A stretch of 53,681 nt of DNA from Thermodesulfobacteriota bacterium. Its GTDB lineage: Bacteria > Desulfobacterota > Thermodesulfobacteria > Thermodesulfobacteriales > Thermodesulfobacteriaceae. Below the pieces are notes generated by a model, which did not search any database, was not told the DNA's origin, and saw nothing but the letters and a program-made list of their open reading frames with translations. Location of the stretch: the NCBI GenBank assembly GCA_030578315.1, contig JAUQQL010000004.1:1-53681 (forward strand). Direction: 5' to 3'. The position numbers were made by a program, and so were the translations under genes. Shown in pieces: positions 1 to 53,681 of the stretch (positions are counted from its first letter, which is position 1; the number at the start of each line of letters is the position of its first letter).

Positions 1-1145
1 ATAAGCCTTTTACACCAATACATTCTTAAATAGTTATGAATAACTCCCTTATTAAGTAATTCCCTTTGAGCATGATTCCAATAAGGATCATGTGTTTGAG
101 CTTTTTCTAAAGTTTCAAGAGGGTATATGTATTCTCTTTTGTCCTTTAAGTGTTCCTCTAAAGTCTTTCTTGCCCAGAGCGGTAATCCCTCATACTGATT
201 GTAAAAAGGATTATACCAAGCATAGTTTCTTGCAAGTTCCCTCCAAACAACAAGCTGATCAACAAATACCTTCACGTTGGGATCCTCAGGAGAAGCATCT
301 TTAAACACCCTTAGTAATATCTGAACTTGGGATATCTGTCCAAATCTTAAGTAAGGACTTAGTTCTGAAGTTACATTAATGCCTGGATCTGAGCGAAGTT
401 CTGCATAAAAGGGAAGCTTTTGAGTCAAGAAAAGCTCTAATCTTTTTTCTGCCTCATCTTCTCCTCCTATAAAATATGAAACAGGAGAGACGGTTTTATC
501 TATGTTTAATTTATTTAAATATGCTTCTGCTGAGTTTTCTTCCCAAGAATCTACCTCCACATCCAAAGAGGGTATCAAAGGATCAATTTCAGGAATTTTT
601 TCAAGAAATAATGTTAGGTATTTCATGATCTTAGGACGTATTGTTCTAGCAAAAGCTTCAGCCCTTTTTGATACAAACTCAACAGGGACAATCACATCCC
701 CCTCTACCTCAACGATAGGTAAATTAACCCTTTCAATTATTTTTTTTCTCCAAACTCTCTGATGCTTTAGATAACCTCTGTCTAACACGATAAAAGAGGC
801 TTTTTCTGAAAGCTTAATCAACCCTTCTGGAGGATCAGCCCTAAGGATAACCAGCTTTATGCCCCTTTTTCTTAAACTTTCTCTTATTTTTACTATCCCT
901 TCAAGCATGAACTTGTAATAACGAAGATTAGAAAAACGATATTTATCAGTTAATCCAAAATATACAATAAGAGGAACCTTAAGTTGATTTGCAAGATAAA
1001 TTGCTGTTTCAAGAGCGAAGTTTTGTCTGCTTCTCTGAGAAGCCTCAAGAAAATAAATACCATATCGACCCTTATTAAAAAAACCTGTATTTTTGTAAAC
1101 CGTGATACGTTCTTTCCTTATAAATTCAGGTAGTTTAATTTTCAT
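1..1145 (-). CDS. Class II CPD DNA photolyase, 3' end cut by the window edge
   Basis: Repairs UV-induced cyclobutane pyrimidine dimers using FAD and light. Translating the minus strand from the ATG at 1143-1145 gives about 381 residues with no stop, running off the left edge. The N-terminus carries the Rossmann photolyase half (YGIYFLEASQRSRQNFALE, then LKVPLIVYFGLTDKY). The helical half shows SELSPYLRFGQIS, VVWRELARNYAWYNP, the THDPYWNHAQREL stretch and VIHNYLRMYWCKR. These match class II enzymes such as that of Methanosarcina mazei rather than class I. About 60-80 C-terminal residues are missing beyond position 1. No start-to-stop ORF is possible here because of the edge, so the gene is easily overlooked. 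Base composition is richer in G+C than the core of the window. Confidence 0.93.
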   Translation of the reverse strand, partial: MKIKLPEFIRKERITVYKNTGFFNKGRYGIYFLEASQRSRQNFALETAIYLANQLKVPLIVYFGLTDKYRFSNLRYYKFMLEGIVKIRESLRKRGIKLVILRADPPEGLIKLSEKASFIVLDRGYLKHQRVWRKKIIERVNLPIVEVEGDVIVPVEFVSKRAEAFARTIRPKIMKYLTLFLEKIPEIDPLIPSLDVEVDSWEENSAEAYLNKLNIDKTVSPVSYFIGGEDEAEKRLELFLTQKLPFYAELRSDPGINVTSELSPYLRFGQISQVQILLRVFKDASPEDPNVKVFVDQLVVWRELARNYAWYNPFYNQYEGLPLWARKTLEEHLKDKREYIYPLETLEKAQTHDPYWNHAQRELLNKGVIHNYLRMYWCKRL

Positions 1146-1210
1146 AAAATTTTTTTCTCAAAGAAATACAAATTTTTAATCCCTAAAAACTAGAGACCTT
1201 GATGTTAAGC

Positions 1211-1910
1211 TTGGTAGTGTCAAGTTTTTTGTGTATGGAATTGTTCTAAATTTGTATTAATTCTAATTCCCTTATCTCTGTATCTTCTTAATCTGCCTCT
1301 CCTTATATATTTCATTCATCTCTTCAATCACTAAATACATCACCTTCTCCGCTGAAACTTGACCAGAAAATACCTCTCTCCTTTAGCTCTCGTAAAATAC
1401 CTTCCAAACCTCTGCACTTTCTCCCTCACTACCTGATACATAAAAACTTAATATCTCCTTGTAACCCTCTTCACTTATACCCATCACCACATATACTACC
1501 TCACCAGACACCCCACCTCTCCTTATCTTCAAATAAACTCCATCTACATAAATTACTGGATACCATACGTCAAACATCCACCTTGATACATAGCTAAGAT
1601 TAGCTCCTCAAAAGAAAAAAGCATTTCTTTTACTTTCTAATAAGAAAAGTGTTTCTAAAAATTTTTTCATCTCTTCTGAAATCTTCTGAGTGATCAAATC
1701 CATAAGCCTTGGCTTTTTGTCCAGAATGTTGCATAATTTCCATTAAAATTGTGTAGAACTTTTCCTTCATGGTTCCTCCCTCCTGAGAGTATTTTAAAAT
1801 CTGTAGTGAGAATGGAGCTCTCAGGAGAGAATTTTATCAAAAATCTCTTAATTTTCCCCATCTTCAAATCTCTTTTCCTCATACACAATTTTTAAATATC
1901 CTACCTTGAT
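1211..1910 (-). mobile_element. Degenerate IS256-family element
   Basis: The decayed transposase at 1262-1770 is flanked by matching ends. TTGTGTATG occurs at 1229-1237 and its reverse complement at 1880-1888, with weaker similarity around them (GTGTCAAGTTTT on the left), as expected for imperfect terminal inverted repeats. The outer boundaries given are approximate. I see no clear target duplication. The element is far shorter than a full IS256-type element (about 1.3-1.5 kb), so it has lost internal sequence and is surely immobile. Confidence 0.6.
1262..1770 (-). pseudogene. IS256/Mutator-type transposase remnant
   Basis: A start ATG at 1768-1770 with an upstream GGGAGGAACC begins MKEKFYTILMEIMQHS, which soon shifts frame. 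Later fragments on the same strand are FEELILAMYQGG (typical N-terminal region of this family), then, after a deletion, YPVIYVDGVYLKIRRGGV and a segment ending in KEILSFYVSGSEGES (the catalytic DD region). Next comes a two-base frameshift at about 1383 (FYE then LKERGI in another frame), and finally a tail reading AEKVMYLVIEEMNEIYKER. Large internal deletions and at least three frame changes mean no functional protein. Confidence 0.75.
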
Positions 1911-1932
1911 AGGGCTATGAGAATTCAAGAAT

Positions 1933-2595
1933 TTAACTTTTAATTATCGTAAGTAATATTAAAAGGGCAATTATTATCAAAAGATACCTAAGAAATTTAG
2001 GTATTCTCTCTTTATAAAGAATCAAACCACCCACAATTAGCGAGATAAAAATTAACTTTAACGCCTTTTCCCAAAGACCTGTTTTTTCTGAAAGCAAAGT
2101 ATTTTTTAGCGGACTATTTTTTTTAACTAACTCAAGGGCAACTCTTTCCTGAGGAGACATTTCATAGACCTCCCAGCCTTTCTCTTTAGCCAATTGAAGT
2201 ATTTCAGGAGTACTCCAGGCTGTATACCTATGAAGCTTTGAAAACCAGATCTGCCTCTGCCAGGCTCCTAAAAATCCTGGGGTTGCTAATTTCAGTAAAA
2301 TATTTCCTCCTGAACAAAAGACACTATGATAGGGAACAATACAATCAAGCACATAGTCATACCACTTAATGGAAAAATCTCTAAACTTTTTTCCGTCGTA
2401 TATCACAATTTGTAACTCTCCTAAATTATAGTCTCTCCCCTTTTTAGCTAAGACACTAAGTTCATAAGCTGAGAAGAGTTTATAGGCATTAATTCCTTCT
2501 CCTGAGAGGAAAATCTTTACTGAAGTAGCGTGCAGATGAGAGGGAATAAGTCCCAGGCTAAATAGCCAAATTAAGCAAATCAGTTTTATGACTAT
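1933..2595 (-). CDS. Exported small membrane protein of unknown function, no ATG start
   Basis: I do not recognise this family. The first ATG/GTG/TTG codon (GTG at 2404-2406) gives 157 residues. The frame is open much further up, to a stop at 2608-2610, and the added part reads as a signal peptide (KLICLIWLFSLGLIPSHLHA), so translation almost certainly starts near 2595. A GGAGG lies at 2602-2606 and the ideally spaced in-frame codon is ATA at 2593-2595, so the start is either a rare non-ATG codon or a mutated ATG. The product (about 220 residues) has a soluble domain with a tryptophan-rich stretch (GFLGAWQRQIWF), then a C-terminal hydrophobic segment in the last 45 residues. It is probably anchored in the envelope. 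It lies about 50 nt downstream of trpB2 on the same strand. Confidence 0.6.
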   Translation of the reverse strand: MVIKLICLIWLFSLGLIPSHLHATSVKIFLSGEGINAYKLFSAYELSVLAKKGRDYNLGELQIVIYDGKKFRDFSIKWYDYVLDCIVPYHSVFCSGGNILLKLATPGFLGAWQRQIWFSKLHRYTAWSTPEILQLAKEKGWEVYEMSPQERVALELVKKNSPLKNTLLSEKTGLWEKALKLIFISLIVGGLILYKERIPKFLRYLLIIIALLILLTIIKS

Positions 2596-2643
2596 TAATT
2601 TCCTCCATTACACTATTTTAGGCTTTACCTTAGTTAAAGTTCA

Positions 2644-3933
2644 CTAAAATTCTCCTCTAAGGTAAGCATCATAGGCAGAAAGGTCAAAGTAGCCATGGCC
2701 TGAGAGATTAAAAAGGATAACTTTCTCCTCTTTATTTTTTTTACACTCAAGGGCAAGGTCTATTACCTTTTTTATGGCATGGGCTGACTCTGGGGCAGGC
2801 ACAGTTCCTTCAGTGCGTGCGAAAAGAACTCCTGCCTTAAAAACTTCCTCTTGAGGATAAGCACAAGCCTTAATAAATCCATGATGATATAAAGCACAGA
2901 GAAGAGGTGCATCTCCATGGTATCTCAGACCTCCTGCATGAATAGGAGAAGGTACAAAGTCTGCACCAAGAGTATACATCTTTATCAAAGGAGTTAGGCC
3001 TACCGTGTCTCCGTAGTCGTATCTGTATTCTCCCTTGGTGAGCGTGGGACAAGCCTCTGGTTCAACTGCCCAAAATTCTGTCTGAGGATGTTCTCCTGTA
3101 ATCTTATGCTTTAAAAAGGGAAAAACAAGGCCAGCAAAGTTACTTCCTCCGCCAACACATCCAACTATATAATCTGGATAAAGTCCAAGTTTTTGCATTT
3201 GAAGTTCTGCTTCAAGACCTATTATAGTTTGATGAAGAAGCACATGATTAAGCACACTTCCAAGGGCATAATTTGTACTTTTATCCTCAAAAGCTCTTTC
3301 AATAGCTTCACTTATAGCAATCCCAAGGCTTCCTGGATGTTCAGGATCTATTTCATAGAATTGTTTCCCAGCCTTAGTGTGAGGCGAAGGTGAAGGTTCA
3401 ACCTTTGCTCCCCAAAGTTCCATAAGAATTCTGCGATAGGGTTTTTGTTTAAAACTTGCTCTAACCATATAAACCTCACATTCAAGCCCAAAAAACTGAG
3501 TAGCAAAGGCAAGAGAGCTTCCCCACTGACCAGCTCCGGTTTCTGTTGCAAGTTTCTTTATACCTGAAATTTTATTGTAATATGCCTGAGAAACAGCAGT
3601 ATTTGGTTTATGACTTCCCGGAGGTGAAACTCCTTCATGTTTATAAAAAATTTTAGCTGGAGTTTCTAAGAACCTTTCCAGGTTTAAAGCTCTTATAAGA
3701 GGGGTTGGCCTCCAGAGCCCATAGATTTGTAACACTTCTTCAGGAATAGGAATCCATTCCTCCATGGACATCTCCTGCTCAATAAGAGGCATAGGAAAAA
3801 TAACAAGCAATTTTTCTGGTGACACTGGTTTTTTGGTTTCAGGATCAAGAGGTGGTGGAAGAGGCTCTGACAAATAAGGAACAATATTAAACCACTTTCT
3901 TGGAAGTTCGTCAGGTGAAAGATAAACTTTCAT
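2644..3933 (-). CDS. trpB: Tryptophan synthase beta chain, TrpB2 type
   Basis: PLP enzyme joining indole and serine to make tryptophan. The 429-residue length, the long N-terminal extension ([16 protein letters not shown]) and the motif [11 protein letters not shown] with the PLP lysine mark the TrpB2 branch, common in thermophiles and archaea, rather than the roughly 400-residue TrpB1. Other signatures are [24 protein letters not shown] (phosphate loop) and [13 protein letters not shown]. The start is an ATG preceded by GGGAGGTGACT. No trpA is nearby, which suits TrpB2: it often works alone, as an indole salvage enzyme or a serine deaminase. Richer in G+C than the genes to its right. Confidence 0.92.
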
Positions 3934-4162
3934 TAGTCACCTCCCGCTGAACTTTCTTTTTTCCCCTTTCTAAATAAAGGACTTTACCCTCAAAGTATTA
4001 CCCAAATTAAAGAAAAAACAAGCTATCCTTAGGGTATTTTAAAAAACATTTTTCTTATAAGCCCAAGTACTTACTCTCCTTGTAACTTTTTGAAGTACTT
4101 AAGAACTTTATTTGTATTTAAGAAACACCTAAAATTAGAGATGCAAAAGAGATAATCTGTGA

Positions 4163-4168
4163 TATAAT
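4163..4168 (+). promoter_or_regulatory. Candidate -10 box of the dnaN promoter
   Basis: A perfect TATAAT lies 59 nt before the dnaN ATG in the divergent trpB-dnaN gap. I see no convincing -35 hexamer 16-18 bp upstream, so this is only a partial match in AT-rich DNA. Confidence 0.35.
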
Positions 4169-4226
4169 TTTTGTAATCTTATAAGAAAATTTTTTAAAAA
4201 AAACTTAAAAAGGAGGTTTTCTTTTA

Positions 4227-5348
4227 ATGAAAGCCAGGGTTAATCTTTCTCCTTTAGAGAAAATTCTTAAGAAAATAGAAGGCGTAGCTGACAAAAAAGC
4301 TACTATGGCTGTTTTATCTATGGTTTTAATAGAAAGTCTTCCTTCGGAGGAGGCGTTATATTTTACAGCCACTGACTTAGAATTGGGATACAAAGGAAAG
4401 ATAAGAGCCCACATAGAAGTAGAAGGTCATTCTTTTTGTGTACCAGCCCGAAAATTTTACGAAATAGTTAAAACCTTTCCTGAGGAAGAAGTCCTTTTAG
4501 AAAGGGTAGAAAATCGTTTGGTAATTAAAGACGAAAATGAAAGGGTGCTTTATAATTTAGCTGTAATAGACAGCGAAGAATTTCCAAGTTTGCCAGAATT
4601 TGTAGAAGAAAACACTTTAGAAATTCCTGCTAAGGTTTTGGAAGAACTAATTGATAAAACTATCTTTTGTACTTCTAAAGACGAAAGTAGATTTGTGTTA
4701 GGTGGAATTTATTTTGAGCCTCTTAAGGAGGAAGGCAAACTTAGAGCTGTAGCTTCTGACGGTCACAGATTGGCCAAGTTAGACCGGGAAGTTATCGGAA
4801 TAGATCAGATTAATTTTAGTGAGGGTTTTATTCTGGGAAGAAAAGCTGCTAATCAGGTTTTAGATATTTTGGAAGACGAATTGGTAGTAAAGTTAGGTTA
4901 TATTAATAACTATGCAGTTTTGTGGACCTCTAATGCTTTATTCTTTGCAAGAACTTTGGAAGGCTCTTATCCCGATTACAGAAGTGTAATTCCGAAAACT
5001 TTTGAAAGATTTTTAAGGGTAGATAGAAAACTTTTTATAGATGCCATTAAGAGAGCTTCCATTTTGATTACTGAAAAATTTAAACCTATTACTTTGGAAT
5101 TGCGGCCTGAAGAAGTTATTATAACTTCTCCAGAAACGGAAGTTGGAAAAGCTCAAATTAAACTTAGTGCTGAATTTGAGGGAGAATCTCTCACCATAAG
5201 TTACAATGCAGAATATCTTTTAGATGCTCTACAGAATATGCAATCTGAGGAAGTTGAATTAAAAATAGGTGGAGAAAGAACTCCTACCCTTATTACAGGT
5301 TACAGAGATGAAGATTTTCTTTATTTATTAATGCCTATGGTTTTATAA
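4227..5348 (+). CDS. dnaN: DNA polymerase III beta subunit (sliding clamp)
   Basis: Forms the ring that holds the replicative polymerase on DNA. The 373-residue length is normal. The three clamp domains are recognisable, with VASDGHRLAK in the middle domain and the C-terminal LITGYRDEDFLYLLMPMVL, the conserved M-P-M hydrophobic end that closes the protein-binding pocket. The ATG is preceded by AAAGGAGG at good distance. gyrB follows after 55 nt with its own GGAGG, as in many bacterial origin regions. dnaA is not on this window; upstream is trpB2 on the opposite strand. Confidence 0.97.
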   Translation: MKARVNLSPLEKILKKIEGVADKKATMAVLSMVLIESLPSEEALYFTATDLELGYKGKIRAHIEVEGHSFCVPARKFYEIVKTFPEEEVLLERVENRLVIKDENERVLYNLAVIDSEEFPSLPEFVEENTLEIPAKVLEELIDKTIFCTSKDESRFVLGGIYFEPLKEEGKLRAVASDGHRLAKLDREVIGIDQINFSEGFILGRKAANQVLDILEDELVVKLGYINNYAVLWTSNALFFARTLEGSYPDYRSVIPKTFERFLRVDRKLFIDAIKRASILITEKFKPITLELRPEEVIITSPETEVGKAQIKLSAEFEGESLTISYNAEYLLDALQNMQSEEVELKIGGERTPTLITGYRDEDFLYLLMPMVL

Positions 5349-5403
5349 TTCGTATAATTCTTATTTATTATTTTTTTTCCTTTTTAAAAGGAGGTGTCTT
5401 TTT

Positions 5404-7821
5404 ATGTCCGAAGTTCAAGAGGAGTATCAAGCTCAAAGTATTAAAGTTCTTTCTGGACTAGAAGGAGTAAGAGCTCGTCCAGCCATGTATATAGGTTCTA
5501 CCGATACCTCAGGATTTCATCACCTTCTCTGGGAGGTATTAGACAACTCCATAGACGAAGCATTGGCTGGATATGCTACTGAAATAAGAATAACCTTACA
5601 TAAAGATGGCTCAGCAAGTTGTGAGGATAATGGAAGAGGTATTCCTATAGATATACATCCGGAAGAAAAAATTTCTGCTTTAGAGTTAGTTATGACTAGA
5701 CTTCATGCTGGAGCAAAATTTGACCGTAGAGTATATAAAGTTTCTGGTGGTCTACATGGAGTTGGTGTCTCTGTAGTAAATGCTTTATCTGAGTGGTTAA
5801 TAGCTGAAGTTTATAGGGAAGAAAAAATTTATCGTCAAGTTTATCGGAGAGGAGTTCCACAAGGACCTGTAGAAATAGTAGGAAAGACTAAAAAAAGAGG
5901 AACACTAATCACCTTTAAACCAGACCCTGAAATTTTTGGTTCTCAAGAATTTGACCTAGAAATTGTGCAAAGAAGAATTAAAGAGCTTGCCTATCTTAAT
6001 CCCGAGATTAAAATTTATCTCACAGATGAGAGAATTGGCTTTTCAGAAAAGTATCACTACAAGGGAGGTATAGTAGAATTAGTTAAGAGTTTGAATGCCA
6101 AAAAAGAAGTGGTTCACTCCAAAGTAATTTATTTTTCTGGTGAAAAAGATAATGTTAAGGTAGAAATAGCTATTCAGTACAATACAGGATACACTGAAAC
6201 AGTATATAGTTATGTAAACAATATTCACACAAAGGAAGGCGGAACTCATCTTATAGGTTTCAGAACTGCTTTAACTAAGGCTATAAATCGATATCTTTCA
6301 GAAGATAAGATTTCCAAACAAATGAAAATTAAAGTGGAAGGCGAAGATGTTAGAGAAGGGCTTTGTGCGGTGATTTCCTTAAAGGTTCCCGAACCTCAAT
6401 TTGAGGCTCAGACTAAAATGAAACTGGGAAACAGTGAAGTTAAACCTATTGTTGAATCTATAGTTTATGAAGGCTTATTAAAGTTTTTTGAAGAAAATCC
6501 AGGGGAAGCTAAAAAGATTCTTCAAAAAGTCATTACTTCGGCAAAAGCTAGAGAGGCTTCTAAGAAAGCTAGAGAATTGGTAAGGAAAAAAAGTGAATTA
6601 GAAGAATTTTTAGTTGCTGGAAAATTAGCAGACTGTTCAGAAAAGGATCCAGAAAAAAGAGAACTTTTTATTGTTGAGGGAGACTCGGCAGGAGGTTCAG
6701 CCAAACAGGCAAGAGACAGACGCTTTCAAGCTATTTTACCTTTGAGAGGTAAAATTCTTAATGTAGAAAAAGCTAATATAGAAAAAATGCTTTCTTCAGA
6801 GGAGATAAAAAGTCTTATTGCTACTTTAGGAGCTGGAGTAGGGCCTGATAATTTTAATTTAGATAAATGCAAATATCACAATATTATTATCATGACAGAT
6901 GCAGATGTAGACGGATCTCACATTCGAACTCTTCTTTTGACTTTTTTTTATAGGCAAATGCCAGAAATAATTGAAAGAGGATGGCTTTTTATAGCTCAAC
7001 CCCCCCTTTATAAAATAACCGAAGGTAAAAAAGAAATCTATCTCAAAGATGATGAAGAATTAGATAAATATATTTTTAAAAGACTTGTAGCTAACCTAAA
7101 GATTGCCTTTCTAGAAGAAAAATCTTCAAAAATAGTAAAAGAAATTAAAAATCCTCAAGAATTTTTGTTAAGTATTACTAAACTGGAAAGACATCTTCTA
7201 AATCTTTACAAAAAAACTTTTCCTCCGGAAGCAGTATTACTTCTGTTAATAGACGAATTTATAAACCTTGCTGCCTTTGAAGAATTAGAAAAATTAGAAA
7301 ATCTAGCTAAAAAATGTCAAAAGTTTGGTTATAAAATTTCTAAAATGAAACCTAGCGATTTTAATCCCAAATATTATGAATTTTACATTCTTTCTGAAAA
7401 AGAAGGCTATTTTTCTTGCAAAATAGGTCCGGAATTAATTTTAGAAAAGGATTTCAGAGGTGCCTTAAAAATTTTTGAAAAGTTAAAAGAATTCGTTCCT
7501 TTCTTTTTAAAAATAACTTTTAAAGACCAATTTCAGATTTTTGAAAATTGGCTTTTTCATCTAAATCAAATTTTAAGCTGGTTAAGAGAAGAAGGAAGAA
7601 AAGGGCTTTTTATTCAGCGCTATAAGGGACTAGGAGAAATGAATTTCAAACAATTATGGGAAACCACTATGGATCCAGCAAAAAGGGTCTTAAAGAAAGT
7701 AACTATACAGGATGCAGAAAAGGCTAACGAACTTTTCTCCATTTTAATGGGAGAAAATGTAGAAGCTCGTAAGGAATTTATTTATAATCATGTTCTAGAA
7801 TACAAAGAACTTGACATTTAA
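5404..7821 (+). CDS. gyrB: DNA gyrase subunit B
   Basis: ATPase subunit of gyrase, which introduces negative supercoils. The 805-residue product has the GHKL ATPase motifs (NSIDEALAG, DNGRGIP, GGLHGVGVSVVNAL) within the first 130 residues. The transducer domain follows, then the TOPRIM domain with EGDSAGGSAKQARDR and IIIMTDADVDGSHIRTLL, and the C-terminal GLFIQRYKGLGEMN. A lysine-rich insertion of about 160 residues lies between the TOPRIM core and the tail, as in Gram-negative GyrB and unlike the shorter Gram-positive form. Start ATG follows AAAAGGAGGTGTC. Probably co-transcribed with dnaN and hpt. Confidence 0.97.
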   Translation: MSEVQEEYQAQSIKVLSGLEGVRARPAMYIGSTDTSGFHHLLWEVLDNSIDEALAGYATEIRITLHKDGSASCEDNGRGIPIDIHPEEKISALELVMTRLHAGAKFDRRVYKVSGGLHGVGVSVVNALSEWLIAEVYREEKIYRQVYRRGVPQGPVEIVGKTKKRGTLITFKPDPEIFGSQEFDLEIVQRRIKELAYLNPEIKIYLTDERIGFSEKYHYKGGIVELVKSLNAKKEVVHSKVIYFSGEKDNVKVEIAIQYNTGYTETVYSYVNNIHTKEGGTHLIGFRTALTKAINRYLSEDKISKQMKIKVEGEDVREGLCAVISLKVPEPQFEAQTKMKLGNSEVKPIVESIVYEGLLKFFEENPGEAKKILQKVITSAKAREASKKARELVRKKSELEEFLVAGKLADCSEKDPEKRELFIVEGDSAGGSAKQARDRRFQAILPLRGKILNVEKANIEKMLSSEEIKSLIATLGAGVGPDNFNLDKCKYHNIIIMTDADVDGSHIRTLLLTFFYRQMPEIIERGWLFIAQPPLYKITEGKKEIYLKDDEELDKYIFKRLVANLKIAFLEEKSSKIVKEIKNPQEFLLSITKLERHLLNLYKKTFPPEAVLLLLIDEFINLAAFEELEKLENLAKKCQKFGYKISKMKPSDFNPKYYEFYILSEKEGYFSCKIGPELILEKDFRGALKIFEKLKEFVPFFLKITFKDQFQIFENWLFHLNQILSWLREEGRKGLFIQRYKGLGEMNFKQLWETTMDPAKRVLKKVTIQDAEKANELFSILMGENVEARKEFIYNHVLEYKELDI

Positions 7822-7842
7822 AAATGAGAAAAGGAGTAAAAA

Positions 7843-8370
7843 ATGGAAAAATTGGTAGAACTTATTTCTTACTCTCAAATTCAAGAAAAAGTTAAAGAAA
7901 TAGCTCAAAAAATCGAAGAGGACTTTAAAGAGGAACCCCTAGTTTTTATAGGAACTTTAAAAGGTGCTTTTATATTTTTAGCTGACCTTGTAAGAATTGT
8001 TAAAAATCCAAACATAAGCATTGACTTTGTGAGAGTAAAAAGTTATGGCTTATCTTCTACTTCTTCAGAAGAAGTAGTAATTACTAAAGATGTAGAAATT
8101 TCTATCAAAGATAAAAATGTAATCTTAGTAGAAGATATTGTAGACACTGGATACACTTTAAGATTTTTGATAGATTTTCTGAAATTTCGCTCTCCAAAAG
8201 TTTTAAAAGTTTGCACCCTAATAAATAAAAAAGAAAGAAGAAAAGTAAAAGTTGAACTTGATTACGTAGGTTTTGAGATAGAAAAGGGATTTTTAGTAGG
8301 ATATGGACTTGACTATGCTGAAAAATACAGACATTTACCCGGAATTTACGAGTTAATTTTTTCTGAATAA
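7843..8370 (+). CDS. hpt: Hypoxanthine phosphoribosyltransferase
   Basis: Purine salvage: transfers phosphoribose from PRPP to hypoxanthine or guanine. The 175-residue product shows the PRPP loop VILVEDIVDTGYTL at about residues 88-101, the upstream FIGTLKGAFIFLADL and the C-terminal VGYGLDYAEKYRHLPGI. Starts 21 nt after gyrB with AAAAGGAG upstream. Its 3' end overlaps the 3' end of rlmB on the other strand by 25 bp, so the two transcripts converge here with no room for a separate terminator. Confidence 0.95.
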   Translation: MEKLVELISYSQIQEKVKEIAQKIEEDFKEEPLVFIGTLKGAFIFLADLVRIVKNPNISIDFVRVKSYGLSSTSSEEVVITKDVEISIKDKNVILVEDIVDTGYTLRFLIDFLKFRSPKVLKVCTLINKKERRKVKVELDYVGFEIEKGFLVGYGLDYAEKYRHLPGIYELIFSE

Positions 8371-9107
8371 AATCTCTGTCTCAAAATTTCAAAAATTGCT
8401 ATAGCAGTTGCTACAGATACATTTAAACTTTCTATTTTCCCTTTCATAGGAATTTGAGCCAAAAAGTCGCAAAGTTCTAAATTACTTTTTCGTATTCCTC
8501 TATGCTCGTTTCCAACCATTAAAGCTAAAGGCTGAGTTAGGTCTAACTCATAAATAGAAGTTTGAACATGGGGGGTTAATCCTATTATCCAGAGACCCTT
8601 TTCTTTAAAAAAAGTTATAGCATGTTTTAAATTAGTCACCTTAGCTATTGGTAAATTAAAGGCTGAACCTGAAGAGACCTTTATAACTGTACTAGTAATC
8701 TCACAACTTCTTCGTTTTGGAATTACAATTCCATGAACACCTCCAGCATCTGCACTTCTTATAATAGAACCTAAATTTTGCGGATCTTCTACTTCGTCCA
8801 AAAATAAAACTAAAGGAATTTCTCCCTTTTTTTCCCATTTCTCAACTATTTCTTCTAAAGAGTGATAAACAAATTCACTTAAGTATGCTACAACCCCCTG
8901 AGTATTTACCTGAGGAGGAACTTTGGGAGGTTTAAACTTTTCCGAAGAAACTAATTTTAAAGGTATTTCTAACTTTTTAGCTTTATCAACAATCTGATAT
9001 TTTTTCCCATAAAGACTTTTGTTTTCTATCCAAATTTCCTCAACAAGTTCCGGACTACTTTTTAAGGCTTCTAAAACAGGATTTATACCCCAAATAATTT
9101 TAGACAT
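8346..9107 (-). CDS. rlmB: 23S rRNA (guanosine-2'-O-)-methyltransferase RlmB-like
   Basis: SPOUT-class enzyme that methylates the ribose of a G in 23S rRNA (G2251 in E. coli) using S-adenosylmethionine. The 253-residue product has the short N-terminal substrate-binding domain (WGINPVLEAL), a linker, and the knotted domain with FLDEVEDPQNLGSIIRSADA, LMVGNEHRGIR and IPMKGKIESLNVSVATAI. These three SPOUT motifs are well kept. It overlaps the end of gmk by 8 bp and follows it in one operon. A tRNA 2'-O-methyltransferase of the same family is possible but less likely. Confidence 0.9.
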   Translation of the reverse strand: MSKIIWGINPVLEALKSSPELVEEIWIENKSLYGKKYQIVDKAKKLEIPLKLVSSEKFKPPKVPPQVNTQGVVAYLSEFVYHSLEEIVEKWEKKGEIPLVLFLDEVEDPQNLGSIIRSADAGGVHGIVIPKRRSCEITSTVIKVSSGSAFNLPIAKVTNLKHAITFFKEKGLWIIGLTPHVQTSIYELDLTQPLALMVGNEHRGIRKSNLELCDFLAQIPMKGKIESLNVSVATAIAIFEILRQRFYSEKINS

Positions 9108-9705
9108 CGAGATTATTTATAAATTTTTTAAAAGAAATATTTCTAAAAGGACGATTTAACTCAGCTTTTATTATGGCTTTAAAAGTCTGGCAAGCTTCCT
9201 CTAGGTCTCTGTTTACAATTACGTAATCAAACCAACTTGCAAACCGGAGCTCTTCCTTAGCTCTTCTAAATCTTTGTTCTACTTTATCTTTTGTTTCAGT
9301 ACCTCTGTTTTCAAGTCTTTTCTTAAGCTCCTCTAAACTTGGAGGAGATATAAAAATAAAAATCGCTTTATTACCAAATTGACTTTTTAAACGGGTAGCT
9401 CCTATAACTTCTATATCCAAAATTAAATGCTTTTTTTGAGAAAAAGCTTTATAAATCTCACTTTTAGCTGTTCCATAATAAGCTTGATGAACTTTCACCC
9501 ATTCTAAAAATTCATTTCTTTCTATCATTTCTAAAAAAGTTTTTTCGTCTATAAAGTAATAATCTTTACCATCTATTTCTCCCGGTCTAGGAGAACGTGT
9601 AGTGTGCGAAATAGAAAAATAAAAATCTTCTAAAGGTAATTTTTTAAGTAAAGAACTTTTTCCAACTCCTGAAGGACCAGAAACTACAATAATGAGATTT
9701 TCCAT
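9100..9705 (-). CDS. gmk: Guanylate kinase
   Basis: Phosphorylates GMP to GDP with ATP. The 201-residue product has the P-loop SGPSGVGKSSLL at the N-terminus, the GMP-binding stretch SISHTTRSPRPGEIDGKDYYF, and the lid RLENRGTETKDKVEQRF. Sits between a remA-type gene and rlmB on the minus strand; the remA-gmk pair is a common bacterial arrangement. The Shine-Dalgarno before its ATG is weak. Confidence 0.97.
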   Translation of the reverse strand: MENLIIVVSGPSGVGKSSLLKKLPLEDFYFSISHTTRSPRPGEIDGKDYYFIDEKTFLEMIERNEFLEWVKVHQAYYGTAKSEIYKAFSQKKHLILDIEVIGATRLKSQFGNKAIFIFISPPSLEELKKRLENRGTETKDKVEQRFRRAKEELRFASWFDYVIVNRDLEEACQTFKAIIKAELNRPFRNISFKKFINNLDV

Positions 9706-9723
9706 TTTATAAATTTTTTTATG

Positions 9724-10008
9724 TTAGTCTCCCTTTTCCTCTTTTTCTACCTTCTCTAAAGTATCAGAAACTAATCTCTGAGCTATAGTTTCAGTTTGAA
9801 TGGCAGAAAGAATTACGTGATTACTGTCAGTAATAATAATGGAACGAGTTTTTCTTCCTTGAGTCGCATCAATGAGTCTTTTTGTTTCTTTAGCTTCTTC
9901 TTTAAGTCTTTTCATAGGAGCTGAATTTGGACTAACAATTACTACAATCCTTTCTGCAATCACGTAGTTGCCAAAACCTATATTAAGCAATTTACAACTA
10001 CAACTCAT
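9724..10008 (-). CDS. RemA/DUF370-family DNA-binding regulator
   Basis: Homolog of Bacillus RemA, a small ring-forming DNA-binding protein that activates matrix genes; outside Firmicutes its targets are unknown. The 94-residue product shows the family core [36 protein letters not shown] and the [10 protein letters not shown] end. The chosen ATG adds MSCSCK before the usual start LLNIGFGN. This ATG has AAGGAGGAG about 9 nt upstream, while the alternative TTG two codons before LNIG lacks a better site. Located directly before gmk, the usual neighbour. Confidence 0.88.
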
Positions 10009-10079
10009 AACATTTCTCCTCCTTTTAAATTTTTTTCAATTTAGAAAGATTAAAGTTAATTATTTTTTTTAAATTTTAT

Positions 10080-10832
10080 TCAAATTTCTTTTCTTGTCAA
10101 ATTTTCTTGAGAAATCTTTTTTTTATTTTTAAAATTTTTTTGAACTAACTTTTTAAAAAAATTAACAAAAAAAAGAAAAGGACCCAAAAACATATACAAA
10201 ATGAATATACTAAGAAGAAAAAGATAAGGATAGGAAGCTACTACTGTTAAAGTTAAAACAAAAAAAACTAGAAGATAAAAGGTTTGCTTTTTTCCCATTT
10301 TTAAACTTTTAAAATTAGGATACTTAATTGGAGAAACAAGAAGATACGCTAAAAGATAAACGAAAATAAGAATAAGCCAGTTTTTGTATCCTGGATTTAT
10401 TCCAAGATGAAGAAAGAAAATTACTAAAGTAGCTAAAATACACCCTCCGGCAGGAGAAGGAAGTCCTTCAAAGTGAAAAGGAAGGGAGGCACTTTTCACA
10501 TTAAATCTAGCCAGTCTCAGGGCTACGCAGGAAGTATAGAGAAAACCTGCTAACCAACCTATCCTTTCAAAACTTTTTAAAGAAAAACTATAAATTAAAA
10601 GACTAGGAGCTACTCCAAAAGAAATCAAATCTGCTAGTGAGTCGTATTCTAGACCAAATTTGCTACTTTTTCCTACAAGTCTGGCTATTCTCCCATCAAA
10701 AATATCAAAAGCTGTAGCTAAAAGAATTGCCCAAGAAGCCTCCCAGTGTTCTTCGTTTAAGACCGAAATCAAAGCGTAAAAACCACAAAAAAGATTTAGG
10801 GTAGTAAAAATATGAGGGATTAGAAATAACAT
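10080..10832 (-). CDS. pssA: CDP-diacylglycerol-serine O-phosphatidyltransferase
   Basis: Integral membrane enzyme making phosphatidylserine from CDP-diacylglycerol and serine. The CDP-alcohol phosphatidyltransferase signature is complete: FDIFDGRIARL, then 8 residues, then GLEYDSLADL (DG-x2-AR-x8-G-x3-D-x3-D), with FGVAP following. Several hydrophobic segments span the 250 residues, and the C-terminus is highly basic. Two nt separate it from psd upstream, so PS is made and then decarboxylated to phosphatidylethanolamine by the products of one operon. Confidence 0.93.
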   Translation of the reverse strand: MLFLIPHIFTTLNLFCGFYALISVLNEEHWEASWAILLATAFDIFDGRIARLVGKSSKFGLEYDSLADLISFGVAPSLLIYSFSLKSFERIGWLAGFLYTSCVALRLARFNVKSASLPFHFEGLPSPAGGCILATLVIFFLHLGINPGYKNWLILIFVYLLAYLLVSPIKYPNFKSLKMGKKQTFYLLVFFVLTLTVVASYPYLFLLSIFILYMFLGPFLFFVNFFKKLVQKNFKNKKKISQENLTRKEI

Positions 10833-10834
10833 AA

Positions 10835-11473
10835 TTATTTTCTATAAGAAATTTTTCCTATCACTGTTTCTCCTGCTAAAAGTTTATGTCCCTTTTTAAC
10901 ATAAATTTCTGCTCCTTCTGCTGGAAACAATAATTCTACTCTAGAACCAAACTTAATTATTCCTATAGGTTCTCCAGCTATCAGGTCATCTCCTGGAAGA
11001 ACAAAGCTTTTAACTCTTCTGGCTATTACTCCAGCAACTTGAATTAACCAGAAAGGAACTCCGTCTTCTCTTTCCAAAAGATATACCTGTTTTTCGTTTT
11101 TAATAAATGCTTTTTCTTTAAAAATGGGTTTTTTCTCTCCCTTTAGGTATTGAATTTTTAAAACTTTGGAAGTTACAGGAGCTCTATTAATGTGCACATC
11201 CCAGAGCCTCATAAAAATTCCTATCCTCCAAAGATACCCAGGATACCAGTCAGGTCTTTCTTCTAAATCACAGGTTACTACTTTTCCGTCTGCTGGAGAA
11301 AGAATAAGTTCAGGATGTAAAATTCCTTCTCTTTTGGGGTTTCTAAAAAAATAAGCATTAAAGGAACTTACCGCTAGCCCTAAAAGAGCAAATTTGTTTT
11401 TTTTAAAAACAAAAGAGCCTAAAGAAAAAAGTAAAGGAAATAAAATCCAGTTTTTTCCTTCCTTATGTATCAT
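10835..11473 (-). CDS. psd: Phosphatidylserine decarboxylase, short type
   Basis: Pyruvoyl enzyme converting phosphatidylserine to phosphatidylethanolamine. At 212 residues it belongs to the short form. Seen are the HINRAPVTSKVLKIQYLKGE region and the self-cleavage site in IKFGSRVELLFP, where cleavage before Ser makes the pyruvoyl group; the usual LGST is FGSR here. The N-terminal hydrophobic stretch suggests membrane association. Followed at 2 nt by pssA. Confidence 0.93.
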   Translation of the reverse strand: MIHKEGKNWILFPLLFSLGSFVFKKNKFALLGLAVSSFNAYFFRNPKREGILHPELILSPADGKVVTCDLEERPDWYPGYLWRIGIFMRLWDVHINRAPVTSKVLKIQYLKGEKKPIFKEKAFIKNEKQVYLLEREDGVPFWLIQVAGVIARRVKSFVLPGDDLIAGEPIGIIKFGSRVELLFPAEGAEIYVKKGHKLLAGETVIGKISYRK

Positions 11474-11489
11474 TTGAAAGTCTCTAATA

Positions 11490-13358
11490 TTAGCGTGAAA
11501 CCTTTACAGAGGGGAAAATTTTTAAGTTAGTATGAGGTATAAATTGCGTAGCAATATAGTATTCCATATATTTAGGATGAGCTGAAAGTTCTACATGGGT
11601 CATCATGCGAGCAATTCTGTGAAGTTCCAAAAAGTCTTCTTTATATAATAAAACTTTTTTAGCACCTTGCAAGCTAGTATTACCTAAAAAATAAAACTTC
11701 TCCCTGGGAAGATCTGGCAAAAGTCCAATAGTAATAGCCTCCTCTAAATCAATATAACTCCCAAATGTTCCTGCTAAATATATTCTGTCTAAATTTTCAA
11801 GACTTAACCCAATAGACTCTAAAAGAATCTGGTAACCCGCAAACATAGCTCCTTTAGCTCGAATAACATTTTCTATGTCCGCTTCAGTAAACACAATATC
11901 ATGCCCTACTCTAGTGTCCTCTTTCCAAACTACTACGTATTCCCAGCCATCTTCCCCCTTTCTTATTCTGGATGTTTTTACATCTCTTCTGTATTTACCT
12001 GCCTGGTCTATCAGCCCTACCATAAAGAGATTAGCCAGAAGAGCTATAATTCCTGAACCACAAATTCCAATGGGTCTTCTTCTTCCGATAGTTAAAATCA
12101 TAGGTTCGTAAGTAGTAGGATGAATATTTACCATTTCTATAGAACCACTAGTAGCTCTAACTCCGTGTTTAATTCCACCACCTTCAAAAGCTGGTCCTGC
12201 AGAACAGGCTGCACTGATTAAAAAGTCTTTATTTCCTATAACTATTTCTCCATTCGTTCCAAGGTCTATAAAAAGGGTAAGAGGTTCTTCCTGAGCAATG
12301 TAAGAAGCTAGTACCCCAGCAGTTATGTCTCCCCCTACATAACTTGCTACACACGGAGAAATCTGAACTATAGTTCCATCCTTTAAAGGAAATTCTAAAT
12401 CTTTAGCCCAAAAAATAGGAAATTCAACAGTTACAGGAACATAGGGATATTCCCTTAAAAACTTAGGTTCTAATTCTAAAAATAAATGACTCATTACTGT
12501 ATTACCAGCCACTGAAATTAAACTGATGTCTGTTAAATTTTTATGAGCAGATTTTACCATCTCTTCCATTAAGAATACCAGTCTTTCTCTTACCCTGGAA
12601 GCCAAAAGCCTAAGCCCTTCTTTTTTTCTAGCAAATTCAATTCTACTTATTACATCCTCTCCATAACTTATCTGTGGATTATAATCCGAAGTATGAGCTA
12701 AAACCTCACCTGTATTTAGATCTAAAAGTTCTAAACTTAAAGTAGTAGTTCCTATATCAATGGCAACTCCTAAGTGATTTTGAGTAGTGTCTCCCTCTTC
12801 TACATCTACTAAATAATACTTGTTACTCCTTGGATCGTAATAAAGGTTTAAAGTAACTTTAAAATTGGTTTTCCTTAAAACATAAGGAAGTTTTCTAAGT
12901 ACATAGTAGGGAACTTCAAAATGTTTAATACCTCTTTCTTCTAAAAATCTTCTAATCCTTATCAAATCTGAAGTGTTTTCCTGAATAGTAGGAACTGGAA
13001 GCTCTGCAAATATTTTAAAATAAGGAGGATCAACTCTTCTTCGTTCTTCTTTAACCAAGGCTAATGGTTTAGTTTTAGGAGGTCTTAAAAGAGCAACCCT
13101 GTCAACTAAACTCTCAGGAGGTATTCTAACCACTATGTCGGTTATAGGAACAGTTGTACATGCTTTGTAAAAACCTTCTTCCAAAATTTCCCCCTGAACC
13201 ATGCCTTTTTCCACTGAAATTTTACACTTGTTACAAACTCCTCTACCTCCACAAGAAGCATTTATGTGAATTCCATATTTCATAGCCACTTCTAAAACCG
13301 TTTCTCCTAAAGGAGCATCTATCTCTATTCCATAAGGTTGAAAAATTATTTTAGCCAT
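11490..13358 (-). CDS. 2Fe-2S ferredoxin-ASKHA protein, RACo/DUF4445 type (corrinoid protein activator)
   Basis: Members reactivate corrinoid (B12) proteins by ATP-driven one-electron reduction. Residues 1-90 form a plant-type ferredoxin domain with C36, C42, C45 and C67 (C-x5-C-x2-C and a distant C) as likely 2Fe-2S ligands. A linker domain follows, then an actin-like ATPase half with VAIDIGTTTLSLELL, FIDLGTNGEIVIG, ICGSGIIALLANL and YLAGTFGSYIDLEEA. I place the start at the ATG at 13356-13358; an in-frame TTG four codons upstream would add four residues. No corrinoid methyltransferase is nearby, so the partner (perhaps acetyl-CoA synthase-linked) must be elsewhere. The psd gene follows after 16 nt. 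Confidence 0.85.
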   Translation of the reverse strand: MAKIIFQPYGIEIDAPLGETVLEVAMKYGIHINASCGGRGVCNKCKISVEKGMVQGEILEEGFYKACTTVPITDIVVRIPPESLVDRVALLRPPKTKPLALVKEERRRVDPPYFKIFAELPVPTIQENTSDLIRIRRFLEERGIKHFEVPYYVLRKLPYVLRKTNFKVTLNLYYDPRSNKYYLVDVEEGDTTQNHLGVAIDIGTTTLSLELLDLNTGEVLAHTSDYNPQISYGEDVISRIEFARKKEGLRLLASRVRERLVFLMEEMVKSAHKNLTDISLISVAGNTVMSHLFLELEPKFLREYPYVPVTVEFPIFWAKDLEFPLKDGTIVQISPCVASYVGGDITAGVLASYIAQEEPLTLFIDLGTNGEIVIGNKDFLISAACSAGPAFEGGGIKHGVRATSGSIEMVNIHPTTYEPMILTIGRRRPIGICGSGIIALLANLFMVGLIDQAGKYRRDVKTSRIRKGEDGWEYVVVWKEDTRVGHDIVFTEADIENVIRAKGAMFAGYQILLESIGLSLENLDRIYLAGTFGSYIDLEEAITIGLLPDLPREKFYFLGNTSLQGAKKVLLYKEDFLELHRIARMMTHVELSAHPKYMEYYIATQFIPHTNLKIFPSVKVSR

Positions 13359-14209
13359 AGTTTCCCCCAATTTTTACACACTTTTTAGTACTTTTTAAGT
13401 TCTTTTTAAATTATAAAAAATAGGTTAAATAAAACAATATTACCGATACTTAAATAAAAAACTGTTCTTTAACCAAATCCCAAACATGAAACTTTTTCTT
13501 TTGAGAAACTTATAATAGCTATGAGCCAAGTTAATGCTCAACAAGAAATATTTTCTAAGAAATCTTTTCCTGTATCAGTGTTAAGACTTATGGTTAGTTT
13601 TTATATAAATTTTAAACTCACAAGTTTTTATAAAATTTTATATTATACTAAAGTTTATTGAAATTTTGTGAAATTTCTAACATATTTTCTTTCTTTTTTC
13701 GGAAAAATAGACAACCTTTAAATCTTAAGTGCTTAATTTCAGTTTTTTAGATCTCTTCAACAGTTAACCCCAATCCCTAAAAATGTAAAAATAAAATTTT
13801 TTTGTCTTTTTTCTTATTTGAAATATTTTTATAATCTACTTCAAAGTAGTATTTAGAGTTTAGGATTTTTATTTTTAGCTCCAAAACTTTAAAACCTATG
13901 TAAATTAACTTTTTAACTTGTAAAACTTAAAAAGAAAAAAAATTCACTTTTTTACTTTTTATTTTGAGTTTTTTTTCACAAATTATTCTACTTTTTTAAA
14001 AAAAAAGAATATTCTAAAATTAAATAAAAAATTTTCAAATTAAAAATTAAAGTAAAGGAGGTGAAAAAAAAGAAAAAATGAAAGGTTTGAAAGTAAGGTT
14101 TTTAAAAAATTCTTAAAAAAAACTAAGGAGGTGAGAAATAAAAAATAAATGGAAATTGTAAAATTTTTAAAGCTCTTAGAAATTAAAAAATTAAAGGGAG
14201 GGGTAAGGT
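13359..14209. other. 850-bp AT-rich gap and leader before the MFS-CBS gene
   Basis: No protein gene of credible length is seen in either strand. It must hold the promoter of the minus-strand ferredoxin-ASKHA gene (left end) and that of the plus-strand transporter (right part). The right 160 bp contain two similar blocks with AAGGAGGTGA (at 14055-14064 and 14125-14134), each followed about 16 nt later by an ATG that opens only a 12-codon or 29-codon frame. Much of the rest is near-homopolymer A/T and resists further reading. Confidence 0.6.
13830..13849 (+). promoter_or_regulatory. Candidate -10 box with adjoining palindrome upstream of the MFS-CBS gene
   Basis: TATAAT (13830-13835) is followed at once by CTACTT-CA-AAGTAG (13836-13849), a perfect 6-bp inverted repeat where transcription would start. 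That layout is typical of a repressor operator. No good -35 is seen, and the distance to the transporter ATG would make a leader of about 370 nt. Confidence 0.3.
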
Positions 14210-16291
14210 ATGGCACGAGTACATACAGTTTCATTTAGAGAAGTTTTACCAGTAGCTATTATTGCTTGGTCAGGTGCTTTACTTGAATGGTTAGATTTTT
14301 ATACTTATGCTATTTTAGCAAAGGTCTTAGCTAAAAAGTTCTTTCCAGCTGCAGACCCTGTAGCAAGTTTATTGGCTTCCTTTGCAGCTTTAGCTATTGG
14401 TTTTCTATTTCGTCCTTTAGGTGCTTTAGGTTTTGGAAAACTTGGGGACCAGGTAGGAAGAAAAATCGCTTTTTTAACCGCTATTACAACCATGATGGTA
14501 GCTACTCTGGGATTAGCTGTGTTACCAAGTTATGAAACTATTGGTATTTTAGGTTCTATTGGAGTTTTCATTTTAAGAATTTTGCAAGGTCTTGCTCTTG
14601 GAGGAGGATACGGAGCAGCTATTACTTACTTAGGAGAATTCACTCCTGATGACAAGAGAGGATTAATTACAGGATTTCTCTTTACTACTCCTGCTTTTGG
14701 AATGGGGATCGCCGGAAATATTGCAGGAGTATTACAATCTTATTTCGGAGCAGAAGCTTTTAATGATTATGGTTGGAGATGGTGTTTTGCTATCGCAGGT
14801 ATAATAGTGTTCATAGTGGCTTTAATTATCCATTTTCTTTATAAAGATACTCCAATATTTCTGGCTCTTAAACAGGTAAGAAGAGTTACTAGTGCTCCTA
14901 TTAAAGAGCTCTTTACTAACAAACAATATATGTGGCTATTTATTTTGGCTTGGATTGGAGTAATTGGAGCTCACGGTCCAGTTTGGTATACTAACCAGCT
15001 TTATGTATCTTACTTTATGCAACATTATGGAATGAGTGTAGGTGAAGCTGGTAAAATTTTAGCTTACGCAACCTATGCTGCTCTTTGGACTTATCTTTTC
15101 TTTGGATGGCTATCTGACAAAATTGGAAGAAAACCTGTTTTAGTTTTTGGAATCTATGGAAATGCTTTAATATTCCCTATTATTTTCCACATAATGAAAG
15201 GATACTTAAATCCTCCTGATAAAACTATGCTTTTTATTTTAACTGCTATTTTAACTTATTTTAACGGGGTTGGTTATAGTGGAGCTATGTCTGCTATGCT
15301 TCTTGAGCTCTTTCCTTCTAGAATCAGAACTACTGCAGTAGGATTTACCTATAACATGGGATATGGAGTTTTTGGTGGGCTTACTCCTTTTATGATTACT
15401 TTACTTCTAAAAATAACTGGTAACCTTTATCTTTCTATTATAATTTGGTCAACTATCGTTCCCTGTATTATGGGACTTCTTTACTTAATTAAAGGGTGGG
15501 AAACTAAAGGTCACAGAATCTGGGAAGAATTATCTTGTGGTAAATTTGCCAAAGCTACTCTTATAGTTTCTCCTAAAACTACAATCCAGGAAGTAATGGA
15601 AAAAATGGCTGCTGAGGGTCAAAGAGTAGCAGTAGTTGCTGAAAACGGTAGATATGTAGGAATTGTAGAGGAAAGAAAAATAATTAAGGCTATAGCAGAA
15701 GGATTAAGCCTCTCTACTCCAGTTGAAAAAATCCTTATTAAAGCTGAGCCAGCTTATGAAGCTGACAGAGTTATTGATGGTATCGCTCTTTTAGACCAAT
15801 ACGAAGTAAAAACTGTAGCTGTAGTGGATGAAAATGAGAGGGTTTTAGGAGTTATTGACCCAAGATATGTGTTTAACGAAATTGCAGTGCTTACTGCCGG
15901 AATTAAAAAAGGATTTACTGAGCGTATTCATGTATCCGAATTTATGAAACAGCCTGCTATTACTATTGAAGACAAAGCTACCTTATTAGAGGCTGCTAAT
16001 CTCATGGTTAAACACAATGTAGGATTTTTACCTGTCCTAAGTTCTGAAACTTTAAAACCTGTAGGAATTATTTCTGAAAGAGACTTGATTACCCTACTTT
16101 CCAAGGAAGAAAATAAGAACAAATCTGTTAAAGAAGTTATGAAAAAGAATGTAATAACTATCACTCCCCAAGCTACCTTAAAAGAAGCTTTAGAAAAGAT
16201 TGTAACTAACAAAATCAGACATCTTCCTGTAGTAGCAGATGGGAAAGTTGTGGGAGTAATTTCTGCTAAAGACTGCTTCAAACTTATATAA
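14210..16291 (+). CDS. MFS transporter (metabolite:H+ symporter type) with C-terminal CBS-domain sensor
   Basis: Residues 1-435 form a 12-helix major facilitator of the MHS type: SGALLEWLDFYTYAIL in helix 1, the loop 2-3 motif GKLGDQVGRK, ILQGLALGGGYGAA in helix 4 and GWLSDKIGRKP in the second half. Substrates of this branch are small organic acids or osmolytes such as proline/betaine; I cannot tell which. Residues about 445-693 hold four CBS motifs in two pairs (e.g. VMEKMAAEGQRVAVV, VKTVAVVDENERVLGVID, HNVGFLPVL, NKIRHLPVVADGKVVGVIS), which usually bind adenine nucleotides. The ATG follows AAAGGGAGGGG. A strong terminator lies 28 nt past the stop, so it is probably a single-gene transcript. 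Confidence 0.88.
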   Translation: MARVHTVSFREVLPVAIIAWSGALLEWLDFYTYAILAKVLAKKFFPAADPVASLLASFAALAIGFLFRPLGALGFGKLGDQVGRKIAFLTAITTMMVATLGLAVLPSYETIGILGSIGVFILRILQGLALGGGYGAAITYLGEFTPDDKRGLITGFLFTTPAFGMGIAGNIAGVLQSYFGAEAFNDYGWRWCFAIAGIIVFIVALIIHFLYKDTPIFLALKQVRRVTSAPIKELFTNKQYMWLFILAWIGVIGAHGPVWYTNQLYVSYFMQHYGMSVGEAGKILAYATYAALWTYLFFGWLSDKIGRKPVLVFGIYGNALIFPIIFHIMKGYLNPPDKTMLFILTAILTYFNGVGYSGAMSAMLLELFPSRIRTTAVGFTYNMGYGVFGGLTPFMITLLLKITGNLYLSIIIWSTIVPCIMGLLYLIKGWETKGHRIWEELSCGKFAKATLIVSPKTTIQEVMEKMAAEGQRVAVVAENGRYVGIVEERKIIKAIAEGLSLSTPVEKILIKAEPAYEADRVIDGIALLDQYEVKTVAVVDENERVLGVIDPRYVFNEIAVLTAGIKKGFTERIHVSEFMKQPAITIEDKATLLEAANLMVKHNVGFLPVLSSETLKPVGIISERDLITLLSKEENKNKSVKEVMKKNVITITPQATLKEALEKIVTNKIRHLPVVADGKVVGVISAKDCFKLI

Positions 16292-16319
16292 TTTTAAATT
16301 TGTAGTATAATTCTTTCTT

Positions 16320-16355
16320 AAAAAGGGGGGATAAGTTAATTTCCCCCCTTTTTTT
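16320..16355 (+). terminator. Rho-independent terminator after the MFS-CBS gene
   Basis: AAAAAGGGGGG (16320-16330) pairs with CCCCCCTTTTT (16343-16353) around a 12-nt loop and runs into a T tract. An 11-bp stem with six G-C pairs is very strong for this AT-rich DNA. It separates the transporter from tRNA-Glu. Confidence 0.88.
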
Positions 16356-16396
16356 CATATTATTTTTAAAAAGTAAAAAAGTTAGCTTTTTAAAAA

Positions 16397-16469
16397 GCCC
16401 CCATCGTCTAGTGGACCAGGATACTGGCCTCTCACGCCAGAGACACGGGTTCGAATCCCGTTGGGGGCG
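16397..16469 (+). tRNA. tRNA-Glu (anticodon CTC)
   Basis: Acceptor GCCCCCA pairs with TGGGGGC, the anticodon arm CTGGC-CTCTCAC-GCCAG shows CTC, and the T arm has GGTTCGAATCC. Discriminator is G and the CCA end is not encoded. It is followed by a T run and the convergent birA gene. Confidence 0.96.
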
Positions 16470-16477
16470 TTTTTTAT

Positions 16478-17422
16478 TCAGGATAAATTTCTTAAATGAA
16501 TACAATCTCCTGAATAAACTTTTTGAAAGCCTTTTTCTGTTTTTAAAACTAAAGCTCCATCTTCAGCTATGTCTATAGCTTCTCCTATAAACTCCTTATC
16601 CGAGGTAATAATTTTTACTTTTTGATTTAAAGTGGAAGACCTTTTTTTCCACATAGATAAAACTTTCTTTATATCAGAAGTTAATAGAACCTTAATATTT
16701 TCAATCAATTTTACAATAATTTTTTTTCTATCTATCTCCTGATTTAAGATTTCTTTAAGAGAAATAGCTCCTTTTTCTAAAGAAGAAATAAAGTTATTAG
16801 CATTTATTCCTATTCCTAAAATAGCATTTTTTAACTTATCAGGCTCAGCCTGTATTTCTAACAAAATACCCCCGAGTTTTTTTTCTTGATATAGGATGTC
16901 GTTAGGCCATTTAAGACTTACTTTAATTCCTGTATTTTCTTCTATAGATAAAGCGGTAGCTAAACTAGCTACATAAGTTAAAATAAAAGAGGACTTTAAG
17001 TCTAAGTCAGGATTTATAATTAAACTCATCCAAATTCCACCTGGGGGAGAAATCCAGGTTCTACCAAGCCTTCCCCTTCCATAAGTTTGAGTTTCTGCAA
17101 GAATTAGAACCTCTTCCTTTTTTTCTGTCTTTTGTAGTAATTTTCTTGCTATATCCATTGTAGAAGTTACTTTTTCAAAGCAGTAAACTTTTATAGGAAG
17201 TTCTGAAAATTCTTCCTCACAAAGAGAATTATTACTTTCTACTAATCTATATCCTTTTTTAGAAATCTTAATAAGATAACCTTTTCTTATTAAACTTTTT
17301 ATATGCTTCCAAACTGCAGTTCTTGAAATTCCTAGCTGCTGAGCAATAACTTTTCCAGATACTATTTCTTTTTGTTTTAATATCTTCAGTATTTCTATTT
17401 TATTAGCTTTCTTTTTATTCAA
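16478..17422 (-). CDS. birA: Bifunctional biotin-protein ligase / biotin operon repressor
   Basis: Attaches biotin to carrier proteins through biotinyl-AMP and, with its DNA-binding domain, can repress biotin genes. The 314-residue product has an N-terminal winged helix (residues about 1-65, with VIAQQLGISRTAVWKHIKSL), the ligase core with ETQTYGRGRLGRTW and PPGGIWMSLI, KWPNDILYQEKKLGGILLE, and a small C-terminal SH3-like domain. The start is TTG at 17420-17422, preceded by AGGAGAAAC; no ATG fits the domain start better. It diverges from the glycosyltransferase gene. Confidence 0.95.
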   Translation of the reverse strand: MNKKKANKIEILKILKQKEIVSGKVIAQQLGISRTAVWKHIKSLIRKGYLIKISKKGYRLVESNNSLCEEEFSELPIKVYCFEKVTSTMDIARKLLQKTEKKEEVLILAETQTYGRGRLGRTWISPPGGIWMSLIINPDLDLKSSFILTYVASLATALSIEENTGIKVSLKWPNDILYQEKKLGGILLEIQAEPDKLKNAILGIGINANNFISSLEKGAISLKEILNQEIDRKKIIVKLIENIKVLLTSDIKKVLSMWKKRSSTLNQKVKIITSDKEFIGEAIDIAEDGALVLKTEKGFQKVYSGDCIHLRNLS

Positions 17423-17494
17423 GTGGTTTCTCCTTTTTTGAAAATTATTATAAACTTTATTTTTAAAATTTTAAGAATTATAATAAAAAACTCC

Positions 17495-18625
17495 ATGAAG
17501 GTGCTCCAACTGGGTAAATATTATCCTCCTGCTATTGGGGGTACAGAACGAGTTATAAAGATCTTGACAGAAACTTTAAATGAATTTGGCATAAAAACGG
17601 ATGTTCTTTGCTCTAACGAAAAACCAAAAAATGAAATTTTTGATTTTGATAGTTATAAAGTAATTAAAACTTCTCAATGGTTTAAGATAGCCTCAACTTC
17701 TGTTTCGCCTTCTATGATTTTTAAGCTTAAAAAAATTCAGGATTATTACGATATTATTCATGTTCACATGCCTGACCCTATGGCAAATTTGGCACTTTTT
17801 ATAAACAGGCCTAAAGCTAAACTCGTTTTGCAATGGCACATGGATATAGTAAGGCAAAAATTTCTATTACATTTTTATAAACCTTTAGTTGAATGGCTTT
17901 TTCGAAAGGCTGACCTTTGTTTAGTTTCTTCAGAAAAACTTTATAAAGAATCTACCTTTTCACATTTAATGAAAGGAAAAACTAAAGTTCTACCTTTGCC
18001 TTTTGATGAAGAGGAACTCAAAAAACATATTCCAGACCCTAATTTTGAATCTTATCTTTTATCTTTAGCTAAAAACCGAAAAATTGTGCTTTATGTAGGA
18101 AGGTTAGTATATTATAAAGGGATTGAAGTTTTGATTTCTGCTGTTCCATTTTTACCAGAAAATATAATTATTTTTATCGTTGGAGATGGACCTCTTAAAA
18201 ATCCCTTAAAAAAGAAAATTAAAAAATTAAAATTAAAAGACAGAGTATTCTTACTTGGGAAACTTTCAAATTCTAAATTAGCTTCTTGTTATCGTATATG
18301 TAATATCTTTTGCCTTCCTTCTTTATATAAGACCGAAGCTTTTGGTCTTGTTCAACTTGAGGCTATGAGTTTTGGGAAACCGGTTGTGAGTACAAAACTT
18401 CCAGCTTCTGGAGTTTGTGAAGTCAATATAGATGGAGAAACTGGATTGTGTGTAGAACCTGGAAACCCAGAACAACTTGCTAAAGCTATTTTAGAAATTT
18501 TAGAAAATGAAACACTATATTTAAAAATGAGCCAGAATGCTCAAAAAAGGGTTAAATTGTTTCATAAAAAAAATATTGTAAGTAAATTAATCAGCTTTTA
18601 TTATGACTTAGTTAGAGGAGGCTAA
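17495..18625 (+). CDS. Family 4 glycosyltransferase
   Basis: GT-B fold sugar transferase, probably building LPS or another surface glycan from a nucleotide sugar. I start at the ATG at 17495 (MKVLQLGKYYPPAIGGTER), the standard N-terminus of this family; the in-frame GTG at 17423 would add 24 odd residues. Signatures are DIIHVHMPDP, VLYVGRLVYYKGIEVLI, and the donor-site ETE-type motif KTEAFGLVQLEAMSFGKPVV (EAFGLVQLE). The sugar specificity cannot be read. It has 3 nt to rmuC downstream. Confidence 0.9.
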   Translation: MKVLQLGKYYPPAIGGTERVIKILTETLNEFGIKTDVLCSNEKPKNEIFDFDSYKVIKTSQWFKIASTSVSPSMIFKLKKIQDYYDIIHVHMPDPMANLALFINRPKAKLVLQWHMDIVRQKFLLHFYKPLVEWLFRKADLCLVSSEKLYKESTFSHLMKGKTKVLPLPFDEEELKKHIPDPNFESYLLSLAKNRKIVLYVGRLVYYKGIEVLISAVPFLPENIIIFIVGDGPLKNPLKKKIKKLKLKDRVFLLGKLSNSKLASCYRICNIFCLPSLYKTEAFGLVQLEAMSFGKPVVSTKLPASGVCEVNIDGETGLCVEPGNPEQLAKAILEILENETLYLKMSQNAQKRVKLFHKKNIVSKLISFYYDLVRGG

Positions 18626-18628
18626 AAA

Positions 18629-19888
18629 ATGGTAGAAACTCTTTTGTATATAAATGTAGGTCTTATATGTACTTTAATTTTAGCTATTTTGATTAAAGTT
18701 CCCTTTGGAACTTTCAAAAAAATTAGTGAAATGATTGCTAAATTAGAAGTTGAGTTAACTAGTTTAAAAAATCTTCAAGAAAGAATGGAAAATATTCTCA
18801 GAGAAGAATTAAGAGAAAATAGAAACGAACTTAGAAATTCATTCTTTCAGCTTAGAGAAGAAGTAAGAACCCATTTAGTTAATCTTACTTATTTAAATGA
18901 CCAAAAGTTTGAAAGATTACGTGAAACTGTAGAAGAAAAACTAAATTTTATTCAAGAAGAGAATACTAAAAAGCTTGACCAAATGCGAGAAATTGTTGAG
19001 GAAAAACTTCATTCAACTCTAGAAAAAAGACTCAGTGAATCCTTTAAGTTTGTAAGTGATAGACTGGAACAAGTTTATAAAAGCCTTGGAGAAGTGCAAG
19101 CCTTGGCTGCAAGTGTAGGAGATTTAAAAAGAGTTTTAACTAATGTAAAAACTAAAGGAATATTTGGTGAAATTCAACTTGAAACCCTTTTAGAACAAAT
19201 ATTAACCCCTGAACAGTATGTCAAAAATTTTCCAACCAAAAAAGGTAGCAATGAAAAAGTTGACTTTGCTATTAAGCTTCCTGGAAAAGTAGATGGAAAA
19301 AATTGGATTTATTTACCAATTGATGCAAAGTTTCACCAGGCTGATTATCAACAACTGTTAGACGCTTATGAAACCGGTGACCATAATGTAATAGAAGAAT
19401 CCGCTAAAAAACTTGAAATGAAAATTAAAAACAGCGCTAAAGAAATAAGGGAAAAATATCTTGATCCTCCTTATACTACCGAGTTTGCTATTATGTTTCT
19501 TCCTGTCGAAGGACTTTATGCCGAAGTTTTAAGAAGACCTGGTCTTTTAGAAACCCTTCACAGAGAATATAAAGTTATAGTAACAGGTCCTACAACTTTA
19601 GCAGCTTTTCTTAATAGTCTTCAAATGGGATTTAGAACCCTTGCTATAGAAAAGAGGGCAAGCGAAATATGGGAACTACTTGGAGCAGTAAAGACTGAAT
19701 TTAGTAAATTTGGCATTTTGTTAGAAAAGACTCATAAAAAGCTTATGGAGGCAAGCAATACTTTAGAAGACGCAGCTAAAAAAACAAGAGTTATTGAAAG
19801 AAAACTAAAGGAAGTTCAAAAACTTCCACAAGAAAAAACTATAAAATTGTTAAATTATGAAAATGATGAAAATGATCTAAAAATTTAA
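18629..19888 (+). CDS. rmuC: DNA recombination protein RmuC
   Basis: RmuC proteins limit rearrangements at inverted repeats and carry a nuclease-like fold; biochemistry is incomplete. The 419-residue product has one N-terminal membrane segment (about residues 5-25), a coiled coil to about residue 160, and the conserved domain with TKGIFGEIQLETLLEQIL, LPIDAKFHQADYQ and AIMFLPVEGLYAEVLRRPGL, ending GPTTLAAFLNSLQMGF. The family assignment is clear. Start ATG has AGAGGAGG upstream. It converges on tRNA-Phe. Confidence 0.94.
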   Translation: MVETLLYINVGLICTLILAILIKVPFGTFKKISEMIAKLEVELTSLKNLQERMENILREELRENRNELRNSFFQLREEVRTHLVNLTYLNDQKFERLRETVEEKLNFIQEENTKKLDQMREIVEEKLHSTLEKRLSESFKFVSDRLEQVYKSLGEVQALAASVGDLKRVLTNVKTKGIFGEIQLETLLEQILTPEQYVKNFPTKKGSNEKVDFAIKLPGKVDGKNWIYLPIDAKFHQADYQQLLDAYETGDHNVIEESAKKLEMKIKNSAKEIREKYLDPPYTTEFAIMFLPVEGLYAEVLRRPGLLETLHREYKVIVTGPTTLAAFLNSLQMGFRTLAIEKRASEIWELLGAVKTEFSKFGILLEKTHKKLMEASNTLEDAAKKTRVIERKLKEVQKLPQEKTIKLLNYENDENDLKI

Positions 19889-19895
19889 TTGGAGG

Positions 19896-19968
<73 letters not shown>

Positions 19969-19979
19969 GACCTTTGAAA

Positions 19980-20007
19980 AAAATACTTCAATTTTACAAA
20001 TTGTCAA
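19980..20007 (-). promoter_or_regulatory. Promoter of tRNA-Phe
   Basis: On the minus strand TTGACA (20002-20007) and TATTTT (19980-19985) are separated by 16 bp, and the tRNA begins 11 nt after the -10 box. A perfect -35 at this distance is convincing. Confidence 0.75.
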
Positions 20008-20213
20008 GAGGATATACGGGGTTTGAGACTATTTGAAAATTTTTTTGATTTTTCTTTGAAGTCAATTCTTCGTACTTTTCTTTTCACTATCAAAATACTT
20101 TTATATACTACCAAGTTATACATTAAAATAATAAAAATATAAAAAATGCTACTCTTGTTTAAAGATTTTACAATCAAGGAAATTTCTAAATTTTCAGATA
20201 GCCCCACATCTTC

Positions 20214-20241
20214 TTGACAATTTTAAGTTTTGGTATATAAA
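20214..20241 (+). promoter_or_regulatory. Promoter of the yjbQ-like gene
   Basis: TTGACA (20214-20219) and TATAAA (20236-20241) with a 16-bp spacer. Transcription would start about 20248, essentially at the ATG at 20250, and no Shine-Dalgarno precedes that ATG, so the mRNA may be leaderless. Confidence 0.65.
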
Positions 20242-20249
20242 AAACTAAC

Positions 20250-20645
20250 ATGGAAATAATTTCCATTAAAACTAATAGAAAAACTGAACTTATAGATATT
20301 ACTTCAGAAGTTCAGAAAAAGATTCCCTCAAATAAAAGTGGAATTTGCATTCTATATATTCCTCATACTACTGCAGGAATTATAATAAATGAAGGAGCAG
20401 ATCCTTCAGTTCAAGATGACATTTTAAATGTACTGTCTAGTTTTGTTCCAGAAAAATTTCCTTATAAACACTTAGAAGGTAACTCTCCAGGACATGTTAA
20501 ATCAAGTTTAACTGGTCCTTCTGTTGTCCTTATAGTAGAAAAAGGAAAGTTAGTTTTAGGAACATGGCAAAGAATTTTTTTTGCTGAATACGACGGTCCG
20601 AGAAATAGGAAGATTTATGTTAAGTTTATAGAAGGTGAAGATTAG
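20250..20645 (+). CDS. YjbQ/UPF0047 family protein
   Basis: Small family with thiamine-phosphate synthase activity reported for some members, real role uncertain. The 131-residue product keeps the whole signature: IPHTTAGIIINEGADPSVQDD, YKHLEGNSPGHVKSSLTG, and the end GTWQRIFFAEYDGPRNRKI with conserved histidines likely to bind a metal. The gene ends inside the start region of the TPR lipoprotein gene, so the two are translationally linked. Confidence 0.92.
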   Translation: MEIISIKTNRKTELIDITSEVQKKIPSNKSGICILYIPHTTAGIIINEGADPSVQDDILNVLSSFVPEKFPYKHLEGNSPGHVKSSLTGPSVVLIVEKGKLVLGTWQRIFFAEYDGPRNRKIYVKFIEGED

Positions 20646-20646
20646 G

Positions 20647-21414
20647 TTGAAAAGATATTTTTTATTTCTTTTTATAATCTTAGTTTTTTTTTCCTGTAAA
20701 GCTCAGCCTAAATATTATTCAGCTAAGACTTCTTCTCATAAAGAACTTGCTCAGATTTATTTAAAAGATGGAAGATACACTGAAGCTCTTCAAGAACTAG
20801 AACTTGCTAGACAAACAGACAAGTGCGATGCTGAAGTTTATAATTTACTAGGTATAGCATACATGGCTAAAAAAGATTATGAGAAAGCCGAAGAGTGTTT
20901 TAGAGAAGCTATAAAGTTAAATCCTAATTATTCCGAAGCTTATAATAATTATGGTTCTTTAAAAATGCTTCAGGAAAATTATCAAGAAGCTATAATTTAT
21001 TTTGAAAAAGCACTTTCTAATCCATTTTACTTAAATTCTCATATAGCCAAAGCTAACCTAGGGTGGGCTTATTACAAATTAAGAGACAAAGAAAAAGCTA
21101 TATTGTATCTTACTTCAGCTATAAAAGAAAATCCTCACTATGTTAAATCGTTAATTTATTTAGGTTTAATTTATTTAGACGAGGGTGAGCTAGATCTAGC
21201 AGAGTTTTATTTGAAAAGAGCTTTAAAAATAGACCGTAGTTCTGGAGAAGTTCGATATTACTTAGGAGAAGTTTTCTTTCGTAAAGGACAGTTAGAATTA
21301 GCCAAGGAATTATGGCAATCTATTGTATTTTTATCTCCCGAATCAGAATGGGCTTATCAAGCAGAAGAAAGAATTTATTTAGTAGAAAAAATTATTTCCC
21401 ATCAAAGGTTTTGA
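20647..21414 (+). CDS. TPR-repeat lipoprotein (PilF/PilW-like)
   Basis: Signal peptide KRYFLFLFIILVFFSC with a lipobox LVFFSC predicts a lipid-anchored envelope protein. After it come about six tetratricopeptide repeats (e.g. AEVYNLLGIAYMAKKDYEKA, YSEAYNNYGSLKMLQENYQE). The layout matches PilF-type lipoproteins that help assemble type IV pilus secretins; pilC is elsewhere in the window, which fits, but a general scaffold role is also possible. Start is either TTG at 20647 (AGATTAGG upstream) or GTG at 20635 overlapping yjbQ; I choose TTG. The stop region overlaps the end of leuA on the other strand by 13 bp. Confidence 0.8.
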   Translation: MKRYFLFLFIILVFFSCKAQPKYYSAKTSSHKELAQIYLKDGRYTEALQELELARQTDKCDAEVYNLLGIAYMAKKDYEKAEECFREAIKLNPNYSEAYNNYGSLKMLQENYQEAIIYFEKALSNPFYLNSHIAKANLGWAYYKLRDKEKAILYLTSAIKENPHYVKSLIYLGLIYLDEGELDLAEFYLKRALKIDRSSGEVRYYLGEVFFRKGQLELAKELWQSIVFLSPESEWAYQAEERIYLVEKIISHQRF

Positions 21415-23042
21415 AAACTTAATTTTTTAGTTTTTAATTCAGAAGCTTTTTCTTTTAGAGCTTCTAATCTATTTAAAGCTTTAAGAAAAGCTTTTAAGCT
21501 AGCTATTACTATATCTCCGTCTTTTCCCAAACCAGCAGTCCTAATCCCTGTTTCGTCTTCAATTATAACATCACTTATTCCTTCTGCCGAAGTTCCTCCA
21601 CTTAAAGCATCTATATGAAAATCTATAAGACGGATAAATTTTTTTCCTGGTTCTTTGTCAAAAGAATAACCCAAGGCAGAAGCAACTGCTTTATAAGCAG
21701 CATCTATAGGACCAACTCCTAATCCGATAGATACTCTTTTACCCTTTTTTCGGTCTTCAATTTCAACTTGAGCCAAAGGTTTTAAAGAACTTCCGTAAAC
21801 ACTTATTACTTGAGAAGAAATAAGATTAAATCTATATTCCTTTTCTAAAAATTCATCTATAAGAATTCCCTCCAAATGTTCATCAGATATATTTCTTAAT
21901 ACATCCTTAATTTCGTTTTTATAAATTTCAAAAATTTTATTTAAAACTTCTTCTTCCAGGTCCCAGCCTCTACTTCTCAATTTAAAAGCAAGTGCGTGAC
22001 GTCCAGAATGTTTTCCTAGGATAATAGCAGAACCTGTCCATCCTACTTCTTCAGGAGAAATTATTTCATAAGTACTTCTTTCACAAATTATTCCATGTTG
22101 ATGAATTCCTGCTTCATGAGAAAAAGCATTAGCTCCTACTATAGCTTTATTAGGCTGGACTATCATTCCCGTATACTTAGATACTAGCTGACTTACTGGC
22201 ACAATTTTTTTAGTATTTATGTTTATTTCTAGAGAGTACCCTAGTTTTTCTTTAAAAAAATTTGAACGTGTTTTCAAAATCATAATAATTTCTTCCAAAG
22301 CTGCATTACCAGCTCTTTCTCCAATTCCATTTATAGTTCCTTCAATTTGAGTTGCTCCAGCTAAGACAGCTGAAAGAGAGTTAGCTACTGCAAGTCCTAA
22401 GTCATTATGACAATGAACAGAAATCCTAAGCTCTCCACTTTTTAAAGCTGTCTCGTAACCTTCTTGTTTTAATTTTTCAATTAAAAAAGAAATAAGTTCA
22501 AAGTATTCTTGAGGAACAGTATAACCTACTGTGTCTGGAATATTAACAGTTTTAGCTCCAGCCTTAACTACAGTCAAAACTACTTGAGCTAAATAATTCC
22601 ACTCACTGCGTGTTGCATCTTCTGCTGAAAATTCCACATCAGGACAAAAACTTAAAGCATACTTTACTGCAGATTCAGCCAATTTTAAAACTTCTTCTCT
22701 AGTTTTTTTTAATTTATACCTAAGATGGATATCAGAAGTTGCAATAAAAGTATGAATTCTTGGAGATTCGGCATATTTTAAAGCTTCCCAAGCTACTTCT
22801 ATATCTTTAGGATTAGCTCGAGCTAAACCTGCAATAGTTATCCCTTTTAATTCTTTAGCTAAAGTCTTTACTGACTCAAAATCTCCAGGTGAGGTCACAG
22901 GAAACCCAGCTTCAATTACATCTACCCCTAATTCTATTAAAGCTTGAGCTATTTCCAGTTTTTGTTTTAAATTTAGAGAAACACCTGGAGACTGTTCACC
23001 GTCTCTTAAAGTTGTATCAAAAAAAAGAATTTTGGGATGCAA
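21402..23042 (-). CDS. leuA: 2-isopropylmalate synthase
   Basis: First committed step of leucine synthesis: acetyl-CoA plus 2-ketoisovalerate. The TIM-barrel part begins with FFDTTLRDGEQSPGVSL and shows the metal-binding SVHCHNDLGLAVANS and NGIGERAGNAALEE. The C-terminal regulatory domain (DALSGGTSAEGIS) for leucine feedback is present. I place the start at TTG 23040-23042 behind GGAGGTCAAG. The open frame extends 17 codons further but through the tRNA-Leu gene, so those codons are not protein-coding. That tRNA ends only 16 nt upstream on the same strand, so the two are very likely one transcript. Confidence 0.95.
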   Translation of the reverse strand: MHPKILFFDTTLRDGEQSPGVSLNLKQKLEIAQALIELGVDVIEAGFPVTSPGDFESVKTLAKELKGITIAGLARANPKDIEVAWEALKYAESPRIHTFIATSDIHLRYKLKKTREEVLKLAESAVKYALSFCPDVEFSAEDATRSEWNYLAQVVLTVVKAGAKTVNIPDTVGYTVPQEYFELISFLIEKLKQEGYETALKSGELRISVHCHNDLGLAVANSLSAVLAGATQIEGTINGIGERAGNAALEEIIMILKTRSNFFKEKLGYSLEININTKKIVPVSQLVSKYTGMIVQPNKAIVGANAFSHEAGIHQHGIICERSTYEIISPEEVGWTGSAIILGKHSGRHALAFKLRSRGWDLEEEVLNKIFEIYKNEIKDVLRNISDEHLEGILIDEFLEKEYRFNLISSQVISVYGSSLKPLAQVEIEDRKKGKRVSIGLGVGPIDAAYKAVASALGYSFDKEPGKKFIRLIDFHIDALSGGTSAEGISDVIIEDETGIRTAGLGKDGDIVIASLKAFLKALNRLEALKEKASELKTKKLSFQNL

Positions 23043-23058
23043 CTTGACCTCCAAAAAA

Positions 23059-23143
23059 TGCCGAGGGCGGGAGTCGAACCCGCACGGGGTCATCCCCCAG
23101 CGGATTTTGAGTCCGCCGCGTCTTCCAATTCCGCCACCTCGGC
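23059..23143 (-). tRNA. tRNA-Leu (anticodon CAA)
   Basis: 85-nt class II tRNA with a long variable arm. Acceptor GCCGAGG pairs with CCTCGGC, the anticodon arm GCGGA-CTCAAAA-TCCGC shows CAA, and the T arm has GGTTCGACTCC. CCA is not encoded. Directly upstream of leuA. Confidence 0.96.
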
Positions 23144-23156
23144 TCTATGTTTATAA

Positions 23157-23184
23157 ATTTTAATTCAATTCTTTTCTATTTCAA
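23157..23184 (-). promoter_or_regulatory. Promoter of tRNA-Leu and leuA
   Basis: On the minus strand TTGAAA (23179-23184) and TAAAAT (23157-23162) with a 16-bp spacer; the tRNA starts 13 nt after the -10 box. No other promoter is possible in the 16 nt between the tRNA and leuA. Confidence 0.6.
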
Positions 23185-23267
23185 TATCATTACTTCCTAC
23201 TTTCACAATCCCCTAAATGTAAGATATAATGATCTATCAGAATTTTAATAACACCTTATACATCTTC

Positions 23268-23295
23268 TTGACAAAATAAATTTATGATTTATTTT
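23268..23295 (+). promoter_or_regulatory. Promoter of the speD operon
   Basis: TTGACA (23268-23273) with TATTTT at 23290-23295, spacer 16 bp, the same form as the tRNA-Phe promoter. It would give a leader of about 40 nt before the speD ATG, which has a GGGGGG ribosome site. Confidence 0.5.
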
Positions 23296-23342
23296 AACCT
23301 TCGTTCATTTTAAGGTTTTTTTTAAAAAAAGGGGGGATAAAA

Positions 23343-23789
23343 ATGAAAAACTTTGAAAAATTTGAGTATGGTTTAGGACAACATCTGATTATTGACGGTT
23401 ATGGAGCAAATCAGAAAAAATTAATGGACCTAGATTTTATTTATAATTTTTTAAACAAATATCCCGAAAAAATTCAGATGACCAAAATCATGCCCCCATA
23501 TGTGTTTAAGTATTATGCTCCAGTTCCAGAAGACTGGGGTATTTCTGGATTTGTAATTATAGCTGAAAGTCATATAAGTATCCATACTTTTCCTGAAAAA
23601 CTTTTTCTAAGTGTAGACATATTTTCCTGTAAGCCTTTTGATGCAGATAAGGCTATTGCAGACATAACTGAAATGTTTGAAATAAAAAAAAGTGAAGTAA
23701 GATTTTTTGATAGAGGACTGGAATTTCCTCGTTCTATAAGAGCTGTAGAAAATTTTATTAGACTTGAGAGAAAAAATTTTGTACTTTAA
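23343..23789 (+). CDS. speD: S-adenosylmethionine decarboxylase proenzyme
   Basis: Makes decarboxylated AdoMet, the aminopropyl donor for spermidine. The 148-residue length fits the short prokaryotic form. The self-cleavage motif ESHISIHTFPE is intact; cleavage between E75 and S76 turns S76 into the pyruvoyl group. H81 and C96 are the expected catalytic partners. It is followed 3 nt later by speB. No speE is seen, so the aminopropyltransferase is encoded elsewhere. Confidence 0.95.
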   Translation: MKNFEKFEYGLGQHLIIDGYGANQKKLMDLDFIYNFLNKYPEKIQMTKIMPPYVFKYYAPVPEDWGISGFVIIAESHISIHTFPEKLFLSVDIFSCKPFDADKAIADITEMFEIKKSEVRFFDRGLEFPRSIRAVENFIRLERKNFVL

Positions 23790-23792
23790 GAA

Positions 23793-24647
23793 ATGAAAAT
23801 TACTTTTTTGGGGCTACCTGACCATCCTCAGGCAAAGGTAGCCCTTATCCCTGCTCCTTTAGAGTTAACTACTTCTTGGAAGAAAGGAACTTTTTTTGGT
23901 CCCTTAGAAATTCTAAAGATTAGTCCTAATTTAGAATTTTTTGATGAAGAGACTCAGACTGAACCTTATATGCATCTAGGGTTTTATACTTTTCCTATTC
24001 CTGAATTACCTTACGAGCTGGAGTTAGCTTTAGAAGAAATTTCTAAAATGATACTTAAAAGCCTTTCTCTTAAAAAATTTCCCTTAATTATAGGTGGAGA
24101 ACATACAGTAAGTTTAGCCTCTGCAAGGGCTTTAAAAAAATTTTATTCTAATTTTAAAATTCTTTATTTAGATGCTCATCCTGACTTGAGAGATTTTTAT
24201 CTTGGTTCTAAAATAAATCATGCTACAGTTATAAGAAGAGTTTACGAAATGGGAATTCCCGTGTTAGGAGTAGGGGTAAGAACCTGTTCAAAAGAAGAAT
24301 GGGAGTTTATAAGAAAACAACAAATTAATATTATATGGGCTAAAGATTTGAAAGAAAACTTTGAAGAAAATTTAGCTAAAATAGAAGAATTTATAAAAGA
24401 TTTTCCTTTTTATCTTAGTCTGGACATGGATGTATTTGACCCTTCTTTAGCACCTGGAGTGGGAACTCCTGAGCCAGGAGGGTTAAGTTGGGAAGAATTC
24501 TTAAAAATTTTAAGAATCGTAACTCAGCATTCTCTCATAGGGATGGACATAGTGGAAACTTTACCTCTTTACTGTCATCAAATTACCGAATACTTAGCAT
24601 GTAAAATTATAATGAAAACTCTAGCTTATCTGGCTCAAAGATTATGA
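23793..24647 (+). CDS. speB: Agmatinase / ureohydrolase
   Basis: Arginase-fold, binuclear Mn enzyme. The 284-residue product has the metal motifs GGEHTVSLA, DAHPDLRD and SLDMDVFDPSLAPGVGTPEPGG. Next to speD it most probably hydrolyses agmatine to putrescine, or N1-aminopropylagmatine to spermidine as in some thermophiles; the sequence cannot separate these. It overlaps the next gene by 4 bp, indicating coupling. Confidence 0.92.
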   Translation: MKITFLGLPDHPQAKVALIPAPLELTTSWKKGTFFGPLEILKISPNLEFFDEETQTEPYMHLGFYTFPIPELPYELELALEEISKMILKSLSLKKFPLIIGGEHTVSLASARALKKFYSNFKILYLDAHPDLRDFYLGSKINHATVIRRVYEMGIPVLGVGVRTCSKEEWEFIRKQQINIIWAKDLKENFEENLAKIEEFIKDFPFYLSLDMDVFDPSLAPGVGTPEPGGLSWEEFLKILRIVTQHSLIGMDIVETLPLYCHQITEYLACKIIMKTLAYLAQRL

Positions 24648-25231
24648 GCCTCTGGCATAGATTTTCTAAACTTCTTTTTGAAGTAGCTTTACTTAAAAGA
24701 ATAGAAAGAACGGGCTATGCTTATCTTGGAACTGGAAAAGAAAATGTAGCTGCCCATGCTTTTGGTGTGACTTTTTGTGCCTGGTTACTCACCAAGCTTT
24801 GTGAGGAAAAAGTAGATGAAGAAAAAGTATTGAAAATGGCTTTAATACACGACCTTCCCGAAGCAAGAATTGGAGATTTTAACGCAGTAAATAAACTTTA
24901 CAACCAAGCAGACGAAGATAGAGCCTTACAGGATGCTTTTACAGGAATACCTATGGAAAAAGAAGTTTTATCTCTGTGGAATGAATACAAAAAAATGGAA
25001 ACTCTAGAAGCTAAATTAGTTCATGATGCTGATATTTTAGACTTAATAGTTCAGCTTAAAGAACAAAAAGACCTTAACAATCCTTTTGCAGAAAGATGGC
25101 TTACGTACGCCAAAAGAAGACTTTTAACATCTACAGCTAAAAAACTTGCAGAAGCTATTACAGAAATAGAATGGTGCTCTTGGTGGTTAGAACATTTTAT
25201 AAAAAAAGATGAAAAAAGAAAAGAACCTTGA
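24644..25231 (+). CDS. HD-domain phosphohydrolase, YfbR-like
   Basis: Likely 5'-deoxynucleotidase or related nucleotide phosphatase. In 195 residues the HD metal ligands are visible: H38 (AAHAFGV), H69-D70 with E73 (IHDLPEARIGD) and the late Asp in VHDADILDL. The substrate cannot be read; YfbR acts on dAMP, dGMP and similar. It overlaps speB by 4 bp and the following Fe-S gene by 23 bp. Confidence 0.82.
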   Translation: MSLWHRFSKLLFEVALLKRIERTGYAYLGTGKENVAAHAFGVTFCAWLLTKLCEEKVDEEKVLKMALIHDLPEARIGDFNAVNKLYNQADEDRALQDAFTGIPMEKEVLSLWNEYKKMETLEAKLVHDADILDLIVQLKEQKDLNNPFAERWLTYAKRRLLTSTAKKLAEAITEIEWCSWWLEHFIKKDEKRKEP

Positions 25232-26213
25232 ACTTTGTACTAAATGTGGAGCCTGTCTTTCGGTATGTCCTTCTTACAAAATATTTCTTTCTGAACCCTT
25301 TTCACCTCGCGGAAGAAATTTTCTTTTGTTTCAAAATAAAGTTCACTTAAGTTTTGAATTTTGTCTTTTTTGTGAAAGGTGTAAGGAGGTGTGCCCTCAT
25401 GAACTAAGTTTTCCTGAATTTTATTTAAAAACTTCAAACCTTAAAACAAGTCTTTTATCCCATAATTTACTTAGATTTTTACTTTCTTCTAAAGTTAATA
25501 AACTCAACTTTTCTTTACTAAAGTATAAAATTATAAAATTTGTAGAAAAATTTCCTAATGAAGGAAACTTCATTATTTATCCTTCTTGTGGGGTATTTTT
25601 TTTCTTTAAAAAAGCTTTTAAAAAGTTTTTTGAATTCTTAGAAAGAAAAAAAATACCCGTAGGAATACCTAAAAACTTAAGTTGTTGTGGAGCCCCTTTC
25701 TTAAGTTTGGGATTAAAAGAAGAGGTAAAACGAAGAGCTATTTTAAATCTTGAGTTTTTTGAAAAAAACTCTAAACCTATTTTAATGTTGTGTGCTACTT
25801 GTTTGTGGATGTTTAAAAGAGTTTATCCTATTCTTTTTGAGGAAAGCAAGGATTATGAAAGATTTTTAAACTTAGCTAAAAGAATAAAATCGGTTTATTT
25901 TTTTTTAACTACTGAATTTATAGAAAAAATTAGCCTTTTTTCAAAGAAAAAGATTATTTTTCACCTACCTTGCCACTTGACAGAAGAATTTAATTTGGTA
26001 AATACTAAATTAGAAGTAGAAAAATTTTGTTGTGGATCGGCTAAAAGTTTTCTTTGGATTGAAGGTTTTCAGGCAAAGTATAAAAAATTCTGGTTTAAAA
26101 ATTTAGGTTCTTTTTTGGGGTTGGCAACTTTTTGTACGGGATGTTATTTAACTTTTAAAACTTTAATTAAAGAACCTCCTAAAATTTGTCACTGGTTGGA
26201 GGTTATTTTATGA
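25209..26213 (+). CDS. Fe-S protein with two 4Fe-4S clusters and CCG domains (GlcF/HdrB-like)
   Basis: Resembles iron-sulfur subunits of glycolate or lactate oxidases and HdrD-type electron carriers. The N-terminus has CTKCGACLSVCP (C10, C13, C16, C20) and a second CLFCERCKEVCP, giving two 4Fe-4S clusters. The rest carries CCG-type cysteine motifs (PSCG, LSCCGAP, LPCHL, KFCCGSAKS) for a special cluster. The 334-residue length is short for the family. No flavin oxidase subunit is adjacent, so the electron donor is unknown. Its stop overlaps the start of the radical SAM gene. Confidence 0.82.
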   Translation: MKKEKNLELCTKCGACLSVCPSYKIFLSEPFSPRGRNFLLFQNKVHLSFEFCLFCERCKEVCPHELSFPEFYLKTSNLKTSLLSHNLLRFLLSSKVNKLNFSLLKYKIIKFVEKFPNEGNFIIYPSCGVFFFFKKAFKKFFEFLERKKIPVGIPKNLSCCGAPFLSLGLKEEVKRRAILNLEFFEKNSKPILMLCATCLWMFKRVYPILFEESKDYERFLNLAKRIKSVYFFLTTEFIEKISLFSKKKIIFHLPCHLTEEFNLVNTKLEVEKFCCGSAKSFLWIEGFQAKYKKFWFKNLGSFLGLATFCTGCYLTFKTLIKEPPKICHWLEVIL

Positions 26214-27133
26214 AGTATCCTTCTTATTTAAATCTTTTAGAAAGTGGTGAACTAGATTTAAGGATTTCTTCTCTTTATGAAGTACTTAAATCCTGTACCC
26301 TTTGTCCTAACAGATGTAAAGTTAATCGACTAAATGGAGAAAAAGGACTTTGTCAGGTTACTAACCAACCTATGATTTCAAGTTACGGACCTCACTTTGG
26401 AGAAGAACGCCCTTTAGTAGGGGTTAACGGTTCCGGAGCTATATTCTTTACTTACTGCAATTTGGCTTGTGTTTATTGTCAGAACTGGGAGATTAGTCAC
26501 TTAGGAGAAGGAGAAGTAATTAAAGAAGAAGACCTGGCTAAAATTATGATAATTCTTCAAGTATGGGGATGCCACAACATAAATTTGGTTACTCCTACTC
26601 ATCAAGTTCCTTTTATAGTGAAAGCTATAAAAATAGCAGCTGAAAAGGGATTAAATATTCCCATTGTTTATAACTGTGGAGGGTACGAGTCTTTAGAGAC
26701 CTTAAAACTTCTTGAAGGAATTGTAGACATTTATATGCCAGATATAAAGTATATGGATGAAAATGTAGCTTTGAGACTTTCTAAAATTAAAAAGTATCCT
26801 CAAGTAGTAAAAGAAGCAGTAAAAGAAATGCACAGACAAGTAGGAGATTTAATTATAGAAAATGGAATTGCCAAAAGAGGGCTTTTAGTTAGACATTTAG
26901 TTTTACCAGGAGACCTTTCTCAAACAGAAGAGGTAATTAAATTTTTAGCTGAAGAAATTTCTAAAAATACTTATCTTAATTTAATGGACCAGTATCGTCC
27001 TTGTGGAGAAGCCTGGAGATACCCACCTCTTGATCGAAAAATTAATAAAGAAGAATGGGAAAGAGCCTTAAAATTGGCTCAAAAGTATGGACTTACAAGA
27101 TTAGATGAAAAAAGAGCTAGATTTTGGTTTTAA
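26210..27133 (+). CDS. Radical SAM protein, PflX / pyruvate formate-lyase-activase-like
   Basis: Radical S-adenosylmethionine enzyme. C82, C86 and C89 (FTYCNLACVYCQNW) bind the reducing 4Fe-4S cluster. An N-terminal cysteine set C28, C31, C35 and C47 (CTLCPNRCKVNR..GLCQV) is typical of PflX and AmrS relatives. The start is the ATG at 26210, which overlaps the TGA of the previous gene and has TTGGAGG upstream; an earlier in-frame ATG would add eight residues inside that gene. The partner or substrate is unknown; no glycyl radical enzyme is in the window. Confidence 0.87.
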   Translation: MKYPSYLNLLESGELDLRISSLYEVLKSCTLCPNRCKVNRLNGEKGLCQVTNQPMISSYGPHFGEERPLVGVNGSGAIFFTYCNLACVYCQNWEISHLGEGEVIKEEDLAKIMIILQVWGCHNINLVTPTHQVPFIVKAIKIAAEKGLNIPIVYNCGGYESLETLKLLEGIVDIYMPDIKYMDENVALRLSKIKKYPQVVKEAVKEMHRQVGDLIIENGIAKRGLLVRHLVLPGDLSQTEEVIKFLAEEISKNTYLNLMDQYRPCGEAWRYPPLDRKINKEEWERALKLAQKYGLTRLDEKRARFWF

Positions 27134-27776
27134 AATTTTCGCTGTAGGAGATATTCATGGATGTTTGACTAGTTTGGAAAACCTTTTGGAACAGTTACCT
27201 ATTAGCTGGGGAAAAGACTATCTAATTTTTTTAGGAGACTACATAGACCGAGGACCAGACTCTAGAGCAGTGATAGACCTTTTAATAGAGTTAAAAAACC
27301 AATATCCTGAAAAAGTAATTACCTTAAAGGGTAATCACGAGTGGATGTTAGAAAGATTTTTAAAGGGAATAGACATAGAAACATACTTATACAATGGAGG
27401 AGACACTACCTTAAAAAATTATTTTAATTTTAAGACAGGTAAAATTGAAATACCATTAGAACATTTAGAGTTTTTAAAAAATTTAAAACTTTACTTTGAA
27501 CTTTATAACTATTTTTTTGTACATGCTGGGATAAGACCTGGAATACCTTTGGAATTTCAAACTGAAGAGGACTTACTTTGGATAAGAGATAGTTTTATTT
27601 TTTCAGAAGACGAATTCTCTAAAGTAGTGATTTTTGGTCACACGCCTTTCTCAGCACCTTTAGTTTTAAAAGATAGAATAGGAATTGATACAGGATGTGT
27701 TTACGGAGGTTATTTAACAGCAGTTCAACTTCCAGAAATAAAATTTTATCAAATACCTTGTGGAGGTAGGTTATGA
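27105..27776 (+). CDS. Serine/threonine protein phosphatase-like metallophosphoesterase
   Basis: PP2A/lambda-phosphatase-type enzyme with the dinuclear metal motifs GDIHGC, GDYIDRGPDS and LKGNHEWM, followed by FVHAGIRPG and FGHTPFSAP. The 223-residue length suits bacterial PrpA-type phosphatases; a diadenosine tetraphosphatase activity is an alternative. It overlaps its neighbours at both ends (29 bp upstream, 4 bp downstream), so it is part of the operon. Confidence 0.9.
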   Translation: MKKELDFGFKIFAVGDIHGCLTSLENLLEQLPISWGKDYLIFLGDYIDRGPDSRAVIDLLIELKNQYPEKVITLKGNHEWMLERFLKGIDIETYLYNGGDTTLKNYFNFKTGKIEIPLEHLEFLKNLKLYFELYNYFFVHAGIRPGIPLEFQTEEDLLWIRDSFIFSEDEFSKVVIFGHTPFSAPLVLKDRIGIDTGCVYGGYLTAVQLPEIKFYQIPCGGRL

Positions 27777-28270
27777 CCAAAGGGGATGATGAAAAAAGAA
27801 AACTTTCCTGGAGAGAAATAGATAAGTTGAAAGATAAAAGCGGATTTAGCAAGATTAGAAGAAAAATGGAAAACTCAGAAGGGTATTATAAAAAAGTAAA
27901 CAACAAAACCAAAGAAAGATATTTAAAAGAACTAGAAAAACTTTTTGAAGGCAAAAAAGATGCCGAAAAGGAAGTTCTTTTAGCTTCTTTACATAAAAGC
28001 TACGGCACTAAAAATTTTAAAAAGCTTGCAAAAGAATTTTTCGAAAAATTTGGCCTTCCTGAAGACCTAAGAAGTCTTTTTCTCTTTTTAGATTTAGACG
28101 AAAGAGAAATAGTTTTATTAACTTTAGAGAAAATAAAAGAAAGTTTTCCTAGTAAAAGTATTTTTGAAAAGCAAAGTATACTTTCTAAGTTAAAAACTCT
28201 TTCTTTCACTACCAAAGACGAAAAAGTAGGAGCCGCGGTAGAAAAACTTTTAAAAGAAATGTCTTTATAA
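27773..28270 (+). CDS. Small basic helical protein of unknown function
   Basis: I do not recognise a named family. The 165-residue product is highly charged and alpha-helical throughout, beginning with EKRKLSWREIDKLKDKSG, a stretch I recall only vaguely from other delta-type proteobacterial hypothetical proteins. No membrane segment, cysteine cluster or enzyme motif is seen. The start ATG overlaps the end of the phosphatase gene by 4 bp, so the two are co-translated and possibly work together. Confidence 0.75.
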   Translation: MTKGDDEKRKLSWREIDKLKDKSGFSKIRRKMENSEGYYKKVNNKTKERYLKELEKLFEGKKDAEKEVLLASLHKSYGTKNFKKLAKEFFEKFGLPEDLRSLFLFLDLDEREIVLLTLEKIKESFPSKSIFEKQSILSKLKTLSFTTKDEKVGAAVEKLLKEMSL

Positions 28271-28291
28271 AAAAATTTTTTAAAATTTTAT

Positions 28292-29179
28292 ATGGAAAAT
28301 TTAATAAAAGAGTTTTTAATTTATTTGAGAGTTATTAAAAATTATTCTCCTAATACTATTTTTTCTTATAACTCAGATTTAAAAGACTTTTTAACTTTTT
28401 TAAGGGAAAAAAAACTAGACCTAGATAAACTTAATTTAGAGAATTTCAGAAATTATTTAAAAAGTCTCAAAGAAAGAGGCTATAACAACTTTAGTATAGC
28501 TCGAAAGCTTTCTAGTTTAAAAAGTTTTTTTCGCTTTTTAGAAGAAGAAAAAGGTAAGAAATTTAGTTTTATTTTTCTTTTTGAAACTCCTAAACTTCCT
28601 TTTCGGTTACCTAAAGTTTTAAGTTTAGAAGAGGTGGAGGCTTTATTTTCTGTTCCTGATACTTCTACTCCTTCAGGTTATAGAGATAAAACCATGTTAG
28701 AAGTTCTTTATGCAACAGGTTTAAGGGTTTCAGAACTGGTAAATCTTAGAATTAATAACTTGAACCTAGAATTGGGATTAATAAAAGTTTTGGGTAAGGG
28801 AAATAAAGAAAGAATCATTCCTCTAGGAGATTACGCCTTGGAGTATTTGAAAAACTATTTACAAAAAGTGAGACCTCTTTTTGTAAACCAAAATAGTAAA
28901 GATTATGTTTTTTTAGGAAGATTAGGAAATCCCCTTACCAGGCAAAGATTTTGGCAAATAATAAAGAACTATGCTAAAAAAGTTGGACTAGAAGATAAAA
29001 TATCGCCTCATGTATTGAGACATTCTTTTGCTACACATCTTCTTCAGGGAGGGGCAAATTTAAGAGCTTTACAAATGCTTTTAGGACATAACAGTTTATC
29101 TACTACTCAAATTTATACTCATCTTGATTTTAAAAAATTAAGAGAAGTTTATGATAAATACCATCCCAGAGCCAAATGA
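28292..29179 (+). CDS. xerD: Site-specific tyrosine recombinase XerC/XerD family
   Basis: Resolves chromosome dimers at dif. The 295-residue length matches XerC/XerD. The N-terminal SAM-like domain covers about residues 1-90. Catalytic residues lie in TGLRVSELVNL (Arg), GKGNKERIIPL (Lys), HVLRHSFATHLLQGG (His and Arg), LLGHNSLSTTQIYTHL (His and nucleophile Tyr). It is not clear whether it is C or D, so the symbol is tentative. No attachment site or phage gene is near, so an integrase role is unlikely. Its last codons overlap the next gene. Confidence 0.9.
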   Translation: MENLIKEFLIYLRVIKNYSPNTIFSYNSDLKDFLTFLREKKLDLDKLNLENFRNYLKSLKERGYNNFSIARKLSSLKSFFRFLEEEKGKKFSFIFLFETPKLPFRLPKVLSLEEVEALFSVPDTSTPSGYRDKTMLEVLYATGLRVSELVNLRINNLNLELGLIKVLGKGNKERIIPLGDYALEYLKNYLQKVRPLFVNQNSKDYVFLGRLGNPLTRQRFWQIIKNYAKKVGLEDKISPHVLRHSFATHLLQGGANLRALQMLLGHNSLSTTQIYTHLDFKKLREVYDKYHPRAK

Positions 29180-30461
29180 ATCTCAAGTTGAAAAAATAGA
29201 TTTAGAGGAATTTTTAAATTTCTTAAATTTAGAACCAGAGGTTAAAAGTTTTCTTAAAAAAGCTTGTGAGGTAGCTAAAAAAAGAGGAGAATTTTTGTAC
29301 TTCGCAGGAGGTGTAGTAAGAGATTATCTTTTAAAAAAAACTACTAAAGATTTTGATTTAGTTTTACAAGGAAATTTAGATACATTTTTACAAGAACTTC
29401 TTAGCTATGTTGAGGGAAAAATTCTTTTTAAATCTCAGTTTTTAACCTACAAAGTTAAAGTAGAAACTTTAAATAAAAATTTCACTATAGATTTCATCAC
29501 TGCTAGAAGAGAAGTTTATGAAGGTCCTGCAGCCCTCCCAAAAGTATTTCCTTCTTCTTTTAAAGAAGATATTTTAAGAAGAGATTTTACTATCAATACT
29601 TTAATACTAGGATTAAGTCCTCCCTACGAAGGAAAACTTTTAGACCTATTAGGAGGGAAACAAGACTTGAAAAATGGAATTATACGACCTCTTCATCTTT
29701 TTTCTTTCGTTGAAGACCCAACGCGAATTTTCAGAGGTATAAGATATAAAGTTAGGTTTAACTTTCAATTTGCAGAGGAATTTTACAAAGCTCTTTATAA
29801 AGCTTTTGATTTTTTATCTTTGGAAAAATTATCTAGTTTCCGGTTATGTCAGGAACTTAAACTTTATTTACATAAAGAATCCTTAAACAATCTTTACAGT
29901 CTTTTAGAAATTACTTTTAATTTGGGAGTATTTGAAAAAGCTAAGTTGAAAGTAAAAAAAGAAAGATTTTTAGAATTAGTTAACTGGCTGCAAGACCTAA
30001 AAGAAGAAATAAGTTCTCAAGAAAAAGAAAAAATCTTTTTTTGGGGACTATTTGGGGAGTTCTATGAAAATATTTTAAGACTAAACTTTTCAGACAAAGA
30101 ATTTAAAAAGTTAAAAACTTACGAAGAACTTATAAAAAATGAAATATCTAATTTTTTAAAAATGAAACTTTTCGAAAAGGTTAGGTTCCTAGAAAAAATA
30201 CCTTTAGTTCAACTATTAGTTTTAAGTTTATTTTACAAAGATTTAAAAGAACATGTATTAGAATGGATAAAAATTTATAGAAAAATTAAACCAGAAATTA
30301 CAGGTAAAGAACTGAAAGATATGGGAATTCCAGAAGGTCCCAAAATAGGAAAAATTTTAAGTTTTCTAAGAAAAAAACATCTTGAAGGAAAAATCAAAAG
30401 TAAAGAAGAGGAAAAACAGTTAGTAAAACAACTTATTGAAGAAGGGAATTTTTTAAATTAA
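29151..30461 (+). CDS. tRNA nucleotidyltransferase / poly(A) polymerase family
   Basis: Class II nucleotidyltransferase with FAGGVVRDYLL and the metal-binding TKDFDLVLQG, RRDFTINTL and EDPTRIFRGIRY. The 436-residue product could be a CCA-adding enzyme, an A-adding enzyme or a poly(A) polymerase; the sequence alone does not decide. Four of the six tRNA genes here lack an encoded CCA, so at least one CCA activity is needed. The ATG overlaps xerD by 29 bp. Confidence 0.88.
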   Translation: MINTIPEPNESQVEKIDLEEFLNFLNLEPEVKSFLKKACEVAKKRGEFLYFAGGVVRDYLLKKTTKDFDLVLQGNLDTFLQELLSYVEGKILFKSQFLTYKVKVETLNKNFTIDFITARREVYEGPAALPKVFPSSFKEDILRRDFTINTLILGLSPPYEGKLLDLLGGKQDLKNGIIRPLHLFSFVEDPTRIFRGIRYKVRFNFQFAEEFYKALYKAFDFLSLEKLSSFRLCQELKLYLHKESLNNLYSLLEITFNLGVFEKAKLKVKKERFLELVNWLQDLKEEISSQEKEKIFFWGLFGEFYENILRLNFSDKEFKKLKTYEELIKNEISNFLKMKLFEKVRFLEKIPLVQLLVLSLFYKDLKEHVLEWIKIYRKIKPEITGKELKDMGIPEGPKIGKILSFLRKKHLEGKIKSKEEEKQLVKQLIEEGNFLN

Positions 30462-30511
30462 AATTAACTTTAATTATAATTCAAATTTAGGTTCTTTTTT
30501 ATGGAAAGTTT

Positions 30512-32179
30512 ATGGAAAATTGGGTAAAAGAATTAGAGTTATTTTTAGATAAAAAACTAGAATACCTAAAAGTGGGAGATAGAGTAAAAGGATTGGTAAT
30601 TCAAATTGGAAAAGAATGGACCTTTGTAGATATAGGTTTAAAAAAAGAAGCTTTACTTCCTACTTCGGAAATAAAAAGAGAAGATGGGTCTTTTAAAATA
30701 AAAGTGGGAGAAGAAATTGAGGCTTTAGTTACGGGAAGACTAAAAGAAGGTTTGGTTTTGTCTTATTTAAAATTAAAAGAAACAGAACTTTGGAATAAAT
30801 TGAAAGAACTTAAAGAGAAGGGGGAACCTATAGAAGTAAAAGTCTTAGAAGTAACAAGAAGAGGATATAAGGTAGAGTGGGAAGAGCTTTTAATTGGCTT
30901 AATGCCTTTTTCTCAATCTTATTTTCTGGAAAAACCTAAAAGTGAAGATGAATTACTAGGAAAATTTTTAAAAGTTGAAATTTTAAACATAGAGAAGAAT
31001 CACTTTGTAGTATCAAGGAGAAATTATTTAGAGAAGGAAAGAGAAAGAAAGAAAAAACTTTTATGGGATAAAATTAAAAAAGGAGAGATATTAAATGGAA
31101 AAGTAAAACGGAAAATAGAAGGAGGTTTTTTAGTGGAGATCGAAGAAGTATTAGTAGGTTTTTTACCTTTTAAAGAACTTAGTTGGACAAGAATTGATAA
31201 TCCTCAGGATTATCTTACAATAGGGGATGAAATAAAAGCTAAAGCTATTTCTTGGGATGAAGTAAAAGAAAAAATAAAGTTGAGTCTTAAGGCTTTAAGC
31301 CCAGACCCTTGGCAAGAAAATATTCAAAAGTACAAAAAAGGAGAAAGGGTTAGAGGTAGAGTTACAAAGGTCTTTCCTTTTGGAGTTTTCATAGAATTAG
31401 AACCTGGAATAGAAGGGCTTATACCTTTAAGTGAATTTTCTTGGAAAAGAACAAAAGTAAAAGAACTTTTAAAGGAAGGTGACTTGGTAGAAGCAGTTAT
31501 TTTAGAATTAAATCCGGAAAGTAAAAAGTTAGTTTTGAGTTTGAAGCAACTTGAACCCTCCCCTTGGGAAGTTCTTTTTAAAGAAATAAAAGTAGGAAGT
31601 ATTGTTACTGGTAAAGTTAAGCTTGTAACAGATTATGGAATTTTTTTAGAAATAAAAGAAGGAGTTGACGGATTTATACACCTTTCTCAAGTTTCTTGGG
31701 ATAAAGTTGAAAATTTGAAAGAACTTTACAAAGAAGGCGATGAAGTGAAGGCTCAAGTTATAGAGTTTAATCCTGAAAAAAGAAAACTTAATTTAAGTAT
31801 AAAAAATTTAAAACCTAATCCCTGGGACCACATAGAAGAAAAATATAAAGTAGGTGATATTGTAGAAGGTAAAATTAAAAAAATTCTTGAGCATGGTTTA
31901 TTGATAGAAGTAGAACCGGAGCTTTCTGGTTGGCTTCCTTTTTCAGAATTAATAGAAAGTAAGAAAAAAATTACCTTAGAAGAGATAAGAAAAAATTATG
32001 CTCCTGGTACAAGCATTAAAACTAAAATAATATCAATAGATAAAGAAAATAGAAAAATAAAGCTTTCCTATCTTGAGTATTTAAAAGATCTAGAAAGACA
32101 AGAATTTGAAGAATATCAAAAACAATTAAAGTTTTCTAAAGGAACTTCTTTAGGAGAAATTTTAAGGAAACTTTTATGA
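30512..32179 (+). CDS. rpsA: 30S ribosomal protein S1, six S1 domains
   Basis: Binds mRNA on the small ribosomal subunit and helps initiation. In 555 residues I count six S1 (OB) repeats, starting near residues 19, 102, 188, 270, 356 and 443; repeats 4 and 5 are the most typical (GRVTKVFPFGVFIELEPGIE; GKVKLVTDYGIFLEIKEGVD). The first two are divergent, as in E. coli S1, where they bind the ribosome. sppA starts 4 bp before its stop. Confidence 0.93.
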   Translation: MENWVKELELFLDKKLEYLKVGDRVKGLVIQIGKEWTFVDIGLKKEALLPTSEIKREDGSFKIKVGEEIEALVTGRLKEGLVLSYLKLKETELWNKLKELKEKGEPIEVKVLEVTRRGYKVEWEELLIGLMPFSQSYFLEKPKSEDELLGKFLKVEILNIEKNHFVVSRRNYLEKERERKKKLLWDKIKKGEILNGKVKRKIEGGFLVEIEEVLVGFLPFKELSWTRIDNPQDYLTIGDEIKAKAISWDEVKEKIKLSLKALSPDPWQENIQKYKKGERVRGRVTKVFPFGVFIELEPGIEGLIPLSEFSWKRTKVKELLKEGDLVEAVILELNPESKKLVLSLKQLEPSPWEVLFKEIKVGSIVTGKVKLVTDYGIFLEIKEGVDGFIHLSQVSWDKVENLKELYKEGDEVKAQVIEFNPEKRKLNLSIKNLKPNPWDHIEEKYKVGDIVEGKIKKILEHGLLIEVEPELSGWLPFSELIESKKKITLEEIRKNYAPGTSIKTKIISIDKENRKIKLSYLEYLKDLERQEFEEYQKQLKFSKGTSLGEILRKLL

Positions 32180-33051
32180 AAAGAGCTTGGCTTATTTATG
32201 GACTTTCTTTTATAGGTGGATTAGTAGTTTTTTTAATAATTCTTAGTTTTTTGTTTTCTTTTTTATTGCTTTTTAAGGAAAGAGGTTGGGGAAAACCAAA
32301 GATAGGGATTTTAGAAATAAGAGGGCTTATTTTAGATTCTCAGGAATATCTCTTATGTATAAAAGAACTTGCGGAAAGAAAAGATATTAAAGGAGTGGTA
32401 GTTAGAATTGAATCTCCAGGAGGCTCGGTAGGGGCTGTACAAGAAATTTTAGAGGAGTTAAAAAATCTCAGAAAAATTAAGCCTATAGTAGTTTCTATGG
32501 GAAGTGTAGCTGCTTCAGGTGGACTCTATGTAGCTTTAGGAGGTAACAAAATTTTAGCTTCGCCTGGAACTATTACCGGAAGTATAGGAGTTCTTATAGA
32601 ACTTACAAATATAGAAAAGCTTTTAAAAAAAATAGGAATAGAATCAGAAACTATAAAAAGCGGCCCTTATAAAGATACAGGTTCTATATACAGACCCCTT
32701 ACTTCTGAAGAAAAAAAGTATTTACAGGAAAAAGTAAATAAGGTTTATGAACAGTTTGTTAAAGCTATTTCAGAGGAAAGGAAAATTCCTATAGAAAAAG
32801 TTAAAGAATTTGCTGATGGAAGGTTTTTAACGGGAGAAGAAGCAGTCTCTTTAGGATTAATAGACAGTTTAGGCAATTTTTGGACAGCGGTAGAAATGGT
32901 CAAATCAATGGCTAACTTGAAAGAAGCTACCTTAGTTTTTTTACCCAAAAAAAAAGGTATATTAGAGAAATTTTTAGAAAATAAAGCATCTATCTGGTAT
33001 GAGTTATTTCTTTTTAGGCCTTTTTATTTACCAGCTAAGGTGTATGAATAA
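32176..33051 (+). CDS. sppA: Signal peptide peptidase SppA, short form
   Basis: Membrane serine protease that degrades cleaved signal peptides. In 291 residues there is one N-terminal membrane segment (about 5-33), then the ClpP-like domain with ESPGGSVGAV, the nucleophile S114 in GSVAASGGLYVA and the general base K166 in GPYKDTGS. Half the length of E. coli SppA, as in Bacillus and many thermophiles. Its last 8 bp overlap the start of the HU-Ppx fusion gene. Confidence 0.93.
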   Translation: MKRAWLIYGLSFIGGLVVFLIILSFLFSFLLLFKERGWGKPKIGILEIRGLILDSQEYLLCIKELAERKDIKGVVVRIESPGGSVGAVQEILEELKNLRKIKPIVVSMGSVAASGGLYVALGGNKILASPGTITGSIGVLIELTNIEKLLKKIGIESETIKSGPYKDTGSIYRPLTSEEKKYLQEKVNKVYEQFVKAISEERKIPIEKVKEFADGRFLTGEEAVSLGLIDSLGNFWTAVEMVKSMANLKEATLVFLPKKKGILEKFLENKASIWYELFLFRPFYLPAKVYE

Positions 33052-34234
33052 AACTGACTTGATAGAAAGACTTAGTTACAAATTTCCAGATGTAGAAAAA
33101 GAAGAAATAAAAAACATAGTAGACCTTTTTTTTGAAATAATAAGGGAATCTTTGAAAAAAGGACAAAGAATTGAATTAAGAGATTTTGGAGTATTTCAAC
33201 TTCTAAGAAGTAAAGGTAACTTTTTTAAAAATCCTAAAAATCATCAAAAATATTACATAAAAGAAAAAATAAGAGTTTTATTCAAAAACGGCAAAGAATT
33301 TAAAGAAAGATTAAATACTCCTTTTTTAGCAGGGCTAGACTTAGGAACCCAAACTTTTAGACTATGTTTGGGTAAAGTTTTTAAAGAAAATATTTATTTT
33401 TTACTAAAAAAGAGAGAAAATGTTAGATTAGGTGAAGGGTTAGCGGGAAGTGGAATAATCTCAGATTCAGCTTTTGCAAGAGGATTAAAAGCTTTAGAGA
33501 GCTTTAAAAGAATAATGCAACAATACCAAGTTACTAATTATAGAGCCTTAGGTACAGCTGTTTTTAGAAAAGCTAAAAATGCTGATGAATTTGTAAAAAG
33601 AGCCAGGGAAGAAGTAGGAATTGAAATAGAAATCCTTTCTTCCGAAGAAGAGGCTAAGTTATCTTTGGAAGGTGTTCTTTTAGGATTAAAAGAACATTTC
33701 CCTCAACTTAAAGATTTTCTCTTAATAGATGTAGGAGGAGGTTCTTCAGAATTTATTTATTTTCAAGGAGAAGAATGTTGGGTTAAAAGTTTAGATTTGG
33801 GAGCAGTAATTCTAAAAGAAACCTTTGATTTAAAATATCCGGTTCCCTCTAAAGTTTTAAAGTCCATAAGAGAGTATATAAAGGAAAGACTCTTTGAACT
33901 TCCTATAGAAAAGCCTTACCTTATAGTAATTACAGGAGGGACAGCAAGTATTCTAGGAAGTTTAGATTTAAAACTAAATTTTTACATACCCGAAAGACTT
34001 CATGGACATCAAATTTCTAAAGAGCGTTTAGAAAAGTTAATTCATAAAATAGCCAACCTTTCTTTACTAACTCTTAAAAAGATAAAGGGAATGGAAGAAG
34101 GTAGGGAAGATATAGTGTTACCTGGGCTTTTAATTTATTCTGAAATTTTAAATTACTTTAATCAAGAGACTCTTTTTATCAGCGAATATGGGATTTTAGA
34201 AGGTACTTTACTTTCTTTAAGCAAAGTAATATAA
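33044..34234 (+). CDS. Fusion of an HU/IHF DNA-binding domain and a Ppx/GppA phosphatase
   Basis: One open frame of 396 residues joins two complete families. Residues 1-91 are a histone-like HU/IHF protein (MNKTDLIERLSYKFPDVEK, RIELRDFGVFQL, FFKNPKNHQKYYIKEK, FKNGKEFKERLN). After a four-residue linker, residues 96-396 are an exopolyphosphatase / pppGpp phosphohydrolase: GLDLGTQTFRLCLG, ALGTAVFRKAKNA, LLIDVGGGSSEFIYF and VITGGTASILGSL carry the phosphate-binding signatures. I start at ATG 33044 (the frame opens 15 codons earlier inside sppA). sppA next to an IHF gene is known, so the fusion may come from loss of the stop between two neighbours. A sequencing indel is possible and should be checked. 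Confidence 0.88.
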   Translation: MNKTDLIERLSYKFPDVEKEEIKNIVDLFFEIIRESLKKGQRIELRDFGVFQLLRSKGNFFKNPKNHQKYYIKEKIRVLFKNGKEFKERLNTPFLAGLDLGTQTFRLCLGKVFKENIYFLLKKRENVRLGEGLAGSGIISDSAFARGLKALESFKRIMQQYQVTNYRALGTAVFRKAKNADEFVKRAREEVGIEIEILSSEEEAKLSLEGVLLGLKEHFPQLKDFLLIDVGGGSSEFIYFQGEECWVKSLDLGAVILKETFDLKYPVPSKVLKSIREYIKERLFELPIEKPYLIVITGGTASILGSLDLKLNFYIPERLHGHQISKERLEKLIHKIANLSLLTLKKIKGMEEGREDIVLPGLLIYSEILNYFNQETLFISEYGILEGTLLSLSKVI

Positions 34235-35770
<1,536 letters not shown>

Positions 35771-35772
35771 AT

Positions 35773-36978
35773 TTGCCAGCTTTCGAGTGGAGAGGACGGT
35801 CTATTTCAGGAGAAATAAGAACAGGAATTATAGAAGCCCCTAATCCCCAAATAGTAGAATTTTATCTAAGAAGACTTAATATTATTCCAATTAAAATAGT
35901 TCCTAAAAAAGAAGGCTTATTTAAATTTGGTCTAAAAACTGTTTCAGAGAAGGAACTTGCTTTTTTTACCAGACAGTTCGCTACGGTTTTAGAGGCAGGT
36001 CTTCCTATAGTTAAATGTTTAGAAACCTTGTCCATGCAACAAAGAAACCCTTACTTCAAACAAGTTATTACAGAAATTAGAAAAAAGGTAGAGGGAGGCA
36101 GTGCTTTAAGCGATGCTCTTGGAGAGTACCCTAAAATTTTTAATAAACTTTATGTTCAAATGGTAAAATCTGGAGAAAGTAGCGGTAATTTAGATATCGT
36201 TCTTAAAAGATTAGCAGTTTACTTAGAAAAAATTGTTTCTTTAAAATCTAAAATTAAACATGCTATGATATATCCTGCAGTTATTATCTTTATTACTATA
36301 GTGGTAATTTCTATTTTAATGATTTTTGTAATTCCGAAGTTTGCAGAACTTTTTAAAGAAGCTGGTCAGACCCTTCCCTTACCTACCCAGATTTTAATTA
36401 ATATAAGTATGAATTTTAAAAAAATTTTTTTATTTTTTCTAGTTTCGGTTGTAGTTTCCATTATAGTTTTAAAAAAATATAGAAAAACTGAAAAAGGACG
36501 GTATAATACTGACAAGATCCTTTTAAAATTTCCGTTACTAGGGAGCTTGTTTCACAAAGCTGCTATTTCACGTATTGCCAGAACCTTAGCCAATGTTATA
36601 GGGGCAGGTGTTCCACTTTTGCAAGCTATTTTAATTGCTGGAGAAACTTCAGATAATAAAGTTCTTGAAAAAGCTATGGAAGAAATTAGAGTAAATGTAG
36701 CAGCTGGACACGGAATAGCTGACCCTATGTTCTATACTGGGGTTTTCCCATACTTAATGATAGAAATGGTTCGTGTTGGAGAAGTTTCAGGTAATTTAGA
36801 AGATATGCTTAATAAATTAGCTGATTTCTACGAGGAAGAGGTAGATAGAACTGTTGAAACTCTTTCTACTTTAATAGAACCACTTCTTTTAATAGTTTTA
36901 GGTGTAATAATTGGTGGAATTTTGATAGCTCTATACTTACCTATTTTCCAACTCGGGGCTGTAATAGGAGGAGGTTAG
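35773..36978 (+). CDS. pilC: Type IV pilus / type II secretion inner-membrane protein PilC (GspF)
   Basis: Platform protein of pilus assembly. The 401-residue product has an N-terminal part with FEWRGRSISGEIRTG, then two T2SF domains (about 70-190 and 275-395), each followed by membrane helices; the conserved FTRQFATVLEAGLPIVKCL and MIEMVRVGEVSGNLEDML are seen. The start is TTG at 35773, only 2 nt after the guaB stop, with the GGGGG at its end as a possible ribosome site. Pilus partner genes are not in the window except perhaps the TPR lipoprotein at 20.6 kb. Confidence 0.92.
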   Translation: MPAFEWRGRSISGEIRTGIIEAPNPQIVEFYLRRLNIIPIKIVPKKEGLFKFGLKTVSEKELAFFTRQFATVLEAGLPIVKCLETLSMQQRNPYFKQVITEIRKKVEGGSALSDALGEYPKIFNKLYVQMVKSGESSGNLDIVLKRLAVYLEKIVSLKSKIKHAMIYPAVIIFITIVVISILMIFVIPKFAELFKEAGQTLPLPTQILINISMNFKKIFLFFLVSVVVSIIVLKKYRKTEKGRYNTDKILLKFPLLGSLFHKAAISRIARTLANVIGAGVPLLQAILIAGETSDNKVLEKAMEEIRVNVAAGHGIADPMFYTGVFPYLMIEMVRVGEVSGNLEDMLNKLADFYEEEVDRTVETLSTLIEPLLLIVLGVIIGGILIALYLPIFQLGAVIGGG

Positions 36979-37025
36979 TAAAGCTAAAAAATATTTAGGC
37001 ATTTTGAAAAAATAAGAAAAATTTT

Positions 37026-37058
37026 ATATAACTTAGTTATATTTACTTAGTTATATTT
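37026..37058. promoter_or_regulatory. Palindrome and 14-bp tandem repeat upstream of the M16 peptidase gene
   Basis: ATATAACT-T-AGTTATAT (37026-37042) is a perfect 8-bp inverted repeat around a single base, and ACTTAGTTATATTT is present twice in tandem (37031-37044 and 37045-37058). It lies 9-41 nt before the ATG and looks like an operator or promoter element. Confidence 0.45.
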
Positions 37059-37066
37059 TTCGTTAA

Positions 37067-39685
37067 ATGAATTTTAAAAATATATTTTCCTTTTTTTTCC
37101 TTTTGGTTATTTTCTTTTTATTCTTTTTTCTAGGAGGAACTATGAATTCAGCAGTAAATGCTTCGGAAAAAAGTTTAGTAGATAAAATAATTGAAAAAAA
37201 TCTTCCTCATGGACTAAAAGTTCTCTTTTATCCTTATGGAAGAGAAAAAGTAGTTACGGTGAAACTTTGTGTAAAAGTAGGAAGTAGTTATGAAGAAGAT
37301 TCACAGGCTGGAATTACTCATCTCATTGAACATATGATTTTTAAGGGAACAGAAACTAAAAAACCTGAAGAAATTGCTGGAGCAGTGGAGGCTAAAGGAG
37401 GTTATATTAATGCTTACACTTCGTACGATTATACTTGTTATTATGTAACAGGACCTTCTGAAATAACTGAAACTGCTTTAAGGGTTCTTTCTGAAGCGGT
37501 TTTTTATCCCTATTTTGACCCTTTAGAACTTGAAAAAGAAAAAGAAGTTGTAGTAGAGGAAATGAAAATGAGACTAGACAATCCATCTATTGTGCTTTTT
37601 GAAAAAGTTTTAGGTATTTCTTATCAAAATTATCCCTATAAAAGGCCTATTATAGGTTATGAAGATACTATCCGTTCTCTTAAAAGAGAGGATCTTCTTA
37701 CTTTTGTAAATCAATTTTATACTCCTGAAAATATAATTTTAATTGTAGTAGGAAATTTGCCTGAAGAGGAGCTCTGGAACCTTATTAAAAAGTATTTTGA
37801 AAAACTTCCTCAAAGAATTCTTAAAAAGATTAACTTTTCTGAAGAATCTTATGTTTCTGAACCTTCTTTAGTATGGATAGAAAGACCAGTAAAGGAAGGA
37901 TATTTTGTTTTTACCTTCCCTGGACCTTCTATAAAAAGTGATGAAGCCCCACTTTTTGACCTTTTAGCTGAAATTCTGGGAGGGGGGGAAGTTTCAAGGC
38001 TTTATCTTAAACTTAAAAGAGAGTTAAATTTAGTAAAATCTATAGGAGCATCTGCTTTTACTCCTGCTGGACCTGGACTCTTTGAAATTTATGGAACTGC
38101 TGACCCTGAAAATTTTAAAAAAGTCTTGTTCTTCGTTATTGAAGAAATAGAAAAAATAAAAAAAGAAGAAATTAGTTTTAAAGAACTAGAAAGAGCTAAA
38201 ACTCAAGTTCTTTCAGCATTTATTTTTTCTCAAGAAACTTCTGAAGGTCTTGCAAAAACTATAGGTGCTTTTCAGCTTTTAAGAAATTCTTATAAAGATA
38301 TACTCTGGTACCAAGATAAAATTCAAAAAGCAACTCCTGAAGACCTAAAAGTTTTAGCTAAAAAATATTTAGACCTACAAAAACTAGTAGTAGGTTTTTT
38401 ATCCGAAAAAAAACTCTGGGACGAAGGAGAACTAAAAGAAATAATAACCTCTGCAGTACCATCTTCTATAGAATTTTTTACTTTGGAAAATGGTCTCAAG
38501 GTAATACTTTATCCTATAAGAGACCTTCCTACAGTAGCTCTGACTCTTGCTTTTCCTGGAGGATTAAGATGGGAAGATAAAAAAAATAATGGTCTTTTTC
38601 AGGCTCTTTCTCTTCTTTGGACAAGAGGAACTAAAAATTTTACAGCTGAAGAACTTGCTGAAAATTTGGAATGTATTTCTGCCACTATAAAAGGTTTTTC
38701 AGGAAGAAATACTTTTGGTCTTAAAGCTGTTTTTCTTACTACTTATTTAAAAGAAGGTTTAGAATACTTTAAGGAAATTCTTCTAAATCCACTTTTCAAA
38801 GAAGAAGAATGCGAAAGAGCAAAACCAGAATTAATTTCTTCTCTTTTAACGCAAGAAGACCAACCTCTAGCTTTAGCTTTGAAAGAATTTTTAAAAGAAC
38901 TTTTTCCAAATCATCCTTATGGACTTAATTCTTTCGGAAGCTATGAATTTTATCAAAGTTTAAACTGCAAAGAGCTTAAGCAAGCTTATAAAAAATTTGT
39001 AAGACCTGAAAAAGGAATTCTTACAGTTGTAGGAGACTTTGACCCTTTTTACTTAAAGTTAGAATTAAAAAAGTTATTTAAAGAGTGGAAAACTCTTTCT
39101 TCAGAAATTTTAAAAGAAGAAGAACCATCTTGTCCTTCTTCTAAATTTAAAAATATTCCTAAAGATACTTATCAAACTCAAATTTTACTTGGATTTCAAA
39201 CTCCAGGCCTTCTCTCTAAGGAAAGAGTAGCCTTAGAGGTATTAAATTATGCTCTTTCTGGGCAAAATGGAAAACTTTTCCGTATTTTAAGAGACGAAAA
39301 ATCTTTAGCTTATGCAGTTACTTCTTTTTTAATTTTTTATCCCAAAAAATCTGCTTTTATTTTTTATTTAGCTTGTTCTCCTGAAAAAAAGGAATTAGCT
39401 ATAGATGAATTTTGGAAAATTTTGAAGGAAATTTATGAAAAAGGTCTTTCGGAAGAAGAAATAGAAAGAGCTAAAAATAGAATTCTAGGAAAATACAAAC
39501 TTTCTTTACAAAGTAATCTTGGTAAAGCTGAAGATATAGCTATAAATGAAGTATTGGGACTTGGTTGGGACTATGCTCAAAAATTTGAAAACTTGGTAAA
39601 AGCAGTTACTTTTCAAGATCTTAAAAACTTAATAAGTAACTACCTTGTTGAAGAAAAAGCTTTTTTATTAATACTTGGAAAGTAA
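37067..39685 (+). CDS. Exported M16-family zinc peptidase, two-domain form
   Basis: Pitrilysin-type protease. The 872-residue product opens with a hydrophobic signal (FSFFFLLVIFFLFFFLGG to about residue 31, SAVNASEKS), so it acts in the periplasm or envelope. The inverted zinc motif HLIEH is at H85-E88-H89, with the third ligand later in a VVVEEMKMRLDNPS stretch. A second M16 domain begins at about residue 475 (FFTLENGLKVILYPIRDLP) but lacks HxxEH, as is normal for the inactive half. The substrate is unknown. Confidence 0.93.
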   Translation: MNFKNIFSFFFLLVIFFLFFFLGGTMNSAVNASEKSLVDKIIEKNLPHGLKVLFYPYGREKVVTVKLCVKVGSSYEEDSQAGITHLIEHMIFKGTETKKPEEIAGAVEAKGGYINAYTSYDYTCYYVTGPSEITETALRVLSEAVFYPYFDPLELEKEKEVVVEEMKMRLDNPSIVLFEKVLGISYQNYPYKRPIIGYEDTIRSLKREDLLTFVNQFYTPENIILIVVGNLPEEELWNLIKKYFEKLPQRILKKINFSEESYVSEPSLVWIERPVKEGYFVFTFPGPSIKSDEAPLFDLLAEILGGGEVSRLYLKLKRELNLVKSIGASAFTPAGPGLFEIYGTADPENFKKVLFFVIEEIEKIKKEEISFKELERAKTQVLSAFIFSQETSEGLAKTIGAFQLLRNSYKDILWYQDKIQKATPEDLKVLAKKYLDLQKLVVGFLSEKKLWDEGELKEIITSAVPSSIEFFTLENGLKVILYPIRDLPTVALTLAFPGGLRWEDKKNNGLFQALSLLWTRGTKNFTAEELAENLECISATIKGFSGRNTFGLKAVFLTTYLKEGLEYFKEILLNPLFKEEECERAKPELISSLLTQEDQPLALALKEFLKELFPNHPYGLNSFGSYEFYQSLNCKELKQAYKKFVRPEKGILTVVGDFDPFYLKLELKKLFKEWKTLSSEILKEEEPSCPSSKFKNIPKDTYQTQILLGFQTPGLLSKERVALEVLNYALSGQNGKLFRILRDEKSLAYAVTSFLIFYPKKSAFIFYLACSPEKKELAIDEFWKILKEIYEKGLSEEEIERAKNRILGKYKLSLQSNLGKAEDIAINEVLGLGWDYAQKFENLVKAVTFQDLKNLISNYLVEEKAFLLILGK

Positions 39686-39688
39686 AAA

Positions 39689-40153
39689 TTGGAAATTAGT
39701 TTTCTAACTAACAAAGAAGAAGAAACTATAAAATTGGGAAAAAAATTAGGAAAACTTTTAAATCCTGGAGATTTGGTACTTCTTAAGGGTGAATTAGGAA
39801 GTGGAAAAACTACTTTCGTAAAAGGAATAGCTGAAGGTTTAGAAGTAACTCCAGAAGTTTATATTACCAGCCCAACATTTTCTTTAATTAATATCTACGA
39901 GGGCAAACATACCCTTTACCATGTAGACCTTTACCGTTTAGAACTTGAAGATATTGAAGAATTAGGTATCTGGGAATATTTAGGAAATGGTATTGTAGTT
40001 ATTGAATGGGCAGAAAAACTAATTCAAATTCCTAAAAAAGACTTTATAGAAATTATTTTTGAATTTATAGATTATAACCGAAGGAAAATCATTTTAAACG
40101 GTTACGGAGAGTGGAAAGAGCTCCTAAAAGTCCTGGAACGGGATGTTGTATAA
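39689..40153 (+). CDS. tsaE: tRNA threonylcarbamoyladenosine biosynthesis ATPase TsaE
   Basis: ATPase needed for t6A37 formation in tRNA, with TsaB and TsaD. The P-loop GELGSGKTTF lies at residues 34-43, with SPTFSLINIYEG, HVDLYRLE and EWAEK as the other family marks; 154 residues is normal. The start is TTG at 39689, 3 nt after the M16 gene. tsaD lies at 50.4 kb; tsaB and tsaC are not here. Its last 65 bp are also the 3' end of glk on the opposite strand. Confidence 0.95.
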   Translation: MEISFLTNKEEETIKLGKKLGKLLNPGDLVLLKGELGSGKTTFVKGIAEGLEVTPEVYITSPTFSLINIYEGKHTLYHVDLYRLELEDIEELGIWEYLGNGIVVIEWAEKLIQIPKKDFIEIIFEFIDYNRRKIILNGYGEWKELLKVLERDVV

Positions 40154-41042
40154 GATAAATGGGAAATTTTTCTAAAAGATACTTCATTTTAAAGTTTTCT
40201 AAAAAACCTTTTTGAAAATGTACATAGCCTTTTTTTTCCAAAAGAAAATCTTTAATCCCTAAAACTACTCCTCCAGCTAAATATATTCCACCCCAAGGCA
40301 AACTTGTTAAAGCCGTCTGCGAAATTTTTCTTCCCATTAATTCTAATACTTTAAAAATTACTTGTTTTGCAAATAAATGTCCACTTTTAGCTAAAGAGGT
40401 AATTCTTTCAGGAGTTACCCTTTCTTTACTAAAAAATTCATACCATAAAGATAAAGCTTTACCTGAAATAGCATTTTCCCAACTAAGTTCTTCTCCTTTT
40501 TGTGCCAAAAAACTTAAAAAATTCCACTCATCTTCTTTTAAAGGAGAAAAAAAAGTATGTCCTGCTTCAGTAGGTAAAACTGTTAATGGTTTTTCTTTAA
40601 CCAAAATGGCTTCACCTAAACCAGTCCCAAAAGCCAGAAAAGCTTTAGGAAAGTTTTTTAACGGTTTCACATCTCTTAAAAAAATTAAATCTTCTTTCTT
40701 TAAAAAACTTAAACATCCAGCTAAAGCTTCTAAGTCATTTAAAATAATTACCTTTTCAAAATTAAACCTATTTTTTATTTCTTCAGAAGAAACTTTCCAA
40801 TTAAGGTTGGTTAAAAAAGCTTCATTATTTAAAATTGGACCAGCAAGCGCAAAAACTGCTATTTTAATCTTAGTCTTAATTTTAAATGTCTGAAAACTTT
40901 CTTTTAAATAATGTTCAAGTAACTCAATTATACTTTCAAAAAGTTTACTTTTATAAACTTTTATATTAAAAAGATCTTTTTTTCTTTCCTTAACCAGCGC
41001 TAGTCTACAGTTTGTCCCTCCTATATCTCCTAATAAAATCAC
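40089..41042 (-). CDS. glk: Glucokinase
   Basis: Phosphorylates glucose with ATP. The N-terminal LLGDIGGTNCRLALV and the stretch LAFGTGLGEAILV fit the bacterial Glk family, as does PTEAGHTFFSP, where conserved Glu/His contact glucose. The 317-residue length is right, and the end HPVPGLLGAL matches the family, with eight extra residues (STLRNRLK) reaching into tsaE. It overlaps the skp-like gene upstream by 4 bp. Confidence 0.92.
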   Translation of the reverse strand: MILLGDIGGTNCRLALVKERKKDLFNIKVYKSKLFESIIELLEHYLKESFQTFKIKTKIKIAVFALAGPILNNEAFLTNLNWKVSSEEIKNRFNFEKVIILNDLEALAGCLSFLKKEDLIFLRDVKPLKNFPKAFLAFGTGLGEAILVKEKPLTVLPTEAGHTFFSPLKEDEWNFLSFLAQKGEELSWENAISGKALSLWYEFFSKERVTPERITSLAKSGHLFAKQVIFKVLELMGRKISQTALTSLPWGGIYLAGGVVLGIKDFLLEKKGYVHFQKGFLENFKMKYLLEKFPIYLIQHPVPGLLGALSTLRNRLK

Positions 41043-41620
41043 TTCTTAGCCGGTCCTTTTTCTTTAACTTTTTTTTGAAGATAATAACTATCAAAAAGTT
41101 CCACAATTTTAGCCGATAAGTCTATTTGTGAAGAAGCATAATATATACCAGGTTGATTTTTTTCCAAAATTAAATCGTATTTTTCTCTTTGAACAAAATC
41201 TTTTAAAACATTTTCTAGCTCCTTAAAAACCGGATCTAACATTTTTTTTTCGTATTCCTGCATTTCGTATTGTGAATCTTCTTGAAGGGTTCTAAGTTCT
41301 CTTAACATCCTTTGATATTCATTTTGTTTTTTTTCTCTCATTTCTTGTGACCAAAGAGTACTCTTTTTCTCAATTTCTTCTCTTAAAGCTTCTACTTCCT
41401 TAGCTTTAGCTTCTAACTTAGTTGAAAGTTCGCTATATTTTTTTTGCAATTGTTCCATTACTTCTTGGCCATACTTAGAGTTGTTAATAACTCTTTTTAT
41501 GTCTATAACTCCAATTTTAATAGACACAGAAGAAGTTTCAGCTCTCAGTTGAAAGGTTATAAAAAGAACAAACAAAACTAAAAATATACCAAATAATTTA
41601 AGTTGTTTAAAAATTTCCAT
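41039..41620 (-). CDS. OmpH/Skp-family periplasmic chaperone
   Basis: Signal peptide (FGIFLVLFVLFITFQLRA) followed by KIGVIDIKRVINNSKYG, then a long charged coiled coil (about residues 60-135), then EKYDLILEKNQPGIYYAS, the OmpH pattern. The coiled-coil arms hold unfolded outer-membrane proteins. 193 residues. Lies between pal and glk, so it belongs to an envelope operon. AGGAGGTTC precedes the ATG. Confidence 0.9.
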   Translation of the reverse strand: MEIFKQLKLFGIFLVLFVLFITFQLRAETSSVSIKIGVIDIKRVINNSKYGQEVMEQLQKKYSELSTKLEAKAKEVEALREEIEKKSTLWSQEMREKKQNEYQRMLRELRTLQEDSQYEMQEYEKKMLDPVFKELENVLKDFVQREKYDLILEKNQPGIYYASSQIDLSAKIVELFDSYYLQKKVKEKGPAKK

Positions 41621-41635
41621 AAGAACCTCCTCCTT

Positions 41636-42208
41636 TTATTTAATTATTACAAAATCAACCCTTCTATTTAGAGCCCAACATTCTTCATTACTTTCCTTAC
41701 AAAGAGGTTTTTCTTCTCCAAAACTTATAGTTAAAATACGAGATTCCTCCACCCCTAGTCTTGTTAAAACCTTTTTTACCTCTAAAGCTCTTTTACTTCC
41801 TAAAGCCATGTTGTATTCATTTGTCCCTCTTTCATCACAGTTTCCCTGAAGTTCTACTTTAATTTCTGGATAAGCTAAAAGATATTGAGCATTTTTTTTA
41901 ATTCTTTCCCACATGTCATCTCTTATGTTAAAAGCATCAAAATCAAAAAAAATAGCTAAAAGAGGCGCAGTTCCTCTTCCAAATTTTTTCAAGTAGTCAA
42001 GGTCTTTTTTTTCTTCTTCCTTTTCAGAACTTAAAATATCTGAAAGTTCAGCAGGCGTTCCTACAGATTCTTTATTCTCAATTTCTTTAGACTTTTCTAC
42101 TGTAGTTTGATTATAAATTGGAAGAAAACTTATAGGAGGAACTTCCTTCTTAGCACATCCCGAAAAAAAGATCAGTGAAATTATTATAATTCCTATAAAA
42201 TAATGCAT
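41636..42208 (-). CDS. pal: Peptidoglycan-associated lipoprotein Pal (OmpA domain)
   Basis: Outer-membrane lipoprotein holding the envelope together. The start is the ATG at 42206-42208, directly behind GGAGGGATTT; an earlier in-frame ATG would add four residues. The signal peptide ends in the lipobox FFSGC. The C-terminal OmpA domain (about residues 85-190) carries FFDFDAFNIRDD, LQGNCDERGTNEYNMALGSKRA and RRVDFVI, where NCDERGT is typical of Pal. tol genes are not in the window. Confidence 0.94.
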   Translation of the reverse strand: MHYFIGIIIISLIFFSGCAKKEVPPISFLPIYNQTTVEKSKEIENKESVGTPAELSDILSSEKEEEKKDLDYLKKFGRGTAPLLAIFFDFDAFNIRDDMWERIKKNAQYLLAYPEIKVELQGNCDERGTNEYNMALGSKRALEVKKVLTRLGVEESRILTISFGEEKPLCKESNEECWALNRRVDFVIIK

Positions 42209-42391
42209 AAATCCCTCCACAAATATTTTTTTATACTATGCAAAACATTTCTATTTTGCTAAGTTTATAATTCTTAGCAAAAAAGAACAACTTTATCTCT
42301 CTCGGACTTCATAACTTACAATGAAATCTATTGCTCCTTTACTTAAATCATAATAAGGTGGTTAGGCTCTTTTCTCGTAAACACGACTTTT

Positions 42392-42967
42392 CTAGCTATA
42401 TCCAGTTAGATCAAGTTCTAATAAAAATTCCCCTATCAAAAATTCTAATAAATTTTTAATATAATTGGTTATTAAATAAAGTAAAGTAAGCTCTTCATTA
42501 ATATATTGCGTAACAATAGCGTAATCTTTTTGAGAAAGCTTATCTAAAATTCTTTTACAGAAAAACTCTCTACATAAATATGGTCTTGCAAATATTTTAC
42601 ATCCTAAAGGGCCTACAAAAAAGCATCTTCCTGGTACTTCTCGTTCTTCAGGAATGTCTTTTTTTAAAAACATATTTAAAAGCAAGATAGTTATAGTAGC
42701 TTCATTTTCTAAACCTACTTTACAACAACCCTTGTTTTCGAGTACAGTACAAATATAACATTCTTCAAAAGTTCCTTTTTCACCCATAATTTGGTTAGAT
42801 TTTAAAACAGAAAACTCGTACTTTTTAAGTAAACTTAAAAATTTGTCATCTTTATAAAAAACTTCTTGCCAATTGTTATACATATCTTTTGCTATTTCTA
42901 TTTTTTTTAAGATTAATTCTGTAGGATTAAGGTCTAATCTTTTAAAAAACTGTAAACGTGAAACCAT
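42392..42967 (-). CDS. YkgJ-type cysteine-cluster protein
   Basis: Cysteine-rich protein of the Fe-S/zinc-binding YkgJ superfamily: CYICTVLENKGCC, then RCFFVGPLGCKIFARPYLC and REFFCKR, the C-x2-C...CC...C...GC..RP..C spacing. Function is unknown, although relatives cluster with redox genes. 191 residues; start ATG at 42967 without a strong Shine-Dalgarno. Isolated between pal and a gap that contains a large palindrome. Confidence 0.8.
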   Translation of the reverse strand: MVSRLQFFKRLDLNPTELILKKIEIAKDMYNNWQEVFYKDDKFLSLLKKYEFSVLKSNQIMGEKGTFEECYICTVLENKGCCKVGLENEATITILLLNMFLKKDIPEEREVPGRCFFVGPLGCKIFARPYLCREFFCKRILDKLSQKDYAIVTQYINEELTLLYLITNYIKNLLEFLIGEFLLELDLTGYS

Positions 42968-43243
42968 AACTTTATTATAATATTTTTTAAAAATCTTTAA
43001 AAGAAAATAGTAAATTTAAAAATTTTAGAAATTCGTAAAAAAGACGATAGGTTAGGATTGTTGCGTTTTTAAGATATAGAAATTTTTTGTAAAAAAAATG
43101 TTTAAAGTTAAGTTTAAAAAAATTTTAAAATTATTGTTCAAAACTTTGAAAGTTTTAAACATATTTTTTAAATGTAAAAAATAAGAAAAATTAGCTTTAA
43201 AAATTTTAATTAGGTCTGACATTCTGTGGACCTATACATGTTG
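42968..43243. other. Intergenic region with a large palindrome, no gene seen
   Basis: AT-rich gap between divergent genes. The notable feature is the near-perfect palindrome at 43136-43160. A second inverted repeat, TAGGTC (43211-43216) with GACCTA (43229-43234), lies just before the tRNA-His promoter; the surrounding TGGAC-TATACA string resembles the end of the IS481-type remnant near 48.7 kb. Confidence 0.5.
43136..43160. promoter_or_regulatory. 25-bp palindrome, possible operator
   Basis: AAAACTTT-G-AAAGTTTT (43140-43156) is a perfect 8-bp inverted repeat about one base; three further outer pairs (GTT with AAC) match after one mismatch. It lies between the divergent YkgJ-like gene and tRNA-His, and no T tract follows, so it is an operator rather than a terminator. 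Confidence 0.4.
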
Positions 43244-43271
43244 TTGAAAAAAAGAAAAGATAGATTAAAAT
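43244..43271 (+). promoter_or_regulatory. Promoter of tRNA-His and ssb
   Basis: TTGAAA (43244-43249) and TAAAAT (43266-43271), spacer 16 bp, the same pair of hexamers as at tRNA-Leu. The tRNA starts 14 nt downstream. Confidence 0.6.
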
Positions 43272-43284
43272 TTTTATTAAAAAT

Positions 43285-43360
43285 GGAGGTCGTAGCTCAA
43301 GGGTAGAGCACCGGGCTGTGGCCCCGGGTGTTGCGGGTTCGAATCCCGTCGGCCTCCCCA
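43285..43360 (+). tRNA. tRNA-His (anticodon GTG) with encoded CCA
   Basis: An extra 5' G (G-1) faces C73, as required for tRNA-His. The acceptor GAGGTCG pairs with CGGCCTC, the anticodon arm CCGGG-CTGTGGC-CCCGG shows GTG, and the T arm has GGTTCGAATCC. The 3' CCA is encoded (43358-43360). Confidence 0.96.
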
Positions 43361-43370
43361 GGAGTCAATT

Positions 43371-43790
43371 ATGAGTATCAATAAAGTATTCCTTATTGGA
43401 AGATTAGGAGCTGATCCAGAAATTAGATATACTTTGGATGGTAAACCAGTGGCGGTTTTTAGAATTGCTACTAACGAAGTAATTATTAAAAATGGAGAAA
43501 AAGAGGTTTTAACTGAATGGCATAGAATAGTAGCTTTTGGAAGACTAGCAGAAATTTGTGGAGAATATTTAAATAAAGGTGCTAGAGTTTATGTAGAAGG
43601 AAGATTAAGAACACGAAAGTTTGAAGATAAACAAGGAAATATAAAATATGTAACCGAAATTGTAGCTCAAAATTTACAGATTCTTGACAGAAAGACTTTC
43701 TCTTCAGGATCCTCTTCTACTAAAGAACTTCCTACCTTTCCTCAAGTAGAAGAAGAAAATCTTATAGATGAAGAAGATTTGCCTTTTTAA
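43371..43790 (+). CDS. ssb: Single-stranded DNA-binding protein
   Basis: Protects ssDNA in replication and repair. 139 residues: OB fold from INKVFLIGRLGADPEIRYT to about residue 108, a flexible tail, and the acidic protein-binding tip LIDEEDLPF. The ATG is 10 nt after the 3' end of tRNA-His, and the ribosome site CCAGGAG begins within the tRNA's CCA, so the two are one transcript. Confidence 0.96.
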   Translation: MSINKVFLIGRLGADPEIRYTLDGKPVAVFRIATNEVIIKNGEKEVLTEWHRIVAFGRLAEICGEYLNKGARVYVEGRLRTRKFEDKQGNIKYVTEIVAQNLQILDRKTFSSGSSSTKELPTFPQVEEENLIDEEDLPF

Positions 43791-45417
43791 AAGCTTTTTT
43801 CTTTTTTTATTATTCTCAGTTATTTTCTACCTGTTCTTTTTTAAATCCTTTTCTTTAAAAGGGGAACTTTGTCAAAAAAATTGTTCTTCTCCAAACTATG
43901 GAGACGCTTTGGTTATAGGAACAGTAGCAGATGCTAGTATTTTAATACCTATGATAGCTACAGACTTAATCAGCCACACTATAAGTAGTCACATTTTTCT
44001 TGGGGTTGTAAAATATGGACCAGATTTAAAAATAGTAGGAGACTTGGCGGAAAGATTTGAAATTTCACCTGATCAAAAAACAATTACTTTTTATCTTAAG
44101 AAAGGGGTTAAGTGGGAAGATGGAAAAGAAGTAACTGCAGAAGATATATTTTTTGGATATAAACTTATAACTTCACAACAAGTTCCATCACCATATGTTA
44201 GTGATTTTTTAGAAGTAAAAGAATTTAAAATAATTACTCCTTATATTTTTAAAGTAACTTACCATAAACCATTTGCTTTAGCTGTTTCTTCTTGGAGTAA
44301 TTTAGTAGTCCTTCCTAAACACATTTTAGAGGGTAAAAGTTTAGATTACTTAAAAAATACTTTTGGTAGGAAACCTGTAGGTAACGGACCTTTTGTTTTA
44401 GAAAGGTGGAAAACTCAACAAGAAATAGTTCTAAAGTATAATCTACTTTACTACCAAGGGAGACCTTATCTTAATTATTTAATTTATAGAATTATACCTG
44501 ATCCTTCAACTCTTTTTATGGAATTAAAATCTGGAGGAGTAGATAGAATTTCTCTTACCCCTCTTCAGTATTTTAAGCTTAAAAAAGAATTGTCTCAGGA
44601 GTTTGAAGTTTATAAATACCCTTCTTTTTCTTTTACTTATATTGGGTATAATCTAAACCATCCTCTTTTTAAAGACAAAAGAGTTAGAAAAGCTCTTTGC
44701 TATGCTATTGATAAACAAGAAATAGTAAAAGGAGCACTCTTAGGAGAAGGGATTCCTGCTTACGGGCCTTATAAACCAGATACCTGGTTTTATAATAAGA
44801 AAATTGAACAAACCTGTAAATACGATCCACAAAAGGCTTTAGAACTTTTAAAAGAAGCTGGATTTGACTTGAACAAAAAAGGGTGGCTTGAAAGAAACGG
44901 AAAACCTTTTGAGTTTACTTTACTTGTTAACCAAGGAAATCTTTCTAGACTGCTAGCAGCACAAATAATTCAAAGACAACTTTATAAAGTGGGCATTAAA
45001 GTTAATATCAGAGTATTAGAATGGACTACACTTATTCATCAATTTATTGATACTCGTAGATTTGAAGCAGTAATACTTGGATGGGCAACTGGACCTGACC
45101 CAGACCTTTACGACATTTTTCATTCCTCTAAAATAAAACCTCCAGGATTGAATTTTGTAAGCTATTCTAATCCAACTTTAGATAAGCTTTTAGAAAAAGG
45201 AAGACATACCTTAGATCAGGAAAAAAGAAAAAAGATTTACTTTAAAATTCAAGAAATACTAGTGGAAGATCAACCTTATACTTTTCTTTATATTCCAATA
45301 AACTTAGAAGCTATACACAAAAGATTTCAAGGTATAAAACCAGCACCTATAGGTATTAGCTATAATATAGAAAAATGGTGGGTTCCTAAAGTAAAACAAA
45401 AATATCTTTTTCCTTAG
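43768..45417 (+). CDS. Peptide/dipeptide ABC transporter substrate-binding protein (SBP_bac_5 family)
   Basis: Periplasmic solute receptor of the OppA/DppA kind. The 549-residue product begins with an N-terminal hydrophobic segment (FFLFLLFSVIFYLFFF) and then GTVADASILIPMIATDL, FLGVVKYGPDLKIVGDLAE and GVKWEDGKEVTAEDIFFG, followed by VGNGPFVLERW, DKRVRKALCYAIDK and WTTLIHQFID, which mark the family. No lipobox cysteine is obvious at a cleavage site. Permease and ATPase genes are absent here. Its start codon lies inside the ssb tail (23 bp overlap, different frame). Confidence 0.9.
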   Translation: MKKICLFKSFFLFLLFSVIFYLFFFKSFSLKGELCQKNCSSPNYGDALVIGTVADASILIPMIATDLISHTISSHIFLGVVKYGPDLKIVGDLAERFEISPDQKTITFYLKKGVKWEDGKEVTAEDIFFGYKLITSQQVPSPYVSDFLEVKEFKIITPYIFKVTYHKPFALAVSSWSNLVVLPKHILEGKSLDYLKNTFGRKPVGNGPFVLERWKTQQEIVLKYNLLYYQGRPYLNYLIYRIIPDPSTLFMELKSGGVDRISLTPLQYFKLKKELSQEFEVYKYPSFSFTYIGYNLNHPLFKDKRVRKALCYAIDKQEIVKGALLGEGIPAYGPYKPDTWFYNKKIEQTCKYDPQKALELLKEAGFDLNKKGWLERNGKPFEFTLLVNQGNLSRLLAAQIIQRQLYKVGIKVNIRVLEWTTLIHQFIDTRRFEAVILGWATGPDPDLYDIFHSSKIKPPGLNFVSYSNPTLDKLLEKGRHTLDQEKRKKIYFKIQEILVEDQPYTFLYIPINLEAIHKRFQGIKPAPIGISYNIEKWWVPKVKQKYLFP

Positions 45418-45596
45418 AATATTTTTATAATACTTCCAATAAGATAAAAAAGTAGTTTTTTCATTTTTAAATTTTTTATTATATGCACTTGTATTTTTTA
45501 AACGCGGAATTCTTGTTATCTAAGCTTATTTTCAAAAATTATAAAGATTTATTAGTTTTTTTAAATTTTTGAAACTTTTTTATAAAAATTCTTTAT

Positions 45597-45602
45597 TTGA
45601 CA
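45597..45602 (+). promoter_or_regulatory. Candidate -35 box of the YedE operon
   Basis: TTGACA lies 50 nt before the yedE ATG; a matching -10 is weak (TTAAAT at 15 bp or TAAATA at 16 bp). The AT-rich background lowers confidence. Confidence 0.35.
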
Positions 45603-45651
45603 TCAAATTTTTAAAGATTAAATAAGTAAAGAAAATAGGGAGGACTGGAAA

Positions 45652-46743
45652 ATGATAAGAAATTGGTTTGCTACTCGCTGGGGGATAATTGTAGTGGGTA
45701 TTTTGATTGGCGTTATTAGTCCTTTACTGCAGAAAGCGGGTAATCCTCCTAATATGGGAATTTGTGTAGCTTGTATGGAAAGAGATATTGCAGGGGCTTT
45801 AGGACTTCATAGAGTTGAAGTGGTTCAGTATATGAGACCTGAAATTCTAGGATTTGTTTTAGGAGCTTTTGTGTCTGCCCTGATTTTTAAGGAATTTCGT
45901 CCTAGAGGTGGTTCGGCTTCTTTTGTACGTTTTATTTTAGGTGTTTTTGCTATGATAGGAGCTTTAGTATTTTTGGGATGTCCTTGGAGAACTCTTTTAA
46001 GGCTTGCAGGGGGCGACTTTAATGCTATTTTTGGTTTAGCTGGACTTATAGTAGGAGTGGGAATAGGAACTATATTTTTTAAGATAGGATATTCTCTGGG
46101 GAGGACTCAAAATTTGGCTTCTCCCCTTTTAGGAGTAAGTTTCCCAGTTTTAATATTAGGACTTTTAATTATTTTTCTTTTTGATCCCCAACCTGAAGGG
46201 CAAGCTCGTGGTAAAATTCTTTTTTATAGTCTTCAAGGTCCAGGAGCTATGCATGCTCCTTTGGAAATTTCATTGTTAGCTGGTTTATTTATAGGATTTT
46301 TAGCTCAAAGAAGCAGATTTTGCACTATGGGTGCTTTCAGAGACCTCATTCTTTTTAGGCAATTTCATCTATTTTTAGGAGTTTTAGCTTTTGCAATAAC
46401 AGCTTTTATAGTAAACCTTATTTTAGGTCAATTTAAACCTGGATTTGAAAATCAGCCTATTGCTCACACTATGCAAGTCTGGAATTTTTTAGGTATGGTT
46501 CTAGCAGGACTTGCTTTTGCTTTAGCAGGAGGATGCCCTGGCAGACAACTAATTCTTTCTGGAGAGGGAGATATGGATGCAGCTATTTTTGTAGTAGGAA
46601 TGATTGTAGGAGCTGCTATTTCTCATAATTTTGGACTAGCAAGTTCACCAAAAGGTGTAGGACCTTATGGACCAATTGCTGTGATAATTGGCTTAATGGT
46701 TTGTGTAATTATTGGAATATTAGGAAGGTATAAGAAGATTTAA
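45652..46743 (+). CDS. yedE: YedE-family membrane transporter (selenium/sulfur type)
   Basis: Multi-span membrane protein of the YeeE/YedE family. The signature NMGICVACMERDIAGALGLH near residue 35 and the repeated GDFNAIFGLAGLIVGVG, FCTMGAFRDLILF and GGCPGRQLILSGEGD show the cysteine-containing pore elements that carry thiosulfate, sulfite or selenium compounds. This N-terminal form matches the YedE subgroup found beside selenium or tusA genes. 363 residues. GGGAGGACTGG precedes the ATG. It is followed in one operon by a tusA-like gene. Confidence 0.88.
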   Translation: MIRNWFATRWGIIVVGILIGVISPLLQKAGNPPNMGICVACMERDIAGALGLHRVEVVQYMRPEILGFVLGAFVSALIFKEFRPRGGSASFVRFILGVFAMIGALVFLGCPWRTLLRLAGGDFNAIFGLAGLIVGVGIGTIFFKIGYSLGRTQNLASPLLGVSFPVLILGLLIIFLFDPQPEGQARGKILFYSLQGPGAMHAPLEISLLAGLFIGFLAQRSRFCTMGAFRDLILFRQFHLFLGVLAFAITAFIVNLILGQFKPGFENQPIAHTMQVWNFLGMVLAGLAFALAGGCPGRQLILSGEGDMDAAIFVVGMIVGAAISHNFGLASSPKGVGPYGPIAVIIGLMVCVIIGILGRYKKI

Positions 46744-46761
46744 AAAATGGAGGTTTTTAAT

Positions 46762-46980
46762 ATGAGAGAAATAGTGGATGCTAGAGGACTTTCTTGTCCG
46801 GAACCTGTTATCCTTACTCTTTCGGCTATCAAGAGACTTGAAAAGGGAGAAATAGAAATCTTAGTAGACACCGACACTTCTAAGGAAAATGTTATAAGGG
46901 CTTCTAGTTCTATGGGATGGATAGTTTTGGAGATAAAAAAAGAAAATTCTGGATATCGCATCTTAATTAAAAAGGATTAA
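46762..46980 (+). CDS. TusA/SirA-like sulfur carrier protein
   Basis: Small sulfur-relay protein with the redox Cys-Pro motif in LSCPEPVILTL at the start of helix 1 (residue 11 in the form starting at 46762). I choose the second ATG (46762), which has GGAGG and a usual N-terminus; the earlier ATG at 46747 adds five residues. YedF, its longer relative in selenium loci, has an extra C-terminal domain that is missing here. Only 72 residues. The next gene is 2 nt away. Confidence 0.9.
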   Translation: MREIVDARGLSCPEPVILTLSAIKRLEKGEIEILVDTDTSKENVIRASSSMGWIVLEIKKENSGYRILIKKD

Positions 46981-46982
46981 AA

Positions 46983-47543
46983 ATGAAATTTCTGGAAAAA
47001 GTTAAAAATATCTTTAACGACTTTAAAAAAGAAAAAAAATATTCTTTAGATAAAATGCTTTTGATTTTTGAAAATACTTCCGAAGTAATAAAAGCTGAAA
47101 AAGTTTTAAAGGAAAACGGGTTTAAAATTAAGGTGGTAGGACCTCCTTCTTCAGTAAGAAAAGGGTGCGATTTAGCTATAGAGGTTTTTCTTATTGAGAT
47201 TCTTAGAATCTTGGAAGTTTTAAAGAAATTTAATCTTGTGCCTTTGGAATGTTTACCTTTAAGTGATGAAACTTTAAAACCTGTAGACATCTTTCAGGTA
47301 AAAAATCTTGGAGAATATCTTATGGTTAGAGCGGCTAATATGAAAATTACAATTCATAAAAAAACTTTAAAAATTGTTAATATTTCAGGAGGAGGATGTC
47401 CAGATGTTCCTTACTTGGCTGCTAAGCTTATAGGTTGTTTTCTTAATCATTGCCCAGAGCCTAAAGACTTAGGATATACCCTTTGTGGATATGCTCTTCA
47501 TTTGGCTTATGAAAAAGCTAAAGAACTTTTATGCTCGGAATAG
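46983..47543 (+). CDS. DUF3343-type protein with a cysteine-rich C-terminal domain
   Basis: Residues about 22-85 (KMLLIFENTSEVIKAEKVLK, IKVVGPPSSVRKGCDLAIE) fit the DUF3343 domain, a small putative sulfur- or selenium-handling fold found beside YedF/TusA. The second half is less familiar, with GGGCPDVPYLAAKLIGC, FLNHCPEP and YTLCGYALHLAY; several cysteines and a Cys near the C-terminus suggest persulfide or metal chemistry. 186 residues. It overlaps the next gene by 13 bp. Confidence 0.72.
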   Translation: MKFLEKVKNIFNDFKKEKKYSLDKMLLIFENTSEVIKAEKVLKENGFKIKVVGPPSSVRKGCDLAIEVFLIEILRILEVLKKFNLVPLECLPLSDETLKPVDIFQVKNLGEYLMVRAANMKITIHKKTLKIVNISGGGCPDVPYLAAKLIGCFLNHCPEPKDLGYTLCGYALHLAYEKAKELLCSE

Positions 47544-48415
47544 TAGGCACAGTCCCTGAGGAAAAATTCCCTCTCATTTTTTCTTCAGTTAATCTAAAAG
47601 AAAATAACTATCTTGAGGTAAATAAAAAAGAAATTTTAATAGAAAGAGGAACTCCAGCTTTAATTGCTTCAGCATGTAAAGTTTTAGAATTTTTTAAAAA
47701 AGAAAGTCCACAAGCTTATTTAGTTGGAGATACAGGAAAAGGAGAAGGGAGTAGAAAGCTTTATTCTTTTCTAACTGAAGACCTACCTAAACGAAGTTTT
47801 AAAGTTTTAACTTTTCATTATCTTTTACCTGAAGTAGATTCTTGTAGTAAAATAATTTTTACTCTAGAGGAACTCCCTTTTAAACCTTTTCTTATAGCAG
47901 ATGCTGGTTTTATGTATGCTGTTAAAATGACAGGATATGCAAGATTTTTTGATTTATTCACTCCTGATCCAGGAGAACTTGCCTTTTTAGCAGATGAAAA
48001 AGCACCTCATCCTTTTTATACTCGTGGATTTCTACTTCAAGAAGAAAACCAAGTGGAAAAGTTGATAGAAAGAGCTTATTACTACAATAATATTCCTAAA
48101 TATCTTTTAGTTAAAGGTAAAAAAGACTATATAGTAGTTGACGGAAAAATAAAAGAAGTAGTAGAAGAGCCTTTTGTTGAAGTTTTAGAAGCTATAGGAG
48201 GAACGGGTGACACTTTAACAGGTATAGTTTCAGCCTTAATTTTGTGTGGTTTTGAACCTGTTGAAGCTTGTTTTTTGGCCTCCAAAACTAATCGTTTATC
48301 TGGACATTTAGCCAATCCAACTCCTGCAACTTCTGTAAAAGAAATAATTCCTTATATTCCTCAAGCTTTGGAAATTCTTCTAGCTAATTTTCGTAAAACT
48401 AATCTTACTTTTTGA
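47531..48415 (+). CDS. NAD(P)HX-dehydratase-like / ribokinase-fold protein
   Basis: Resembles the YjeF C-terminal (NAXD, ATP/ADP-dependent NAD(P)HX dehydratase) and related sugar-kinase folds: FTPDPGELAFLADEKA corresponds to the TPHPGE region, YLLVKGKKDYIVVDG to the KG loop, and AIGGTGDTLTGIVSALI to the GTGD phosphate motif. No epimerase half is attached. The partner genes suggest a role in sulfur or selenium metabolism, not only NAD repair. 294 residues; the last gene of the operon. Confidence 0.75.
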   Translation: MLGIVGTVPEEKFPLIFSSVNLKENNYLEVNKKEILIERGTPALIASACKVLEFFKKESPQAYLVGDTGKGEGSRKLYSFLTEDLPKRSFKVLTFHYLLPEVDSCSKIIFTLEELPFKPFLIADAGFMYAVKMTGYARFFDLFTPDPGELAFLADEKAPHPFYTRGFLLQEENQVEKLIERAYYYNNIPKYLLVKGKKDYIVVDGKIKEVVEEPFVEVLEAIGGTGDTLTGIVSALILCGFEPVEACFLASKTNRLSGHLANPTPATSVKEIIPYIPQALEILLANFRKTNLTF

Positions 48416-48481
48416 AAATAAAAGAAATTTTTTTTACATTAAGTTCCGTTGGTTTTTAGAAAATAATACAGAAAGTCTTAT

Positions 48482-48670
48482 CCAAGAGTTGACAAAGGTA
48501 GAGAAGCTCTAACAGGAGTCTTAAAGAAAGGTTTTATAGACTATAGGGAAGATGAGCTAAAAGAGGACATAAAGGGATTTAACCGAGAGCTTATGGAGTA
48601 TTTGATCTGGTATAATACGGAGAGGGTTCATTCAGGCATAGGGAAAAGCTCCTTTGGGGTATTTTTGTGA
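48482..48670 (+). pseudogene. C-terminal fragment of an IS481/IS3-type transposase (rve integrase)
   Basis: A stretch of 63 codons reads ...KGFIDYREDELKEDIKGFNRELMEYLIWYNTERVHSGIGK and ends FGVFL-stop. The FIDY and YLIWYNTERVHS core with the acidic turn is the C-terminal end of the catalytic domain of IS481-like transposases. There is no upstream remainder: it is a deletion remnant. About 30 nt later TGTCAAGCATTTGTATACGT on the minus strand (48711-48730) looks like the element's inverted-repeat end. Confidence 0.78.
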
Positions 48671-48724
48671 TAAGTTTTTAAAAAATTCAGCCGAGGCTAA
48701 AATCATATGGACGTATACAAATGC

Positions 48725-48753
48725 TTGACAAAACTAAGTTTATTTGGTACATT
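48725..48753 (+). promoter_or_regulatory. Promoter of tRNA-Val
   Basis: TTGACA (48725-48730) with TACATT at 48748-48753, 17-bp spacer. It lies inside the presumed IS end, so the element may have supplied the -35. Confidence 0.55.
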
Positions 48754-48774
48754 TTAAAAAAAGTTTAAAAAGTT

Positions 48775-48846
48775 GGGCGGATAGCTCAGGGGGAGAGCAT
48801 CGGCCTTACAAGCCGGGGGTCAGAGGTTCAAATCCTCTTCCGCCCA
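48775..48846 (+). tRNA. tRNA-Val (anticodon TAC)
   Basis: Acceptor GGGCGGA pairs with TCCGCCC, the anticodon arm CGGC-CTTACAA-GCCG shows TAC, and the T arm has GGTTCAAATCC. Discriminator A; CCA not encoded. Confidence 0.95.
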
Positions 48847-48879
48847 TTTTTCAATTTTTAAAAATTGTTTTTTAGTTTC

Positions 48880-48907
48880 TTGACTTCTTTAAAATTTAAA
48901 ATATAAT
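48880..48907 (+). promoter_or_regulatory. Promoter of tRNA-Asp
   Basis: TTGACT (48880-48885) and TATAAT (48902-48907), spacer 16 bp; the tRNA starts 13 nt after the -10 box. The best promoter match in the window. Confidence 0.75.
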
Positions 48908-48919
48908 AATTTTTAGTTT

Positions 48920-48997
48920 GGGGCTGTAGCTCAGCACGGTTAGAGCGCCTGCCTGTCACGCAGGAGGCCGCGGGTTCAAGTCCCGTCAGCCCCGCCA
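48920..48997 (+). tRNA. tRNA-Asp (anticodon GTC) with encoded CCA
   Basis: Acceptor GGGGCTG pairs with CAGCCCC, the anticodon arm CCTGC-CTGTCAC-GCAGG shows GTC, the T arm has GGTTCAAGTCC, G73 is followed by CCA. The ydcF-like gene begins 8 nt later. Confidence 0.96.
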
Positions 48998-49005
48998 TTT
49001 TTTTA

Positions 49006-49791
49006 ATGGCTACCAATTTTTCTTTTTCTTTTAAAAAGTTTTTTCTTTTTTTACTTTACCCATCTTCCTTAATTTTTATATTTTTGTTGATCGTCTCAAT
49101 TTATGTAGTTTTAGGCAAAAGAAGAGAGCGAAGAAGGTTTCTACTTTTCATAGCTGTCTTTTTATACTATATTTCTTCAACTCCTTTTTTTCCTTATTTA
49201 CTTTTTAAATATTTAGAAATGGAATATCAAGTTCCTTCTTTAGAAAAAATTCAGTCTGCTAAATACTTGATAGTACTAAATGGTAAAGTTTATACTCATA
49301 AAGGGCTTTCCTTAGAGGAAAGATTTAGTAGAGAAACCTTTATTAGAGTTTTAAAAGCTATAGAAATAAAAAGGCAATTTCCTCAAAAAGAATTAATAGT
49401 TTTAGGAGGTGCATCTGATAAAGAAAGTATTTCTTCTTATTTGCAAAATTTGGCTTATAAGTGGGGAGTAGAATTAAAAGTTATAGAAGAACCTAAAGAT
49501 ACTTTGGAAAGTGTAAAATATTTAAAAACTTTGTTTTCCAATTCTAATGAATCTTTTATCATTTTTACCTCAGCTTATCATATTCCGCGGACGGCTTATA
49601 TTTTTGAAAAAGAAGGATTAACTCCTATTTTTTATCCAACAAATTATAATTATAAATTATGCAAACCGAGTTTTAGTATTTGGAGTTTTATTCCTGACGA
49701 CTTATACATTAATTTTACCAATATGGCTGTTCACGAATATTTGGGTTTAGCTTTTTATAAAGTAAAATATTTCTTAAGGAGATTTCTATGA
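49006..49791 (+). CDS. YdcF/DUF218-family membrane protein
   Basis: Two N-terminal hydrophobic segments (about 10-37 and 44-68), then the DUF218 domain: AKYLIVLNGKVYTHKG, KELIVLGGASDKES, EEPKDTLESVKYL and IIFTSAYHIPRTAYIFEKEG. Relatives (ElyC, SanA) act in peptidoglycan-lipid or envelope homeostasis; the exact role is unknown. The start ATG lacks a Shine-Dalgarno and lies 8 nt after tRNA-Asp. It overlaps gmhA by 4 bp, so this is an envelope operon. Confidence 0.85.
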   Translation: MATNFSFSFKKFFLFLLYPSSLIFIFLLIVSIYVVLGKRRERRRFLLFIAVFLYYISSTPFFPYLLFKYLEMEYQVPSLEKIQSAKYLIVLNGKVYTHKGLSLEERFSRETFIRVLKAIEIKRQFPQKELIVLGGASDKESISSYLQNLAYKWGVELKVIEEPKDTLESVKYLKTLFSNSNESFIIFTSAYHIPRTAYIFEKEGLTPIFYPTNYNYKLCKPSFSIWSFIPDDLYINFTNMAVHEYLGLAFYKVKYFLRRFL

Positions 49792-50369
49792 AAGAAAGAT
49801 TATTAAAAAAAATTATTGACCTAGAAGCAGAGCATTTTTCGGTTTTAAAAACTTTTTTGGAAAAAGAAAGTGAAAATATTATAAATGTGGTTTTTCTTTG
49901 TAAAGAAGTAATTCTTAAAGGTGGAAAGCTTCTTATTTTTGGGAATGGAGGGAGTGCGGCAGATGCCCAGCATTTGGCAGCGGAATTAGTTAATCGTTTC
50001 AAAAAAGAAAGACATCCTTTACCAGCCATAGCTTTAACTACAGATACTTCTACGCTTACTGCTATAGCTAACGATTACGATTTTTCTGAAGTTTTTGCAA
50101 AACAACTTCAAGCTCTTGGGAAGAAAGGAGACCTTGCTTTAGCTATAAGTACCAGTGGTAAGTCTTCTAATGTAATAAAAGGTTTAAAAGTAGCCAAAGC
50201 TATGGAACTCTACACAGTAGGACTGGGAGGAGGAGACGGTGGTTTGATGAAAGAATATTGTGATTACTTAATTTTAGTACCTTCCTTTAATACTCCTCGT
50301 ATTCAAGAAGGACATTTACTTTTTTTACATATTTTTTCTGAACTTTTAGAAGATCTTTTGTTTTTGTAA
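49788..50369 (+). CDS. gmhA: Phosphoheptose isomerase
   Basis: First step of heptose synthesis for LPS: sedoheptulose 7-phosphate to D-glycero-D-manno-heptose 7-phosphate. The SIS domain shows FGNGGSAADAQHLAAELVNR, TTDTSTLTAIANDYDF and ISTSGKSSNVIKGL, with the end TPRIQEGHLLFLHI giving the metal His/Glu. The 193-residue length is exact for the family. AAGGAGATTTCT before the ATG. Confidence 0.95.
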   Translation: MKERLLKKIIDLEAEHFSVLKTFLEKESENIINVVFLCKEVILKGGKLLIFGNGGSAADAQHLAAELVNRFKKERHPLPAIALTTDTSTLTAIANDYDFSEVFAKQLQALGKKGDLALAISTSGKSSNVIKGLKVAKAMELYTVGLGGGDGGLMKEYCDYLILVPSFNTPRIQEGHLLFLHIFSELLEDLLFL

Positions 50370-50378
50370 TTTCTTATT

Positions 50379-51359
50379 ATGCTTTTAGCCTTAGAAACTT
50401 CGTGTGACGAAACCGGGGTAGCTTTATTTTCTGAAGAAGGTTTTTTAATTAAACATTTTCTTTACTCTCAAGTAGCAATTCATTCTCCTTTTGGGGGAAT
50501 TGTTCCAGAAATAGCTTCTCGTAAGCAATTAGAGGTGTTACCTTCTTTGGTTAGGAAGCTTTTAAGAGAAACTTATACTTCTTTAGATAAAATTAAAGCA
50601 ATAGCAGTAACTTTTGGTCCAGGTCTTATTGGTTCACTTTTGGTAGGTGTTTCTTTTGCTAAAGCCTTAAGCTGGTCTTTGAAAGTTCCTCTTATAAAAG
50701 TTGATCACCTGGAAGCTCATTTAAGAAGTATTTTTTTAGAAAAAGAAGTTGAGTTCCCTTACATAGGTCTTTTAGTATCCGGAGGTCACACGGCTTTATT
50801 TTTAGTAACTTCTTGGGAAGAATATTACCTTTTAGGTCATACTAGAGACGATGCAGCAGGAGAGGCTTTTGATAAGATAGCCAAACTTTTAGGGCTTGGA
50901 TATCCAGGAGGTCCTTTTATAAGTTTTTGGGCTAAAAAAGGCAACAGGAAAGCTATATTTTTCCCTCGCCCTATGTTAGAAGATCCTAATTACGATTTTA
51001 GTTTTTCTGGACTTAAAACTGCAGTAGTAAACTTTGTAAAAAATAACTCTTCTTTTAAGTTAGAAGATATTTGCGCAAGTTTTGAAGAAGCAATAGTAGA
51101 GGTATTGGTTGAAAAAAGCTTAAAAGCTTCCAAAGAACTAAAAATTCCACGAATAGTAGTTTCTGGAGGGGTAGCTTCTAATTTTCGTTTAAGGGAGTTT
51201 TTTTTTCAAAGAGCTAAGGAAGAAGGTATAGAAGTATTTTTTCCATCACCTGAATTTTGCACTGATAATGCTGCTATGGTAGGTATTGTAGGATGGAAAA
51301 AATGGCAGAAAAAAGAACTAGCCTCTTTAGAAGATGAACCTTATGCTAGAGCTTTTTAA
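50379..51359 (+). CDS. tsaD: tRNA threonylcarbamoyladenosine transferase TsaD
   Basis: Transfers threonylcarbamoyl to A37 of tRNA with TsaB and TsaE. 326 residues: LLALETSCDETGVALF at the start, the metal-binding H110 and H114 (VDHLEAHLRS), LLVSGGHTALFLV, the GEAFDKIAKLLGLGYPGGP phosphate region, and FCTDNAAMVGIVG with the third ligand Asp. Its last 33 bp overlap the end of the regulator gene on the other strand, beside a 12-bp tandem repeat. Confidence 0.96.
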   Translation: MLLALETSCDETGVALFSEEGFLIKHFLYSQVAIHSPFGGIVPEIASRKQLEVLPSLVRKLLRETYTSLDKIKAIAVTFGPGLIGSLLVGVSFAKALSWSLKVPLIKVDHLEAHLRSIFLEKEVEFPYIGLLVSGGHTALFLVTSWEEYYLLGHTRDDAAGEAFDKIAKLLGLGYPGGPFISFWAKKGNRKAIFFPRPMLEDPNYDFSFSGLKTAVVNFVKNNSSFKLEDICASFEEAIVEVLVEKSLKASKELKIPRIVVSGGVASNFRLREFFFQRAKEEGIEVFFPSPEFCTDNAAMVGIVGWKKWQKKELASLEDEPYARAF

Positions 51360-52667
51360 TTCTTCTTTTAATTCTTCTTTTAATTCTTCTTTTAATTCTT
51401 CTTTTAATTCTTCTTTTAATTCTTCTTTTAATTCTTCTTTTATACCTAATTCTTTTATCTTTTTCTGCAAATAGGCTCTCTCTAAACCTATTTCTTTAGC
51501 TGTCTGAGAAATATTTCCTTTAAATTCTAAAAGTTTTCTTTTCAAAAATTCTCTTTCAAAAAGCCATTTAGCTGTTTTATAATCTTTTTCTTGAAACCAG
51601 GGTTCAGAAATGCCCTTATAAAAATTACCCTCTATTAAATTCTTAAAGTCTGAAGGTAGGTCTTCGTATCCTATTTCTGTGTCTGAAGAAATGATAACTA
51701 GTCTTTCAATAAAATTTTTGAGCTCTCTTACATTTCCAGGCCAATCATACTTCATTAAAGCTGAAATAACTTCTTTCTTGAGTTTTTTTCTTCCGAGTCC
51801 GGTTTTTAAAGACAATTCCTCTAAAAACTCTTCTACTAAAATAGGGATGTCTTCTTTTCTTTCTCTAAGAGGAGGAATGTAGATAGGGAAAACATTTAAT
51901 CGATAAAAGAGGTCTTCTCTAAAATTTCCTTTCTTAATCTCTTCTTGAAGATTTTTATTAGTAGCTCCTATTATTCTTACATCAACTTCAATAGATTTGA
52001 TACCTCCCAGTCTTTCTATTTTTTTTTCTTGGAGAACTCTTAAAACTTTAGCTTGAGCAGAAAGACTCATGTCTCCTACTTCATCCAAAAAAATAGTTCC
52101 TCCATGAGCTTGCTCAAATTTACCTTTTTTAGAAGTTTGTGCCCCTGTAAAAGCTCCTTTTTCGTATCCAAAAAGTTCAGCTTCAATAAGAGTGTCTGGA
52201 ATTCCTGCACAATTAATTTCTACAAAAGGTCCGTTAGCTCTTGGGGAATAAAAATGAATAAGTTTAGCCACTAGTTCTTTCCCTACCCCAGATTCTCCAA
52301 ATATTAAAACTGTAGTATCTGTAGGGGCTGCTTTAAGAATAAGTTCTCTTACCTTTTTTATAGCAGAAGAAACTCCAGAAAGTTTAATTTTGCCAAAAAT
52401 ACTTTCTTTTAATCTTCTATTTTCTTCTTCTAGACTAACTAATTTTAAAGCGTTTTCTAAGGTAATTAAAATTCTCTCATAAGATAAAGGTTTTTCTATA
52501 AAGTCAAAAGCTCCCATTTTTATAGCTTTTACTGCAGTTTCAATAGTGCCATGTCCAGAAATGATAATAACTGAAATATGAGGAAACTGAGTTTTTATTT
52601 CTTTTAATAACTCAAAACCATCTACATCTTTTAGCCATAGGTCTAAAAAAACAACTTGAGGAGGATT
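51327..52667 (-). CDS. NtrC-type sigma-54 response regulator, N-terminus cut at the 52.67-kb junction
   Basis: Activator of sigma-54 RNA polymerase. The end of a receiver domain is readable upstream of the first ATG (52517): VVFLDLWLKDVDGFELL with the phosphorylated Asp, IIISGHGTIETAVKAIKMGA and FIEKPL. The first 40 or so receiver residues are missing beyond 52667. The AAA+ domain is intact: GESGVGKELVAKLIHF (Walker A), ELFGYEKGAFTGA (sigma-54 contact), GGTIFLDEVGDM (Walker B), then a Fis-type helix-turn-helix (GNISQTAKEIGLERAYLQKK). The C-terminus is an added KEEL heptad (seven copies) and SSSIRFIF, read through the tsaD end. No histidine kinase nearby. Confidence 0.88.
   Translation of the reverse strand, partial: NPPQVVFLDLWLKDVDGFELLKEIKTQFPHISVIIISGHGTIETAVKAIKMGAFDFIEKPLSYERILITLENALKLVSLEEENRRLKESIFGKIKLSGVSSAIKKVRELILKAAPTDTTVLIFGESGVGKELVAKLIHFYSPRANGPFVEINCAGIPDTLIEAELFGYEKGAFTGAQTSKKGKFEQAHGGTIFLDEVGDMSLSAQAKVLRVLQEKKIERLGGIKSIEVDVRIIGATNKNLQEEIKKGNFREDLFYRLNVFPIYIPPLRERKEDIPILVEEFLEELSLKTGLGRKKLKKEVISALMKYDWPGNVRELKNFIERLVIISSDTEIGYEDLPSDFKNLIEGNFYKGISEPWFQEKDYKTAKWLFEREFLKRKLLEFKGNISQTAKEIGLERAYLQKKIKELGIKEELKEELKEELKEELKEELKEELKEELKSSSIRFIF
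51358..51441. repeat. Tandem repeat, seven copies of a 12-bp unit
   Basis: AATTCTTCTTTT occurs seven times head to tail (84 bp) with no visible mismatch. On the minus strand each unit is one KEEL of the regulator. It begins at the tsaD stop codon, so tsaD is unaffected while the regulator's C-terminus can lengthen or shorten by four residues. Confidence 0.97.
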
Positions 52668-52675
52668 TAAATAAA

Positions 52676-53284
52676 GTGGGTTTAACAGCCAAATATTATC
52701 ATATGGATGTCACAGACGAGGAAGAAATTGAGAGAGCTTTTAGACACATAGTCTCAGATTTAGGCTTGATACAAGGTCTAGTTAATGCCGCAGGTATTGC
52801 TGATCCAAAATTTGATACAAAGCCGATTCACGAGGGTCGATTAGATGTGTGGGAGAGAGTGATCCGTGTAAATCTCTTTGGTGTTCTCTTATGTAGTAAG
52901 CATGCTCTGCCATATATGATCAAGGCGGGTAAAGGATCAATAGTTAACATATCATCATTGGCGGCGCTTACAGCTTTGCCAGGCGTAGGGTATACTGCTA
53001 GCAAAGGAGCTGTGTTATCTGTTACTAGACTATGCGCTATGGATTACGCAAAGTATAACATAAGGGTTAATTCTATAAGCCCAGGGTTTATTGATACGCC
53101 CCTACTCCAATCAATCTGGAGGGAAATGCCTGAACATGCAAAAGAATTATTAAAGTCCGTTCCCTTAGGCAGATTAGGTAAACCAGAAGAAATAGTCTCA
53201 CTTATAACGTTTCTCTTGTCTGACGAAGCATCATATATAACTGGAGTAAATATAATTATTGATGGAGGCTATATAGTCCATTAA
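52676..53284 (+). CDS. Short-chain dehydrogenase/reductase, N-terminus missing
   Basis: Classical SDR enzyme using NAD(P). It shows the Asn-containing LVNAAGIADP, catalytic Ser in IVNISSLAALTAL, the YTASKGA tyrosine-lysine motif, RVNSISPGFIDTPL and the C-terminal IDGGY. The first about 50 residues, holding the TGxxxGIG dinucleotide-binding motif, are absent: the frame starts at VGLTAKYYHMDVTDEEEIE, the middle of the Rossmann fold. The listed GTG start is probably accidental. Base composition and codon use differ from the AT-rich core (more G+C), in keeping with a join at about 52.67 kb. Substrate unknown. Confidence 0.85.
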   Translation: MGLTAKYYHMDVTDEEEIERAFRHIVSDLGLIQGLVNAAGIADPKFDTKPIHEGRLDVWERVIRVNLFGVLLCSKHALPYMIKAGKGSIVNISSLAALTALPGVGYTASKGAVLSVTRLCAMDYAKYNIRVNSISPGFIDTPLLQSIWREMPEHAKELLKSVPLGRLGKPEEIVSLITFLLSDEASYITGVNIIIDGGYIVH

Positions 53285-53315
53285 AGAAGATAAGTTATAT
53301 TGACATATAATCGGT

Positions 53316-53681
53316 TCAATTACATTTTTTAGTAATTTTCCGCCGCTTTTCTCGCCATTTTGGGATAGCTTCTGGGTTCACCACATATTTAGGTACTTTG
53401 CCTCTCAGTATCTTTAAGCAGTTTTCTACAGCTAGTTTTTCACCTTTAATCAGCGACGTACTATTTCGACCTGCTATGTGCGGAGTTAATAGAACATTAT
53501 CCATCTTCAGGAGAGGATTATCAACTGATATCGGTTCTTTCTCAACAACATCTAGAGCGGCACCCGCTATTATGCCACTTTTAAGAGCCTCTATGAGCGC
53601 CGTCTCATCTATAATCGCTCCTCTTGCAGTATTAATTATATAAGCAGTTTTCTTCATCATAGACAGCTCTTTCGTCCCAAT
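53316..53681 (-). CDS. D-2-hydroxyacid dehydrogenase (phosphoglycerate-dehydrogenase-like), C-terminal part
   Basis: NAD-dependent 2-hydroxyacid dehydrogenase. The reading frame is open to the right edge, where the N-terminus and most of the nucleotide domain lie outside. Seen are SMMKKTAYIINTARGAIIDE, AALDVVEKEPI (catalytic Glu) and LLTPHIAGRNS (catalytic His), which fix the family. It ends with a basic tail (KWREKRRKITKKCN). It is convergent with the SDR gene and shares its composition. The specific substrate cannot be read. Confidence 0.88.
   Translation of the reverse strand: MGTKELSMMKKTAYIINTARGAIIDETALIEALKSGIIAGAALDVVEKEPISVDNPLLKMDNVLLTPHIAGRNSTSLIKGEKLAVENCLKILRGKVPKYVVNPEAIPKWREKRRKITKKCN

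Follow-up and report, generated by a model that had tools for sequence, protein, structure and literature searches.

YedE, a SirA/TusA-like protein and DUF3343 have already been published as selenium genes (Lin et al. 2015, PMC5322559), and according to the available text of PMC11097638 a dedicated selenium transporter is known in no organism. How cells import selenium and separate it from the chemically similar sulfur before SelD is the topic on which the present locus bears. In this work we have analysed a four-gene operon on contig JAUQQL010000004.1 (GCA_030578315.1, Thermodesulfobacteriota bacterium; positions 45652-48415, + strand), which lies in a window, that is, the whole stretch of DNA studied, of 53,681 nucleotides. 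It was compared with 395 genomes of the same phylum, where 103 loci of its fourth gene were examined. This gene codes for a divergent NAXD/ribokinase-like protein (NAXDl), and the third gene for a DUF3343 protein with an added C-terminal half (DUF3343C). Neither the C-terminal half nor NAXDl is mentioned in the available text of PMC5322559, and our literature search found no description of either. Judged by gene order across genomes, YedE, TusA, DUF3343 with its C-terminal half and NAXDl are one conserved operon. We propose, with a probability of roughly 55%, that this is a selenium-assimilation operon that would feed SelD, and that within it DUF3343C and NAXDl act as an obligate unit that probably uses ATP.

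The four genes and their products

All four ORFs reported in the initial annotation are present at the place and on the strand given there (Table 1). YedE and the listed TusA ORF are separated by 3 nt (18 nt if the likely TusA start is used), TusA and DUF3343 by 2 nt, and the DUF3343 and NAXDl genes overlap by 13 nt. The start of TusA is probably the ATG at 46762 rather than the listed one at 46747, because GGAGG (46749-46753) precedes it and the resulting 72 aa resemble the relatives, most of which are 70-72 aa long. Scans for promoters and terminators did not exceed the level of shuffled sequences, and with Rfam gathering thresholds tRNAs were the only hits in the window and in two further loci (L049 and L197). 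LysR-like neighbour genes were seen at 18/103 loci.

Table 1. Features of the operon, in positions of the window
Feature	Position	Strand	Basis
YedE, selenium-type 'Sulf_transp' permease, 363 aa	45652..46743	+	TIGR04112 equivalog match
TusA-like single-domain carrier, 72 aa (ORF listed from 46747)	46762..46980	+	PF01206; upstream GGAGG
DUF3343 protein with added C-terminal half, 186 aa	46983..47543	+	PF11823
C-terminal half 'D3343C', SGGGCPDVP ... TLCGY	47274..47537	+	distribution and conserved Cys; no trusted Pfam match
NAXDl, divergent NAXD/ribokinase-like protein, 294 aa	47531..48415	+	PF01256 partial match; hhalign to NnrD

YedE matches TIGR04112 over its full length (488 bits against a cut-off of 200, positions 2-337 of 337), which bears out the selenium-type signature first read from the letters, and its cysteines 38, 41, 110, 224 and 295 are kept in 90-91 of 91 aligned copies. 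TusA scores 68.5 bits on PF01206 (cut-off 28.6), and the cysteine of its CPEP motif (Cys 17 in the numbering of the 77-aa ORF) is found in 93/93 aligned copies. On the two-domain YedF model TIGR03527 it reaches 50.7 of 110 bits, and since this match covers positions 1-66 of 194 only, the second, DsrE-like domain is absent, as had been claimed.

The third protein matches DUF3343 (Se_S_carrier, PF11823) at residues 25-89 with 69.6 bits. Beyond these residues Pfam gave nothing significant for the window protein. Cys62 of the DUF3343 domain is kept in 101/102 copies. The added half had been called Cys-rich, which holds for the window copy but not across copies, where only C139 (100/100) and C168 (98/100) are conserved and C184 occurs in 62/100. 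A Pfam scan of nine C-terminal halves gave FKBP26_IF matches that were weak (best E 0.0025) and limited to five of the nine, and this identity is not trusted. A DUF3343C profile search of solved structures reached a best E of only 0.66, and the AlphaFold model built on a two-row alignment was middling (mean pLDDT 65, mostly 39-70 in the C-terminal half). The C-terminal half is assigned no fold, because Foldseek with this model returned no match at E ≤ 0.001.

The fourth protein is NAXD-like and of ribokinase type, as first annotated, but divergent: it scores 38.7 bits on PF01256 (cut-off 27), over profile positions 94-229 of 242 only, and its 34.4 of 129.85 bits on TIGR00196 fall short of a full-length NAD(P)HX dehydratase. 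With hhalign it was related to six canonical NnrD sequences at a probability of 97%. It keeps TPD..GE, KG and GGTGD, while its N-terminal part, outside the PF01256 match, is remade, and it has conserved motifs of its own (GDxG...GS...Y, DA..MY..K and HPxY). GGTGD, K195 and D227 are present in 99/99 copies, T144-P145-D146 and E149 in 96-99 of 99. From what is known of the superfamily we take GGTGD, KG and TPxxGE to be the ATP site and the catalytic Asp, so that with these motifs conserved both are probably kept. Among solved structures the NAXDl profile found thiazole kinase (1.9e-7), Nnr TM0922 (6e-4) and pyridoxal kinase (0.0026), all three ribokinase-like; the AlphaFold model, again from a two-row alignment, was poor (mean pLDDT 45).

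Could NAXDl be a common NAD(P)HX dehydratase whose place in the transcript is accidental or serves metabolite repair? Both named database records label it NAD(P)H-hydrate dehydratase / nnrD, and the motifs just described are retained. Nevertheless, a second, near full-length PF01256 protein was found in 40/40 NAXDl genomes tested (the match starts at position 1-2 and ends at 229-242 of 242; the open frames measure 517-701 aa), and the window's own genome has a separate NnrD besides NAXDl; with another NnrD-type protein at hand, NAXDl does not appear to be the genome's NADHX repair gene. Furthermore, PF01256 does not recognise its N-terminal third, the TIGR00196 score is low, thiazole kinase ranks above Nnr as its best solved relative by profile, and DUF3343 adjoins it or is fused to it at all 102 loci without a contig end there. 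We consider this explanation very improbable.

Pairing of the C-terminal half with NAXDl

NAXDl was found in 99/395 genomes, with a single match in each except one, which has a copy in two frames (G054). The C-terminal half was found in 100, namely all 99 genomes with NAXDl and one of the other 296, where it is a partial relic with a stop (G144). At 101/103 loci the DUF3343 gene lies upstream of NAXDl on the same strand, and the remaining two are a DUF3343-NAXDl fusion (L166) and a contig end (L046). The gap between the two genes, taken up to where the NAXDl domain begins, is at most 30 nt at 94/101 loci, with an overlap at 77. A YedE ORF lies in the fetched stretch of 97/103 NAXDl loci and a TusA ORF in 84/103; by genome, YedE is present in 94/99 with NAXDl versus 85/296 of the others. 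Four of the five NAXDl genomes without a YedE call have YedE split in two ORFs adjoining the pair, and in the fifth the contig ends. The kinase-like gene is linked to both yedE and DUF3343, and the loci in other genomes contradict the possibility, raised in the initial annotation, of a stand-alone NAXD unlinked to yedE.

By this distribution the C-terminal half and NAXDl are an obligate pair among the genomes sampled, once fused, and the real unit is formed by these two, whose link to each other is closer than their link to yedE. Over 83 loci the five parts show correlated pairwise distances (r 0.77-0.84). The cultivated Peptoclostridium acidaminophilum (Bacillota) has the same operon with selD alongside, and in Nostoc the operon is present in pieces. 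Scans of viral contigs with both alignments found no relative.

Selenium, sulfur and the aminotransferase branch

The selenium context proposed at the outset is upheld by the type of YedE, by the neighbourhood of the loci and by the genome itself, where the suggested check for selA and selD found both (615 and 337 bits), selD with one in-frame UGA in a U-A-S-K context. The window copy has no adjoining selD, the host gene being on another contig. A selD-like ORF occurs in the fetched stretch of 26/103 NAXDl loci, at 25 of them on the same strand; at 15/103 loci selD lies within 300 nt downstream of NAXDl, and the others, named by BLAST similarity to SelD alone, stand some kb off or on the far side. 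One genome (G084) has selA, selD, yedE, the pair and a TIGR01977 aminotransferase gene together on some 18 kb of a single contig. Genome-wide, selD is present in 94/99 and selA in 39/40 NAXDl genomes. The co-occurrence of selD and NAXDl (Fisher p 0.008, shared ancestry ignored) is weak on its own, because selD is common anyway (346/395 genomes). Selenocysteine does not require the pair, since selA was also found in 38/38 hand-picked genomes that have selD but lack YedE and NAXDl. A link to selenium-dependent molybdenum hydroxylases was dropped (YqeB in 7/40 NAXDl versus 17/38 YedE-only genomes), as was one to selenouridine synthase (1/40 versus 4/40); the window's own genome has neither at E 1e-20.

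The operon could instead serve sulfur: thiosulfate or other sulfur would be imported and passed on as persulfide via TusA and DUF3343, and NAXDl would activate a sulfur acceptor. TusA is known as a sulfur carrier, YedE has a distant relationship to the TsuA thiosulfate transporters (49.4 bits), and selD was not found in 5/99 NAXDl genomes (G132, G149, G198, G304 and G399, of which two are about 80% complete and the other three above 90%). In addition, DUF3343 is present also in SelD-lacking organisms, according to the available text of PMC5322559. However, the YedE score is far below the cut-off of the TsuA models and high on the selenium equivalog, selD directly follows the pair at the 15 loci mentioned and adjoins the operon in Peptoclostridium, and selD and selA accompany nearly all NAXDl genomes, which makes this reading quite improbable to us.

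A fairly unlikely alternative is that the unit deals with selenium homeostasis rather than supply, exporting, storing or detoxifying an excess, with YedE as the exporter. In the available text of PMC5322559 it is suggested that YedE may be an exporter, and in that of PMC11097638 a Methanococcus maripaludis yedE deletion showed no clear selenium phenotype, its only effect being a mild one with selenocystine that was judged unspecific; LysR-like neighbours would also fit. On the other hand, selD directly downstream fits a supply chain better, and a Sec-lyase-type gene occupies the slot after YedE-TusA at 9/16 related loci read.

TIGR01977 is over its cut-off in 13/40 NAXDl versus 35/40 YedE-only genomes, and within 5 kb of YedE in 0/40 versus at least 15/40. 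Strict mutual exclusion was rejected, since 13/40 have both and G084 carries both in one cluster. Because a class-V aminotransferase often follows YedE-TusA in related genomes, the pair seems to us in part an alternative route by which selenium is mobilised and delivered.

Proposed role and comparison with known systems

What could be the role of the pair in selenium assimilation? In the chemistry that we infer, YedE would import a small selenium species, Cys17 of TusA would take the selenium as perselenide, and Cys62 of DUF3343 together with Cys139 and Cys168 of the C-terminal half would take it over and present it. NAXDl, which would combine a conserved ATP site and catalytic Asp of ribokinase type with a remade substrate pocket, would then perform an ATP-dependent step, acting either on the loaded C-terminal half or on a small acceptor that this half binds, and the product would go to SelD. 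More tentatively, DUF3343C and NAXDl might be a new two-part selenium enzyme, whose ATP-using step before SelD would load or release selenium on a dedicated cysteine carrier, perhaps picking selenide from the large sulfide excess of sulfidic cells, and which could replace a Sec-lyase/desulfurase-type enzyme. The joint occurrence of the two genes in many bacteria points to a step of selenium use that is as yet undescribed. The pair offers a clean handle on the sorting of selenium from sulfur, as two co-travelling genes in records of three phyla, with P. acidaminophilum as a cultivated organism whose copy adjoins selD.

Compared with the YedE/YedF/DUF3343/Sec-lyase cluster, as described in the available text of PMC5322559, the operon shares the selenium-type YedE (TIGR04112), a SirA/TusA-like protein, DUF3343 and a SelD and LysR neighbourhood, but here TusA stands alone without the DsrE-like half, DUF3343 has its extra half, and NAXDl is added, often where the aminotransferase stands elsewhere. 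That class-V aminotransferase (TIGR01977, Sec-lyase/Cys-desulfurase type) sits after YedE-TusA like the pair, but is a PLP enzyme of unrelated fold, with a distribution partly complementary and not exclusive. With NnrD/NAXD (PF01256, TIGR00196), NAXDl shares a ribokinase-like profile and GGTGD, KG and TPxxGE; unlike them, it has a remade N-terminal third with its own motifs, is paired with DUF3343C, and was never the sole PF01256 protein in the 40 genomes tested. Finally, the single-domain DUF3343 proteins (Se_S_carrier, PF11823) have the same N-terminal domain with its conserved Cys (C62), whereas the protein described here carries some 90 further residues, an extra half in which two Cys are conserved and which in our sample occurs only with NAXDl, bar one relic.

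Gene linkage in the operon

The four open reading frames annotated in this operon were confirmed in the window sequence, each in its place, and TusA is single-domain, as the initial annotation had stated. YedE (363 aa) scores 488 bits against TIGR04112, the selenium-type model (cut-off 200), and far under the cut-off of the TsuA thiosulfate-transporter models. Residues 25-89 of the DUF3343 protein match the Pfam domain Se_S_carrier; the ~90 residues past it gave no significant Pfam match. Conserved cysteines are TusA C17 (93/93 copies), DUF3343 C62 (101/102) and, in the added C-terminal half of the DUF3343 protein (C-half), C139 (100/100) and C168 (98/100). The DUF3343 gene overlaps by 13 nt that of NAXDl, the fourth protein, a divergent NAXD/ribokinase-like member that aligns to the NAXD/NnrD-type domain PF01256 from profile position 94 onward only.

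Coordinates of the operon and of other features
Sequence	Positions	Strand	Feature
Window	45652-48415	+	yedE, tusA, DUF3343 gene, NAXDl gene
Window	46762	+	Probable tusA start (ATG, preceded by GGAGG), rather than 46747
Window	48430-48680		Remnant resembling an integrase-type transposase (WYNTERVHSGIGKSSFGVF, by sequence reading), between operon and tRNA-Val
Window	51354-51442	-	Perfect 12-bp tandem repeat, 7.4 copies, coding for the (EELK)n tail of a sigma-54-activator-like protein (name by sequence reading)
L049	2511-2663		selD with in-frame UGA, directly behind a MoaB/MogA-like gene (by sequence reading)
G084:C36	15254-32675	- throughout	selA, TIGR01977 aminotransferase, selD, NAXDl and YedE on one contig

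Our results show that, as judged from sequence, C-half and NAXDl are an obligate pair in the sample, and that YedE, TusA, DUF3343 and NAXDl form a conserved operon. With a profile of 14 proteins (threshold 1e-15), NAXDl was detected in 99 genomes out of 395 sampled evenly across the phylum, or in 66 of 245 genera, and the weakest whole match (8.5e-88) lies far from the threshold. A profile of C-half alone (nine sequences, E <= 1e-6) matched 100 of the same 395 genomes, namely all 99 with NAXDl and G144, where the match is partial (positions 2-57 of 88) and contains a stop. The co-occurrence has a Fisher p of ~6e-94, the genomes not being independent, and both occur together in all 66 genera having NAXDl. 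In G002 and G008, sister species from the window's genus, NAXDl, C-half and YedE were all absent in profile searches.

Gene order was read at 103 loci, taken from the NAXDl genomes and four further genus members (G003, G004, G006, G009), window included. At 101 of them NAXDl is preceded by a same-strand DUF3343 ORF, with a gap to the NAXDl domain of at most 30 nt in 94 and negative in 77; the gap exceeds 60 nt in seven (L048, L115, L116, L119, L130, L142, L150), several of which have interrupted or short ORFs. At L142 the locus scan recognised only the N-terminal DUF3343 domain, and the profile search gives C-half as two short pieces. DUF3343, C-half and NAXDl are naturally fused into a single ORF in L166 (G273:C143), and in L046 the contig ends within NAXDl.

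YedE (E 1e-50) was detected in 179/395 genomes, among them 94 of the 99 that have NAXDl; the five missed have YedE as two ORFs adjoining the pair (G063, G077, G172, G198) or a contig end (G304). At six loci the retrieved sequence contains no YedE ORF: L043, L046 and L141 stop at a contig end, and for L112, L139 and L143 (G060, G408, G280) YedE is located elsewhere in the genome.

Some loci depart from this layout. In L162, L164 and L165 (G172, G077, G198) YedE is encoded downstream of the pair, and by two ORFs, where other loci have a single upstream ORF; this may reflect a transporter made of two parts and not a disrupted gene. Decay or sequencing error may account for YedE in three overlapping ORFs in L041 (G033) and for NAXDl in two frames in L048 (G054), the operons being otherwise complete. 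The yedE-tusA spacing is ~1.5 kb in L038 (G010), against 3-27 bases in L034, L035, L037, L039 and L040 and 241 in L036.

Selenium genes and a possible alternative branch

We consider it very likely (probability about 0.9) that this unit serves the trafficking of selenium, or of selenium and sulfur, and contains an obligate pair. selD is present in 346/395 genomes and in 94/99 with NAXDl. Clustering of neighbours at the 103 loci, named by sequence reading, gave selD-like ORFs in 26 (same strand in 25; 14 of the 26 matched by eye to TIGR00476 coordinates), LysR-like in 18, 2-hydroxyglutaryl-CoA-dehydratase-like in 12 and its activase in 8. In a recount, selD follows on the same strand at a distance of up to 300 nt in 15/103 loci, the others being some kb off. 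Of 40 hand-picked NAXDl genomes 39 have selA, as do 38/38 hand-picked genomes with selD but without YedE and NAXDl, so the pair adds to the selenocysteine trait and is not required for it.

The initial annotation had called for a search for selA and selD, and both are present in the host draft genome (1.67 Mb), at 615 bits and, on a contig other than the window's, 337 bits; the selD has an in-frame UGA, read as AAG-U-ASK. Since no match was obtained there for TIGR01977 (class-V aminotransferase of the Sec-lyase / Cys-desulfurase type; E 1e-60), YqeB or selenouridine synthase (both E 1e-20), selenocysteine is the sole use of selenium detected. Thermodesulfobacterium hveragerdense, a relative from the protein search, has the same four genes behind activase-like and LysR-like genes (names by sequence reading).

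Passages of PMC5322559 propose a role in selenium transport for YedE, possibly as an exporter, and one as selenium chaperone for DUF3343, alongside Sec lyase, YedF and a LysR subfamily; passages of PMC9312934 repeat both proposals. As described in part of PMC11097638, yedE deletion in Methanococcus maripaludis had no clear effect, though the transcript rises upon selenium depletion. In our searches of the open-access literature we found no report linking a NAXD-like protein to selenium.

YedE occurs without NAXDl in 85 genomes. At 16 of these read for gene order, YedE-TusA is followed by a class-V aminotransferase-like gene in nine and by selD in three, neither being seen in the short stretch at four. 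TIGR01977 exceeded the cut-off in 13 of 40 hand-picked NAXDl genomes versus 35 of 40 hand-picked YedE-only genomes (p 8e-7); a further NAXDl genome, G168, matched below the cut-off. Proximity of TIGR01977 to YedE (within 5 kb) was seen in 0/40 versus at least 15/40, a lower bound because YedE positions are known for 31 of the 35, and the distance in G033, with NAXDl, was judged from contig numbers only. This distribution and proximity suggest comparable roles for the pair and the aminotransferase; that the pair stands in for the aminotransferase step is a tentative proposal, which we doubt slightly more than we believe.

Occurrence in other phyla

Plasmid EAL2_808p of Peptoclostridium acidaminophilum (Bacillota) carries yedE, tusA, DUF3343 and a 'NAD(P)H-hydrate dehydratase' in the window's order, with the same 13-nt overlap between the last two, scores of 145 (C-half) and 418 bits (NAXDl), and selD ~210 nt past the operon on the opposite strand. 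In Nostoc carneum (Cyanobacteriota), plasmid AP018183 has a NAXDl gene and C-half fragment adjoining genes of 387 and 1,707 bp, annotated hypothetical, and elsewhere a shortened yedE beside a second copy of both. The operon pieces (L199, L200) each adjoin one copy of a 2,130-bp stretch with these two genes, and the two copies are 100% identical, consistent with a mobile element having split the operon. The pieces lie ~143 kb apart on the record, or 88 kb in the opposite direction around the plasmid.

Proposed relay and relatives of NAXDl

We propose that a perselenide would be relayed from TusA to DUF3343 and on to C-half, and that NAXDl may then carry out an ATP-dependent step whose product would be delivered to SelD; that NAXDl performs a true ATP-dependent selenium step seems to us rather unlikely. 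NAXDl is probably no ordinary NADHX repair enzyme. Each of 40 NAXDl genomes searched encodes a second PF01256 protein, whose ORF has 517-701 aa and matches the 242-position profile from 1-2 through 229-242, and in their NAXDl genes the match begins at ~67-95 (one at 153). NAXDl keeps GGTGD (D227), K195-G196, T144-P145-D146 and E149 in 96-99 of 99 copies, which we take to be the predicted ATP site and catalytic base of the ribokinase-like superfamily, and has conserved residues of its own (G66, D67, G69, G73, S74, H96, D124, A125, M128, Y129, K132, H160, P161; 97-99/99). Profile-profile alignment relates it to canonical NnrD (six sequences) at 97% probability; its best solved relative by profile is thiazole kinase, with Nnr ranking behind, and Phos_pyr_kin is matched as well by six of the 14 family members, so NAXDl may equally well be a small-molecule kinase or a dehydratase.
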